A stretch of DNA of 64,000 nucleotides, taken from Rhizophagus irregularis. Lineage: Eukaryota > Glomeromycota > Glomeromycetes > Glomerales > Glomeraceae. How positions within the stretch are numbered: the stretch's first letter is position 1; every line of letters starts with the position of its first letter. Below, piece by piece: positions 1-64,000 of this stretch. The DNA lies in the NCBI RefSeq assembly GCF_026210795.1, contig NC_089439.1:558001-622000 (forward strand), given 5' to 3'. The notes under the pieces are model-generated. The model did not search any database. It worked only from the letters and a program-made list of their open reading frames with translations, and was not told where the DNA came from. Made by a program: the position numbers and the translations under genes.

Positions 1-1416
1 CATCAATAACATTTTGTGAATTATATAAATATTTTAAACAAACTTTTTCATGTGACGTTCTCATCCATTTTATTTCATAAGTATTGTAACATAATGGGCC
101 TTCTTTCCATATTGCTGTAGTTAAACAATTATTTCCTATTTCTTTGATATCAATAAACTCATTGTATGATATCCATTCAAATATAACAGAAGTTTTAATA
201 CCAACTTCTAATTGCATTTTTTGAATGGAATTATCAATCTTTTCATTTCCACTGGTCCATTTTGTATAATTAATTTTTAAATCATTTATTAGACATGATT
301 CACAAAACGCATGATCTAATTTTGTATATTCTTTATCACATTCTTTGCAATATTTATTATAATATGTAATATGAATCACCAATATATAATCTTTTGTATT
401 CGGATTTTGAGAAATTCCATAAATTAGTACATATGATACTGTAGCCTAGTTAAATATATAAAGAAGAAACAAATTATTATCTAGCAAATAAATAAATATA
501 TATTGAAAATTCATACCTTATTTAGAAATTCATCAGTAAGATTTTGTGAATTAGATAAGCATTTTAATACAACCTTTTTATATGAATTTCTCATCCATTC
601 CTTCTCAAAATTATCATAATATAGTGGACCTTCCTTCCAAATTGCTGTAGACAATTCACCTTTTCCTATTTCTTTAATTTCAATTAACTCATTGTATGGT
701 ATCCATTCAAATATTAAATCAAAACTTGTCATAACATTTAATTGCTTCTTTTGAATAAAATTATCAATTTTCTCGTCTCCACTGGTCCAGTTGATAAAAT
801 TATCTTTTAATTGATTTATATGACATGATTTGCACCATTTTCTTGCTAAATCCATTTCTAAATTATATTCAGAATTATAATCTTTAAGATGATAATCATA
901 TCGTATACCACATTTTTCACAATAAAAGACAAAATATTCTTTGCCAAAAATCAAAATATAATCTCTTGTAACTGGATTTTGAGAAATTCCATAGTCTTCC
1001 TTATTGTCTAGTAAGAAATATGATTTAACCTATTAAAATACAGTAGGAAATTAATATTATACTAATATTCAAATTAAATACGTAAAAAATTTTATTACCT
1101 CATTTATAAATTCATTTGTAATATTTTCTGAGTCATATAAAAATCTTAATACAACTTTTTCATATGATGATCTTATCCATTCCTCTTCATCTTTATCATA
1201 ACTCAATGGACCATCCTTCCATATTGCTGTAGCAATATCACTTTTTTCTAATATTTTAATTCCAATAAACTTATCATATGGTATCCATTCGAATACTACT
1301 TTTCTATTATTTCTATTATAACCTGGGACATATTCTAATTGCTTTTCCTGAATGAAATTATCAAATATTTCATTCCCACTGGTCCAATTTGCAAAATTTT
1401 TTGAAAGAAATTCCAT
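1..1416 (-). CDS. Kinase-like gene with repeated N-lobes, copy D (3' part cut by window edge)
   Basis: This is the 5' part of a fourth copy of the tandem family described for the next gene. Three exons are visible: 1099-1416, 517-1029 and 1-445 (open to the window edge). Exon 1 begins MEFLSKNFANWTSGNE and holds one N-lobe. Exons 2 and 3 each begin a few residues before YGISQNP or a variant, then carry a CxxC...CxxC pair, NWTSGDE or KWTSGNE, FEWIPY or FEWISY, and a degenerate glycine loop. Donors GTAATA (after codon 106) and GTATGA keep phase 0. Exon 3 matches the third exon of the other copies (KYCKEC...ESCLIN), so this is the same exon series and not a separate gene. The kinase C-lobe should lie just outside the window. 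All visible glycine loops lack the VYS tripeptide, so none of these modules is expected to bind ATP normally. The visible reading frames are intact. Confidence 0.75.
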
Positions 1417-1477
1417 TGAATATTAAAATTTTTGGACAGAGAATAAAATGTAATTACCCCCCAAAGATTAGTATACA

Positions 1478-1546
1478 AAGAAAATTGGCGTAAATTGTGT
1501 TGCATGTCACAAGTAATGAACAACATATATATTTGATCACATGATC
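1478..1546 (-). promoter_or_regulatory. Conserved upstream block of copy D
   Basis: Read on the plus strand, this holds TTGGCGTAA (1485-1493), GTAATGAA (1513-1520) and a GATCACATGATC palindrome (1535-1546), about 60-130 bp before the ATG of copy D. The same order of motifs precedes the other three copies, which is why I call it regulatory. It is the most diverged of the four: CACATG replaces the CACGTG seen upstream of copies B and C, and the GGTTAC motif found nearer the ATG in the others is not clear here. Confidence 0.45.
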
Positions 1547-2453
1547 AAATTTACACAAGATTTTGTGAAGTCACGTGACTTTAACCAACAAATGCAATGT
1601 GCAAAGGTGACTTCCAATCATTTGTCTGGAACTGTTTTTGTACACTTTTGTGCTTGTCAATGTTATAGGACTCCGCCTAATATAGTGACTTATAATATTT
1701 TGTTATAATACTGTGTGGCTAATATCAACGTGATTTAACTTTGAATATTATGCTCTTTTAGCTTAGCTCACAGTATAAAATTATTTCTATTGTCATTTTT
1801 TTATATAGCCTTCAGTTCTAAGTCACTTTTTCTTGAAAATTCTTATGTAGGTGGTTGTGTAGAAAAAATTAACTATGATCGCGTAATTCTGCTCCGCCCC
1901 TTTTGGTAAACGAAATTCTCTATTTTCCATATTAAACAAAAAATCATAAATTACCGGAAAATTTCCTTGTAATTCGTGTGAAAATAGCCATCATTGAACT
2001 TGTGAAAGTAATTTTTTATATCATAGCTAAATTGAATTAATCTAAATATATATGGATAAAATTACGGTACTTACATATTATTTAAATATGACAAGAATCT
2101 GATTTTTATTATATAAAAAAATGTATACATGTTACTCTAAAATAAAAACATTCTTAAACACAAAATAATCAATTTTAACAAAGATTTAAATATAATAAGA
2201 ATTTCATTTCAAATATAAATAGTATTATTTTATTACAAATTGAGAGAACAAAATTTAATTAAATAATTCCTACAATTCTCAAAATTTTTTTTTGCATCTA
2301 TATATTCTTTTTTCTTTAATCTTTTATTCTTAATTTTAAATAAAATAATAGTAAATAAAAAAACATTTGTTTTGTACTTTTTGTGGATGATACGGTGACC
2401 TATTTTAAAACTCTCATTTTTTAGAGACGATAATGTTAAATGAACCCTTCACA
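1547..2453. other. Spacer between copies D and A, with shared 3' flank
   Basis: No gene is supported here. Bases 2100-2175 resemble the conserved 3' flank found downstream of copies B and C (TTTATTATATAAAAA, then TTACTCTAAAATA), so they belong to the duplicated unit of copy A. The rest is A/T-rich without long open frames. Confidence 0.5.
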
Positions 2454-5400
2454 TTAATCAATGATTTCTATTGTATTACTACTAAAAAGACATTTCATAA
2501 ATGGATTAAGTAATCGAGATTTATAAATAGCTTGTGCATGAGTTGTTGATTTGTTGTTTTTGATTGATAAAAGATTCACTTTTCTAGATCTTTGTGTTTG
2601 TTTAAATTGTTTTTCAATTTCATAGTGTTGATGTCTCTCATTCTTAAATTCTTGATTTAATGAATTATAAAATAATTCAATTATTTCTTTTATTTCAGTA
2701 GAATTTGGTCTATTATTTGGATTTCCATCCCAACACTTTTTCATTAAATCAATATAACATTTTGGCGCAATTTTCTCATTGATTTCGGGTCTAATCCCAT
2801 TACAGATATTTAATACCAAAACCTCATCATGAGCACAATCAGCAAAGGGTTGTCCTCCAGTTGCCACAACATACATTATCATACCGAAACTAAATATATC
2901 TGCAGCTTGAGTGTAGGGTTTTCCTTTTAATACTTCAGGAGCTACATAAGGTATAACTCCATAAACATTTGATTCATCATCATCATCAATTTTTCTATAC
3001 AAACTCATGTCAGAAATACATGCATTAAAATTATTATTCATAAATAATATATTCCCCATATGAAAATCATGATGAACCATCTGTTTTTCATGGATTTTAT
3101 TAAGACCTCCAATAATATTAGTTAATACTTTTAACCCAATAAACCAATCAAACCTTTCGTAATTTTTTTCCAAATAATTATTGAAATTTCCACCTTCTGC
3201 ATATTCAAGAACCATAATATGATCTTTTGTATTTGGATTTTGTGATATTCCATACAATTTAATTATATTATTCATCTTTTGATTTTGATATTCTTTAACC
3301 TATTAAATATACATTAACATATATAAAAATTACTCTGGTAAATAATTATAAAGAAATCATACCTTATTTATAAACTTATCGATAAAATTTTGTGAATTAT
3401 GTAACCATTTTAAAGCAACTCTTGTATTTGGTTTTCTTTGCCAATATTTTCCTCCAATAGAATCTCTTTTATTATGAAATAATAAACCATCTTTCCATAT
3501 TGCTGAATATACCGTAGAAAAACCACCTTTTCCTATTTCTTTAATATTACTAAACTGATCATATGGTATCCATTCAAACATCATATCAAATTCATCAGAG
3601 TTATGATCAATGCTTAATTTCATTTCTTGAACCAAATCACCAATTTTTTTATTTTCATGGTTGGTTTGACATAACATACAGCTTTTATATTTTATTTCAA
3701 ACTCATTGTTGTATTTTTTATAACAGTTTATACAATAATATTTATCCTGAAGTACTAAAATAAAATCTTTTGTAATTGGATTTTGAGATATACCATAACT
3801 CTCCTTTATTGAATACATAATCTGTTATAATAAAATATTATATTAATAATTGATGATAATTAAGATATATTTACAGAAATTTCATACCTCATTTAAAAAT
3901 TTCTTATTAACGTTTTGTGAATTATAGAGATATTTTAGTAAAACTTTACCATTTAATTTCCTTTTATATTTTTTGTCTATATTACTGTAATATAATGGAC
4001 CATCTTTCCATATTGCCCTGGCAAATCCACTTTTTCCTGTTTCATTAATATCAATGAACTTGTTATATGGTATCCATTCAAATATTTCATTTTGACATGT
4101 ATTATTTATTTTTAATTGCATTTTTTGAATGAAATCATCGATTTTCTCATTTCCACTGGTCCAGTTTGTAAAATCATTCTTTAAATAATTTATTAGACAT
4201 AAACTACACCATTTGTAATATTTATTTTCATATTTATTGCCACATTTTTCACAATACTCTTCAAAATATTCACAATTAAAAATTAAAATATAATCTTTTG
4301 TGTCTGGATTTTGAGATATTCCATAACACCCATAAATTGGTTTATCATCTGTACTAATGTTACAATAAGAATAATCCAAGAAAGATTCCGCCTAATAATA
4401 TAAAAGAAAATTAACATTATATTAATATTCAAACTATGTTAATAGAAATTTTAATACCTTATTTATAATTTCGTCAGTGACGTTTTGTGAATTATGTAAA
4501 TATCTTAAACAAACTTTTTCGTATGATGCTCTAACCCACTCCTTTTTATATGTATCATAATATGATGGACCTTCCTTCCAAATTGCTGTAGTTAAACAAC
4601 TATCTCCTATTTCTTTGATATAAATAAGCTCGGTATATGGTACCCATTCAAATATTATGGTATTTTCATTACTCATTTTCAATTGTTTTTCTTGAATGAA
4701 ATCATCAATTTTTTTGTCTCCACTGGTCCAATTTATAAAATTATTTTTTAAATAATTTATTAGACATGATCTACAGCATTTATGATTTAATTTTGTATAT
4801 TCTTTATCACATTCTTTGCAATATTTATTATAATATTTATTATGAACCACCAAAATATAATCTTTTGTATTCGGATTTTGAGATATCCCATAACATTTAT
4901 ATGATACAGTAACCTATTTAAATATACAAAAAAAAAATAAATTATTATCTAGAAAATAAATTGATGGTTTGAGAAATTCGTACTTCATTTACCTCATTAA
5001 AAAATTCATCAGTAAAATCTTGTGGGTTAAATAAATATTTTAATACAACACCTTTATATGAATCTCTTATCCATTCCTTTCTAATATTGACAAAATATAG
5101 TGGACCTTCCTTCCAAATTGCTACACAGAATCCTTTTCCTAGTTCTTTAATTTCAACTAATTCGTTATATGGTATCCATTCAAATATTAAATCATACCTT
5201 CCTTTAATATTTAATTGCTTCTTTTGAATAAAATTATCAATTTTCTCATCTTCACTGGTCCAGTTAATAAAATTATCTTTAAAATGATTTATATGACATG
5301 ATTTACACCATTTTCCATCATGATAATTACCATATCTTTCACCACATTTTTTACAATAAGAGGCTAAATAATCATCGTAAAAAACCAAAATATAATCTTT

Positions 5401-5821
5401 TGTGACTGGATTCTGGGATATCCCATAATCTCCGTCATAATTTAGTAAATATGATTCAATCTATTAAAATTCAAAGAAATTAATATCATACTAATATTCA
5501 AATTAAACTTGTAAAAAAATTTATTACCTTTTTTATAAATTCATTAGTAATATTTTCTGAGTAATATAAAGTTTTTAATATAACTTTTTCATATGATGAT
5601 CTTATACATTCCTCTCCATAATAAAATAATGGACCTTCCTTCCATATTGCTGTAGAAAAACCTCCTTCTCCTATCTCTTTAATTTCAATAAACTTATCGT
5701 ATGATATCCATTCAAATACTGCCGTTCGATCACTATATTTTAATTGCTTTTCTTGAATGAAATTATCAATTATTTCATTCCCACTTGTCCAATTTGCAAA
5801 ATTGTTTGTAAGAAATTCCAT
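2454..5821 (-). CDS. Multi-N-lobe kinase-like protein, copy A
   Basis: Predicted protein of about 1008 residues from six phase-0 exons: 5528-5821, 4993-5460, 4458-4913, 3888-4391, 3363-3821 and 2454-3299. Exons 1-5 each encode a protein-kinase N-lobe; exon 6 encodes the only C-lobe. Exons 2-5 start with the hinge-like YGISQNP, then a Cys-pair zinc-ribbon-like segment, then FEWIPY and the lobe. In exons 1-4 the glycine loop is shortened (GGFSTAIW in place of GGFSTVYSAIW). Exon 5 keeps the full GKGGFSTVYSAIW and the VAIK-type lysine (VALKWL). The C-lobe has HHDFHMGN at the catalytic loop (HHD for HRD), SDMS for DFG, VAPEVLKGK, and DIFSFGMIMY. The family is the expanded TKL-like kinase set of glomeromycotan fungi (my recognition). 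The C-terminus stops at EIID, shorter than in B and C, and lacks their possible last intron. Activity is doubtful because of HHD and DMS, although the Asp itself is kept. Alternatively the exons could be separate degenerate genes, but phase and splice sites argue for one transcript. Confidence 0.8.
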
Positions 5822-5884
5822 TGAAAATAAAATTTTTGAACGTTAATGATCACCCTTGCTTGTATTTATAAAAAATCAGTACCA

Positions 5885-5990
5885 AATTTGGTTACAAGGA
5901 AAATATGGCGTAATATTGTAACACATTTCTATTTTTATAGTTAATAGTAGTGTACCAGTAATGAATGGACCATTATATTTAATCACGGGA
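5885..5990 (-). promoter_or_regulatory. Conserved upstream block of copy A
   Basis: Plus-strand reading: TTTGGTTACAAGGAAAATA, then TGGCGTAATATTGTAAC (5906-5922), GTAATGAATG (5958-5967) and AATCACGGGATC (5981-5992). The order and spacing match copies B and C. The palindromic CACGTG of those copies is CACGGG here, a one-base loss of symmetry. It lies 65-170 bp before the start codon at 5821, where a promoter would be expected. Confidence 0.5.
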
Positions 5991-6990
5991 TCCAATTTAG
6001 GGAACGTATTTAAACATAACGTTCAACTTAGATGTGCAAGTTTGTACTGAAAATTTAAAACAATCCAATTTATTAAAATATTAAGTAAAAAAATATATGT
6101 ACGGAAAGTAACGATATTTAGTTACTTCAATAATTTAATTACAACCCCACTATCCAACTTTAACAAAGAAATACTGTATAAAAAAAACTGGAACTAAAAA
6201 ATTATTTACCTTGCAAATTTAATGAATGAAAAAGTCATAATGTAAGTATAACAATTACGAGCTCAAAGCTAATAATTAAATATTTTAATCGTAAAAAAAA
6301 AAGTTTCAAGAACTAATATTGAAGCCGTTAGCCAAATTATAGTGCAACGTAGTTTATGTAATGACACGAGTTATTTTTAATCACATGACCACTAAAAGTC
6401 TTAAAATGCGTCTTTATTATTTTTAAAACTTTTTAAGCTGATCGCTAGATAATATTTTGAATAAAAATTTTATAATCAAGAATTATATAAAAAAAATTAA
6501 GCCATGCAATGGGTCCAGTTAGCATATAATAATATTTAAAAATTGCGAGGATTTTTTTTTGCTACCCCCATTATTAACGAGTCGAAGGGAAAATGAGCAA
6601 TTATACAGGGGAAAAAATAGTCCATTACTGTTCACAATGGAGTAATGAACCGACACAAAAAATATCAATTAAAATAAATTAGACGTTAACTGTTAAGCTA
6701 TATTAAGCATTGCGTGATGTTCAAGTGTTTTATTTTTATCTACTTCGTTAGCTGATATAAGAATTTGACATTTTATTGTTCTGATTATGAAAATTAATTT
6801 ATTGCCGTACTAATCATAATAAAATTCTTATGAAAACACAATGTCACGACGAAAATTATATACAGTATGTGATTTATTTGAAATTTCTTTTTTATCTCAT
6901 CCTTGGTAACAATCAACAAAGATCAATAAATTATGCAATATTTTGACGGCGTATCGACGATTCCATAGGAATTGATGCATACTATCTACC
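5991..6990. other. Non-coding spacer
   Basis: A/T-rich sequence upstream of copy A. I see no open frame with codon-like structure, no RNA gene and no clear repeat. Confidence 0.4.
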
Positions 6991-6997
6991 TTCTCAA

Positions 6998-7556
6998 CTA
7001 CGGCCTGAAATGTTTCACTCCATTTTCTTTCAGGTAGCGCTCATTTACCCATCGTATGTTAGCATATAAGCCCATAGGCCCGTCCTGGTCTATTTTTACG
7101 TACATAAATATTTTGAAATTTCTTCTGTTGCTTAATAGTTGCTGAGTTCGGTGTGTCCCATTCCATTTACTCATTGAGTATTTTTTTTTCTGACTTCGAC
7201 GGCAATCATAAATCATGATGTCACGATTGATCACGTACTTTCTTGTGATATCATGTGATCAGTGATGACGGATTTTGCTGGAACTTTCTTTTTGTAGATG
7301 ATTGCGTGGATGGTCATCGGTGCTTGTCAATCTTCTGTACTTGAAGTCTTACAAGATTTAGACTCCTTCTTGCCTTTAGAAGGTTTGGCTTCCGATGATT
7401 CATTGATTCACCCAGTTTCATCCGTGATGAATCCGATTGGTTTTCTATGTTTTCCGTGTTCGTCATACAATCGCTTTGCTGCGCCACATAATCATCTTGT
7501 TATCCATCTTTTGCGTGAGGATGTTGTATTTCTGCGTATGCTTGCATAGCTAATTC
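6998..7556 (-). pseudogene. Degraded coding remnant, family unknown
   Basis: This stretch is clearly more GC-rich than its surroundings. Read on the minus strand it shows protein-like segments in one frame, such as KRLYDEHGKHRKPIGFITDE, a Lys/Ser-rich linker (KPSKGKKESKSCKTSS) and MTIHAIIYKKKVPAKSV. These are interrupted by several in-frame stops, all TGA. Past about 7235 the signal moves to another frame ending near GPMGLYANIRWVNERYL. I do not recognise the parent protein; a dead copy of a dispersed or transposon-related gene is the likeliest reading. It sits in the unusually long spacer between copies A and B, which would fit an insertion after the gene duplication. Confidence 0.4.
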
Positions 7557-9457
7557 ACATCCAACAGGACTATGAAAAGTTCGAAATTTGTGTGTAAGTA
7601 GCTTGTTCACAAAATTTCGATATTAATTTTATACCAAAATCTTAAGAGCGCTAGTTGGTCCCTCATAGTTTTTGGTGAGAAAGTCATGAAATTTTGATAA
7701 TATTGATAATATTGAAAAATTTCATACTTTCCAACAAACGGAAAATTTTATTTAGTTCTTGCTGAAAACTGACGGTTCATAATAATTTATTTTTTTCAAA
7801 AAAAAAAAAAAATACTTATATTTTTTTGCTGCGGATTTTTAACAAAAATAGATTTTTGTATTCTCCATCATAAAATTTAATCAATAATTCACGTTCCTGG
7901 TCTCTGTTATGATAATTATTATTTTATATATAATATACAGTAGTTAGCTCATTTTTATAACGAATTTGGCGTCCATATCAGGCATAGTCTAGATAAATTT
8001 GACATATTGTTTATATTAATACGATCTTAAAGAAAATTTGTTGTAAATAAAGTCATTAATTATTTATGGTTAAATAGTGTACAGCTTCTAATTAGCTTAT
8101 ATATTAAAACCAGCACTACACTCAAATCCTTGATGTTAAAAATTTGTTTAACCAAAGTTTGTCATAAGGTCGTTCAATTGTATAGCATTATTTGCATTAA
8201 AAAATTCTCTTGCTAAAACAAGCGGTAAAAATAAACCACGGAAATGTTTCAGTTAATACATAGTGACAACTATAACCACCTTTTACTCCTATATTTATAG
8301 GAGATTTTCTCCGGTTAAACGCACGTAGTTATTTGCTCATAACTGAAAAATAGATACAGTAGTATATGTTTCCTTATTATTTAATAATCTATGTTCGATT
8401 ATGTTTTAAATCGGAAACTCTTTATTTCAAAAGTTGTAGTTATGAAACTATACCATATGAGGAAGGTATTTATGATACATATCTGGACCTACAACAATTG
8501 GATATTCTTTGACGTAGTTAAATGTAACAATATCGCTCAAAATTACTATTAATCCACTAACAAACAAAGAAACGATGTGATGATACATTTACAAAACGTA
8601 AGATAATCAATCATATTACTTTTATAATAACAATTAAATGAGAGCGATATAAATATTAAGGAACATTAGAGCATAAACATTCAACCTGATCGCAATCGAA
8701 TAAGAAAATTGTTTTATCGTTAAACAGATTTTTTTTTTAAATATATTTTGTTGACATTCTTTAGAAAACTGGTTGTTGGTGATAAGCGTGATTACGTGAC
8801 TGATCCTTATCATTCATATAATTGTGTTTAAATTATGTTTATATTATTTTTTTAAACTAATATTTTTGATTTTCTTATTGGTTATCCTGCTATTTATTAA
8901 TTTGATCGTTATACGTAATTTAATATATAAATTTAAATAAAACTTCAAAAGTTGATTCGCTTTTCTAAATTTATAATCATACAAAGTCAACTATTTTTTT
9001 TTACATCGGTCCGTTGTGAAGTGTCCAGTTGAGTAATAATATATAAGCCAGTCAGCAATATAAACAAATTCTCGTATCAGTTTAACAACTTAAAAATTAA
9101 AATACTATTTTTGGCTTCTCTTATATGAAGAACTTAAATAGTATCTAAATTAAATGAAACTTTCATTATTATCTTGAAATATAATTATTTATTTACTAAG
9201 ATTTGGTTATAGTCAATTAATACTAGAGATAAAAATATATTGTATTAAAATAATTGTATAGGTATTGAAATTCTAGGAAATCTCTAAATCCGGTCTCTCA
9301 AAAGCGACATTTTTAGAAGTTTGTTTTAAGAACTTAATAATAAAAAACTATACATTTACAATTACAAATCCAAGATAAATATTTATCTAGTCAAATTCAA
9401 ATATATGGACTGAAACACTTTATTAATAATTATGAAATTTGCTATTATCTTTATACT
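7557..9457. other. Non-coding spacer
   Basis: A/T-rich, with poly-A near 7798-7813 and scattered short palindromes. No gene is supported. Confidence 0.4.
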
Positions 9458-9550
9458 GTAAATTTAAAGTTTTGTTCAATTACAAACTGATCTTTATTAT
9501 ATAAAAAGATGTTTACATATTACTCTATAATCAGTGTTAAACAAAAGCTA
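9458..9550 (-). repeat. Conserved 3' flank of copy B
   Basis: About 90 bp that are nearly identical to 15255-15350 downstream of copy C, including GTTTTGTTCAATTACAAACT and ACTCTATAATCAGTGTTAAA. It lies about 230-320 bp beyond the stop codon of copy B. It marks the 3' edge of the duplicated unit and may hold transcript-end signals. Confidence 0.55.
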
Positions 9551-9774
9551 ACTAGTATATATTTTAAATAATAAATGGTAACAAAAAATGATGAGCAAAA
9601 AATGAAAAACAAAAAATCGAATAAGCAAAGTAAGTTGTTCTTATATCTGGAATTAATATTTCTTTCCTTTTTTTTTGGCTGTTAAACTAAAATATGGCAA
9701 ATTACTTCATGATATATAAATGAGCTTTTAACACTCCTTTTACATTAAAATTTAGACCATTATTTCTAAGAAAT

Positions 9775-12700
9775 TTACAAGCTATAAAATAAAGTAAGAA
9801 TAAGAAATGAGACAAATAAAAAAATAGCAAAATAAAAAATACACTTACTTTGTAAAATCAGTAATTTCTACTGTACTGGAAATATTTTTTGTATAAGGGT
9901 TAAGTAATCGAGATCTATAAATAGCTTGTGTATGGGTAGTTGATTTGTTTTTCTTAATTGATAAAAGATATTCTTTTCTATATTCTTGTGTTTCTTCAAA
10001 TTTTTCCTTAATTTCATCAAGTTGTTGTATATTTTTTAGTATACTTTTTTGATATTCTCTATTTTTTTGATCTAATGAATTATAAAATAATTCAATCATT
10101 TCTTTTATTTCAATAGAATTTGGTCTATTACCTGGATTTCCATCCCAACACTTTTTCATTAAATTAATATAACATTTTGGTGCAATTTTTTCATTTATCT
10201 CAGGTCTAATCTCATTACATATTTTTAATACTAAAAACTCATCATGAGCACAATCATCAAAAGGTTGTCTTCCAGTTGCTACAACATACATAATCATACC
10301 AAAGCTATATATATCTGCTGCTTGAGTATAAGGCTTTCCTTTTAACACTTCGGGAGCTACATATGGCATAACTCCATAAATATTTGCTTCATTAATATCA
10401 TCAATTTTTTTACATAACCCCATGTCAGAAATATGTGCTAAATTATTATTCATAAATAATATATTTCCTGTATGAAAATCACGATGAACCATCTGCTTTT
10501 GATGAATTCCATTAAGACTTTTAGCAATATTATTCAATACCTTTAATCCATTAAACCAATCAAACTTTTCATAATTCTTATTTAAATAATTATTGAAATC
10601 TCCTCCTTCAGCATATTCAAAAACCATAATATAATCTTTTGTATTTGGATTTTGAGATATTCCATATATTTTAAGAATATTGCCTATACTACTATTTGAG
10701 TATACTTTAACCTATTATATAACATAAATATATATTAATATAAATTCCTTTGTTAAAAAATGCTTAAATTATAAAGAAATTTATACCTCATTTATAAATT
10801 CATCAAGAAAATTTTGTGAATTATTTAAATATTTTAAAGCAACTTTCGTATTTGGTATTCTAATTTTATTTATACTATCTAATAAACCATTTTTCCATAT
10901 TGCTGAATATACTATAGAAAAGCCCCCTTTACCTATTTCTTTAATATCATCAAACTGATCATATGGTATCCACTCAAATACTACTTTAGAATAATAATAA
11001 TCAACATTCAATTTCATTTCCTGAATCAAATCATTAATTTTTTTATTTTCACATTTTGTTTGACATGATATACAGCTTTTATTATCTATTTCAAACTTAT
11101 AATTGTATTTTTTACCACAATTTTTGCAATAATATTTAAATTGAAGAACCAAAATAGAATCATTTGTATTTGGATCTTGAGATATACCATAACTTTCCTC
11201 AACTAAATAAGTAATCTGTTATATAATACAATAAATTTTCGTATTAATAAATAAAATGATTATTAATAATTAAAATTAAACTTCATACCTCATTTAAAAA
11301 TTTATTATTAATGTTTTGTGAACCATATAGATATTTTAATAAAACTTCCTCATTTAATTTCCTTTTATATTTCTTGTTAGATATACTATAATATAATGGG
11401 CCATCTTTCCATATTGCTGTAAAAAAGCCACCTTTTTCAGTTTCATTAATTTCAATAAACTTATTGTATGGTATCCATTCAAATATTGTATCTTTATACT
11501 CATTAATCATTAATTGGTTTTTTTGAATTAGACTATCAATTTTTTCATTTCCGCTAGTCCAGTTTGTAAAATTATCTTTTAAATGATTTATTTGACATAA
11601 TTTACACCATTTTTCATATTCATTATCACATTTTTCATATTCATTACCACATTTTTCACAATAATAGTCAAAATATTCAATATTAAAAACCAAAATATAA
11701 TCTCTTGTATCTGGGTTTTGAGACACTCCATAGTCCATTTTATTTGTTAAATATGATTCAATCTAATAAATATAAAATAATTAATATTATATTAAAAATA
11801 AATATTTAAAACAATTTAATACCTTATTATTTATAAATTCATCAGTAACATTTTGAGAATAACTGAGATATTTTAAAAAAACTTTTTTGGATAATGTTCT
11901 CATCCATTTCTTTTCATGAGTATTATAAATTAAAGGACCTTCTTTCCATATTGCTGTAGTTAAGCAATTATCTCCAACTTTTTTGATTTCAATAAACTTA
12001 TTATATGGTATCCATTCAAATATATTAGAACTTTCAATACTAGTTTTTAATTGCCTTTTTCGAATGAAATCATCAATTTTTTCATTTCCACTGGTCCAAT
12101 TTATAAGATTACTTCCTAGATATTTTATTAAGCATGATTCACAACACTTATGGTTTAATTTTGTATATTCTTTATCACATTCTTTGCAATATTTATTATA
12201 ATATTTATTATGAACCACCAAAATATAATCTTTTGTATTTGGATTTTGAGATATTCCATAACAATCAATTGAAGTAGTAGCCTATTTAAATATAAGAAAA
12301 AAATATTAATATCTTAAAAAATAAATAAGCTACATTTAAAGAAATACAAACCTCATTTAAAGATTCATCAGTAATATTTTGCGAGTCAGATAAATATTTT
12401 AATACAACTTTTTTAGGTTCTTTAATCCATTCCTTTTCAACAACATCATAATGCAGTGAACCTTCCTTCCAAATTTCTACAAAAAATCCAACTTTTCCTA
12501 TTTCTTTAATTTCAACTAACTCATTGTATGGTATCCAATCGAATATTAAATCATAACTTGTCTTAATATTTAATTGCTTCATTTGAATAAAATTATCAAT
12601 TATTTCATTTCCACTAGTCCAGTTTGTAAAATTATTTTTTAAATAATTTACATGACATGATTTACACCATTTATGATTTCGATCTATCCAATAACGATCA

Positions 12701-13252
12701 TAATTTTTATGATCTCGATCTATCCAATAACGATCATAATTTTTATAATCATCAAAAATATATTTATATTGTTCTCCACATCTTTCACAGTAATAATTAT
12801 TGTTTAAAACTAAAATATAATTTCTTGTATCTGGATTTTGAGATATTCCATAATCCGAGTAAGAATCATCTAATAAATATGATTTAATCTATCAAAATAC
12901 AAAAGAAATTAATATTATACTAATATCAAAATAAATTCGTAAAAAATTTTATTACCTTATTTATAAATTCATCAGTAATATTTTCTGAGTCAGATAAAAA
13001 TCTTAATATAACTTTTTCATATGATGTTCTTATCCATTCCTCTTCATTTTTATCATAACTTAATGAACCATCCCTCCATATTGCTGTGGCAAAATCACTT
13101 TCTTCTATCTTTTCAATTTCAATAAACTTATCGTATGGTATCCATTCGAATGCTACACCATATTTGTATTTTGATTGCTTTTCCTGAATGAAATTATCAA
13201 TTATTTCATTCCCACTGGTCAAATTTGCAAAATTTTTTGTAAGAAATTCCAT
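9775..13252 (-). CDS. Multi-N-lobe kinase-like protein, copy B (intact catalytic loop)
   Basis: Same layout as copy A: exons 12956-13252, 12352-12888, 11823-12281, 11289-11762, 10787-11215 and 9849-10711, about 1020 residues. A strong donor (GTAAGTGT) at the end of exon 6 and an acceptor before 9781 suggest a seventh mini-exon (9775-9781) giving Asn-Leu-stop. Without that splice the frame stops at 9845. Exons 1-4 carry degenerate N-lobes with the three-residue gap in the glycine loop. Exon 5 has a full loop (GKGGFSIVYSAIW) and VALKYL. The C-lobe has HRDFHTGN, ISDMGLC and VAPEVLKGKPY, so this is the copy best suited to phosphotransfer, with DMG in place of DFG as is usual in this family. Exon 2 is longer than in A and C because of a 36-bp in-frame tandem duplication between the two Cys pairs. 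The tail after the kinase (EIKEKFEETQEYRKEYL) looks helical. Substrate and pathway are unknown. Confidence 0.82.
12671..12742 (-). repeat. Two-copy 36-bp in-frame repeat inside exon 2 of copy B
   Basis: Bases 12671-12706 and 12707-12742 are almost identical. They encode two copies of a 12-residue segment rich in Tyr, Asp, Arg and Trp (core YDRYWIDR). The insert lies between the two CxxC pairs and is absent from exon 2 of copies A and C, so it arose after the gene duplications. It keeps the frame open. Confidence 0.8.
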
Positions 13253-13296
13253 TGAATAAAAAATTTTTGAACGTAAAGAATGAAAAATAATAACTT

Positions 13297-13381
13297 ATTT
13301 GGTTACAAAAAAAATATGGCGTAATAGTGTAGCATACTACTATTTTGAGTAACGAGTGACATACAAAATTGATCACGTGAT
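13297..13381 (-). promoter_or_regulatory. Conserved upstream block of copy B
   Basis: Plus-strand reading: TTTGGTTACAAAAAAAATA, TGGCGTAATAGTGTAGC from 13317, then GATCACGTGAT with a perfect CACGTG at 13374-13379. The GGCGTAAT motif is about 66 bp and the CACGTG about 122 bp from the ATG at 13252. CACGTG is a typical bHLH-type binding site in fungi; its use here is inferred from conservation only. Confidence 0.55.
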
Positions 13382-14360
13382 ACAATGTGTAAAGTCTATT
13401 TTCATAAATAGCGTTCAAACTTCAAGGCCTTTCTGAGAAAACTCGTAGATAATGAACATAAAGTATTTAGAATATATGCAATTATATACTAAAAGAACGT
13501 TAAAAATTTTATTTATACAAATTTAAAATAATTCAATATATTGAAATAAGAATGATAATAATTTAGATTTTAGACACGCGCTTTCCAACTTATAAAATAA
13601 GAAATATACAGTATAATGACAAATCATCGAACAAATTTTTTATTTATAATAAAAAAAATTTTCAATTAAAAAAATAACTTAATTTATTTATTAAGTATTT
13701 CATTTATAAAAAAGCTTTTTAAGAACGATATCAAAATCAAATATTGTCCAATTTATAATAATTAATTTAAACTAAATACAAGCTTGGTTAAGCTATATTA
13801 TACAAGAGATAGCTCAATTCGGGTATAAATCATAACCAAAGTTTTTGTATATAATATTCAAAATATTAAACACATTAAAAAACCTGTTAGCAAAGTTTTT
13901 TTCTTCATTTGTTAAATATAATTTACGTCAAAAGATGAAATTTTAGAAATTAAAAAGTTGTTGCGTTGATTTGTCATGAATGTAACATCATGATTTCGCT
14001 AGCACATTTTATCCATATTTTCTCCTGCTAACCACAAATAGCTATGGAAACTATTTAATATTGACAACCAAAGATTTTTATATATATATCCTTTAAATTT
14101 AATTTGGCTTTATACACATTATTAAAAAAATATATAAGCATTTGATTAATAATAAATAATAATTGAAGACAAACTTTAAAAGGAACCATAAAAAATAAAC
14201 ACATGACTTAATTTTCATAAACTTACTTTAACCTAAATGAGTATTTAATTTCTATATTTATTAAATATTTAATATTCTATATAGTAAATTTATGTACTAA
14301 TTTTAATATCTAATTTCATACCCATGAAAACAGTATTTTTAAGCGAATATATAATAAAAT
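13382..14360. other. Non-coding spacer
   Basis: A/T-rich sequence upstream of copy B. No gene or clear repeat is seen. Confidence 0.4.
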
Positions 14361-14933
14361 AGTACTGTACGGTACTACAAATTTGGACAGACGTTCGAAA
14401 AAAATTTAATTTTTCCGTACTCAGACGGACTATTAAAAATAAATTCGTACTAATATATATATTTGTAATGTAATGATTTTAACGTTTTGTTTACTATATA
14501 CTGTATTTGTCATAAATATCTCTTTTTAATCTTTACTGCTTTGAAGAAGAAAAATAATTGTAAATATGAATATTGATAATATATCCGATGTTGAAGACTT
14601 TCCAACTGAATTGGTAATTCCTGAATTTGAACAGGTTTATATAATTATTATGACTTTATGAGTCAATCTTATTATTATAGAGCTAAATATTATTAAAGAA
14701 ATAGAAATTTATAAGCTTCAAAGAATATAATTGACATGTTTTGTTTTTTAATAAATACTTTATGTTAAAAAATATAAATATGTACGAAAATTCAAATTGT
14801 ACGAAAATTCAAAGTCGTACGAAAATTTTTAAAGCATTCGTACGTACTAGTATAAAAAAATTTATCTGTTAGAAACGTACGTACGAACAAAGAGGATTAA
14901 CGTCCGTCCGAATTTGTATTACCGTACAGTACT
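14361..14933. mobile_element. 573-bp terminal-inverted-repeat element with an exon-like ORF
   Basis: The left end AGTACTGTACGGTACTACAA and the right end, read in reverse as AGTACTGTACGGTAATACAA, match over roughly 35 bp, continuing to a GGACRGACGTT motif. Inside are short repeats of GTACGAAAATTCAAA and GTACG-rich ends. A small open frame (14566-14634, plus strand) starts with ATG, runs 23 codons through an acidic stretch (ISDVEDFPTELVIPEFEQ) and ends exactly at CAG before GTTTAT, like a first exon with a splice donor. This fits an internally deleted DNA transposon that still holds the first exon of its transposase, or a captured host exon. No target-site duplication could be decided by eye. 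Confidence 0.6.
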
Positions 14934-15254
14934 ACTTAATACCTTTTTCAAACTACTTAACATATAATTGATTGTCGATAATAGTTTTCTAAAGGAATGT
15001 TTATTAGTGTGTGACAGAAGTCACATTTATGCTTGATGAAAACCCAGAAAAAGTAATGTGTGAAATTAAAAAACTTAATAAATTCATTTTGTCGAATACA
15101 GAAAATAGAAGTAATAAAATATTATTTTCATTTTTTAGAACTCGTAATAAAAAAAATAAAAAATATACACTTAAGAAATTCAATATTTATGAAAAATCGA
15201 AATAAATATTTATCCAAATATGTACTGAAGCTCACTATCAGTAAATATTGTATA

Positions 15255-15350
15255 TTTTAAATTTGAAGTTTTGTTCAATTACAAACTGACTTTTATTATG
15301 TAAAAAATGTTTACATATTACTCTATAATCAGTGTTAAACAAAAGCTAAT
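15255..15350 (-). repeat. Conserved 3' flank of copy C
   Basis: Nearly identical to 9458-9550 (shared GTTTTGTTCAATTACAAACT and CTCTATAATCAGTGTTAAA). It lies about 215-310 bp beyond the predicted stop of copy C, the same relative place as in copy B. Confidence 0.55.
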
Positions 15351-15563
15351 TTTTACATAAAATAAATAATCAATGACTAAAAAATGTTTTAAAAAAAAAA
15401 TTCTAGATGTAAAAATATTTATTTATTCGATATTTTGAAATTTTTTTCCTTTTCCTTTTTAAACTAAGAATATAGCACCTATAGTACTTAAATTATTTTG
15501 TGAAATATTATATATAAGAGTTTTAACATACATTTTACTTTAGACTAGCCTTTTCCAAGATAT

Positions 15564-18500
15564 TTACAAGCTATAATATGAAATAAGAATAAGAGACGAG
15601 ACAAATAAAAAAAAAATACCAGAATAAAAATACACTTACATTTTAAAATCAGTAATTTCTACTGTACTACTATTGGAAATATTTTTTGTAAAAGGATTAA
15701 GTAATCGAGATGTATAAATAGCTTGTGCATGAGTGGTTGATTTACCATTTTTAATTGATAAAAGACTTTCTTTTCTAGATTCTTGTGTTTCTTTAAACTG
15801 TTCTTCAATCTCATAGTGTTGTTGTTCCTTTTTCTTAAAATCTTGGTCTAATGAATTATAAAATAATTCAATCATTTCTTTTATTTCAATAGAATTTGGT
15901 CTATTATCTGGATTTCCATCCCAACACTTTTTCATTAAATCAATATAACATTTTGGCGCAATTTGATTATTTATTTCAGGTCTAATCCCATTATATATAT
16001 TTAATATCAAAACCTCATCATGAGCACAGTTATCAAAAGGTCGTCTCCCAGTTGCTACAACATACATTATCATACCAAAACTAAATATATCTGCTTCTCG
16101 AGTATAAGATTTTTCTTTTAACACTTCGGGAGCTACAAAAGGTATAACTCCATAAATTTTTGTTTCATTAATATCATCAATTTTTCTATATAATCCCATA
16201 TCGGAAATACATGCTTTATAATCACTAAAATAACTCAATTTTGTAAATAATATATTTCCCATATGAAAATAACAATGAACTATCTGTTTTTGATGAATTT
16301 TACTAAGACCTCCAATAACATTAGTTAATATTTTTAATCCATTAAACCAATCAAACCTCTCATAATTTTTATTCAAATAATTACTGAAATTTCCACCTTC
16401 CGCATATTCAAGAACTATAATATAGTCTTTTGTATCTGGATCTTGAGATATTCCATATAATTTAATAATATTATTCACCTTTCGATTTGAATATGTTTTA
16501 ACCTATAATAAAATATATGTATATAAATTACTTTATTATATAATTATTACAACACTATAAATTCCATACCTTGTCTATAAATTCATTAATAAGATTTTGT
16601 GATCCATGTAAACATTTTAAAGCGACTTTTGTATTTGGGTTTCTTTCATATCTATAAATAGTTTCATATAATCTACATAATAAGCCATCTTTCCATATTG
16701 CTGAATATACTGTAGAAAACCCGCCTTTACCTATTTCTCTAATGTCATCAAATTGATCATATGGTATCCATTCAAAAATCGTATTAGATTTTGAGTGATC
16801 AAGATCCAATCTCATTTCTTGGATCAAATCACTAATTTTTTTATTTTCATGGTTTGTTTGACATGACATGCAGTTCTTATTATCTATTTCAAATTTATTA
16901 TTGTATTTTTTACCACAATTTTCACAATAATTTTTAGGTCGAAGAACCAAAATAAATTCTTTTGTATTTGGGTTTTGAGATATTCCATAACTTTCCATAA
17001 TTGAAGCTGCAACCTGTTAAAATATAATGTCATTATATTAACATTAATTAATAATTAAGTTACATTTTTAGAGAATTACATACCTTACTTAATAATGTAT
17101 CATTAATATTTTGTGAATTGTATAAATATTTTAATAAAACCTTTTTATTTAATTTCCTTTTATATTTCCCTTTTATGTTACTGTAATATAATGGACCATC
17201 CTCCCATATCGCTATAGCAATGCCACCTTTCATTTCATTAATATTAATAAACTCATTGTATGGTATCCATTCAAATGTTTCACCTTTACGTGTGCTATTT
17301 ATTTTTAATTGCATTTTTTGGATAAATTCATCAATCTTTTTATTTCCACTAGTCCAGTTTATAAAATTATTTTTTAAATAATTTATTTGGCATGGTTCAC
17401 ACCAAATCCTATATTTCATACATTTATTACCACATTTTTCGCAATGATAATCAAAATATTCATTGTTAAAAACCAAAATATAATCTCTCGTATTCGAATT
17501 TTGAGATACTCCATAGTATTTTTCATCTGTTAAATATGATTCAACCTAATAAAATATAAAAATAATTAATATAATACTAAAAGTAAATTTTAAAAAAATT
17601 ACTATAATTGAATACCTTATCTATAAATTCATTGGTAACATTTTGTGAATTATACAAATATCTTAAACAAACTTTTTTATATGATGTTTTAACCCATTCC
17701 TTTTTAAGAGTATCATAAATTAATGGACCTTTTTCCCATGTTGCTGTAGTTAAACAATTACCTTCTGTTTCTTTAATTTCAATAAACTCATTATATGGTA
17801 TCCATTCAAATATGATATAACTTTCGATACTAATTTTTAATTGCTTTTTTTGGATGAAATCATCAATTTTTTCATTTCCGCTTGTCCAATTTATAAAATT
17901 ATTTTTTAAATAATTTATTAGGCATGATTCACAACACTTATAATTTATATATTCCTTGTCACATTTTTCACAATATCTTTTATAGTATTTATTATGAACC
18001 ACCAAAATATAATCTCTTGTATTTGGATTTTGAGATATTCCATAACTATCAATTGATGCAGTAGCCTATTTAAACATAAAAAAAATATCAACATCTAAAA
18101 AATAAATAAGCTACATTTATAAAGAAATTCGTACCTCATTTAAAAATTCATCAGTAATATTATTTTGTAAGTTAGATAAATATTTTAATACAACTGTTTT
18201 ATATGATTCTTTCATCCATTTCTTTTCAACAACATCATAATGCAGTGGACCTTCCTCCCAAATCGCTACAGAAAATCCACTTTTACCCATTTCTTTAATT
18301 TCAATTAACTCATTGTATGGTATCCATTCAAATATTAAATCACTTATTTTCTTAACATTTAATTGCTTCATTTGAATAAAATTATCAATTTTTTCATTTC
18401 CACTTGTCCAGTTTGTAAAATTATTTTTTAAGTGACTTATATGGCATGATTTACACCATTTATCAACAATTTCATTACCACACTTTTGACAATGATTATC

Positions 18501-18982
18501 AAAATATTCATTGCTAAAAACTAAAATATAATCTCTTGTATCTGGATTTTGAGATATTCCATAATCTACTTTACTATAAGAATATTCATTAAATAAATAT
18601 GATTTAACCTATCAAATAAAAAAATAAAAATTAATATTATACCAATATTCAAACTAAATACAAAATTTAATACCTTATTTATAAATTCATCAGTAATATT
18701 TTCTGAGTCATATAAAATTCTTAATATAACTTCTTCATATGATGCCCTTATCCATTCCTCTACATGTTTATCATAACTTAATGGACCATCCTTCCATATT
18801 GCTGTGGCAAAATCACTTTCTTCTATCTTTTCAATTTCAATAAACTTATCGTATGGTATCCATTCAAATACTACACCACGTTTGTGTTTTTTTAAGTATT
18901 CTAAGTGCTTTTTTTGAATGAAATTATCAATTATTTCATTCCCACTGGTCAAATTTGGAAAATTTTTTGTAAGAAATTCCAT
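15564..18982 (-). CDS. Multi-N-lobe kinase-like protein, copy C (probable pseudokinase)
   Basis: Exons 18674-18982, 18135-18608, 17616-18065, 17084-17545, 16570-17013 and 15640-16502, about 1002 residues. A conserved donor (GTAAGTG) and an acceptor before 15570 suggest a last mini-exon (15564-15570) adding two residues and a stop; unspliced, the frame stops at 15636. The plan is identical to copies A and B: five N-lobes, the first four with a shortened glycine loop, and exon 5 with GKGGFSTVYSAIW and VALKCL. The C-lobe catalytic loop reads HCYFHMGN, so both the Arg and the catalytic Asp of HRD are gone. SDMGLY, VAPEVLKEK and DIFSFG remain, and there is a short insertion between the catalytic loop and DMG compared with copy A. 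The fold seems kept while catalysis is lost, which suggests a binding or decoy role. The coiled tail (KKKEQQHYEIEEQFKETQ) is longer than the tail in A. Confidence 0.8.
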
Positions 18983-19064
18983 TGAATAAAAAATTTTTGA
19001 ACCGAAAAGAATGAAAATAATAACTTTGGCTTTTATTTATAAAAAAAAAAGTATAATAAAACCA

Positions 19065-19153
19065 AATTTGGTTACAAAAAAATCATGGCGTAATAATGTA
19101 ACATACTATTATTTTTAAGTAATGAATGATACACTAATTTTCAATCACGTGAT
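19065..19153 (-). promoter_or_regulatory. Conserved upstream block of copy C
   Basis: Plus-strand reading: TTTGGTTACAAAAAAATCA, TGGCGTAATAATGTAAC from 19086, GTAATGAATG near 19120, then AATCACGTGATC with CACGTG at 19146-19151. Same order as in copies A and B. The start codon is at 18982. Confidence 0.55.
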
Positions 19154-19734
19154 CAAAATTATAATTTACATTCTAAAGGAAACTTATAGAAAGAAAACCG
19201 TATGGTTTAGCGATTTATACCGAAGAAAAAGGGTAATCGTTTATTTACAGTTGATCGGGCCAAAAAAATAAGTTGATTATAAAAGCAAGGAATTTATTAA
19301 TTTAATACATATTACATAAGGTAAGAATATGTCGTGCTTGTAAAGGGGAATTTATATGATACTGGGTGGAGTGGACACTATACAAATTAAGTAGGTAAGA
19401 AAAAATATATATACTGTATATTTGACAAAACCAAAACAACAGAAAGTATATTTACTTCATCAATAATGTCAAACTTTAAAATAAAAGAAAAAAATAAATG
19501 CAATATAAATAATTTATTTTAGATGATCTTTATATTATTTGTAATAAAAACCGAAACGAAAAAAATAACACCTTATAAACTTTTATAGCATATAAATTAG
19601 ATGAAATACTGCTAAAATTTCATAATGTAAATGAAAAAACTTTGAAACAATGCAGTTAATATTTCAATTGTAAAAAAACTTCCAATATACATGTAGAACC
19701 ATATGTTCAATTTATAATTTTAGTTGAACTAGGA
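19154..19734. other. Non-coding spacer
   Basis: A/T-rich sequence with no gene, RNA or clear repeat recognised. Confidence 0.35.
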
Positions 19735-20030
19735 TATACATGTTGCCGAAACTTGGCAATTTCGGAATAATTTAGGATTCGGCCTTCGGCCAATCATTCC
19801 AAAACGAAACTCCAGTCGAAAATCGAAAGTTGGGCCGAAATTTTCTAGCCAGCATTATGCATTTTGGCCCGCATTATAAATTTTGATGTAACGCAAAATT
19901 TCATGAAAATTTCGTGGCTAAAATTTTATCATGTGTCACGTGATGTATGATTACAGCCAGTGTTTCGTTTCAGATTTTAGAACTTTCGGATTCGGCCATG
20001 TTTTCGGCAAGTTTCGGCTAATTGTATAAA
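19735..20030. mobile_element. Foldback or MITE-like element, TTCGGC-rich
   Basis: The left end has GCCGAAACTTGGC (about 19745-19757) and the right end has GGCAAGTTTCGGC (about 20006-20018), an inverted pair. Many GGCCGAA and TTCGGCC motifs lie between them, and the base composition is richer in GC than the flanks. No open frame is seen. It fits a short non-autonomous DNA element. Confidence 0.5.
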
Positions 20031-20064
20031 TTAGGATTTGTATGTAGACTGTAGAGATGGTGAA

Positions 20065-20295
20065 AGACTCGCTCAGCCCGTTATAGTTTCAAACTGATAC
20101 TATTGAACGAACTGAACTGACTTGAGCTGTTTCGAATCGGATGAACTGGTTCGGTACCACAATTCCATAATCATTTCTTGATCAATTCAGTCCAGAACTA
20201 AATCAGTTCATATCAAAAATTTATCAGAATCGATTCAGAACAAAAGTACCGAACCGAAAGAAACGAACCGACTCAAACAGCTCAACCGCGAACCT
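20065..20295. mobile_element. Imperfect foldback element, GAACCGA-rich
   Basis: One arm (about 20111-20156, GAGCTGTTTCGAATCGG then GGTTCGGTACC) pairs imperfectly with the other (about 20246-20290, GTACCGAACCG then AAACAGCTCAA). The space between is rich in short GAACTGA and TCAGTTC motifs. It could fold into a long hairpin. No coding capacity. Confidence 0.5.
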
Positions 20296-20620
20296 ATTTT
20301 ATGTTGGCCAAATTACGCAGCTAACTCAAAATATGCCCGATTCTGTTATCGAGCTCTATTTCGTATCATGATTTCTACTTTTCAAAATGGCGTAAATTAT
20401 ATTTTAACAAAGTTGTCATGAAACAAAATTTTTTTTTTAAGAATTAGTATCGCATTTCTTTATTAAAATATATAATTCTATAGCATAGATTATATATTCT
20501 AAGAAATACCTAGAAACGCACGTCCCACGTACTGCATCTATAACTAAAACATTCTATCTAAAGGCCTATACTAAAAACTATCTAAAAATAAAACAAAACT
20601 AAAACTATATCTAATCAAAA

Positions 20621-20695
20621 ACAAAGCAAAAAAAATAAATAAATGAAGACGTGAAAACAAAGCAAAAAAATAAATAAATAAAGACGTGCTTAAAC
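20621..20695 (+). repeat. Two-copy direct repeat of about 36 bp
   Basis: Two adjacent copies of a unit beginning AAAACAAAGCAAAAAAA and ending AAGACGTG. Low-complexity DNA with no coding role visible. Confidence 0.6.
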
Positions 20696-20699
20696 TAAA

Positions 20700-20970
20700 A
20701 TTTAAACTATCTAATTAAATCAGATCCCTCTATGACCGAATACTCGATGACCTCGACATATAATCCAGGCAGATTAAAATCACGTTGAAATCCAGATTTT
20801 ATTTCCAAGAAACAGAGGGCGAGAAATCCCAGTCCTTAGACCCTCTTTGAAAGTGTCACCATCTACGTATCTCAAACCTCTTCCCAGATCCTAATCCTCG
20901 CGTCCTTTTTGGTATTTAGAAAATCTCTTCTACATTTATTTACCTTGGCTCTGATATTATCTATATTTAA
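20700..20970 (-). pseudogene. Short degraded coding remnant
   Basis: On the minus strand a short protein-like run appears (IRAKVNKCRRDFLNTKKDAR, followed by RIRIWEEV and a stop) in DNA richer in GC than its flanks. Further protein-like stretches follow in shifting frames down to about 20710. I do not recognise the family. It is probably the remains of a dispersed repeat gene. Confidence 0.25.
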
Positions 20971-22259
20971 TTTGTTTGTATAAATATCATAACATAAATT
21001 CAGACATATCCCTTCAAAAGAAAATTTTCCTACAACTGGCTGGCTATCACATTACTAGAAAAACGGAAACCGTTAAAGTTCGTCGCGTCAGTATCATTTT
21101 TTTTTTATTGAAAAAATTGATTACGAAAAATAGCTTAATATAAAATATGTAACACCAAATAGAATGACGTCAGTGGATGAATGGAAGGAAAATTGCATGG
21201 GTTAACACAAATCGATTCGCCTAATGCAGCAAAATGTTCCTTCACTAACAACAATTACACAAGAAAAATATTACTGAACGCCGCAGTGTTGGCACATGAC
21301 ATCATATGACGACTATGACGTATATGATTGTCACAAGTAATTTGTCATTTATGACTTACGACTTTGTCAGGTTCTTAATTCTGGCCGACATTATAAATTT
21401 ATCCAGAATTATAATTATTATAAGAAAAATGGACTCAGTGACTGAGTTTCAGTGAGTCAGTGTTCAGTATTCGCAAAAATATATCAATTAAAACAAATGA
21501 AACGTTAAATTATGAGCATGCGGAAAGCGCAATAACAGTAGTAATTTTTTTAAAAAATTAAATAACTTATGAAATTTATAGCCTAATATGGTGAAAATCC
21601 AGCAGGAGATTATTTACTAATTACTATATACTATATAGTATCTAAGGTTTGTGAGCTCAAGTTTAAATATAATAGTGTCGAAATATAATAGTATACCATA
21701 CTATTACTCGGATTATTTTATTTTCTAACAAATAATATTCAATTAAATTTATTCAAATTAACAAATTTCATAATAACGCTCTAAAGCTAAAGTTAGGGAT
21801 GGCAACGGTCACGGGTAGAAGTAGAAATTGCCTAGTAAAATTATTAATTTTGGGCGCAGTATTATATTTATAGAATTTTAAATGTACTGCGTCCGTAATG
21901 ACGTTAAACCATTTTTGAATTTATATTTATTCTGGGTCTTTTATTGGTTAATTATGGGATCGGGTAGCTAATGATGTGGGTAACTTGAATATGATCTACA
22001 TAACAGTGACGAAGGGTCGAATGGCAGTGAGAAAGAATAAATAATTTTTATAACTTCCAAAATTAGAAATTACTTGCTTAATTGGTTTCAATGATTAAGT
22101 ATTGACTTGAGAAATTTGGATAAATTTTTCTTTTATTATTATTAACTTTTATTTTATTATGAAACTCGGGAATTGTTACAATTTTTTCACTGAATTTAAT
22201 AAAGAACTATTTTGTAGTTTTGTAGCTAGTGGTAGCAAGTGGCAACGTCGTTATGATGG
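20971..22259. other. Non-coding spacer
   Basis: A/T-rich; no gene supported. Short CTGGCCGACATTAT-like pieces near 21380 resemble GGCC/AATTATGG pieces near 26695, possibly fragments of the same dispersed element. Confidence 0.3.
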
Positions 22260-22440
22260 GCACTAGAACTACAACTACACCGGTCATAACCGTGATCGAT
22301 ATCGGTCGGTCAAAGACTTCTGACCGACCGTTTGTGACAATTTTGGTCAGAAGTTAGTCTGGTGACTCTAGTCGGTCAAATGGTCGGTCAAATTGTCGGT
22401 CAAACGGTCGGTCGGTCAAAGGTTCTTGACCGACAGATAA
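22260..22440. repeat. Palindromic cluster of GGTCGGTCAAA units
   Basis: The unit GGTCGGTCAAA and its inverse TTGACCGACC occur many times: ATCGGTCGGTCAAAG on the left, several direct copies around 22371-22421, and TTCTTGACCGACAG on the right. The arms can pair with each other, so it is a foldback as well as a tandem cluster. No coding role. Confidence 0.65.
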
Positions 22441-23013
22441 TAATAATTTGAGATAGACGTGCATCCTTTTTAAATTTTTTAGTGTCCGAAGACGATCTAC
22501 GCAAGATAACATTTTGTTTAATATTTATAATGCCTTAAAAAGTTAAATAACGATCAGACGTCAGTTGGCAGATGCTGGTTATGTATAATTTCATTAATTA
22601 ATATAACAATTTCTGATAAAGCATGTAAGTTAAATTTAAGACAATTTGTTTGTACAGGTATTTTTAATAGTACTAACCTCTTCTTACACTCAGACAAATT
22701 TACCAAAATAGTTAATAAACAGTCATTGTTGATAATCGTACGTAGCAAAGTTTACTTCATTGTGCATAACCTACCTGCAAAAATTACGATCTTTATTCTT
22801 TAATACTTTTCACGCATTTAGTTTAACGACAAATTAGCAGAAAAGGTTGCACTCCCCATCTTCTTTGGCTAAAAAAATTAATCTTTTAATGACCCAAAAT
22901 TTTAAAGTGTCAAATAAATGCATATTTCTCTTGTGTACTGGCTTCCATGTGAAATCGAGAGCCAAAAATAATTCATTAATTTTCTTATACTAGTTTCTAT
23001 TGTATAAATAAAG

Positions 23014-23277
23014 CCCTATAAAAAAAGAATGTCCGGAAATTGTAGCTAAAAACGTCCGGAAAATGTTTATTTGTCTGGAATATGTCCGGAATATTGCAAT
23101 ATTCCGGACGTTGGAAAATTTCCATTTTCCAGAAAATGTCCAGAAAATGTCTAGGAGGGTTCAGACCCAGCGTCCAGAAAGTGTCCGGAATATTGCAATT
23201 TTCTGGACGTTTTCCGGACACACGGACATTTTCCGGATGTTTTTAGCTACAATTTCCGGACATTTTTTTTTACAGGG
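23014..23277. mobile_element. 264-bp MITE-like element with long terminal inverted repeats
   Basis: Left terminus CCCTATAAAAAAAGAATGTC and right terminus, read in reverse, CCCTGTAAAAAAAAATGTCC. The inverted repeats continue for about 55 bp through GGAAATTGTAGCTAAAAAC. The interior repeats GTCCGGAATATTGCAAT and its inverse. The triplet AAG directly flanks both ends (23011-23013 and 23278-23280), a candidate 3-bp target-site duplication. No transposase; the open frames across it are by-products of the repeat. Confidence 0.75.
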
Positions 23278-23280
23278 AAG

Positions 23281-24056
23281 AAAGAATAGAAAAAAAAAGT
23301 TTTACTAGAAAGCGCAAGAAACGAAGTTAAATTTTATTCGTTGAAAAATAAATATATAATATAATGCCTTTTAAACTTCTTTATTTCAGTTGTAAGATTC
23401 GGTGATATAAGTATTTTAATATCAGGTGATTAGGTGAATATTCAATTTTTAAAGAAATTTTTGACTTATATAATATAAAGCTAACGAAAAAATTTATAAT
23501 TATTATTTATTTTACATTTTTTTTGGCACTTTTTTACATGGGTTCTTCACCTATTTGAAGCCTTATGTCATCAGGTCATTTTTAAGACAAGATGTACCGA
23601 AATTATGAATGAAAAAAAAAACGAAAAAAAAAGAACGTGCATTAGCTTCTTTATCGATACAAAAAATTTGGTATTGCTAATATCCATCCACCACATTCTT
23701 ACATTTCCCAAAGTCGTTTTATTGTTATTAATAGCGCTAATTTATTTTTTTAAAAAAAAAATATTAAAGAAACGAAACACCAAATGAAGGTTAATATTTT
23801 CAAATTTCCAAATTTCGATATTTCAGCCACGTGACAAATCCTCCAAAAGCAAAGTCATCTGATTCCGTAGATCTGAGAATTAATTACAAAAGAGAGTTTA
23901 TTTTTAACTACAATAGGGAGCTCAATCTTTTAATTTTTGGACACTACTAATACTTTTTCTCTAGAATTCTTTTGGAAAGTCCCGTTAACGATTTTAAAGT
24001 AATAATAAAGGAAAGTTTATTTTCCCAAACGTTAATACTGCAAATATTTTTATTTA
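23281..24056. other. Non-coding spacer
   Basis: A/T-rich; nothing recognised. Confidence 0.3.
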
Positions 24057-24790
24057 TTATTGATTTCTCATAGCAGTCTTTACTCTTCTGTGAAATGAAG
24101 GCGGTGGTGTGGAGGCAGTGGTGAAGGTGGCGGAAGAGGCGGAGGGGGTGGTGGTGGGAGGAGGTGGTGAATTCGGAGGAGGTGCAAGCACATTAAATGA
24201 TTTGCACATTGTTCGTTGGACAGACACTACAGTAACTACATAATTAAAAAAAAAAATGATAGTCCATTGTGCACCCTTGGACTGTGAATCCTGCAGGCGG
24301 ATTACGAGACAATTATATCTGAATGAAACCCCTACCAGTATTAGAGATCCTTCTTTTATGTCTAACGTCGCTTCAAATTGTCTCTGCACTGCACCATAAA
24401 TCCTTTTCTACTAGAACGTCGTCCACTCATAGCAAAAATTTTTAAACCATTTTGAAACTCTAAAAAATTTAACTTCTGGTTACGCCACGAAAAGAATATA
24501 TTTTTTTGAAGACTAGTGAACATATATGGGTTTTTAGCCACATCGTCTTGCATCAAAATTATCGTTTCGGGCGGATAATCTAACGGATTTTTAAAATGTC
24601 CACATCCATTCATCAAGGTAATTCCCTTCTTGGTGTCTCTCTTTGGCTTGCAAAGAAAGCTTCGCCGACTCCTGATTATTTTATGGCGTTCTGAGCTTCC
24701 TAAAGTATTCCAAACTCCTCCGCGAACTAGAGATACTGTACGTCCAAGAAAGCCTGGTGGACATGAATGAGTTTCTGTTTAATGGTCAAT
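24057..24790 (-). pseudogene. Unrecognised coding remnant with frameshift
   Basis: Less AT-biased than the flanks. On the minus strand an open frame enters near 24780 (after an AAACAG that could be an acceptor; HSCPPGFLGRTVSLVRGG) and runs through GCGHFKNPLDYPPETIILMQ to a stop at 24362. A second frame overlaps it (24389 to 24057) and ends in a Pro-rich tail (PPPNSPPPPTTTPS). The overlap in two frames suggests a frameshifted or decayed gene, or an intron I cannot place. No family is recognised. The Pro-rich tail comes from a GGTGGNGG microsatellite-like run. Confidence 0.3.
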
Positions 24791-24857
24791 TACGCGCATG
24801 ATGCCTGTTACATGTCTTCTTTTTATTCCAATATATAGTAACATTACATAACAAGTG

Positions 24858-25375
24858 TTACGGTACGTTTCGTCGAAGTCTATTTCGCCGAGACCATTTC
24901 GCCGAGGTCATTTCGCATGAGGGAATTTTCTCCGAAAAGATAATTCGTCGGATGGGCGTTTTGTCGAATAGGCATTTCATCAATCCTTTTCCCCCGAATA
25001 GTAAATATTAATGATTAACATAATTCCTTAATCAATACAGAGAAAATAAAAATGTTTCGGAAAATTGATGAGTACGATGAAAAATTTATTTTTCTTTACT
25101 GTAATTAAAATAAAATAAACAAACGTAACTTGTAATAATTTGTTTGTCTTATAAAAAAGAAAAGGAAAACTGAAAAATTTCATATCTTCGGCGAAATGTC
25201 CCTTCGCCGAAATAGCTTCGGCGAAATGCCCTTCGCAAAATGGTCATTCGGTAAAATGTCCATTCGGGGAAATGGCATTTCAGTAAAATGACACTTTAGT
25301 GAAACATCCCTTCGGCGAAATTGCTTCGATGAAATGGACTTTGGTAAAAAGTCCGGATACCCATAACAAGTGAGC
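24858..25375. mobile_element. Foldback-type repeat built of TTCGGCGAAATG-like units
   Basis: The left side carries ATTTCGCCGAG units and the right side (25193-25350) carries many TTCGGCGAAATGNCC units in the opposite orientation, separated by an A/T-rich centre with no open frame. The arrangement is a long imperfect inverted repeat made of degenerate subunits of about 18-20 bp. I take it as a foldback transposon relic. Confidence 0.6.
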
Positions 25376-27470
25376 AGTTATTATAAGATCATTAAGAATA
25401 CTGCCATGATCATTAGAAATTAAATTAATTCTACTGATATTGACTTCAATGTCATAAGAATATCGGTTACTAAAAATAACGACACGAACAAGTTTTTGAC
25501 AATTTAGAGTTTCTTATACCCGAAAGAAATTTCTCATTCAAAATACTGCTCCACCCATTTCAGGTCTCCTATTATCTATCTATCCAAGACACAAGTCCTA
25601 GTCTTGTTCAATAATATAATTAAAATATGGCCTACCTTTGATTGTATTAGCCAGAGAAGTAAATATGCTGACCGTATCAGTACTAGTGCTTCTGTATACA
25701 TGGTCGCTAACGCTACAAGAAACGAAAAGGCAAGGAGTGTTTCTTAGGAGTTAAATTTATACGAAAATATACAGAAGTTAATGTCTTGCGTAAGTTGCGT
25801 TGAGGAACGTCAAAATTTTATTTTTCTTTCTTTAGCATTTTCTGTGTAAAATACGTACAAAGAAAAAATAAAAAAACATATCAACAAAAGCAAAGTCTTC
25901 AGTATTTTACGTTAAGGATTTTAGTGGAGATTTAGTGCTTTTTTTAATGTCAATGATTTATTTATCTTTATATTATTTTTTTTCAATAACAAAGAAAGGA
26001 AATGATATTGGTGATATACAATATTTCTAATAATAAATATTAATTATTATCATAAATTCTAAATTCTACAGTTGCTGATGTTTAGCTGCTAGTGCTGCCG
26101 TCGTTGCAAATACATTCAAATAAAACTGGCGTCATTAAAAAAAAAAAGATTTTTTTAATAATATTGGAAACCCAAAAAATTGATTCTGTATTAAAGTGCT
26201 GTATTTATATTCAAGAAAATTTCATTGTTCTTGGAAACATGCAATTCAAAGTACCGTATATTAAATACTTACACTAAGTCCTAGTGATCTAATAGCATTC
26301 TGTCATATTTGAAACAATTCTTGTATAAAATGATGATGATCTGAATTATGGTATTTTTTTTTTTTTTTTTTTTTGTGGAGCTAATGACGTCACAAGGACG
26401 ATTTTTATTAATTTTGTAGATAATAGGCCAGTGAGTCCAAAAGACTCGGTGGCAATGAATCATACAAAAAATCTAAGTATACAACTAAACACGTAGAACG
26501 GTAGAAGTATACCTACGATGCTACACGTTTACGAACAAATTACAAAAAAAGACTAAACTCCCACTCGCAAAGCAGAAAATCCACCCAATAAGCTAGAATA
26601 ATCTGAATTATGGTAATTTGTTGGGTTTAAAAAAAGTACACAAAAGTTACGATAGAAGATAAAAATTTCTCTGTTATTATGATCGACGGTAACTTTGGCC
26701 AAATTCATAATACCGGCCAGAATTATGGCACTATGACATCGGCTAAATTTTAACCGATCATCACATTTTTTATTTTAAGTGCTTGATCGTAACTTCATTT
26801 CCAACTTAATAGTATCGTAATCATTATGACATAACAATCAATTAGAAAGTTCTTGGATTTTGGACAAAAATTTGTTACAACCTTCGAGAAGCCATTTGAA
26901 TTTTGATCTGTTCGATTACCTAGTTCGATTTCAAAAAATTTCGAGTTCAAGCACTTTATGGTAAAGGTTTTCGGGAGGGGAGAATAATGAAATCATAATA
27001 TTTCAGACCAATCATAATCATAATTTATCAAGTATGACCAAACGACTAAACTTTTACTACCGAATTTATAGAAAAACAAACATATGTATGAATATGCATA
27101 AATACAATTAATCATTTAGTAAATGAATGTTATTTGACTTCCCATAAATGGAATTATTATAATATGAGAAAAAAAATAAATAAACCAAGGAGAAAACTAA
27201 GTTAACCATAGCTTTTCCCGATAAAGACTAAACACAACATGAAAAAATGTAACATTATAATTGAAATTAATGTGGCACGGCGCGGATTTCATTGATTAGG
27301 TAATCAATCAATTTTGTTTAATAAAGTTTAATAACAAATAATAATATGCGCTTAATTTATTTGAACTTAATAAAATGTCCTTTTTTAAAATACATAATGA
27401 TAATGAAATAATTTACATTTGAAAAAAAAAAAAATGTTTTTTTAAATCATACAAAAAAAAAATTCTTACA
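25376..27470. other. Non-coding spacer
   Basis: A/T-rich, with a poly-T tract at 26347-26374. No gene is supported; short open frames here lack any codon pattern. Three direct copies of CAGAGTTTA sit at 27471-27497, at the end of the next gene. Confidence 0.3.
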
Positions 27471-27492
27471 GAGTTTACAGAGTTTACAGAGT

Positions 27493-28360
27493 TTACTGAG
27501 TTATTTCTTTCAATTTTTTGGAATTTCCAAGAACCGAATTATCAACAATAAAAGATTCGGAAGATTCATTAAATTCTTCAATTTCAATTTTAATAATACA
27601 TTTTGCTTCAAGCCAACCTGCGGCATCGACATCACATTCCCATTTTAACTTATTATCATTTTCTTCTAGGTAAATTCCAATCTTTTTACCATATTTTTGT
27701 AATATATAAAATCCACAATCAGAAAAAGGTAGTATAATTTCTTCTAACATCTTAATTTTTGGTTGAAGGAAAAAACTTTCTCTATCATGACAAGGAAATG
27801 TTATACTAATCTTATGAATATAAATTCCTTTTGCAGTTGAAATAAAAGATTCCATAATTCCGATAAATTTGTTCAACATTTCAACGTATGGATCAGGTTT
27901 TTCGATAATCGGAGGTGATGGTAATTCAATTTTTAATTGAAAAAAATCGATTTCCGATTCAATTTCTTCTTTAGTAATCATACTTGCACAACAACCCCTT
28001 GATATATCTTCTGGAGTTTGTTCATAATGTGCATAATCGCGCCAAAGGAATTTTCCTGTACGATAAAATTCTAGAATATAATGAAAAGCACGTCCATTTC
28101 TATCAAGGAACAACTCATTTCCATTTTCCAATTTTAACATTGATAAATTCTCATCTTTCAACATCGTACCAAGAAAAGATTCCGGTCGTGATAAGAGAGT
28201 ATCACGATGCGTCTCATACTATATTATGTAAGTAAATAGTTATATTTACCATGTAAGTAAATGGTTATATAATAAAATTTCGTTCCAAACTGATTCAATT
28301 AGTTACCTTAACACCACCGACATTTAAAATTATACGATCAATAGGAAGATTACTCGTCAT
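27493..28360 (-). CDS. KCTD-like BTB/T1 domain protein
   Basis: Two exons joined in phase 0: 28307-28360 (18 codons) and 27493-28218, giving about 259 residues. Exon 1 reads ...DRIILNVGGVK and exon 2 continues YETHRDTLLSRPESFLGTML. These, with FLDRNGRAFHYILEFYRTGK, are hallmarks of the potassium-channel tetramerisation (T1/BTB_2) domain of KCTD proteins, here at about residues 6-110. Such proteins oligomerise and often act as adaptors for Cullin-3 ubiquitin ligases; that is family knowledge, not shown here. The C-terminal half (about 120-259) has alternating hydrophobic and charged stretches, contains no transmembrane segment and is not recognised. The donor GTAACT and the acceptor AATATAG are visible. 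The gene stands alone between transposon debris and tandem repeats. Confidence 0.88.
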
Positions 28361-29568
28361 CGTAATAAAGTTTGACAAAAATTATAAGGTTTGACAAAAA
28401 TTATTAAAGTAAACGATTAAATGATTAGTTGGTTTAATAATAAAAAATATGTGGTGGATTTAAAAGAAATTTCTTGGAAAATTCCTTTGACAATGGAATG
28501 ACAAAGGAAAAAACCAAGAAATATTCTTATGGAAGAAAATTTTTTTAGAAAAAAGTAAAAAAAAAAAAACTGTATTGGACCCTTTTTTATAAGTGGCTTT
28601 TTTTCATTAAAATGATTTGTCATTAAAGTACACAAAAAAAATTTCAATTTTTTAACTTGACAACCGGAAAATAAATCCGATTATAAAAATTTATTAGTGA
28701 TACGTTATACTTTCATAGTAATATGCGATAAGAATTTTTTTTTTTTTTTTTTGTCATTCAAAAAGTTTTAAAAAAAACTAGTTTTTTTTTTAAAATCAAT
28801 AAAAATCAATAAAAAATCAATAAAACTCGTTTTTATCAGTTAATGAAATACTTTTATTGGTAAATTGAATGATAATAAAAATTCTTTTTGATTGAGAAAA
28901 AAAAAGTTTAAAAAAATTTTTGTTCTTTTCCATATAAAAATGAATAAATGAATGGACTTAACTGTTAATAATTTGATTGTCGGAGACCAATCTCCTAAGG
29001 CGAATGACGATCCCTTTGAAAAAAGTACAAAGTTTCATTCTTTCTTTGTTAATCAACTAACTGTATTAAGCCAATATAATCAAACGAATATAATCAAGCC
29101 ATTGTTCTTTATAAAGTTATCTAAAACCCGATGATAACAGAAAAGAGTCATATGAGCTTTGATTCTTGTGTAAAAAAATCTGTTTTGGTTTCTTGTGAAC
29201 ATTATTAAGGATTTCTAATTTTCATGAATGAAATTAATTAAGAATTTCGTTCATGTTTGAGATTCATCTAACCTGTTACCGGCCACTGTTACATTCACTG
29301 TTGCGGTCACAATGAAAAAAAGCGGACCATTGCTTATAATGTCTAGATTTTCGGATAAATGATTTCCCTTGAAAAATCCGCAGAAAATTTGAGGTTAACG
29401 AAAAATGTGTGGAATATACAGTAGGATGATTCGAGGTTTTTAATGCGACATGGAAATAGAGAATTCGTCTCGTGACAAGTGCGTTGAAATATATGCCTGC
29501 TATGGAAGATTCGAAATTCATTAGTTTTTTTTTATAAAAAAAAAATCTGGATACTTATGTAAAATTAC
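28361..29568. other. Non-coding spacer
   Basis: A/T-rich sequence with poly-T and poly-A runs. Open frames on either strand are short and lack motifs. Confidence 0.35.
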
Positions 29569-29697
29569 CCTTTGATAAAAAAATTCATTGAACGCATCGA
29601 AGTAAATATATGTAAAATCGCCCTTTGATTAAAAAATTCATTAAACGCATTGAACGCATCAAAATAAATATATGTAAAATCGCCCTTTGAAAATTTT
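29569..29697 (+). repeat. Two-copy tandem repeat with internal ACGCAT units
   Basis: Two copies of a unit of about 60 bp containing AAAATTCATTRAACGCAT and ATATATGTAAAATCGCCCTT. The second copy holds an extra TTGAACGCAT. Confidence 0.65.
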
Positions 29698-29803
29698 CTT
29701 TATTTTTTTTTTTAAAAAAAAATTGGATTATATCGTTAACCTGTAATTGTAATTAAAATTTAAAATTTGAGATTTTTTGTAATTTGGGTCAGAAATTATG
29801 AGC

Positions 29804-30020
29804 CAAATACCCAAATATGCTAAATACCCAAATATACTAAATACCCAAATATGCTAAATACCCAAATATACTAAATACCCAAATATGCTAAATACCCAAA
29901 TATACTAAATACCCAAATATGCTAAATATCTAAATTTGCTAAATACCCAAATATGCTAAATACCAAAATATGCTAAATATTCAAATATGCTAAATACCCA
30001 AAATCCCAAATATGCTAAAT
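29804..30020 (+). repeat. 17-bp tandem repeat (TAAATACCCAAATATRC)
   Basis: About twelve copies of a 17-bp unit. Early copies alternate between an ending in GC and one in AC, so the array has a higher-order 34-bp period. Later copies are degenerate or shortened. It is a minisatellite, not a CRISPR: there are no unique spacers. Confidence 0.9.
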
Positions 30021-30122
30021 ATGTTTGCGATGTGGTATTGAAGTAAACCTATATAAATTCTATGATAAAAAAAAAAGATTCAGGTGATTAATATAGAGCG
30101 TATCAGAATAAATTATAAATTC

Positions 30123-30152
<30 letters not shown>
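30123..30152 (+). repeat. AAT microsatellite
   Basis: Ten uninterrupted AAT triplets. Confidence 0.9.
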
Positions 30153-30154
<2 letters not shown>

Positions 30155-30477
30155 ATTATTTGATAGTATAAAATTTTTTTAATCATTTTTTTATTATAAA
30201 ATTTTCACATGACAAGTAGAAGAGAAAATATATATTTAACAAAAAAAAAAAAAAAAGAAAAATATGAAAATAGAAATAATAGAAAAAAAAAATATTTATA
30301 AAGAAAATTGATAAAGTGAATTCATAAATTGGAAACCTACGAAAAAAAGCGAACGGATGAATTTTTTGTGATAAATTTTTCTACAAATGTAACATGCATA
30401 AATTAAAAGGGGAGGATTATATAGAATTTATTAAATTTACTAAATTAAAAATTAAAGAAAGTACTTTTTTTTTATGT

Positions 30478-30545
30478 GAATTTTGATTTTTTTGGGATTT
30501 TTTGGGATTTTTGGGGATTTTTGGGGATTTTTGTGATTTTTGGGG
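30478..30545 (+). repeat. TTTTTGGGGAT-type tandem repeat
   Basis: Successive copies of TTTTTGGGA or TTTTTGGGGA, an 8-11 bp unit with G runs of three to five. Confidence 0.7.
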
Positions 30546-30786
30546 GTTGGTTAGGGATAATGTTTGATAATATTTGGTAATATTTATAGGATTCATAATA
30601 CAAAAGTTTTTGACCTCTAAATAATGTATATATATATATAAATAAATCTTAAGAGGTGTTGTTACCTGACACCGAAAAAAATTTTTCTTCTATAAAGAAT
30701 TTTATAAAAAATGCGAATCTTAAAATTGTGTTTATTATGATTGTTGTTTAAATTTCCGTTACGCTTTCTTTTTTTAAAAAATATCC

Positions 30787-31548
30787 TCAGTGAGCAACTT
30801 CTTGATCTCGCCCCGTCGGCACGTGATTTATTAAAGTATCCGGTGATGACGAAGGCTTTAAATCAAGGGTTGCTGAGCATTTTAACTTTTCTTCCTTCCA
30901 GTTTGCAGCAAAATATTTTTTCTTTAAATAATCTTCACCAAGATTCTTTTCGTTATTAAGAATAAATTTTGGTGAAATAGAATCTTGAGATGAAGGGAAA
31001 TTCATGGCATTCGTAGTAAAAATTACAAGTTTTTGTAGGTCATCCAATTTACAAGTAGATAAATCGATATTACGAAACATTCGAACTTTTTGTTTTGAAG
31101 TATTAATATCACTATATACAGGATTCTAAGAAGAAAGGAAGGAAGGAAAAAAAAAAGGGACGCAAAAGCATTAAATCTAAAGAAAAATTTTAATAATAAA
31201 AAGAAGAATAAGAAAAATGATTAAAATAAAAAATACCTTTTTAGAATTTTTTAAACCTTGAGTTAATTTATAAAGATTATTAACCAAATCCTCAATTCTA
31301 GCCAAACGTTCAGTAAGTAATTTCATACAATTACCAGAATCATTACAACTATTACAATCTTTTGAATGATCATTATTATTATTATTATTATTATTAATAT
31401 TATTATTTGGTTTAATAATTCTTTCGTAAGGTGAAGGTGAAGTATAAAAAGCTTTGGTTAATTTAATTCTTTGAACTCGAGAGCAATTAGATCCTCTTAT
31501 TTGTTCAAAATATTTGTTACTATTTTGAGAAGTCATTGTGCGAGTCAT
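30787..31548 (-). CDS. CxxC/coiled-coil protein of unknown family, member 1
   Basis: Two exons joined in phase 0 (31237-31548 and 30787-31125), about 216 residues. I do not recognise a named family, but it has a clear paralogue at 62573-63384. Shared features in order: a basic N-terminus (NCSRVQRIKL), a Cys pair (CNSCNDSGNCMKLLTERLAR), a short amphipathic helix (RIEDLVNNLYKL), an intron at the same place just after a Lys codon, and then FRNIDLSTCKLDDLQKLV followed by TTNAM. An Asn run in exon 1 comes from an AAT microsatellite. The tail after TTNAM does not resemble that of the paralogue and ends near the repeat at the gene's 3' edge. The Cys pair could bind a metal; the helix suggests dimerisation. 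Both are inferences. No signal peptide or membrane segment is seen. Confidence 0.75.
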
Positions 31549-34500
31549 GTTTTTTTTTTTATAATTTTTGTAGAAAAAAAAAATGTGTATTTAATGTGTA
31601 TATAAAATAAAATGTATTTAAAATATTTAAAATGTATTTATATCTTTCACTTTTTTTTTTTAGTTGTTTGGTTTCTTTTTTAAAAAAAAAACAAAAAAAG
31701 ATTTTTTGGATTTATATTTATAAAAAAAAAATGCTTAAAGCCGCAGTCTCGGAATTTCGGATGATTTCCATATATACATATATAGTTACATAAAAATTGA
31801 AAATGGAATAACAATTCCGTGTAAATCCAACGGAGTTAGATGAGTAACATAAAATCAAAATATAGACGGATTTCATTGTTTTTGAACAGCCATTTAATCA
31901 TTGAAAAAGAAATTTTCCCTGAAAATGAAATGAAATAAAAATAAAATAAAAAATATGTTTATTCCGAAAGTTAAAAGTTCAAGGATGATTGTATTAAAAT
32001 AATTTTTTAGGCGTACAATTTCAAAATAATATACTTTGAAATTTTTTCTTCAAATACTCTTTTTTTAATCCGTTAAAGTAATTCTAGGAAGTAAGAATTA
32101 TTTTATTACCATATTTAAAAAAAATTTCATAAATTTTTTTTTTTAAAACAATAATAATAAATATATTGTAATAATATTATATATACAATATATTTTAACG
32201 GAAAAATTATATAAGTGGCTGAGTGTTTTAATAAAACTAAACAATTTTAGAAATTGAATGAATAAGAAAATGATCGGTTGGTGAACTTTGTGGCTCGCAA
32301 TTAGTTTAAAAAATCCCAAATAAAGAATTGAAATTTTGATCTTATGCAATTAATTTAAATCGAGTTACACACGTTTTATAACACATAAAGAAAAAGGAAA
32401 CTTTTGATTCTCAATAAACATTAAACGATTCGTTTTAAAACTATTATTAGTAAATTGTTTGATGACGAGATCGTTTCATTAATGAGAATGCTTTAATTCC
32501 TAATTAAACCAATTCGTTGTAAATAAGTTTAGAATCTAACTACTTTTTTTGTTAAGTTTTTCTCAAACATTAATGTAATACTCACATAAAAAGTCATTGT
32601 CCCTAATTATGTTAGAAACATAATAAATTTATTTTAAGTATTTCCATTGTATGAACATAACAATATGATTTTTTTTTTACAAGGTTGGAATTCGTTGTCC
32701 TTTAAAACGAATTAAATTTCAACCAATTAAATTTCATATTTTCATATCCTTGTTAATAATAATACTAATAATAAAGTCGTTGTCAAATATCCCAAAGTTT
32801 TGAATTTCAGGTTTTAGTAATCAAAAAATATATATCCTTCCTTGTCATTATTGTTAATTAAAAATTGAGTAAACAATGAATAACTCCGACATAATCTCAC
32901 GCGTGTGGCTTACGTCAGTTAGATATTTATATAAATTCTAAAAATATTGAATTATGATTAGCATAAATTACCAGTTTATAGGAGGATGTTAATTTCCTAT
33001 TTCTCCAATTTTTTCTATAGTTGGAAATCATAAATATCATTCGGAGTTTTTGTTAATTTCCTTTTATAAAAATAATAATTTTATTTTTATATTTTTTATA
33101 TTTTTTTTATATTTTTTTTTATATAAACAACTATAAACAACACTATAAACAGTAATAAATAGTATAAACAGTATAAACTGCATAAAAAGTACAAGTAAAG
33201 AAATTTCTTATTGGCAACAATACATAATTTTTTGACCCTTACTCGCCACACAAACACAAAAAAAGCCACTATATATATATATAACATATATATATAATCA
33301 CCAAAGTGACAAAAAAACAAATTAATTGTTATTTGTTGATCATTTATAAAACGTAATAAAGACTCCTTGTTTATCAAATTTGTATTATTCATTCATTCAT
33401 CGTATAACCAGTATCTTGGTAAACGGCGATTAAATTCCGAAAGGAAGAAAATAATAGTAAAAATGATAATAACAATAACACATAATAAACAATCTGATCT
33501 TTCTTATCAATGAAAATAAATCTATTTTTTCTTAATCGCAATATACCGATTAAAGTTTATCTGGTGTTATCACTTATCAGTTATACCTGGAATAATCAAA
33601 TTTAAAATTTACCGAAATCATTTCGGTATCGGATCTTTTTAATTATTTCCGATAAAAAACTTTCCTTTATGTCCTAGAATTGTAAAATTTTGTTCTTTTG
33701 CTTTCTTTTGCTACTTTGAACTTTGAAATGAAAAAAAGTATTATCATTAAAAGGTTCAAATTCAGTGTTCAATTTCTTTACGTTATTTGGTGATCTATTG
33801 AGTGAATAATACGTATTTAGATACAAAGAGGCCTTATTCGCTACGTAAGTAGAAATCAAATACTTGTTATGTTAACTATTATGACTTAACGTGACATCAT
33901 AAAATGATTTACGATGCATGCGCTGTCATGGGGCTTATTGTGGCAAATTTTGAACTACACATTATAGAATGAATTTTACAGTTTTTATTATACGCAATTC
34001 CGCATTTTTTTTTCATGTATGTAAAAATTATACAGTTGAACAAAAAAGTGAATTTCCGCGCTAAAAATAATAACAATATCAAATTTTTTTACGAAAAAAA
34101 TTAAATTGTTACAATTTTTAAAAAAATTTTAAAAAAAATTATTGCCGTGTTTAGCTGTTTAACCTTATCTTTTTCGTTTATTGTAAGTACTAAAAATAAC
34201 AATTAAAATGCATGATAATAAAATAAATTCTTGCTTATTAAAAAAAAAACAAAAAATAGTAATAATAAATAAATAAAAAAAAATAAAAATAATAAAAAAA
34301 ATAAATTTAAAATAAATTTAAAAATATTAATTTAAATTATTCGTTTAAAACTCACTTAAATAAATTAAGTACTATAAAAAGTAAAAAGAAAAAAAATTTA
34401 TAATTTATAATTTATAATTTATAATTTATAAAGTTCATTTTTCAATTATAAAGGAAGGAAATTTTTACTTTTGAAAAAAAAAAATAATTTGGGTCGTAAT

Positions 34501-36672
34501 TTTTACTTTTGAAAAAAAAAAATTAGTGTCGTACGTGTCGTACAAAATGACCGATCCAGCAAATTTATAGTTCAAATAATAGTTATTTCTAAAATTGTCG
34601 AGATAATAAAATTTATTTATTTATCTCTGTGTTCTCCATTGTCATAATTATTTTGATATTAGTGTTTATTTTTTGTTGAACGAATCACAAAATTTTAATA
34701 AAAATATGAAAATATGTATGAAAAATACCGGAATTTATTCAAATAGAATAGAACATGTGAAATATCGGAATTCTTTTTTTTCCAATTTTTTCCCAAGTTT
34801 ATTATTTTTTTTATTATTGTTATGATTTAAATATTTCAATATTTCAAATGATTGGTGCGATTATTAAAATTACCTAAAATTAAAAAGTAACTTTAAATTT
34901 GGTAGGTAATTTCATAATTACATACATTTCTTGTTTTTTTAAAATGTTATTAGTTCTAATATATGAAATTCCCGAATCTGGTCATGAATTACCGAATGCT
35001 TTTGGATAATTATTTCGGCATTGTGCGAAAAAAAAAAACTTTATTTTTCTACTTAATGATAAAATATAAATGTGATAATTCATAATTATCTTGGGAATAT
35101 CCTAAAAAGGAAGATAATATTAACAGTTGAATATTAAATATTCGTTAATTCCATTTTTTTTTTCGTAGAATGAAAAAAAAAAAATTATTTCACATTTTTC
35201 ATATTTCACTAACCAAGGATAGTATCACAATTGGGTAAATCTTTCGTCGATTGCCGAATTTTATGGAAACGATCATTAACTGCGCAATTTTAGATTTGCA
35301 GATGATGTTCGGAATGTTCGGAATTAATCATTTAATTCCGCAACATGCGCGCTAAGCGGGCTATCAACCTATTATACGTCCGCACATGACGGGTAATACT
35401 ATTTATAGATCTCGTCCTAGTAACACCATTCTGCAATTCATTCAAACCTTATGACTTATTATTCAAGGAATAAAATTCCTGAATTAATAAAAGATCGATG
35501 AGTATAGATTATCAATCATGTTTTGAAAGCCTTTAAAGCCTTTTAAAGAATCGGTAAATTCTAATAATAGAAGTAATATATTGTTTAACTATTATTTATT
35601 TATTTTTAATTTTTAACGATTTTTTTTGTTTAGAGGTCTAAGCCTGTTCTACTAGCGGGGCAGTTATGGTATTATAATAACGATTCGTTACAAAAAATTT
35701 TATCATGAATGAACATGTGAAGTCATAATATGCACATTAATTAATTATATGAGAATTGATAATAATTATATGTATGTGATTAATAAAATTTAATAAAGAA
35801 ATAAAAAATTTTCGCGTTATAAGAATGTTTTTTTACGGAATTTCTAAAAATCTTTCATAAACCTTAATACATTGATTATCATTGCTTATGAAAAGTGAAA
35901 ATTGTGGCAGTGTAAAAAATAAATTCCCTATTTACTATGTAATTTGTCGAATAATGTGAACATTTACGGTCAAATTTCGTTACAATGACGCTCTCTCGAG
36001 TATGTTATCAGAGAAGAATACGCATTTTTTTTCTAATTTTTTTTTTTTTTTAAAAAAAAATTGGTTATTTTAAAAAATTGGTGGATATAATGACAATTTT
36101 TTTTATTAAAAACACCCTTAAGGCCTTAAAACCTAGACACCTCACTTCTTTTAAATATTGGTCACTAGAAAATATTTTGACTTTTTTTTAGCGCGCTTCA
36201 AAGATTCTTTATGGTTACCTTTAAAATTATACATCTTTATGTACTTTTAAATATTATGTACTTTTAAATATGATGTACTTTTGTATATTATGTTTTACTT
36301 GCGGAGGGGTAACAATATTGCGTCTACGAAATATTTGCGTTGTCACGCTAATTATATTAACCACGTTAACGAAGTCAGTATATCGCGACGAGCCAAATCT
36401 ATTGTTTGATAATACGTAAAAAAAAGTGTAAGAACTTTTTCTCATGTTTTATATTTTTTATACTTGCAATATTTATATTCGCTCAAAGGGAACAAAGTAA
36501 CGAACTCTTTCTCATGTTTTATATTTTTTATACTTACAATAAATTATTTACCATTTTTTAGTTTTTATGCTCAAGTAACTTGCGTATATTGAGGTAATTA
36601 ATTTTTACGTTACTTTTACATTTGATAATGTAACAACTATTAGGTGAATGTTGTAAATTATAATAACATACC
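31549..36672. other. Long A/T-rich intergenic region
   Basis: About 5 kb without a supported gene. It contains homopolymer runs, a TTTATAA repeat near 34395-34432, and a direct repeat of about 40 bp (TCATGTTTTATATTTTTTAT) at 36433-36470 and 36503-36541. Hydrophobic open frames here follow from T-rich composition. Confidence 0.4.
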
Positions 36673-36947
36673 ATGTTTATGCCATGTTTAACTGTATTAT
36701 TTTTAATAAGTATGTTTTCTTGGTCGAATTCTTTGAATGGCGATCCAGCTGACTTAGATAAGTTAAAGGTAATTGAAATGAAATTTAATGTTATACAAAT
36801 TAGAAAATCAATTGAAGTTTCAATATCTTTTTATTTATTTATTTATTTATTTATTTTTTGTAGAAAGTTACAATAGTCAATACATTAGCAATACATCAGT
36901 CGCTCGATTACAAAATCAGAGGCGAAGATAATTGTAAAACCTTATAA
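36673..36947 (+). CDS. Candidate small secreted protein
   Basis: Two exons joined in phase 0 (36673-36768 and 36864-36947) give 59 residues. The N-terminus (MFMPCLTVLFLISMFSWSNS) has the hydrophobic core and small residues of a cleavable signal peptide, with likely cleavage near SNS-LNG. The donor is AAG|GTAATT and the acceptor TTTTTGTAG. The mature part is short and contains KKVTIVNTLAIHQSL and one Cys near the end. The VTIVN start after the signal region is faintly like plant S1-type secreted proteins, but that is weak. The gene may be longer, since a further exon could follow the TAA if another splice exists. It could be an effector-like protein; nothing beyond secretion is supported. Confidence 0.45.
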
Positions 36948-39029
36948 GAGAGTCAGAGAGCATTTCATTAATTATTATTTGATTTCACGTTATTTTAGGA
37001 CAAGATTTCTTATAGTTACAAGGTTTTAATAACTTAGTTACAAGTTTTAATAACTTTCTCGACCAAATATTACTCTTAAAACTGTATGTTCATAGGAATT
37101 TGAAGTTACTAAAACCAGTTACGAGTTTTTAATTATAATAGCATATTAGGTAAATCTTGAAACTATTTCGATCACAAGGCAATACTAATTCACTAACCTA
37201 GCTAGGTTTGGAAGTCGCAGTATTAATAAAACCGTCAATTTAAACCTTGATCATCATAATTAACGGAATTTCGGTATTGATCGATCAAAAATTACCCGTT
37301 GATATTGCGAGTATTGATGTAAGATAACTAAGTTTGGAAAAATAATGACAAGTGAGCATTTATAGATATATATTGTTGGAAATTCATAATTATTTTACTA
37401 TCAATGACTAAAAATAACATTAAAAATATGTCAGATATTATACTAAGAAACGTTAAGATGACTACATTTTTGTCAAAATCGGGAAATATATATGATTTGA
37501 ATTTAAAAGGTACAATGAAAATATGATTTTTCTTATTTTGGAAAACCGTACGATTATAATATTTTTTTGCTTACCTCTTATAATAAAATTTTCTCACGAA
37601 CAGATTCGCAGATTCGGAGTTTCGGACTTTGGATCATACACATTTCATACAATAGTTACAATAATACGATACATGTGAAGTACCATGTATTTTATCGATA
37701 AGTTTTCCCGTCAAATTGTCATTCTCATTATGTGACAAATAATATGGACCGGTCTAGGCCTTTACTTTTAGAGTTAAAAGTAAAATGTTGATCTTGATCT
37801 GCGGTAAATATCATCACCAGTGATTCGGAAAACTTTAGAAAAAAATTTCATATATATATATATATGTGTATATATATATATATATATATGATTATAAATT
37901 CGATACAAACTTATACCTTATCAATAAGAATAATAATATCTACAATCTACAATGAATCTTTTTTCAAATAATATTTTAGTTTGATAGTTAAAAATTATTA
38001 AAATTATTAGATCATTTTACAAAAAATGCAAAAAAAATTTTTTTTTTTTCATAACAAAAACTATGTTAAAATATTGTTTGTTAAGCTACAATATGGCGTG
38101 GTGAATTAATAATATGTATGAATTATCCAGATAAAGTATATTACTTTTTTTAAATACTTTCACATGATGATATTTGAATAAAGCCACATACATTTATTTT
38201 TCCTGTAAATATGAAAATATCATTGAAAATCACTATTATGTTCCGGGCTAACATTTTTGTCGATCATTTATTAATTTTTCCCACCGGTGTTTAGTCTCCA
38301 TTTGGAACTGAAATTATTTTTTTCAGCCAACTGGCTTTTTTGTTACGAAAAAATTTTTTTAAAAAAGAATCTTGGTTAATAAATCTGATAGTGACGCAAA
38401 CGTGTAAGTGATTACTAGATTTTTCCGGTTTATAACTTGTTGTAATTAAGGCACCCCTACTTTTTGAAGCAACGTCATAACGTTTATTAATCATAATAAG
38501 GTGGATTAAGGTTCTTTCTTATTTTGGGAGGAATTCTAAATTACTGATGAACAGCCTTTTGAAAGAGATGATCCTTGATCAACAAGATTTGAGAGGTTTA
38601 TTCATATTTAATAGCAATATAATCACAAAGTAGTAATGGTCATATGCATTTTTTGTCCACAAGCCCCAGCATTTAATGGTAAAATCTTAGAAGTAATTTA
38701 CTTCGAAACCTCCTGACGATTCAATTTTTTGAGTTTAAACTTTAAACCAACCATTAAATACAATTACAGAACGATTTTTATTGGATAGGCAATAAGTCTA
38801 TTTTTGGGTAAAATTCTTAAATGGCATACTGTTTTTTATCAACTCATTTTGTGGGCGGAAAATTACGTGAGTTTTCACATTTACCAAATACAATTATTTA
38901 ACAATCATGATCTTATCCAATGAGAATTATTTATACCGGATTCATTAAATTGATAATTTCTTTCAACTCCTTATATTGGAAACTTTGAAAAGAAAATTTC
39001 TCTCGCACAATTTATTTCTTTTTAAAGTT
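36948..39029. other. Intergenic region with TA microsatellite
   Basis: No gene is supported. A (TA)n tract, interrupted once by TGTG, lies at 37848-37890. The last 500 bp precede the large redox gene and should include its promoter; no clear TATA element could be singled out in such A/T-rich DNA. Confidence 0.4.
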
Positions 39030-42000
39030 ATGTATATCACTTTCGGCTCATATCTTATTCTCTTCATATTTTATTTATCAATCAAAACGGTTGAAAGTCG
39101 CTCTCTTGATGGAAGTGATAATAATCTTCTCTTTCCTGATAAAGGAAAACCTGCACAACCTTATCTAAGAGAGTTTCCCCCGGATCCATTTTATCCGGAT
39201 GGCAAGGGGAAAATGTTAAAATCACCTGATAGCTCGATGATCAAATGTACAGATCCTTTGCCGAAAGGAACCTATCCTTCTCCACGTTGTATCTTCAATC
39301 AATTTACGTATAATCTGAGTCCTTTGGATGTAGAACGAAAATCAGAACTTCGATCAAAACGAAAAATTAGTCATATGACGACATGGTTTGGACAATATAT
39401 TTCATTTGATATCAGCGCATCAAGAAATGAAATTTCTTCAACCCCGTTATATATACCCGCTGATGACGCAAATTATAATTCTCCTAATTCAATCCCAATC
39501 ACAAAGTCACTTCCGTTTAACATAACTGGACCCAATACCTTAGATACTACAGATACATTAAATTCTGTACGTAATGGAGTTGATGTTGTAACCCCGTTTC
39601 TTGATTTAAATATGATTTATGGTTTATCTGACGATCAACTTGCAAATTTACGTGATGGAACTAGTTGTAAATTGTTAACAAGTAATAATGGAAAATATCC
39701 ATCAAAAGATGCTGATGGAGCGTATAAATTGGGAATATCTACAAAACGGGCTTTGACTTTATTCACTTTGGCAATTAATACTGTGTGGATTCGTGAACAT
39801 AATCATCAATGTGATGAATTATTTAAAGTATATGGTAACTCTTGGAATGATCAACGATATTTTGAAGAAGCTAGACGATGGACCATTGCGTTATACCAAA
39901 AGACTGTTTCTGAAGAATATATTGGTGTTATTACTGGACGTCCTCTTCCACCTTATGAAGGATATAAACCAGATATAATTCCTGGCATTGATACTTTTTT
40001 TCCACAGTCACGTTCAGATACGGTCATTCAGAATTAAGGTTAAGTGGTTCATATTTTAAATAGATTATTTTTTTTTTAGCATGTGGTTATACGTTTTTAT
40101 TATAATTTTTTTAGTGACACGTATAGAATTCAAGATAAATTTGGTGACACGGTTGTTGATCTGACATTGAGTCAAATAAGAAATCAAAGTCTTTTAGAAA
40201 CTTTTGGCTTAAATAGTGTTTTACGTTCAATGGCTTTACAGAGACAAGAGGAGATTGACATTTTTTTCAGCGATTCTGTATGAATTACATGTATTCCTTT
40301 TTTTGAAAATACGCATTTTTTAAAAAAAGCAAAGGATTAATTTAATTTTTTATTTAATAAAGATAAGGAATTTTATAAGTATAGAACCTAACGTTTACGA
40401 TTTACCCGCATTTGATATTTTAAGGTCCAGGGATAGAGGTACTGTATATTATGGAATTTTTTTCTTTGAAATTAAAATACTTAATGTATCATTTTTTTAG
40501 GCATTGCATTGTATAACACGGTTCGAGAAGCTTATGGATTATCCAGAAAAAATACGTGGAGCGAAGTAACAAGTAATGAATATCTTCAAAATAAATTACA
40601 ATCGTTATACCCAAATGGTCCTGATACAGCAGAATCATTTGTTGGAGCTTTATGTGAAAATCATTTAGAAGGTTCAAATTTTGGAGAGCTATTAAATAAG
40701 AGCATAGTGACACAGGTAATTAAAATGAATATTAAAATTAATTAATTAATTAATTAAAATTAAGTTAAAAAATTTTTTTCTAAAAAAAATATTTTTTTTT
40801 ATAGTTTAATCGTATTCGAGAAACTGATAGATTTTGGTGGGAATCACCTGAAATGTTTAATGAAAGTGAAAGATCAATTTTAAGAGATACAACTTTTCAT
40901 GATATTATAGTTCGTAATCTTAAAATTGATGATAATAGTTCTCAATTTATTAGAAATCTTTGGATGGTTCAACCGAATAATGAATTAGTTAGCGAGGATG
41001 ACAAAGAATTTAAAACTAAAATTGATCCTTGGGCTCTTTATACTATTAGATATCGATTGGATAACACTCATATTCATTTTAAAATTGAGTTTCAAACCGC
41101 TGGAGGCGAAGGCTGGTTTGGAATGGTATGCACAAAACGTACAATACTAACGCGATCATATGTATATATTTTAACTTTTTGAATAAATTTTTATTAAGGG
41201 ATTTGATCCATCAGACACTGGTATGAAAGATGCAGAATTTATTGTAGGAATTGTAAGATCGTTTAAAATTATTTATTAAAGCTATTTTAGCTTATTTATT
41301 ACATTAAAACTGAAAATTATTATATTATCTTTTTCTTATAGGTCAAAAATCAGAATATAGATCTATCAAATTATGTCGCTGCTAAAGAAGGATATCATCC
41401 GCCTACGAAACAAAGTCTAGAAGGTCTTGAAATTAAAAACGGGACCGTTGTTACACCTGATGGTAAAGCAACAGTTATATTTAGTAGACTTTTGGAACCA
41501 CCAAATCGTAAAAAAATTCGACGTGAACAGATGAAATGTATGTAATATCCAGAAAATAGGAGACTTTATTTTAATCTTGGTCGAAACATTTTTTTTCAGC
41601 TTAATCCCAAGCTTTTAATCAAAATTTAACTCTTACAGATATTATGGCGTATAATCCAATGAGTAGCGCATTTGGTTATCATGAGCATAATCGTCAAATG
41701 ATCCTTATTAACTTCTATACAAATGAAATATCTGCATCATCTGGATTACAAAATACGCGCTTTTTTCATGGATTAGGAATGTTTTTAGCATGGTGGTACG
41801 TACAATACGTGCTATACTGTACAATATCAATTAATTATTTTATTTTAACGTTAAAAATTTTATTAGTATGTTATTCCCAACATCAATTTTTATCGTTCGG
41901 TTTTTCAAACACACCGATAATTACTTGAAGATTCATCGTTCTATACAACTGCTTGGTAGTGTTTCGGTATCCACATTCGGTGCAGCAGCAATGGCTACTA

Positions 42001-44821
42001 TGGCGAATACCAGATCTCCACACGCATGGTATTATTTAACAAATTATGCTTATTTTATGATAAATGTTTATTAATATTTTTTTTTTTCCTTAAAATATAG
42101 GTTAGGATTAATTGTTTATTTCATGGTATTTTTCCAATTAGGTTTGGGATTAACAGCTACATGGGGGCAAGGTACTATTGTTTCGGTTAACCAAGGATAT
42201 CCAAGATTTTTCAAGAGAGCTCATAAATGTTTTGGAGCTATTTTACTTTTAGCTTCTTGGTGAATTTAATTATTAAGTTTTATAATTTTAATTATTATAT
42301 AATATAAATTGTTTATTGACATGATTTTTATTCTTTTTAGGGTTAACATATATCTTGGTAAGGATAATAATCTTTTTGTCATTTTCTTTCCACTTGTGCG
42401 TGCGTATTCTAATTTTTTAATTTATTTGAAAAAAAAAATAAAGGGATAGATACTTTTACAAAATCGTATAGCTAGTGAGTATTTGTTTTACTTTGAAAAA
42501 AAAAAGGAAAAATAATACTAATTAATAATTAATTTTAGCGAATCAAGAATTTGGATTATAGTCTATTTTACATGGACATTCTTGTTAATCATTGTATTTT
42601 CTATTGGTGAATATCGATGGAGAAAAGGAGCAATTGATAGATTAGAATTTAATGAAGAAAAAAGGACTGAAGTAGGAGGAAAGAAAATTATATTATTGAA
42701 TTATATTAGTGATGACATTTATAATAAATTACCAGAATTTACTTGGGAGGAAGTAAACGAACGTGTTCAACGCGGTGTGAGTAATTTTGATCTAGTTACT
42801 GAATTTGAAAATTTTTTTTTAAAATTTTTTTTTTTTTCGTAGGCATCCTTGGTTGTATGCGATGGATTAGTCATTGATGTTAGAAAATGGATTAAAGTTC
42901 ATCCAGGTGGAGCGAAAATTCTTGAGAAAGCTATTGGAACTGATATAACTAATGGTATTATACAAGACATATATTTATTACGATACTTAAAAAAGAAAAT
43001 AAAGAAATTTTTTTTTTAATTTTCTTTTTTTTCTTTTTAGATTTTTATTGTAAAAATAATAAAAATAATAATGTAATGAATATAGTTGAAGATTTAGAAT
43101 CGGATTCACATTTGTTATCAAATTATAATACAGATAACAGATCATCAATTATAGGAAAATATGATAGTGTTTTAACAGAAATATCAACAACAGAAAATAC
43201 AATCAAAAAATTAAAAAAGTGTAGTAATGCTGCCAAAATAATTGATAAGATTAATTTAAAATATTTTTCAAAATCATCATTAACTACTATTCATTCACAT
43301 AGTATATACGCAACAAAAAAGATGTTAGATTTAGTTATAGGTAAAATGAATGAAAATTTTCTTTTAAAGGATCAAATAGAAAATTCATTATCATTTGAAT
43401 CAAAAACTATTAATGATGAAAATAATAATAATATTATGACTCATAATGAATTTACTCAAAGAATCAAATTTAGAAGATATAAATTAACTAGTAAATCAGC
43501 TATTAATTCAAGTAAAAGTTGTCCCGTAATTAAATTTACTTTTACTAAAGTTCATGATGATGATGTATGGGATGAAAGATTTTTACCTGGACATTATATT
43601 GAAGTAAAATCTCGTATTAAAGGACAAATTGTTATTAGAGGTTATACTCCTATTGAAGGGAAAATGTCAAAATCATTCTCAATATACGTTAAAGTTTATC
43701 CTAATGGATTAATGTCTACACACTTGGTAATTTTTTTTAAACATAATGTGGATAATGTGGTTAAAAATCTTAAATAATTTATTTATTTTTTTTTTTATAG
43801 AACGAACAATTAATAGGATTTGATATTCAAGTTCGTGGACCATTTGATATTTCAGATAGAATTGGACTTATAAGCGCTTCAAGCCCAGGAGAAAAATTAA
43901 GTACACCAATATTAAGAAAGAGAGGTTCGACTGTACTCTCCTCCCCAACTTCTCTAATGTCATTTACAACAAAAAGTTCTTTACTTAACCCAAATAGTTC
44001 GGATGGATGTTGGGAAGAATTATTTATGATTTGTTGGGGAACTGGCATAACACCAATGTTACAGGTATATAATTTTTGAAACTTTTTTAAGTTATATTAC
44101 ATACACATGTATATTTAATTACTTATTTATTAATATTTTGTAGTTGATTAAATATCATCTTATACATATTAGTAAAAGTCATGATTATGGACAAAGAGAT
44201 AGAAAAATTAATATGTATTTGTTATTTGGTAATAAACGTATCGAAGATATTATTGATGGTATAAGATTAGAAGAGTACGCATTATTAAGTAGAGGAATGC
44301 TTACGGTTAATTTTATACTCTTGGAACCTCCTAAAAATTGGACGGATTTAGAAGGAACGATCACGCCATCTATATTAAAAAATTGGCTTAAAGTTACTAC
44401 ATCTACATCAACTACATCACATGATAAAGAATACGATATACCTAGACCTCCAACAAAAATTGACAATATCAATATCAATTCATCTAATTCATCTCAAATA
44501 AATTCATCACAACCACCATCATCATCATTATCACAACAAAATTTTATTGAAATAATTGATGATTCAATATATGAAAGTCCAACTGAAATTCATCAAAATA
44601 TACGATCAACACCTATTTCCCAATATCGTCCATTAAATTATCAACAAAACAAACATGGTGAAAAAATATCTATAACTATTCCAACTATTCCTGAAGAATA
44701 CGTGAAAAAGTTCCAATCTAAGATTGTAGTGTGTGGTCCAATAGAAATGATGATGACCGTTGAACAAACGTTAATAGAAATGGGTTACCATTCTCAACAA
44801 GATTATATTATATTAGTATAG
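39030..44821 (+). CDS. Haem peroxidase-DOMON-cytochrome b561-cytochrome b5-FAD/NAD(P) reductase fusion
   Basis: Seventeen exons: 39030-40038, 40115-40277, 40363-40438, 40501-40715, 40805-41125, 41199-41252, 41342-41537, 41639-41795, 41867-42028, 42101-42259, 42341-42357, 42444-42474, 42539-42776, 42843-42954, 43041-43726, 43801-44064, 44144-44821; about 1512 residues. Domains: N-terminal signal or anchor (YITFGSYLILFIFYL); animal-type haem peroxidase (about 30-530) with WIREHN and proximal-His FRYGHSEL, but ISFD where families have the distal-His DHD; DOMON (about 545-715) with GWFGMGF and YHEHNR as likely haem ligands; five-helix b561 (about 718-885) with four His (FFHGLG, KIHRSI, SPHAWLG, RAHKCFG); cytochrome b5 (about 905-1065) with HPGG, an Asn-rich insert and a second His pair HSHS; FAD site IRGYTP; NAD(P) site GTGITP and VCGP. 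Five helices place the peroxidase outside and the reductase in the cytosol. Exon lengths sum to one base short of a multiple of three: a frameshift at the T run 39995-40001. No stop follows in any other exon. The ATG at 39030 is the first in frame. Confidence 0.85.
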
Positions 44822-45252
44822 AATAATTAATTAATTAATTAATAATGAACATTTAATTTAGTATTTGACAATTTTTTTTCAGATCAAAATAATTGCATCA
44901 CAAAATATCACAAATAAGAATTTTATTTTCATCTTTAAATAATTTAACGTACTATGTGTACATCATGGACAATCGTATTTAACAATTTTTTTAAGATTAA
45001 AATAATTAAAATAATTGCATCACAAATATCTCAAATTTTCATCTTAAATAATTCAACGAAAAATTTTACCCCATATTGAAGGATATCTATTAAGACTTAT
45101 ATATTCGATCCTTGAGGTCGAAAAGTACCAAATCGGGCATTTTTTGCCGTAAATCTAAATCATTATTGATTTCGACCTTCGCTGTTAGATCCTTGTGGAT
45201 CGGTAGCAGATCGCAGAGACATTGTATTATGATCATCCATCTTTCTTTCATG
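44822..45252. other. 3' flank of the redox fusion gene
   Basis: A/T-rich with short direct repeats (AAAATAATTGCATCACAAA twice). No gene. Confidence 0.4.
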
Positions 45253-46330
45253 ACCTTATATTAAATAGATGATGGTCAACCACGAATTTCACTTATATCA
45301 CAAGTACAATAAAACAATAAATGGAATCTATAAAATAGTAAGAAAAAAAAGTCGTTAGTATGGCTGGTACCAGGTGGAAGAACCACCACCATACGCGTAA
45401 AAAAAAAGTCTCCAGAAAGGTGATGGTATCATACTACTCAAGTGGACACCCTAGAACTTGCACAATAAAGATTTTTTTTTTGTTTTTTTTTTTGTTTTTC
45501 TTTTTTTTGTTTTTTTTGTTGAATTTTTTTTTCATTTCTTTTCATTTCTTTTTTTTTCTATTTTTTTTTCATTTTCATTTTTTTTTCTTTTTTTTTATAT
45601 TTTTTTTTCTTTTATTTTTTGTCACCTTTTTTAACCCCTACTGTAATGGTCCTTTGGGATATCACTGACAATATGATACCATGCATACGAGCCAGGTGCA
45701 TAGGCTAACCCTCCTCCAGGAAAGCCAGTTTCTCATATATACTCCCTTTCAACTTTTTTTATCTGTAAGCCTGTATCATTAAAACTATGCAAGCAGGGAG
45801 CGCATGCTTACCTTATAAATAGATGATAGTCTACCCGAATTTCAACTATCCTTCTTTAATCACAAGTACAATAAATGGAATCTATAAAATAGTAAGAAAA
45901 AAAAGTCGATAGTATGGCTGGTACCAGGTGGAAGAACCACCACCATACGCGTAAAAAAAAAGTCTCCAGAAAGGTGATGGTATCATACTACTCAAGTGGA
46001 CACCCTAGAACTTGCACAATAAAGATTTTTTTTTTTTTTTTTTGTTGAATTTTTTTTTTCATTTCTTTTTATTTTTTTTTACCTTTTTTTATATATTTTT
46101 TTTTATATTTTTTTTTCTTTTATTTTTTTTTAAACCCCTACTGTTATAGTCCTTTGGGATACCATTGACAATATGACACCATGCATACGAGCCAGGTGCA
46201 TAGGCTAACCTCCTCCAGGAAAGCCAGTTTCTCATATATACTCCCCTTCAACTTTTTTTATCTGTAAGCCTGTATCATTAAAACTATGCAAGCAGGGAGC
46301 GCATGCTTACCTTAATATAGGTCTACCGTA
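45253..46330. repeat. Tandem duplication of a 554-bp unit with a strong hairpin
   Basis: Two copies offset by 554 bp (GTATGGCTGGTACC at 45358 and 45912). Each holds a near-identical block of about 150 bp ending ACTTGCACAATAAAGA, a T-rich centre of variable length, and a second conserved block (45640-45815 and 46137-46314) ending GCAGGGAGCGCATGCTTACC. The first block contains a hairpin: GTATGG pairs with CCATAC and GGTGG with CCACC around an AAGAA loop. A third unit may start after 46314. The higher GC of the conserved blocks suggests a dispersed repeat or an RNA-derived element. No pol III B-box was found. Confidence 0.8.
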
Positions 46331-46889
46331 AATCTTAATTCGTAAATACAAATTACATTCTTTCATCTTCGGTAGAAAATTCAAGATTTCTTGCCTGGAA
46401 ATAAAAAAATAAAAAAGAAAATTTCATATTAATATATTTTTTCATAAAATAATAAACGTATTTTTTCTAATATTGAAAAACAAAAGAAGACCTAAGAACC
46501 TATCTGATAAAAGATATTCTTGGTTTACTGACGAGTTACTTATCAAAGAGAGAGTTCGTAAAAAGGAAAAATTTCATATTGAATGTATTTTTCCATAAAG
46601 TACGAGTTTAATTTCTCTGAGTTCGGTGAGTTCGGTGAGTTCGTTATATGAAATATATTTATTTGAAGTTTTTGATAAAAAAATGAAAAATAAAAGTATT
46701 GAGAGAATATATTTTCCATAAAAGTACGGAATATATTCCTCTGAGTGAGTTTGTTATATGAATATGTTTATTTGAAAAAATGAAAAACGAATTTCTCTGA
46801 GTGAGTGACTGAGTTATATGAATATGTTAATTTGAAGTTTTTGAAAAAAAAAAATGAAAAATGAAGTAATGAGAAATTTTGAGGGAGTT
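46331..46889. other. Spacer with short GAGTTCGGT and TGAGTGAGT repeats
   Basis: Contains three copies of GAGTTCGGT near 46619-46640 and degenerate repeats of a unit including ATATGAATATGTTTATTTGAA. No gene. Confidence 0.4.
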
Positions 46890-47780
46890 TGGGGGTATAT
46901 TTATATGGGAACTTCGATGTCAAAATTTACAAGATCAAGATTTGTTTATATATTTTACTATATTGACTCATAAAATCTTGAATCTTGATAAAAAAAAATC
47001 TCTTTTTTTAAAAAAAAGTAAAAAAAAAGTAAAAAAAAGTTTAATATTCGGGAGTCATTACTAATATTAATAGGGGTATATTGATCGTGATTTATCACAT
47101 CGATCGATTCCTAAACTAGTAATATGAATCCTTTTAACTTCCAAACTACCATCAAATTAAAAAAACTTTTTTATTTATAAATTGCGTAATATCAGTAATA
47201 TTACTACAGAATCTAAATTAACCTTTCAGTTATAGTATTACAAGATCCTACTTCTGATAGAGATTTATAGTAAATGTAAGATAAAATTTATAATTACAGT
47301 ATGTAAAAAAAATCTTTAAAAAAATGTAAAAAAAAGTTTAATATTGAAAGTCCTCATGACTAAATTTAGGGGAATATCGATGGTGAGTCACATTTATCAC
47401 ATCGGTCGATCTAATGTATTAGATCTGGAAACTAATAACATGAAACTTTTTATTAAACTACCAAACTACCATCAAATTAAAAAAAGATTTTTTTATTTAT
47501 GAATTGCGTAATATCACTACAGAATCTTTTCTCCTAATTAATCAGTTACAAGATTTAGTTTCATAAAGAAAATAAAATCTTTAATCTCGATAAAAAAAAA
47601 TCTGATCTTGATAAAAAAAATGTAAAAAAATGTAAAAAAAAAGTTTAATATTGAAAGTCCTCATGACTAAATTTAGGGGTATATCGATGGTGAGTTACAT
47701 TTTTCACATCAATCAATTTCTAATTTTCTATATATTAGATCTGGAAACTAGTAATGTGAATCCTTTTAACTTCATTGCAG
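46890..47780. repeat. About 300-bp tandem repeat, three degenerate copies
   Basis: Copies start near 47030, 47329 and 47640, each with AAAAAAAGTTTAATATT, then a GGGGTATATYGATSGTGA-like block, CACATCGRTCGAT and CCAAACTACCATCAAATTAA (the last two only partly kept in the third copy). Divergence rises from copy to copy. No open frame is shared. Confidence 0.7.
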
Positions 47781-48234
47781 GATCTTAAAATATTATATCA
47801 TTAATCAGTTACAAAATTAATCATGTAAGAAAAAAGGAAATAATCACAAATAATAAATTATTCAACACTAATTCAACACGAAATATGCTTGATACTTTAA
47901 GAATGTTAAGTATGAACTTTTCAGGTTTCTTTTTTATGATGTGTCAGTTACTCACCAAGCCTCCTTGTTAAGCTTTCAATGCTTTCCTTATTAGAAAGAT
48001 CTATAACCTCGCATACTAAGAAAGCAATACCTGTAGCGTATACGCTTTTGGCGCTTCATGAAAGAATGATCATAATTAATTACAAAGAAGCATACAAATC
48101 ACTAGAAACCAGGTGACAACTTCAAAAATCAATTTTGTGCACACGCCCAATCTCAATATTAAAATATAATAAATACAATATATTGTTATAATATTATTAT
48201 ATCAAAACTTTATTAATTACATTATTATAGAATT
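47781..48234. other. Spacer downstream of the Crinkler-type gene
   Basis: A/T-rich; no feature recognised. Confidence 0.35.
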
Positions 48235-50676
48235 TTAATTATCTACTATCATATCATATCCAGATATACTTTTAAAAGCTGGAAATTGATCATCAATACT
48301 TGAAAATGATACGTGTAACTTATTATTGGACGACAACATCGACGTTTCAGTAACCTTATCAATAACATTATCAAAAGCAATCCAATTAAAATAAATTTTA
48401 GATTCATCTATATCACACAAATTTGCCCAACCTTCCTTGTCAAAATAATTCATAACTTTTCTTTCATCGATCTTATCCATAGCAATTTGAAATACTAGTA
48501 ATATTTTATCCTCACAATCCCAGATAAGAAAATCCATACCAGGGTATTTGGTATATTCTGGAATAAAGAGAACATTATTGTACTCATTAAAATCTTTGAT
48601 AGAAAATATGTCATTATCAACAATCCTAATGACTTCATCAAAATTAACATTTTTATCAAATATATTTAAACTTGGAATTCCAAATTGCCTAAATTAATAG
48701 TGTTTATATATTAGCTTATTTGATCATGATCAAAGATATAATGAAATTCGAATTATAAAAATGAAAGGATCATTGGGATTTAAATATCAAATTTCATATA
48801 ATCAGAAAGTAGGCGATATGTAATTAGTTTCACTTACCAACATGTGAATTCAAATGTTCTCACAGTATCTAATAATGTTGTAATATACGATGCAGAAATC
48901 CTTTCCAAAGCATAAATTGTGTATTCAACATTTTGTAGAGCCTTTGATGCAGCATCATCAATTAGATCATCAATTTGACCATGAGCACGAGCGATGGTTA
49001 ATCTAGCGCAAGGGTGGATAGCAAGAACTGTTTCAGTTTCAAATTCTTCATTTTCATCCAGAAATGAAACAGAACCAACACGCATAAATCGGTGATCCAT
49101 ATCATATATTTTACTGGCAGGGGGTTCAATTTGGAGAATCATGGAAACAACACATGCATTTAAATTTTCTACTCTCTCATATGATAAATTATCTCGATAA
49201 ATTTGATAATCTCTTTTTATTTCACTTTCTCGTAATCCCAAATAATTTTCAGTTTTTTCCTGCAAATTTCCTGCTGGTGTTTCATGCCACTTGTCTAATT
49301 CTGAAGGATAGGCGCCCGTCCAATATTTCACATAATCCAACTGTGCCATATCGTTATAACCACGCAATTTGCACCATTGATTGAACTCATCGTCATCATA
49401 ACCGTCGAATAGACCCAACTTATCCCATGATTTAAACAGGCATACATCATTGTTAGAAGTTTCTGAAACGATAATAAGACCATCATTCTTTAGAATTCCA
49501 GAAAGACCATTTACCAATACGAATGGATATTCATTAAGAACCTCGTATTTGTACAAGGAATTACATTGATCAAAGACCCAGATCCAGTAATAATCATTTT
49601 TAACAAAGTTTACCAATTCCTTGAGACATAAATGAAATCGTTCTTTCCTAATGAAAAGAAGAATCAGTGATATGATTTACAAATATCGTATATCGTGTAA
49701 AAAAATTAACAAATATCAGAGTAAATTACCTAGTATTTGTCTCGGGTTGTTTAAGATGTTCAATGATTCTATTAACCCTGGAATTATGTAATAAACTTTT
49801 ATCACACAACTTGTTACGTACGTTATTTGTTAATCCATACATCACAAGTTCAACCCAATCAGTTATGGTAAGCGGGGTTAATTCATCTTTGTTGAAAGTA
49901 CATAAAAATTCGTTTAATAGGTATTGATAAGGTTCAATTTGATGAGATGACCACCACTCTTCACAATTATTAATATACGTTACTCTATAATCATGTTGTA
50001 AACGAAGTTCTGAAACAAGATAATACAAGCTGTACGACTTTCCCAAACCAGAAGGACCATAAATATGTAGACCTCTAGAACTATTTTCTTCATTGAGTGC
50101 TTTCATTATAGCATTATAGATTTGATCATGATGATTTCTACGTATTAAAGATAATTTACCATTCACAAAATGGAAACTATCTTGAAGTTTATTTGGACTC
50201 AACCTTGGTAGATCGACAACATCATAAAGATCTTCCATAATTTCAAGAAGTATTTTATCTGTTTCTCTTGCTTGTTGAACAAGTGCGACAAATGGGTCTA
50301 ATTGATCTTCAAGTTCATTAACCTTCACTTTTTTTCTACTAGGATATATGATGGGTACAATTGACATGAAGGCTCTTTCTTTACCCTTCGTACTTAAAAA
50401 AGAAGAAGAAGAAGCAGCAGCAAAACTTGAAGAAGAACTAGCTATTTTTTAATCATAAAAAGTTAGAATTGATTTTTTCATAATGCAACAATGTTTTTTC
50501 TTAAAATTACCAAATGATGGTCCTGCCAAAGAAGGTCGCTTTGTTCTCTCCGTTATTTGTCCAGAGAATTCTTCCATATTTTCAACCTTTCTTTTATGTG
50601 CACCATTTGATTTTACACCACCCGATGACATGGTGTCCATAAAATCTATGATATCATTAAAATATGTTAAATACAT
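48235..50676 (-). CDS. Crinkler-type (CRN-like) P-loop NTPase with C-terminal nuclease-like domain
   Basis: Four exons, 50511-50676, 49730-50441, 48838-49647 and 48235-48688, sum to 714 codons including the stop, in frame throughout. After a Ser/Lys-rich N-terminus (with possible starts at 50676 or at ATGs about 12-15 codons later) comes a Ser/Ala-rich stretch. A P-loop follows with Walker A GPSGLGKS (about 184-191) and a Walker B-like WVFDQ (about 313). The middle is mixed helical. Near residue 612 the motif PGMDFLIWD, followed by LLVFQIA, resembles the core of the PD-(D/E)XK restriction-nuclease fold. NTPase plus REase-like is the known layout of many CRN-type effectors in oomycetes, chytrids and glomeromycotan fungi. 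The usual conserved LxLFLAK-type N-terminal region and a signal peptide are not evident. No stop interrupts the model. The usual second acidic or Lys residue of the nuclease core is not obvious, so activity is uncertain. Confidence 0.8.
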
Positions 50677-51518
50677 ATTTTAAAAAAAAAATTTAATAAT
50701 TTTCCAATATTTAATCAAATCTTTTTGAAATATTTTTAAAGTATAAATTATGACTTACTTCATGTTCATCATAACTCAAAATTTGTCGTATACGATAGTT
50801 TACGATCGTATACGTGATCTTTGATTAGTTATTATTCCGAATTGTTTAAAACCATCATTTTTTTTAAAAAAAATTACGTACGTCACTGAAACAAATTAAT
50901 TTTAAATGAGGTAACAAATTTCTTTATTTAGAAATGTTTCTTTACCTAATACACTTTAGTCTTTTATATGTAAATCCTACATCATTAACTATTTTTGAAT
51001 TAATCTGGGAAAGAAAATAATGATCGACACATTAAATTGTTGAGTTAACTTTATTTACAATTTTCTGGTGAAACACTGAAACACATTTGAAACCGATTAA
51101 AAAAGAAGCACAAACTTCGCCACAATGCCTGAATGCCACCGCAGATCACTGCAGATCAAAGCAGTTCAAACAACTCGATGCGTGTTACACAAGTTATATT
51201 GAAGAAAAACATATACCTTTTTCTATATTACAAGAAAAAATATTTGTAAGAAAAGATTCCACTGCGGTTTTGATTAATGAATGGAATAATTTTGATAAGA
51301 AATTATTACTAATCAAAAGTCTCCCCCCTTTTTTTTCTTTGACAATTATTAATATTATTTTCGTTAGGATAACAAAAAAAAATTTTTTTTTTTTTTTTTG
51401 AATTAATAAAAATATAAATTTAAAATATGTCATCGTATATGCAGTTGATCCTCATAACATTAATTTTATTGGTTGATTTTTTTTCGCGTATAATTTACGT
51501 AGAGTATATTAATAATGA
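50677..51518. other. Intergenic region upstream of the Crinkler-type gene
   Basis: No gene is clearly supported. A stretch at 51087-51340 is open and somewhat less AT-rich (containing CLNATADHCRSKQF) but starts with no ATG and matches nothing I know. Confidence 0.3.
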
Positions 51519-51650
51519 TGGCTGTGGGCCTGTGGCTGTGCGAGAATTAGCTGCTTAATGGCTGTGCAAGAATTATCAACTTGACGGCTGTGTAAGAATT
51601 ATTCGACTTGACGGCTGTGTAAAAATTATTCGATTTGGCGGTTGCGCAAG
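51519..51650 (+). repeat. About 27-bp tandem repeat (GGCTGTGYAAGAATTATT...)
   Basis: Four to five copies of a unit of 26-28 bp: GGCTGTG, then a purine-rich core AAGAATTAT, then CGACTTGAC. First and last copies are degenerate. Confidence 0.75.
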
Positions 51651-54082
51651 AATTATCTACCATACAAGGATTATCGACTCAAGAATCAATTGCTGTAAAA
51701 GAATTGACAAAGACTAATCTAGTTTCGTTCTAACGATAATCTCTCTGCTTGCGTAATCTCCCGCAGTCAAGGAAAAAATTAGGCACGAAAAATAGAATAT
51801 CATTATTAAATAAATTTATTTATTTAATTATCATGACAATGACTTTCTGCTTTTAGAAAATAATTGTTTTTTTAATATAAATACCCAAAATACCCAACGA
51901 ATACAGTTTTATAATAAACTACTTACTCAAATCGGTCAATTATAATAAAGATAATATATATAAAGATAATATATATAAATAAATAAATATATATATTATA
52001 TTTTTATATCACAATATTTCACATATTTAAATAATTCAATTTATCATAATTGCATAATTGAAATATCGAATAAAGAAAAAAAAATTTCGGAATTCAAAAA
52101 TCATACTTTTTAGAAATTAGAAATTTCTAAAATGTGTCAGAATAATTTTTTTCAATTGAATGTAAAGTAATACAACTAAAATTTTTTATATTGTTCTTAT
52201 TGAATTAAATAAATAACTCGTGAATTTAGGGAGAAATCGGTGAAAAAAAGTGTGGGGTAACTTGTGGCTACCTTACTTTGTAATTCGAGTTTGGTTTAAT
52301 TATGTTATTTGGGTTTAAATTATTTTTTTTTTTATTTATGAAATTTTTTTCCAAATGAAACGTAATAAAAAAATCTTTAAAATCTTTATTAGGGAATAAT
52401 AAATAATCTAAATAATAATCGTGAACAAAGAAATAATTTATTTATATTTTAATTTAATTTTTTTTTTTCCTTCTCCTCATTTCTCCCGATCTTATTCTCT
52501 TATCAAAAACGCCCGATTAACAACTTGGTATATGTTGGAGGTTTTCATTATTTGACCGGAATTGTCGATATCTTTAATATGTTTCAAGCCCTTTGAACAT
52601 ATTTCGTTAAATTCATTTTAAAAGAATATTAAATTCTATTTATTATTTTTTTACGTTATCGCAAAAAGTTTCACATCACAAGTTTATTTAAAAGGAAATT
52701 ATAACTAGTTCACATGACATGGCTAAAAACACGCGCTTTGGTTTAATTATTACGTAGGAAAAAGTTCTTTTCGTTATGTAGTGCAAAAGACACAACATAT
52801 TTGTTATATCAATTATGATAATCTAACTTTATAAAAAAGAAAATATTTTTTTTTTTTAACCTTATCTAATTTTTCCTTTATAAAAAATTAGAATTGATCT
52901 TTTGTTTCATGATACCGTTTTGACTTCATTATAACAATAATAATAATATTTATGCAATTAATAAAAACTTATTCGTAAAAATGAAACATTATTGCCAAGA
53001 ACTTTAAATAATTTACTCCAATCATTTGACACTCCCGCAGTTATTCAAAGGTACAAAAACTCAATCGCGTTACCTTAGCAGTTTTAGGGGATTTTCCTAT
53101 AACTATATTATACCAATTGAAAATCACTCTTTTTTTAATAATTAATAAAACCGGTTATAAAATTATGCCGAATATCAAATACGAACTTTACTAATTTTGG
53201 TATTCAAAATTCACATTTTTATAAAAAAAGGTTAATAAGAACTTTTTTGTGTGAGAAAACTGAGGAACTTTGGAAGTTACAGAAGTTACAAGAAAAAAAA
53301 AAAAATTTTTTTTTCTTTGTTAATTATTTTTATTATTATATTATATATTGTAATTAATAAATTTTTTTAGTTCCCTTTTTCTTTTTTCCTTTTGTTGTTT
53401 AGAATGTTTAGAAGAAATAATAATAAAAAAAAAAAAATTTTTTTTTATTTTTTTTATTTTATTTACAGGATTTATAACTTGTATCAAGTAACAAATAAAT
53501 TTTATTTTTAATTTTTATTTTTTTTTATTTTTATTTTTTTATTTTTATTTTTATTTTCCTTTATTATTACTAAATTCCTTTTCGATAATATCACTCGTTC
53601 ACAAAAGAAAAACTTTTTCTGTATGGAAAGGTTTCATGGAAAAAAATAACTTTCCAACCTTTCCAGTTTTGGATCCAAGTTATTTATTTTATATAATTTT
53701 TTTGACGGAAAATAATTTCCGAACAACAAAAAAAAAAAATTTATATTTTCTTTTTATATTTTTTTTTTTTTTATTTGTTTATTGTGATCTTTATTTTTGG
53801 CGGAAGGGGAGGGCGGGTGTGTTTAATATGTCGGAAGGTTATTCTTTTACATATCGGACATATCGGATTACAAATGATTTGTTCATCAACTTTACCTTTT
53901 TTTGATTAAATTTATTTTTACCGTTTTGTCGATCACCCGCATTTACTGCGTAACGTAACGTAATAAAAGAATTTTCTGATTCGCGTAAATAATTCCGTGT
54001 TTAAAAATTCTTTATTAATTCGTTATTAGAAAAGTAAATTAAAAGTAAATTAAGAGTAGATTATATTTAAACTAGTGAAAAA
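51651..54082. other. Low-complexity intergenic region
   Basis: Poly-T and poly-A runs and TTTTTATTTTTATTTT repeats (about 53500-53570). No gene supported. Confidence 0.4.
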
Positions 54083-54149
54083 TGAATTATATTCAAATTA
54101 TATTCGAATTATATTCGAATTGTATTCGAATTGTATTTGAATTGTATTG
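54083..54149 (+). repeat. 12-bp tandem repeat (ATTATATTCGAA)
   Basis: Five to six copies with A/G and C/T variation (ATTATATTCGAA, ATTGTATTTGAA). Confidence 0.75.
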
Positions 54150-54589
54150 AAACATGATTAGTAATACTCATATTACTCATATTATACATATTATATATAT
54201 TATAAATATTATAATGCTAATACAATAACGATAAAGAAGGAACAATACAAAGCTCGCTCATTGGTTGGTATAACACAATGAACATCGATCATGTCAACTA
54301 TGACGTGGGTGAGAAAAAAAGAGTGGAAACCAATTATAATTATGAGAAGAAAAAGGAACGTGATTGATATTGTATTTGAATATCTGAACCTATCGGAAAT
54401 TCGGAATGATTGGAACGCTAATATTGTTGACGTTGTCTCAGTTTGCACGAATTGATTGTTTCAAATTCTTTCCACGGATTTTCCGTATAATAGAAATTTT
54501 ATTGAGTGTTGAGCCATTGAAAAGAGGCTGAGCGGAATAACCTTAAAGTATTTTGGTAATTTTTAATGAAATAACCCTTATTTAGCCCA

Positions 54590-54923
54590 TTTAATAAATA
54601 GAATCCCGTTTAATCAACAGGATCCCACGGGATCCCACTTTTAATAAAGAGAATCTCATTTTAATAAACAGAATCCCGTTTTAATAAGTAGATAAGCAGA
54701 ATCCAACTTTAATAAACAGAATCCCGTTTTAATAAGCAGGATCCTATTTTAATAAACAGAATCCCGTTTTTAATAAGTAGGATCCTATTTTAATAAACAG
54801 AATCCCGTTTTAATGAACAGAATCCTATTTTAATGAACAGAATCCTATTTTAATAAACAGAATCCTATTTCAATATGCAGAATCCTATTTCAATAAACAG
54901 AATCCCATTTTAAATAAACGGAA
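54590..54923 (+). repeat. About 20-bp tandem repeat (TTTTAATAAACAGAATCCYR)
   Basis: About sixteen copies of a unit of 19-21 bp. Variants read AATCCCG, AATCCTA or GGATCCTA at one end and AACAG, AGCAG or AAGTAG at the other. A minisatellite with local homogenisation; there are no spacers, so it is not a CRISPR. Confidence 0.85.
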
Positions 54924-55381
54924 TGATGACATTGTCGAAGAATAATTATAATAATTATATAGATAAAGAACTTGAATTAAATGATTATAGAATGAAAAAA
55001 GGATGATACGCTTTACATGATGGAGATAACAAATTGAATTAGTTCCCGAAATTAAAGATCGGGGAGTACATTTAAATTACATTTTGATTCAAAAAATTTA
55101 ATTCATTTTTCTTTTACATAAATTATCGTCTAAAGTTTAACCGGACCTTATAAATATCCGTGGATAAGAATATCCGTGGATAATGAATACAACATATACA
55201 ACATAACGCTAAATGGATATAATAATACGAAAATTTTTTAAATTTTGAATTAAAATAAACCAATAAAATATATGACAAGAAATATATTATCTGTATATTA
55301 CATTTTTTTAATAAAAATTTAAACCAATTAAACCGGGGAGGTCATTTACCAGGGCTTGTTCTATTATTACTATTATAGTAT
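54924..55381. other. Non-coding spacer
   Basis: A/T-rich with nothing recognised. Confidence 0.3.
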
Positions 55382-55495
55382 TATTACACCAAACGAAATT
55401 ACTATTTATTACAACACCAAACGAAATTACTATTTATTACAATACCATGGAATTACTATTTATTAACAATACCAGATGAAATTACTATTTATTGA
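55382..55495 (+). repeat. About 28-bp tandem repeat (ACCAAACGAAATTACTATTT...)
   Basis: Four copies of a unit containing GAAATTACTATTTATTACAA and AYACCAAACG; the last two are more diverged. Confidence 0.75.
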
Positions 55496-56408
55496 GTACA
55501 TTTATCACGTACCTATCATCTAATCTTTCTCAAGATATTTTCATGTGTGTTTAAATCAATAAAAACCTAAAAAAAAAAAAAAATTTTAGGTAAATCAAAA
55601 CATTATTGGTAAGATCTATATTTTTACATTATACTTTATATGTACATGCGTATAAAAGATAAAAAAAGAAAAGTCATTATAAAATTCATAATGATCATTA
55701 TAAGATTACGCGAAAATCATTATCCCGAATGTATATACATATACACATATATATACATATGTATTTTATTATGATGTTCAAAATTTTTTGTCAATCCCTT
55801 AAAAAAAAAAAAATTAAGATTCATCTAATTCGGATTGAGTATAATTAATTCCTTCTTTGATTAATCAATTGTAACATTTTTTTTTCAAAAAAAAAAATTC
55901 ATTTTAATAATAATAGTACAGATATTTGACCTACAGATATTGTTCTTGTGATTTGAATGAAATCTATATTTGCGTAAATTATAATAATCAATAAATTTTA
56001 TCGATTGTCTTTATTTAAAAAAAAAAAAATCATCTAAAATAAAAGGTTTATCGTAAAGTTCATTGAATTATAAAATGTATTCCCGTGATCCAATCACGTA
56101 CACAAATATTTAGTACATAAAATTCTGAAATCGGAAAACTAGCCAAAACTAGCCACAACTGTTTAAATTTTCAATAATGTTATAAAAAAGTAGGTTAAAC
56201 AAATAATCGATTGATTAAATAATATCTGTAATTGATCTTTTTTTGTTACTACAAAATAATTTAAAATTTTTGTTTATTATTGAACGAAAATTAGCCACAT
56301 TTCCTCCTTTATCTTTTATTAACAAACAACAAAATAATTTTTGGAAAGTGATTATAATTCATGTTAGACAAAAAGTAAAAAAGGTTACAACTTTTTTTAT
56401 AAAATGAA
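55496..56408. other. Non-coding spacer
   Basis: A/T-rich with poly-A runs; nothing recognised. Confidence 0.3.
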
Positions 56409-56518
56409 AAGATATAAATGATAGTAGTGAATGATGTTATAACTCATATAAGTGATATGAATGAAACGATATAAATGATAGCGGTGAATGATATAAATGA
56501 TAGCAGTGAATGATAATA
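56409..56518 (+). repeat. Degenerate repeat of GATATAAATGATAGYRGTGA
   Basis: Three clear copies of a unit of 20-25 bp, plus diverged pieces on the left. Confidence 0.6.
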
Positions 56519-59500
56519 CGAATATGATATGAATCATCATATTGCATTTATATACATTTACATCATCCTCATACGTTTTCATACATATAACATGATATAT
56601 TTCATTCGTGGAATTATAATTCCTAACTAATGAAAGAAAAAAAGAAGAAAAAAAAAGAAGAAAAAAAAAAAAAAAGTTCATGTTGTTCGAAAATCAAACT
56701 TCTTTTTTTTAAGTAAAAAAAAAAGAATTCCCCCCCACAAAGGAAAAACCTATTTTTGATTCATTTATTTATTATAATTCCGAAACATTTTAAAAATAAA
56801 ATAATAAAAAAAGGTGATTTTGACTAGAATTAGTAACGCGTTCTACATACAATTACATGTATTATTATTATTATTATTAAAACGAAAATTCTAAAATATT
56901 CTTGATACAAGAATCATCTTTAGATGGGCTAATTTTGGCTAAATTTGGGTCCAATTTGGCTAATATTTTTTTGTTCAAAGTTGATCCTTAAAGGAAGATT
57001 CCGCCTAATTTAAAATCATAAGTAAAACAATATAAACAAATTTTAACTTAATAGAACTAAAAATCATTTAAAAGCAACGATGTACAAGACACCTGACGGA
57101 AAATAAACTCCGAAATGTTATGATTGATTACATGATTTATTGTTTGTACCACCATCAAAAAATTCAAACCTACTTGTACATCTCATATACTGTGACAGTA
57201 TCACCTTTTTAAAATTATCACTTTTATTCGAAATCAAAATATCCAAATGTTTTCGTTTCGTAATAAATAATAAGGGTGACAAATAGATTTTTGTGTAATT
57301 TATAATTTCATTGGGAAAAGGAATGATTAAAATGACTTGAAATGATAATTGTATTTGGAAAATTAATAAAGACCAATTTAATATACAGTACATGTATACT
57401 GTACAGTGATTCAAGAAAGTTTCAAACAAATAAAAATGTGGTTCAAATCAAAACTTATATATATCAAATGATGTGATTTCGAAGAAGTGAACAAAAAATA
57501 ATTTTTTTTTTTTAAATAAATTTTCATAAACTCTTGATAATTTTTTTTCTTTCCTAAAGGTATTCCGCTTTCTATTTACTATTATAAATTGACAAAACAA
57601 ATTTTATTTACAATACAAATGTAACACAGCACAATTTATTATTTATTCTTACTATTTTAAGGAGGGGTTACAAAAAATAAGGTGACACTTTTTGGCTGGC
57701 GTAAGTGATTAAAGTTTTATGTGATGTTACTACGTTTACTTGTATCGCGTTCTGTCCTCAATTAAAAATTATATATTTTTTTTTTGATGATGTAATAAAG
57801 ATGCAACATAACGCGATCAAATACTGGTCACATTTAACAATATTTGTGTTTCAATATGAAATATGAATTACAGTTTTTGTAATTCTGTAAACAATAAGAG
57901 CAAAAATCAGTGGTAAAAAAATTTAGTGATAAAAAAATCTAAATCTCTTAAAAGATAAATACACATGTAATCATACATAATTATATACATAATTAAATAA
58001 AGTTTTACAGTGTTATTATTATTGTTATTATTGTTGTTATTTATTTAAAAAGAAATAAAATGAAATAAAATGAAAATAAAAATAAAAATTAATAATTTAT
58101 AATAAATAAAAATGTAAGACGTATAAAACGTATAAAAATAAACAAATTAAATTAAATTATTATAAAAAATGCGCGTGAAAATCTTTTTTTTCATACTACG
58201 ATACAAACACATATGCTTTAACACAGTTTTGTTGATTATTTTTTTCGGAGTTCCATCTCCGATTCATGAAAATAAAAAACGAATGAATTCTATGAATTCA
58301 TTATGATTTTTAATAACCAAGGAGTTGTTTATTGAGGAGTAATCACGCATTTAAAACTCACGCATCGCATCCACGCAGTCTCCTCAATCACGCGATAATT
58401 ATAATAAAAGGAAAATTTTATTAAAAATAGAAATTATTAAAAAATCTAAAAATAAATCATAAAAATTTAATTATAAATTTTTTTAAAGAACATTCTTTAT
58501 TTTATTTCCTTTTTTTTCAATTATAATAGAAAGCATGGTTAAAAAGCATGATAAAAAGACAAAAATAGTGATTCCGAGTGAAAAAAAAATTAACAATGGT
58601 TTAACTTTTTACGTAAATCACAATCGACAATAAGTTGAACCAAAATTAATCATTAATGAACCAATGATATTCGATTCATAAATAAGAACACCAATTAAAT
58701 TACAGAAATGAAATGATTTGCATTAAAAATTAATTAAATCGGACACCCGACTTTTCCGACTAATTCGGTCCCGACTAAAAGAAAAAGAAAAAAAAGTTAT
58801 TTTTAAATTTTTTTTTTTACTTAATTATGATCTTTATTTGTTATTTTACAATAGGCGAACCAAATATATACCAAATGTGGACCAAATGTGTGCTCACAAT
58901 ATGTTCTAAATATGTTCTAAATATGTCAAATGTGCGGGAAAAAAAATGTACTTCAAATTAAATTATAGTTCAACGTATCCATTCACAATATTTCACATTT
59001 AAAAACAAAATTTACCAGTTTAAAGAAAAAAAAAAATTTAAAAATAACTTTTTTTTTATGACCTAATTTTATATGACCTAATTTTAGTTTCCAATTTCCA
59101 TTATTTAGATAATTTTGAACCTTAAATTATTATTTAATTTGAAATTTTACATATTTTACATTGTTCTAATTAATAATGAAACAACGAAAAATACTTTCTT
59201 CCCAAAAAGAATATTAGTATTATTATTGAATTAAGAAATCATAATTAAATGACAAAAAAATTTTCACTAATGAAAATGGAATCCCGTGTAACCAAATTAT
59301 AATGAAAATTTCCATTAAAGTATATATAAACATAAGCAAAAATCGGTTACACCCATATTTGTTCTCTTTCATTAAAGGAAAAAAGTACAAACCCTGGTTT
59401 TGAAAAAAAAAATCAAAAAAAAAAAAACTTTATATTTAGGTTTTTCAGATTTCAGGTATTGTTTTTCTAAAAATATGCTTCTTATATTTAGTAATTTAAG

Positions 59501-60430
59501 GTATTTAATTAATTAAACATGATTAATAACGTGTATTATATTAACTTTTTTATCGATTGCCATTAAATTTTTTTTTACATGCATTTTCAACATTTTCAAC
59601 ATTTTTCAACAAAAAGTTTTGATAATTTGATGATTTGTTTATGTGTTTATGTAAAATTTACTTTACAAAGAATTTTTACAGATTACATTCAAATATCCCA
59701 AGGAATTATCCCAAATATCCCTCGTTTTGAAATCACGTAACTTTATATTAAATTGGTAAACCAATTATGAGATAATTTTATAAAGAAATTTCCTGGTGTT
59801 TAATTACAATATAAACATTTCGCACATATAAGTTTTTTATTTTTGCATTACAATTAAGATATTCTATTACGTAGGCTTCCATTTTTTCTATTGATGATCA
59901 TTTTGCTTTTCATAAAAGGGAAACAAGTAAAAATTATTTACTACGCCATATGTTTAAGAAATCTTTTTAAGGAAATAAGTTTTTCCAAATCTCTTTGTTA
60001 TTAAGAAATTGTTTCCAAAAAATAAAGGAAATTTTGTTGATTGTTTTTTTTTTTGTTAATATTTAATCGTGAGAAAAATATAACCAAATTGTTTAAAGAA
60101 AACGGAATTTACGGCGTTATTTTAATGTATAGCGATCGGAAACATTATGCACCTATGCATCATTCTTTGTGACGTAAAATTGATTGTTTTACTCTTAAAA
60201 TATGATTGTAGTATTAAGAAAAATCGATCAAAATAATAAGCAAATATTACTATGTGGCTTTTGGAATTTAGTATCATAGTAGCGTAGCAATAACAGGTTT
60301 ACGTCGGAGTAGTAATTAATACGTATTAATACGTATTAATACGTGGGTTAAAGTTTTCGGCCATACGTATATTTCCTTTACCTTCCCTTACAGTAAGTAG
60401 TATGTAACAGAATTTCTCCTACAGTAATGT
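56519..60430. other. Long A/T-rich intergenic region
   Basis: Almost 4 kb without a supported gene. It contains TTATTATTATTATTA near 56864-56880, an AAATAAAATGAAATAAAATG run near 58050, and three copies of ATTAATACGT near 60317-60343. Open frames are short and T- or A-driven. Confidence 0.4.
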
Positions 60431-60610
60431 TAATATTTCCAGTATTACTTCCAGTATTACTTCCGGTATTACTTCCAGTACATTATTTCCCTTACAACCT
60501 TATTTCCCCTACAGTATTCCCTTACAGTAATACATCCTACAGTAGTACTTCTTACAGTAATGCTTCCTACATTAATACTTACTACAGTTTCCTTGCTTCC
60601 GTAAGAATTT
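60431..60610 (+). repeat. Degenerate TTCCAGTATTAC and CTTACAGTAATAC tandem repeats
   Basis: A first block has four copies of a 12-bp unit (TTACTTCCAGTA). A second block has looser 15-16 bp copies of TCYTACAGTAATRC. The open frame across it (repeated LPVLLPV, then SYSNTSY) is a by-product of the repeat. Confidence 0.7.
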
Positions 60611-62572
60611 TCTCCCATAGTAATAATTTCAATATTTCCTTTGTTGTAACATCCAATATTTCCAATAATATTTCCCTTTTATAGTACAAAAAAGTTTTTT
60701 TATCCGTTAAAAGACATACGTATAAAGAAAATCACACATGTACCATTAATTAGAAACGGGTTATTTCTTTTTTGGTATGAACAAAAAAAAAAAAGGAGTA
60801 AATTGTTACGGGGTAAAATGTGTAAAATGTAAATCAAAATGAATCAAATGACATAATTAAACGAAAGGAGTTTCTTTTTCTTTTTTTGAAACAAACAACA
60901 TCAGTGATTGTGATAATATTTAATTAAATCTATAACGCGGAAAAAAAAGAAACCTTGTTATTTTGATACATAGTATAAGAATACGTATTATTACGGATGA
61001 TACGTTGGGGCTTAAAATCCTTAAAAATCGTACAATACAATCATGATGTGATATCATTATAATGAATATTGGATTTTAATACGGCTTAAAAAAGTTTTTG
61101 ATGATGTATGATTGACATTTTATTGTGGGCTTATTCTATCATTATCTTTTTTATTATGTTTCAAAACAAATTCTTTTCAAAGAACGAAATTATTTAGTGT
61201 TTTTTTATCTCACTGCTCACTGCGTCAAGATTGTGTCACTTTAGGTAGGTACCCACGGAATTTGTTCCATGAAGTTTTCTCATTTTAGTTTCCTTATTAA
61301 ATAAAAAGTCATTTAAATTTCTAAAATGGGGTTATATTATAAATATTGTTGCACCTTTAACCGAATATCTCAAATACCCAGAAGTTACGATCCCGGAGGT
61401 TTTGTTTTTAAAGCCACATACATAGTGGCTATAATCGGGTAAGAGGTTTTTTTTTTAATGATAAACATTAAATAATTATTATTTCATATAAAATGAGGAA
61501 AAAAGAACTGAATAAAACATATATATATTAGCATATAGTTATTTATAAATTTACCACAAATAATAGAGCATTTTTTTTTTTTTTCAAGAAAGGCAAAATT
61601 TAGTAAGGAACAAAAAAGTTATAAAAAAGTATAAAAGTATATGCTATTGTTACCTTTTAATGAAAAAAAATTTTTATTTAACCAATTTAACCAATTTAAC
61701 CAGAAAAATATTAAAAATAAAATATTTTTATTCAAAAAATAAAAAAAAAAAAAAAAAAAGAAAAAATGTATCGTCGGGGTATTGAATATTAAACGATAAG
61801 CGGACAAGTGTCGGAATATTTAAACCGATAAATAAAACTACAATATAATTTTTTTTTAATATATATATATAATAATAATATAATAATAATAATATAATAC
61901 TATAATAATATATTATAATATGAATAAATATGATTGATTTAAAAATATATATCACAAACTATTATTGTAATATATATAACATAAATAATATAAATTAAAA
62001 TAAAATACTTAATTATTTTAGTTTATTTTTTTTATTATAAATTAATACCTTATTTATATAAAAGCGGACAACTCATTCCGAGTAATTCAAAATGTGATAA
62101 GTTACTCAAGTTACTCATGAAAGGTGACTATCACATTTAAATCACGGAAAAATTGTTATAAATATACATCAAGTTTGAAATTTTGGGAAAAACATTAGGA
62201 AAGAGTTTTTTTTATAACTCCAACGAAACTATTATTTTTTTTTCTTTAACGGATTAGATAGAACAAATCTTTTTATATATTAAAAAAAAAAAAAAAAAAT
62301 ACAAAAAACTCTTTACTTTTTACTAATATAATTTACGTTATTGTAAATAAATATCATTAATAATCCTTCTCATTAATACACACTATAAATTTTTTAAAAA
62401 AAAGCGAAAAAAAAAATTAAATATTATAAATCATTACCAGAATCAAATATTAACAACAGACTTACTCTCTTTCCTTAGATTTACGTTTTTCGTAGCTAAA
62501 CAATATATTGACAAAATCTATATAAAATCCCTCTTGAAATCAAACTTTTTATAATCAATCCTGAAAATAAAA
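60611..62572. other. Intergenic region upstream of the last gene
   Basis: A/T-rich with homopolymers, three copies of AACCAATTT near 61679-61700, and TAATAATA repeats near 61870-61900. No gene supported. The promoter of the following gene should be in the last few hundred bases but shows no distinct motif. Confidence 0.4.
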
Positions 62573-63384
62573 ATGACCCAACATACTCCATCAAATAACC
62601 GAAGTACCAATACCACAAATAACAACGTATCATACTCACAGAAAATAAGAGGAACACACACACGTGTTTCTAGAGTTAGAGTAACAACTGTTGGAAAAGC
62701 TCCTTTTCCTGAAAAGCAGCATCGAAGTTGTCCCAGATGTAAAGATTCTACCAATAGCATGAAAATTTTGAATGCTCGCGTAGGAAGAATAGAGCAATTG
62801 GTTGACGGTTTGGCAAAAACTACTCGTGGTTTAGCATCAATGTCGAAGGTAAATACGAACACAGAATCAAAAGGATAATTTGATGAATTCTTTTTTTTTG
62901 AAAAAATTTTTTTAATAATATTTTGGAATGTTAATAGAGAAATGATCGATTCGCACAAAATGCTTTGAAATTTAGAGGAATAGATCTGACACGTTGTACT
63001 CTTCAAGAATTACAAAAATTAGTTGTTGCGACAACAAATGTCATGGTCCCTTCAAACAACATCAATCCTACCATTAAACCTACATCAAATCCCAATAACA
63101 TGAAACTCACAAATACCAAAGATACCACATGTTCCGAAGATGATACCGCAGATACCATAGATACAAAGAAATCTATCCCTGCCAAAGATAAAGATAACAC
63201 TCTTTCTGAAATAACTAACAGTGAAAAGAAGATTTATCATTCTGAACCTGTTGATATGGAAGATGTAAAAATAATTCCAAGTTATCAAAACGCTGAAACA
63301 CCCAAGATCTCTAGTCCTATTAAAACTGTGATGGGTTCTTTGAAAATAATTTCACGTCATGATTCAGGTTATGCCGGTTCTTAA
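62573..63384 (+). CDS. CxxC/coiled-coil protein of unknown family, member 2
   Basis: Two exons joined in phase 0 (62573-62848 and 62938-63384), about 240 residues. It is a paralogue of the gene at 30787-31548, from which it differs in orientation and in the tail. Order of shared parts: Thr/Asn-rich N-terminus, basic patch (TRVSRVRVTTVGKAPF), Cys pair with helix (CPRCKDSTNSMKIL, then RVGRIEQLVDGL), intron at the same site after AAG, then FRGIDLTRCTLQELQKLV and TTNVM. The tail is Asp/Thr/Lys-rich and looks disordered. It ends in KIISRHDSGYAGS, a motif worth using as a search seed. Donor AAG|GTAAAT and acceptor TTAATAG are visible. The codons are richer in G/C than the surroundings, supporting a real gene. 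Function unknown; a small cytosolic or nuclear protein is the most that can be said. Confidence 0.8.
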
Positions 63385-63577
63385 AAGAGGCTGATGGTTT
63401 AGATAACATGAAAAATCGCTTCATTTATTGATTGTTTGATGCCTCTTTTGATGTATGTATTTCTCAAGGAACACTGTTCTTTCACAAACACAATTTTTCT
63501 TATTAAATACCTTAATTTTATAATTTTTGTCTGTTTCATATTTGTTTTTTCTTTGTACATTTGTTGTTTTATTATTA

Positions 63578-63583
63578 AATAAA
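63578..63583 (+). terminator. Polyadenylation signal of the last gene
   Basis: AATAAA lies 194 bp beyond the stop codon, followed within 20 bp by an A-rich tract that starts near 63600. This is the clearest such signal among the genes here. Confidence 0.5.
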
Positions 63584-64000
63584 GACAGATCCAAATAATC
63601 AAAAAAAAAAAATCAAAAAAAAAAAAATAAGGCTGAAAATTTCAAAAAAAAAAAAAAAAAATTTTAAGAAATTAAAAAAAAAAGATTATCAATTTTGACA
63701 TTTGGATCTAATTTTGATGATATATTTGACATATTTCTTCCTCGTTGATAATCTCCTATTATAACTTTTTTTTTTATTTTTCCTTTTTTCTACCGTAAGG
63801 TTTGTTCACGTTTTAGTGAACTTTGTTGTTAAATACAACATTTTTTCAATTCTTGTATGAAAATATACAAATTATGCAATTATATATATATATATATAAA
63901 TACAATTTTTTCTTTTTTATATAACTAGGCCAACACATTGTTGATTTTTCGTTTCTCGTTTTCTCTTATGGTCTAAAACGTATTTGTCCGGGATGTCTAT
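63584..64000. other. Low-complexity right edge
   Basis: Poly-A runs at 63601-63660 and a (TA)n run near 63882-63898. No gene is seen to the window edge. Confidence 0.4.

Follow-up and report, generated by a model that had tools for sequence, protein, structure and literature searches.

A Rhizophagus irregularis gene predicted to encode a single-chain NAD(P)H-driven electron conduit capped by a peroxidase-homology domain

A 64,000-nucleotide stretch of Rhizophagus irregularis DNA (contig NC_089439.1, positions 558,001 to 622,000; hereafter the window) carries a gene in which a peroxidase-homology domain, a DOMON domain, a cytochrome b561 core, a cytochrome b5 domain and a flavin reductase follow one another. 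Judged from its sequence and those of its relatives, the product is probably a single-chain, NAD(P)H-driven trans-membrane conduit that carries electrons outward and bears a non-peroxidase cap. In the scheme that we infer for electron path, acceptor, topology, haem occupancy and cell site, the C-terminal flavin reductase would accept hydride from cytosolic NAD(P)H and feed electrons one at a time into the haem of the fused b5; these would move through two b561 haems to the outer DOMON haem, which would reduce an acceptor on the outer side, with Fe(III) or Cu(II) the likeliest candidates and O2 the next. As in DUOX, the outer peroxidase-homology domain would be a cap, either structural or carrying haem, the peroxide-splitting residues apparently being absent across the sampled family.

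Gene structure

The original prediction described five modules in this order, in a continuous, phase-consistent 17-exon model. Modules and order were borne out, on the + strand, by Pfam on the final model and by the ATG-to-stop coordinates: An_peroxidase, DOMON, Cytochrom_B561, Cyt-b5, FAD_binding_6 and NAD_binding_1 were found in that order, all six above the gathering score (with a margin of only 3 bits for b561). The exon count also stood; phase consistency did not, as exon 1 changes frame in a run of T. The following features were assigned (window positions).

39030..44821, + strand: whole gene, 17 exons, about 1512 aa; ATG at 39030, stop codon ending at 44821
39030-40038, 40115-40277, 40363-40438, 40501-40715, 40805-41125, 41199-41252, + strand: exons 1-6
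41342-41537, 41639-41795, 41867-42028, 42101-42259, 42341-42357, 42444-42474, + strand: exons 7-12
42539-42776, 42843-42954, 43041-43726, 43801-44064, 44144-44821, + strand: exons 13-17
39030..39098, + strand: N-terminal hydrophobic segment, probable signal peptide (hydropathy peak aa 3-21)
39099..40933, + strand: peroxidase-homology domain, exons 1-5 (An_peroxidase, aa 24-531, 7.4e-86)
39387..39416, + strand: distal haem-side motif FGQYISFDIS, with Phe126 at the distal-His position of other peroxidases
39995..40001, + strand: T-run where the exon 1 reading frame changes; P0045 and P0065 read through unbroken
40025..40027, + strand: proximal His, motif FRYGHSELSD, downstream of the frame break
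41039..41682, + strand: DOMON domain (aa 567-683, 1e-11); putative haem ligands Met604 and His693
41767..42448, + strand: cytochrome b561 transmembrane domain (aa 722-845, 1.2e-5); His722, His754, His783, His826
42741..43300, + strand: cytochrome b5 domain interrupted by a long insert (Cyt-b5, aa 922-973, 7e-10 for the first part); HPGG His953, HSHS His1057
43526..43845, + strand: FAD-binding half of the flavin reductase, motif RGYTPIE (FAD_binding_6, aa 1133-1214, 1.2e-11); matches NADH-cytochrome b5 reductases
44026..44821, + strand: NAD(P)-binding half (NAD_binding_1, aa 1275-1371, 3.1e-11); low-complexity insert, then C-terminal motif VVCGPIEMM

The final model is a first 16-exon model with three corrections imposed by relatives, which revealed a micro-exon of 31 nt (42444-42474). 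Correction raised the scores of the peroxidase (273.5 to 289.2 bits), DOMON (41.4 to 45.5) and b561 (25.7 to 26.1) domains. Pfam domain scores, reductase structure matches and the DOMON-b561 structure search were obtained with the final model; the best solved relative of the peroxidase part, the overall identity to Rhizophagus clarus P0001 and part of the set of relatives come from first-model queries. GT...AG borders were found at 16/16 introns, with lengths of 62-101 bases and consistent phases except for the exon 1 break. Within the window, a tblastn search with eight family proteins gave 73 hits, none of which starts outside 38900-44900, and thus no second copy or fragment was detected there.

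The frame break in exon 1

The frame changes immediately upstream of the proximal-His motif, and the translation was carried over the break with an X. In the first model exon 1 ended at an unlikely donor and the proximal His was seemingly lost. Loss of both peroxidase ligands in this gene was rejected, since the relatives show the apparent proximal-His loss to be an artefact of the frame break. The ectodomain is the same as in an R. irregularis DAOM 181602 record, one frame break aside; P0045 is identical over peroxidase, linker and DOMON, apart from the X. Of the R. irregularis records, P0045 (769 aa) ends inside b561 and P0065 (578 aa) inside DOMON. Because of the frame break, and because the same-species annotated records found for the gene end early, full-length expression is only predicted.

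The break in the T-run could indicate a pseudogene, this copy being inactivated in the strain. We consider this quite unlikely: sequencing errors are common at T-runs, the same-species records are unbroken at this one, the frame is otherwise open across 16 further exons, and identity to R. clarus P0001 along the chain is 74% (provisional model).

A peroxidase-homology domain lacking the distal histidine

By sequence, the N-terminal part has the peroxidase fold of the peroxidase-cyclooxygenase superfamily; its best solved relative was Dictyostelium peroxinectin A (6erc; provisional model). The roles of the distal His, Arg and Gln and of the proximal His and Asn are presumably those of myeloperoxidase, the positions being set by alignment. 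The distal His was found in 0/63 relatives covering the site (59 other residues, 4 gaps) and in 0/25 family rows of a second alignment, compared with 19/23 other peroxidases, and the distal Gln in only 26/63 relatives. At the aligned distal Arg position, Arg is present in 3/25 family rows versus 20/23 other peroxidases; loss of the distal Arg is less sure, as 49 of 66 relatives have Arg or Lys one position further on. The proximal His is kept in 66/71 relatives. Absence of the distal His despite this retention points to a peroxidase-homology domain, as in DUOX, set here on a membrane core unlike that of DUOX. In 71/75 relatives the proximal-side Asn is replaced by Asp; this was dropped as a special trait, since 6/23 other peroxidases share it.

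The wire had been proposed to end in an active outer peroxidase, which its own reductase would supply with electrons or peroxide. Such an enzyme would account for the strong An_peroxidase match, the retained proximal His and the basic residue next to the usual place of the distal Arg; it is hardly credible in a family in which the distal His is never found, the distal Gln is kept in a minority, the aligned distal Arg position seldom holds Arg, and the two Allomyces rows lack the proximal His as well. Public records name family members heme peroxidase, hypothetical, unnamed, or after the b5 domain. The name peroxidase implies a function that the aligned residues do not support.

The electron-transfer modules

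In contrast to the distal peroxidase site, the flavin Arg and the haem-ligand residues in DOMON, b561 and b5 hardly vary in the alignment. The DOMON Met is present in 76/76 relatives and the His in 65/68; the four b561 His (His722, His754, His783 and His826) in 64/64, 67/69, 69/70 and 56/57; b5 His953 in 76/77 and His1057 in 79/79; and the flavin Arg in 77/77. The b5 His pair and the FAD and NAD motifs of b5/b5-reductase proteins are all present. The NAD(P)-binding half matches nitrate reductase and cytochrome b5 reductase 4 (NCB5OR), which shares the FAD/NAD reductase part with our gene and has a structure, 6mv1, among the best solved matches. NCB5OR carries a b5 domain, is soluble and has a CS domain; no CS domain was found in the gene by Pfam scan. 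The b5 and NAD inserts are too variable for interpretation.

After the b561 domain, exon 13 encodes another hydrophobic helix, the fifth (aa 858-876). Averaged over the family, the hydropathy profile has five helices after the ectodomain; among single members five are reached by 8/52 at a threshold of 1.6 and by 27/52 at 1.3, and a separate hydropathy check saw five in 2/6. Five helices together with an N-terminal signal would place the chain ends on opposite sides of the membrane. The DOMON-b561 query matched no solved structure at E 0.1.

At the ascorbate side of b561, where basic residues are named in PMC10691727, Lys at H2-3 was found in 0/67 rows and Arg at H4-7 in 0/57; at H2-7, Lys or Arg was among the listed types in 8/67 rows, and at H4-3 Lys or Arg stands in 57/57. 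Thus the basic residues of this side are largely lost, as expected if the b5 of the same chain is the donor. In fly CG8399, only the H4-7 Arg of these residues is reported to be fully conserved (available part of PMC10691727). The acidic residues that CG8399 has near the DOMON Met are retained in part of the family (M-3 is Asp in 47/76 rows, M+4 is Asp or Glu in 61/76), which counts against an electron conduit.

Relatives and the integrity of the fusion

Relatives were drawn in part from the best 8000 and 7999 candidates by shared words, so the distribution given below may be incomplete; of the 115 proteins returned, 28 non-family proteins (P0023, P0024, P0088 and P0091-P0115) were set aside, leaving 87. 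The domain order recurs in other Glomeromycotina, in Mortierellaceae and in Allomyces; 52/87 relatives are covered at every one of the six landmarks. At least one landmark is absent from 35/87, eight of them consisting of the b5-FAD-NAD part only, and a share of the copies may therefore be split or poorly predicted genes. Mortierella and Allomyces are mainly saprobes, and the occurrence of the same order in both gives no support to the suggested relation to the plant interface.

R. clarus P0001 is 83% identical over 499 peroxidase columns, 82% in DOMON (104/127) and 79% in b561 (148/187). Distances in three parts of the chain correlate with r of 0.921-0.944 (1378 pairs, 53 rows), against a maximum of 0.155 in 500 permutations; separate genes inherited together would also show such correlated divergence. 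With ligand conservation, it makes the NAD(P)H-FAD-b5-b561-DOMON wire plausible in the fused family.

The early ends of P0045 and P0065, and the Gigaspora rosea records P0048, P0049 and P0051 that contain the b5-reductase only, could mean that gene models have falsely joined two adjacent genes, one for peroxidase-DOMON and one for b561-b5-reductase. This is very unlikely given that several fungal groups have the six landmarks within one predicted protein, that DOMON and b561 show the R. clarus identities given above, and that introns of 62-101 bases leave little promoter room between the parts; the correlated divergence agrees, although alone it does not separate the two cases.

A peroxidase tree and the second alignment used 25 family rows, out of 88 when the window is counted, and 23 non-family rows, the 28 minus P0111-P0115. 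The 23 Mucoromycota rows grouped in 100/100, and in 57% of 200 bootstrap trees the family came out as a single group; at that value, a single origin shared with Allomyces is only a possibility.

Comparison with known systems

The layout is that of animal DUOX, in which an outer N-terminal peroxidase-homology domain, a membrane haem core and a cytosolic FAD/NAD part form one chain. DUOX differs by its Ferric_reduct/NOX core with EF-hands and has no DOMON, b561 or b5; neither Ferric_reduct nor EF-hand was found in our gene (Pfam, E 0.1). The predicted likeness to DUOX in layout, with parts of another origin, is supported. The outer domain of DUOX has lost haem residues (available parts of PMC7794343 and PMC4420034); in human DUOX1 that domain is without the haem-ligand His and shows no haem there (PMC7794343, same part). 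These losses, the shared layout and the absence of the distal His from the one insect DUOX row, P0024, would fit a functional analogue of DUOX, whose wire would make superoxide or H2O2 from outside O2 and whose peroxidase-homology domain would be needed in folding or H2O2 making and not in peroxidase turnover. We hold this possible but rather doubtful: the membrane core is b561, the insect row keeps the distal Arg that most family rows do not show at the aligned position, and DOMON-b561 relatives are known metal reductases (PMC10784544 and PMC10691727, as far as available). It overlaps the electron conduit, which leaves O2 among its possible acceptors.

More speculative, and unlikely, is a rewired peroxidase-fold haem, reduced by the membrane wire through the DOMON haem instead of oxidised by peroxide, with a hydrophobic distal pocket in which it would bind and activate O2 (or NO). 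If true, the family would consist of outer oxygenases or oxidases driven by NAD(P)H, membrane electrons would activate oxygen by a route besides P450 and NOX, and a DUOX-like form would have been reached independently.

The electron conduit resembles CYBDOM proteins (plant HYP1, animal SDR2, fly CG8399) in its joined DOMON and b561, and in the Met/His DOMON haem site and four b561 His described for them in the available parts of PMC10784544 and PMC10691727; they have neither the peroxidase cap nor a fused b5-reductase. HYP1, which takes its electrons from cytosolic ascorbate, is reported to transfer them outward and to reduce ferric and cupric substrates (PMC10784544). Ferric reductase activity in vitro is reported for CG8399 and mouse SDR2, with DOMON suggested as the site (PMC10691727). 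DOMON-bearing ferric reductases (eFRE) of Naegleria and oomycetes share the outer DOMON on a membrane reductase, but a ferric reductase domain replaces b561, and the available part of PMC3591440 mentions neither peroxidase fold nor b5. Sponge DspNOX has b561/DUF2427 helices fused to an NAD(P)H oxidoreductase on a NOX core; no DOMON or peroxidase cap is mentioned in the available part of PMC9524095. Fungal Ppo/linoleate diol synthases share the An_peroxidase domain, followed there by a P450. This P450-type architecture is ascribed in PMC10629195 to animal-type peroxidases such as one from R. irregularis; Pfam found no P450 in the gene or in six relatives scanned. Among the literature matches listed, none describes the architecture of our gene.

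Reductive iron uptake has been described in arbuscular mycorrhizal fungi, in a paper that contains the word 'reductase' once (PMC11836134). The conduit would be a second, independently assembled case in which a trans-membrane NAD(P)H wire carries a degenerate peroxidase domain, and would pose directly the question of why DUOX keeps degenerate peroxidase domains. The family is a multi-copy candidate for outward electron export in arbuscular mycorrhizal fungi.

Gene model and frame break in exon 1

The gene lies on the plus strand at 39030-44821, and its final model comprises 17 exons encoding 1512 amino acids; all 16 introns have GT-AG ends and are 62-101 bases long. Six Pfam families were already matched by an initial 16-exon model, which was mended by comparison with relatives at the exon 1/2 junction, at the start of exon 8 and in one stretch that became exons of 17 and 31 nt. 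In the final model, Pfam scores rose for three of the six families and were (nearly) unchanged for the others, in the order An_peroxidase, DOMON, b561, b5, FAD_binding_6 and NAD_binding_1. The original prediction agrees with this model in module order, coordinates and exon count. Its phase-consistent frame fails in exon 1, where the frame shifts within a T-run (39995-40001); this region is unbroken in two same-species records, P0045 and P0065.

P0045 (R. irregularis DAOM 181602=197198) is identical to the window protein at 513 of 514 residues of the peroxidase part, the sole mismatch being the X placed at the break, and throughout the linker (35/35) and DOMON (128/128). The R. irregularis records found for this gene end early, within b561 or DOMON. 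In P0045, compared by eye with the DNA at 41867-42259, b561 is truncated because the acceptors apparently lie deeper inside exons 9 and 10; these acceptors may reflect wrong annotation or a genuine short isoform. Record names indicate at least five more family members in R. irregularis (P0003, P0021, P0041, P0058 and P0068).

Other features of the window

2454-3299, 9845-10711, 15636-16502, minus strand: three mutually similar tyrosine/serine-threonine kinase-like ORFs (Pfam PK_Tyr_Ser-Thr)
511-1029, 4945-5460, 12286-12888: three ORFs interleaved with these and similar to one another in sequence
27493-28218, minus strand: ORF with a BTB_2 domain (Pfam)
48834-50448, minus strand: two adjoining ORFs (Pfam scan)

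The alternating kinase-like and companion ORFs look like a tandem array; the one companion scanned (511-1029) had no Pfam match. In the 48834-50448 pair, the first ORF had no Pfam match and the second had weak ATPase, STAND NTPase and RNA_helicase matches, all under the cut-off. Immediately 3' of the fusion gene lies a direct repeat (45314-46314) with copies about 500-554 bases apart and pieces 78-99% alike.

Conservation of the fusion

Three relative searches returned 115 proteins, of which 87 were retained as family, and a landmark was counted as present if at least 8 of its 25 columns held sequence. Searched for in other fungi, as the original prediction had proposed, the same order was found: all six landmarks held sequence in 52/87 relatives, and peroxidase, DOMON, b5, FAD and NAD were in order in all six members chosen for a Pfam scan. 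At least one landmark was missing in 35/87, eight of which have the b5-FAD-NAD part alone. Among the six scanned members, DOMON was under the cut-off in Mortierella P0059; b561 was above it in three, under it in two and unlisted in P0059. A ten-row alignment including P0059 and Allomyces P0066 shows full conservation of three b561 His columns and near-invariance of the fourth. Divergence of three protein parts correlates (r 0.923, 0.921 and 0.944; permutation maximum 0.155, n=500), as would also be expected of genes inherited side by side. In conclusion, the domain architecture is real and conserved.

Ligands were counted only in relatives with sequence at the given site. The putative DOMON haem ligands are kept (Met 76/76, His 65/68), as are the four b561 His (64/64, 67/69, 69/70 and 56/57), the b5 His pair (76/77 and 79/79, despite an insert splitting the b5 fold), the flavin Arg (77/77) and the NAD-motif Gly (72/76).

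In the peroxidase tree, Mortierellaceae and Glomeromycotina rows group at 100/100. Glomeromycotina form two groups, the window's own (100/99) and another (100/100), whose joining is weak (88/58); the tree does not place the Allomyces rows firmly. Most simply, and setting aside transfer between the two lineages, the fusion would predate the Mortierellaceae/Glomeromycotina split.

Predicted degeneration of the peroxidase domain

The distal His is found in 0/63 relatives (Phe 32, Leu 9, Met 7, Tyr 6, Ser 3, Ala 1, Ile 1, gap 4) and the distal Gln in 26/63. The proximal His is kept in 66/71, the rest being three gaps and, in the two Allomyces rows, Thr. Among the 23 other peroxidases of a second alignment, the distal His is kept in 19 (three gaps, and Ala in the insect DUOX), the distal Arg in 20 (three gaps) and the proximal His in all; the aligned distal Arg position is Arg in 3/25 family rows. 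One position further on, 49/66 relatives have Arg (37) or Lys (12). Allomyces P0066 and P0067 show the opposite of the Mucoromycota pattern: both peroxidase His are missing and the distal Arg motif is retained.

Chiefly because the distal His is absent, peroxide-splitting is predicted to be lost across the sampled family; the kept proximal His would most simply reflect bound haem. The public name 'heme peroxidase' implies an activity that these residues do not support.

Comparison with known systems and predicted electron path

The six-domain order was found described nowhere among the matches listed in the open-access literature. In excerpts of the cited papers, animal-like heme peroxidases are known in Mucoromycota but ascribed a P450 architecture (PMC10629195), DOMON-ferric reductases and DUOX are catalogued (PMC3591440), and a sponge NOX is fused with b561 helices (PMC9524095). 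Excerpts on DUOX report a mutated peroxidase domain (PMC4420034), haem not found in that domain (PMC7794343) and absence from the fungi examined (PMC1940245); the paper on R. irregularis iron uptake mentions a reductase once (PMC11836134). By word count, PMC9421330 does not name Mucoromycota, PMC11134847 lacks DOMON, b561 and PF03098, and PMC10386755 lacks peroxidase, DOMON and b561.

The nearest solved structures to the flavin reductase are NADH-cytochrome b5 reductases and cytochrome b5 reductase 4; the DOMON-b561 part had no solved relative at E 0.1. Most ascorbate-side residues are absent from the family b561, which fits an electron donor within the same chain. Membrane topology is predicted from hydropathy, which peaks five times in the mean profile of the family (aa 723-741, 759-777, 785-803, 828-846 and 858-876), and single members show five helices in 8/52, 27/52 and 32/52 cases at thresholds of 1.6, 1.3 and 1.1.

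The fusion, likened to DUOX in the original prediction, is predicted to work like DUOX or CYBDOM (proteins joining DOMON to b561), and lacks a defining feature of each. Electron export through b561-DOMON has its precedent in HYP1, with Fe(III) and Cu(II) as acceptors (PMC10784544), and CG8399/SDR2 offer one for ferric reductase activity, possibly located at DOMON (PMC10691727). Electrons would probably pass from the flavin reductase to b5, b561 and DOMON, and then to an acceptor outside, for which metals rank as the first candidate and O2 as the second.
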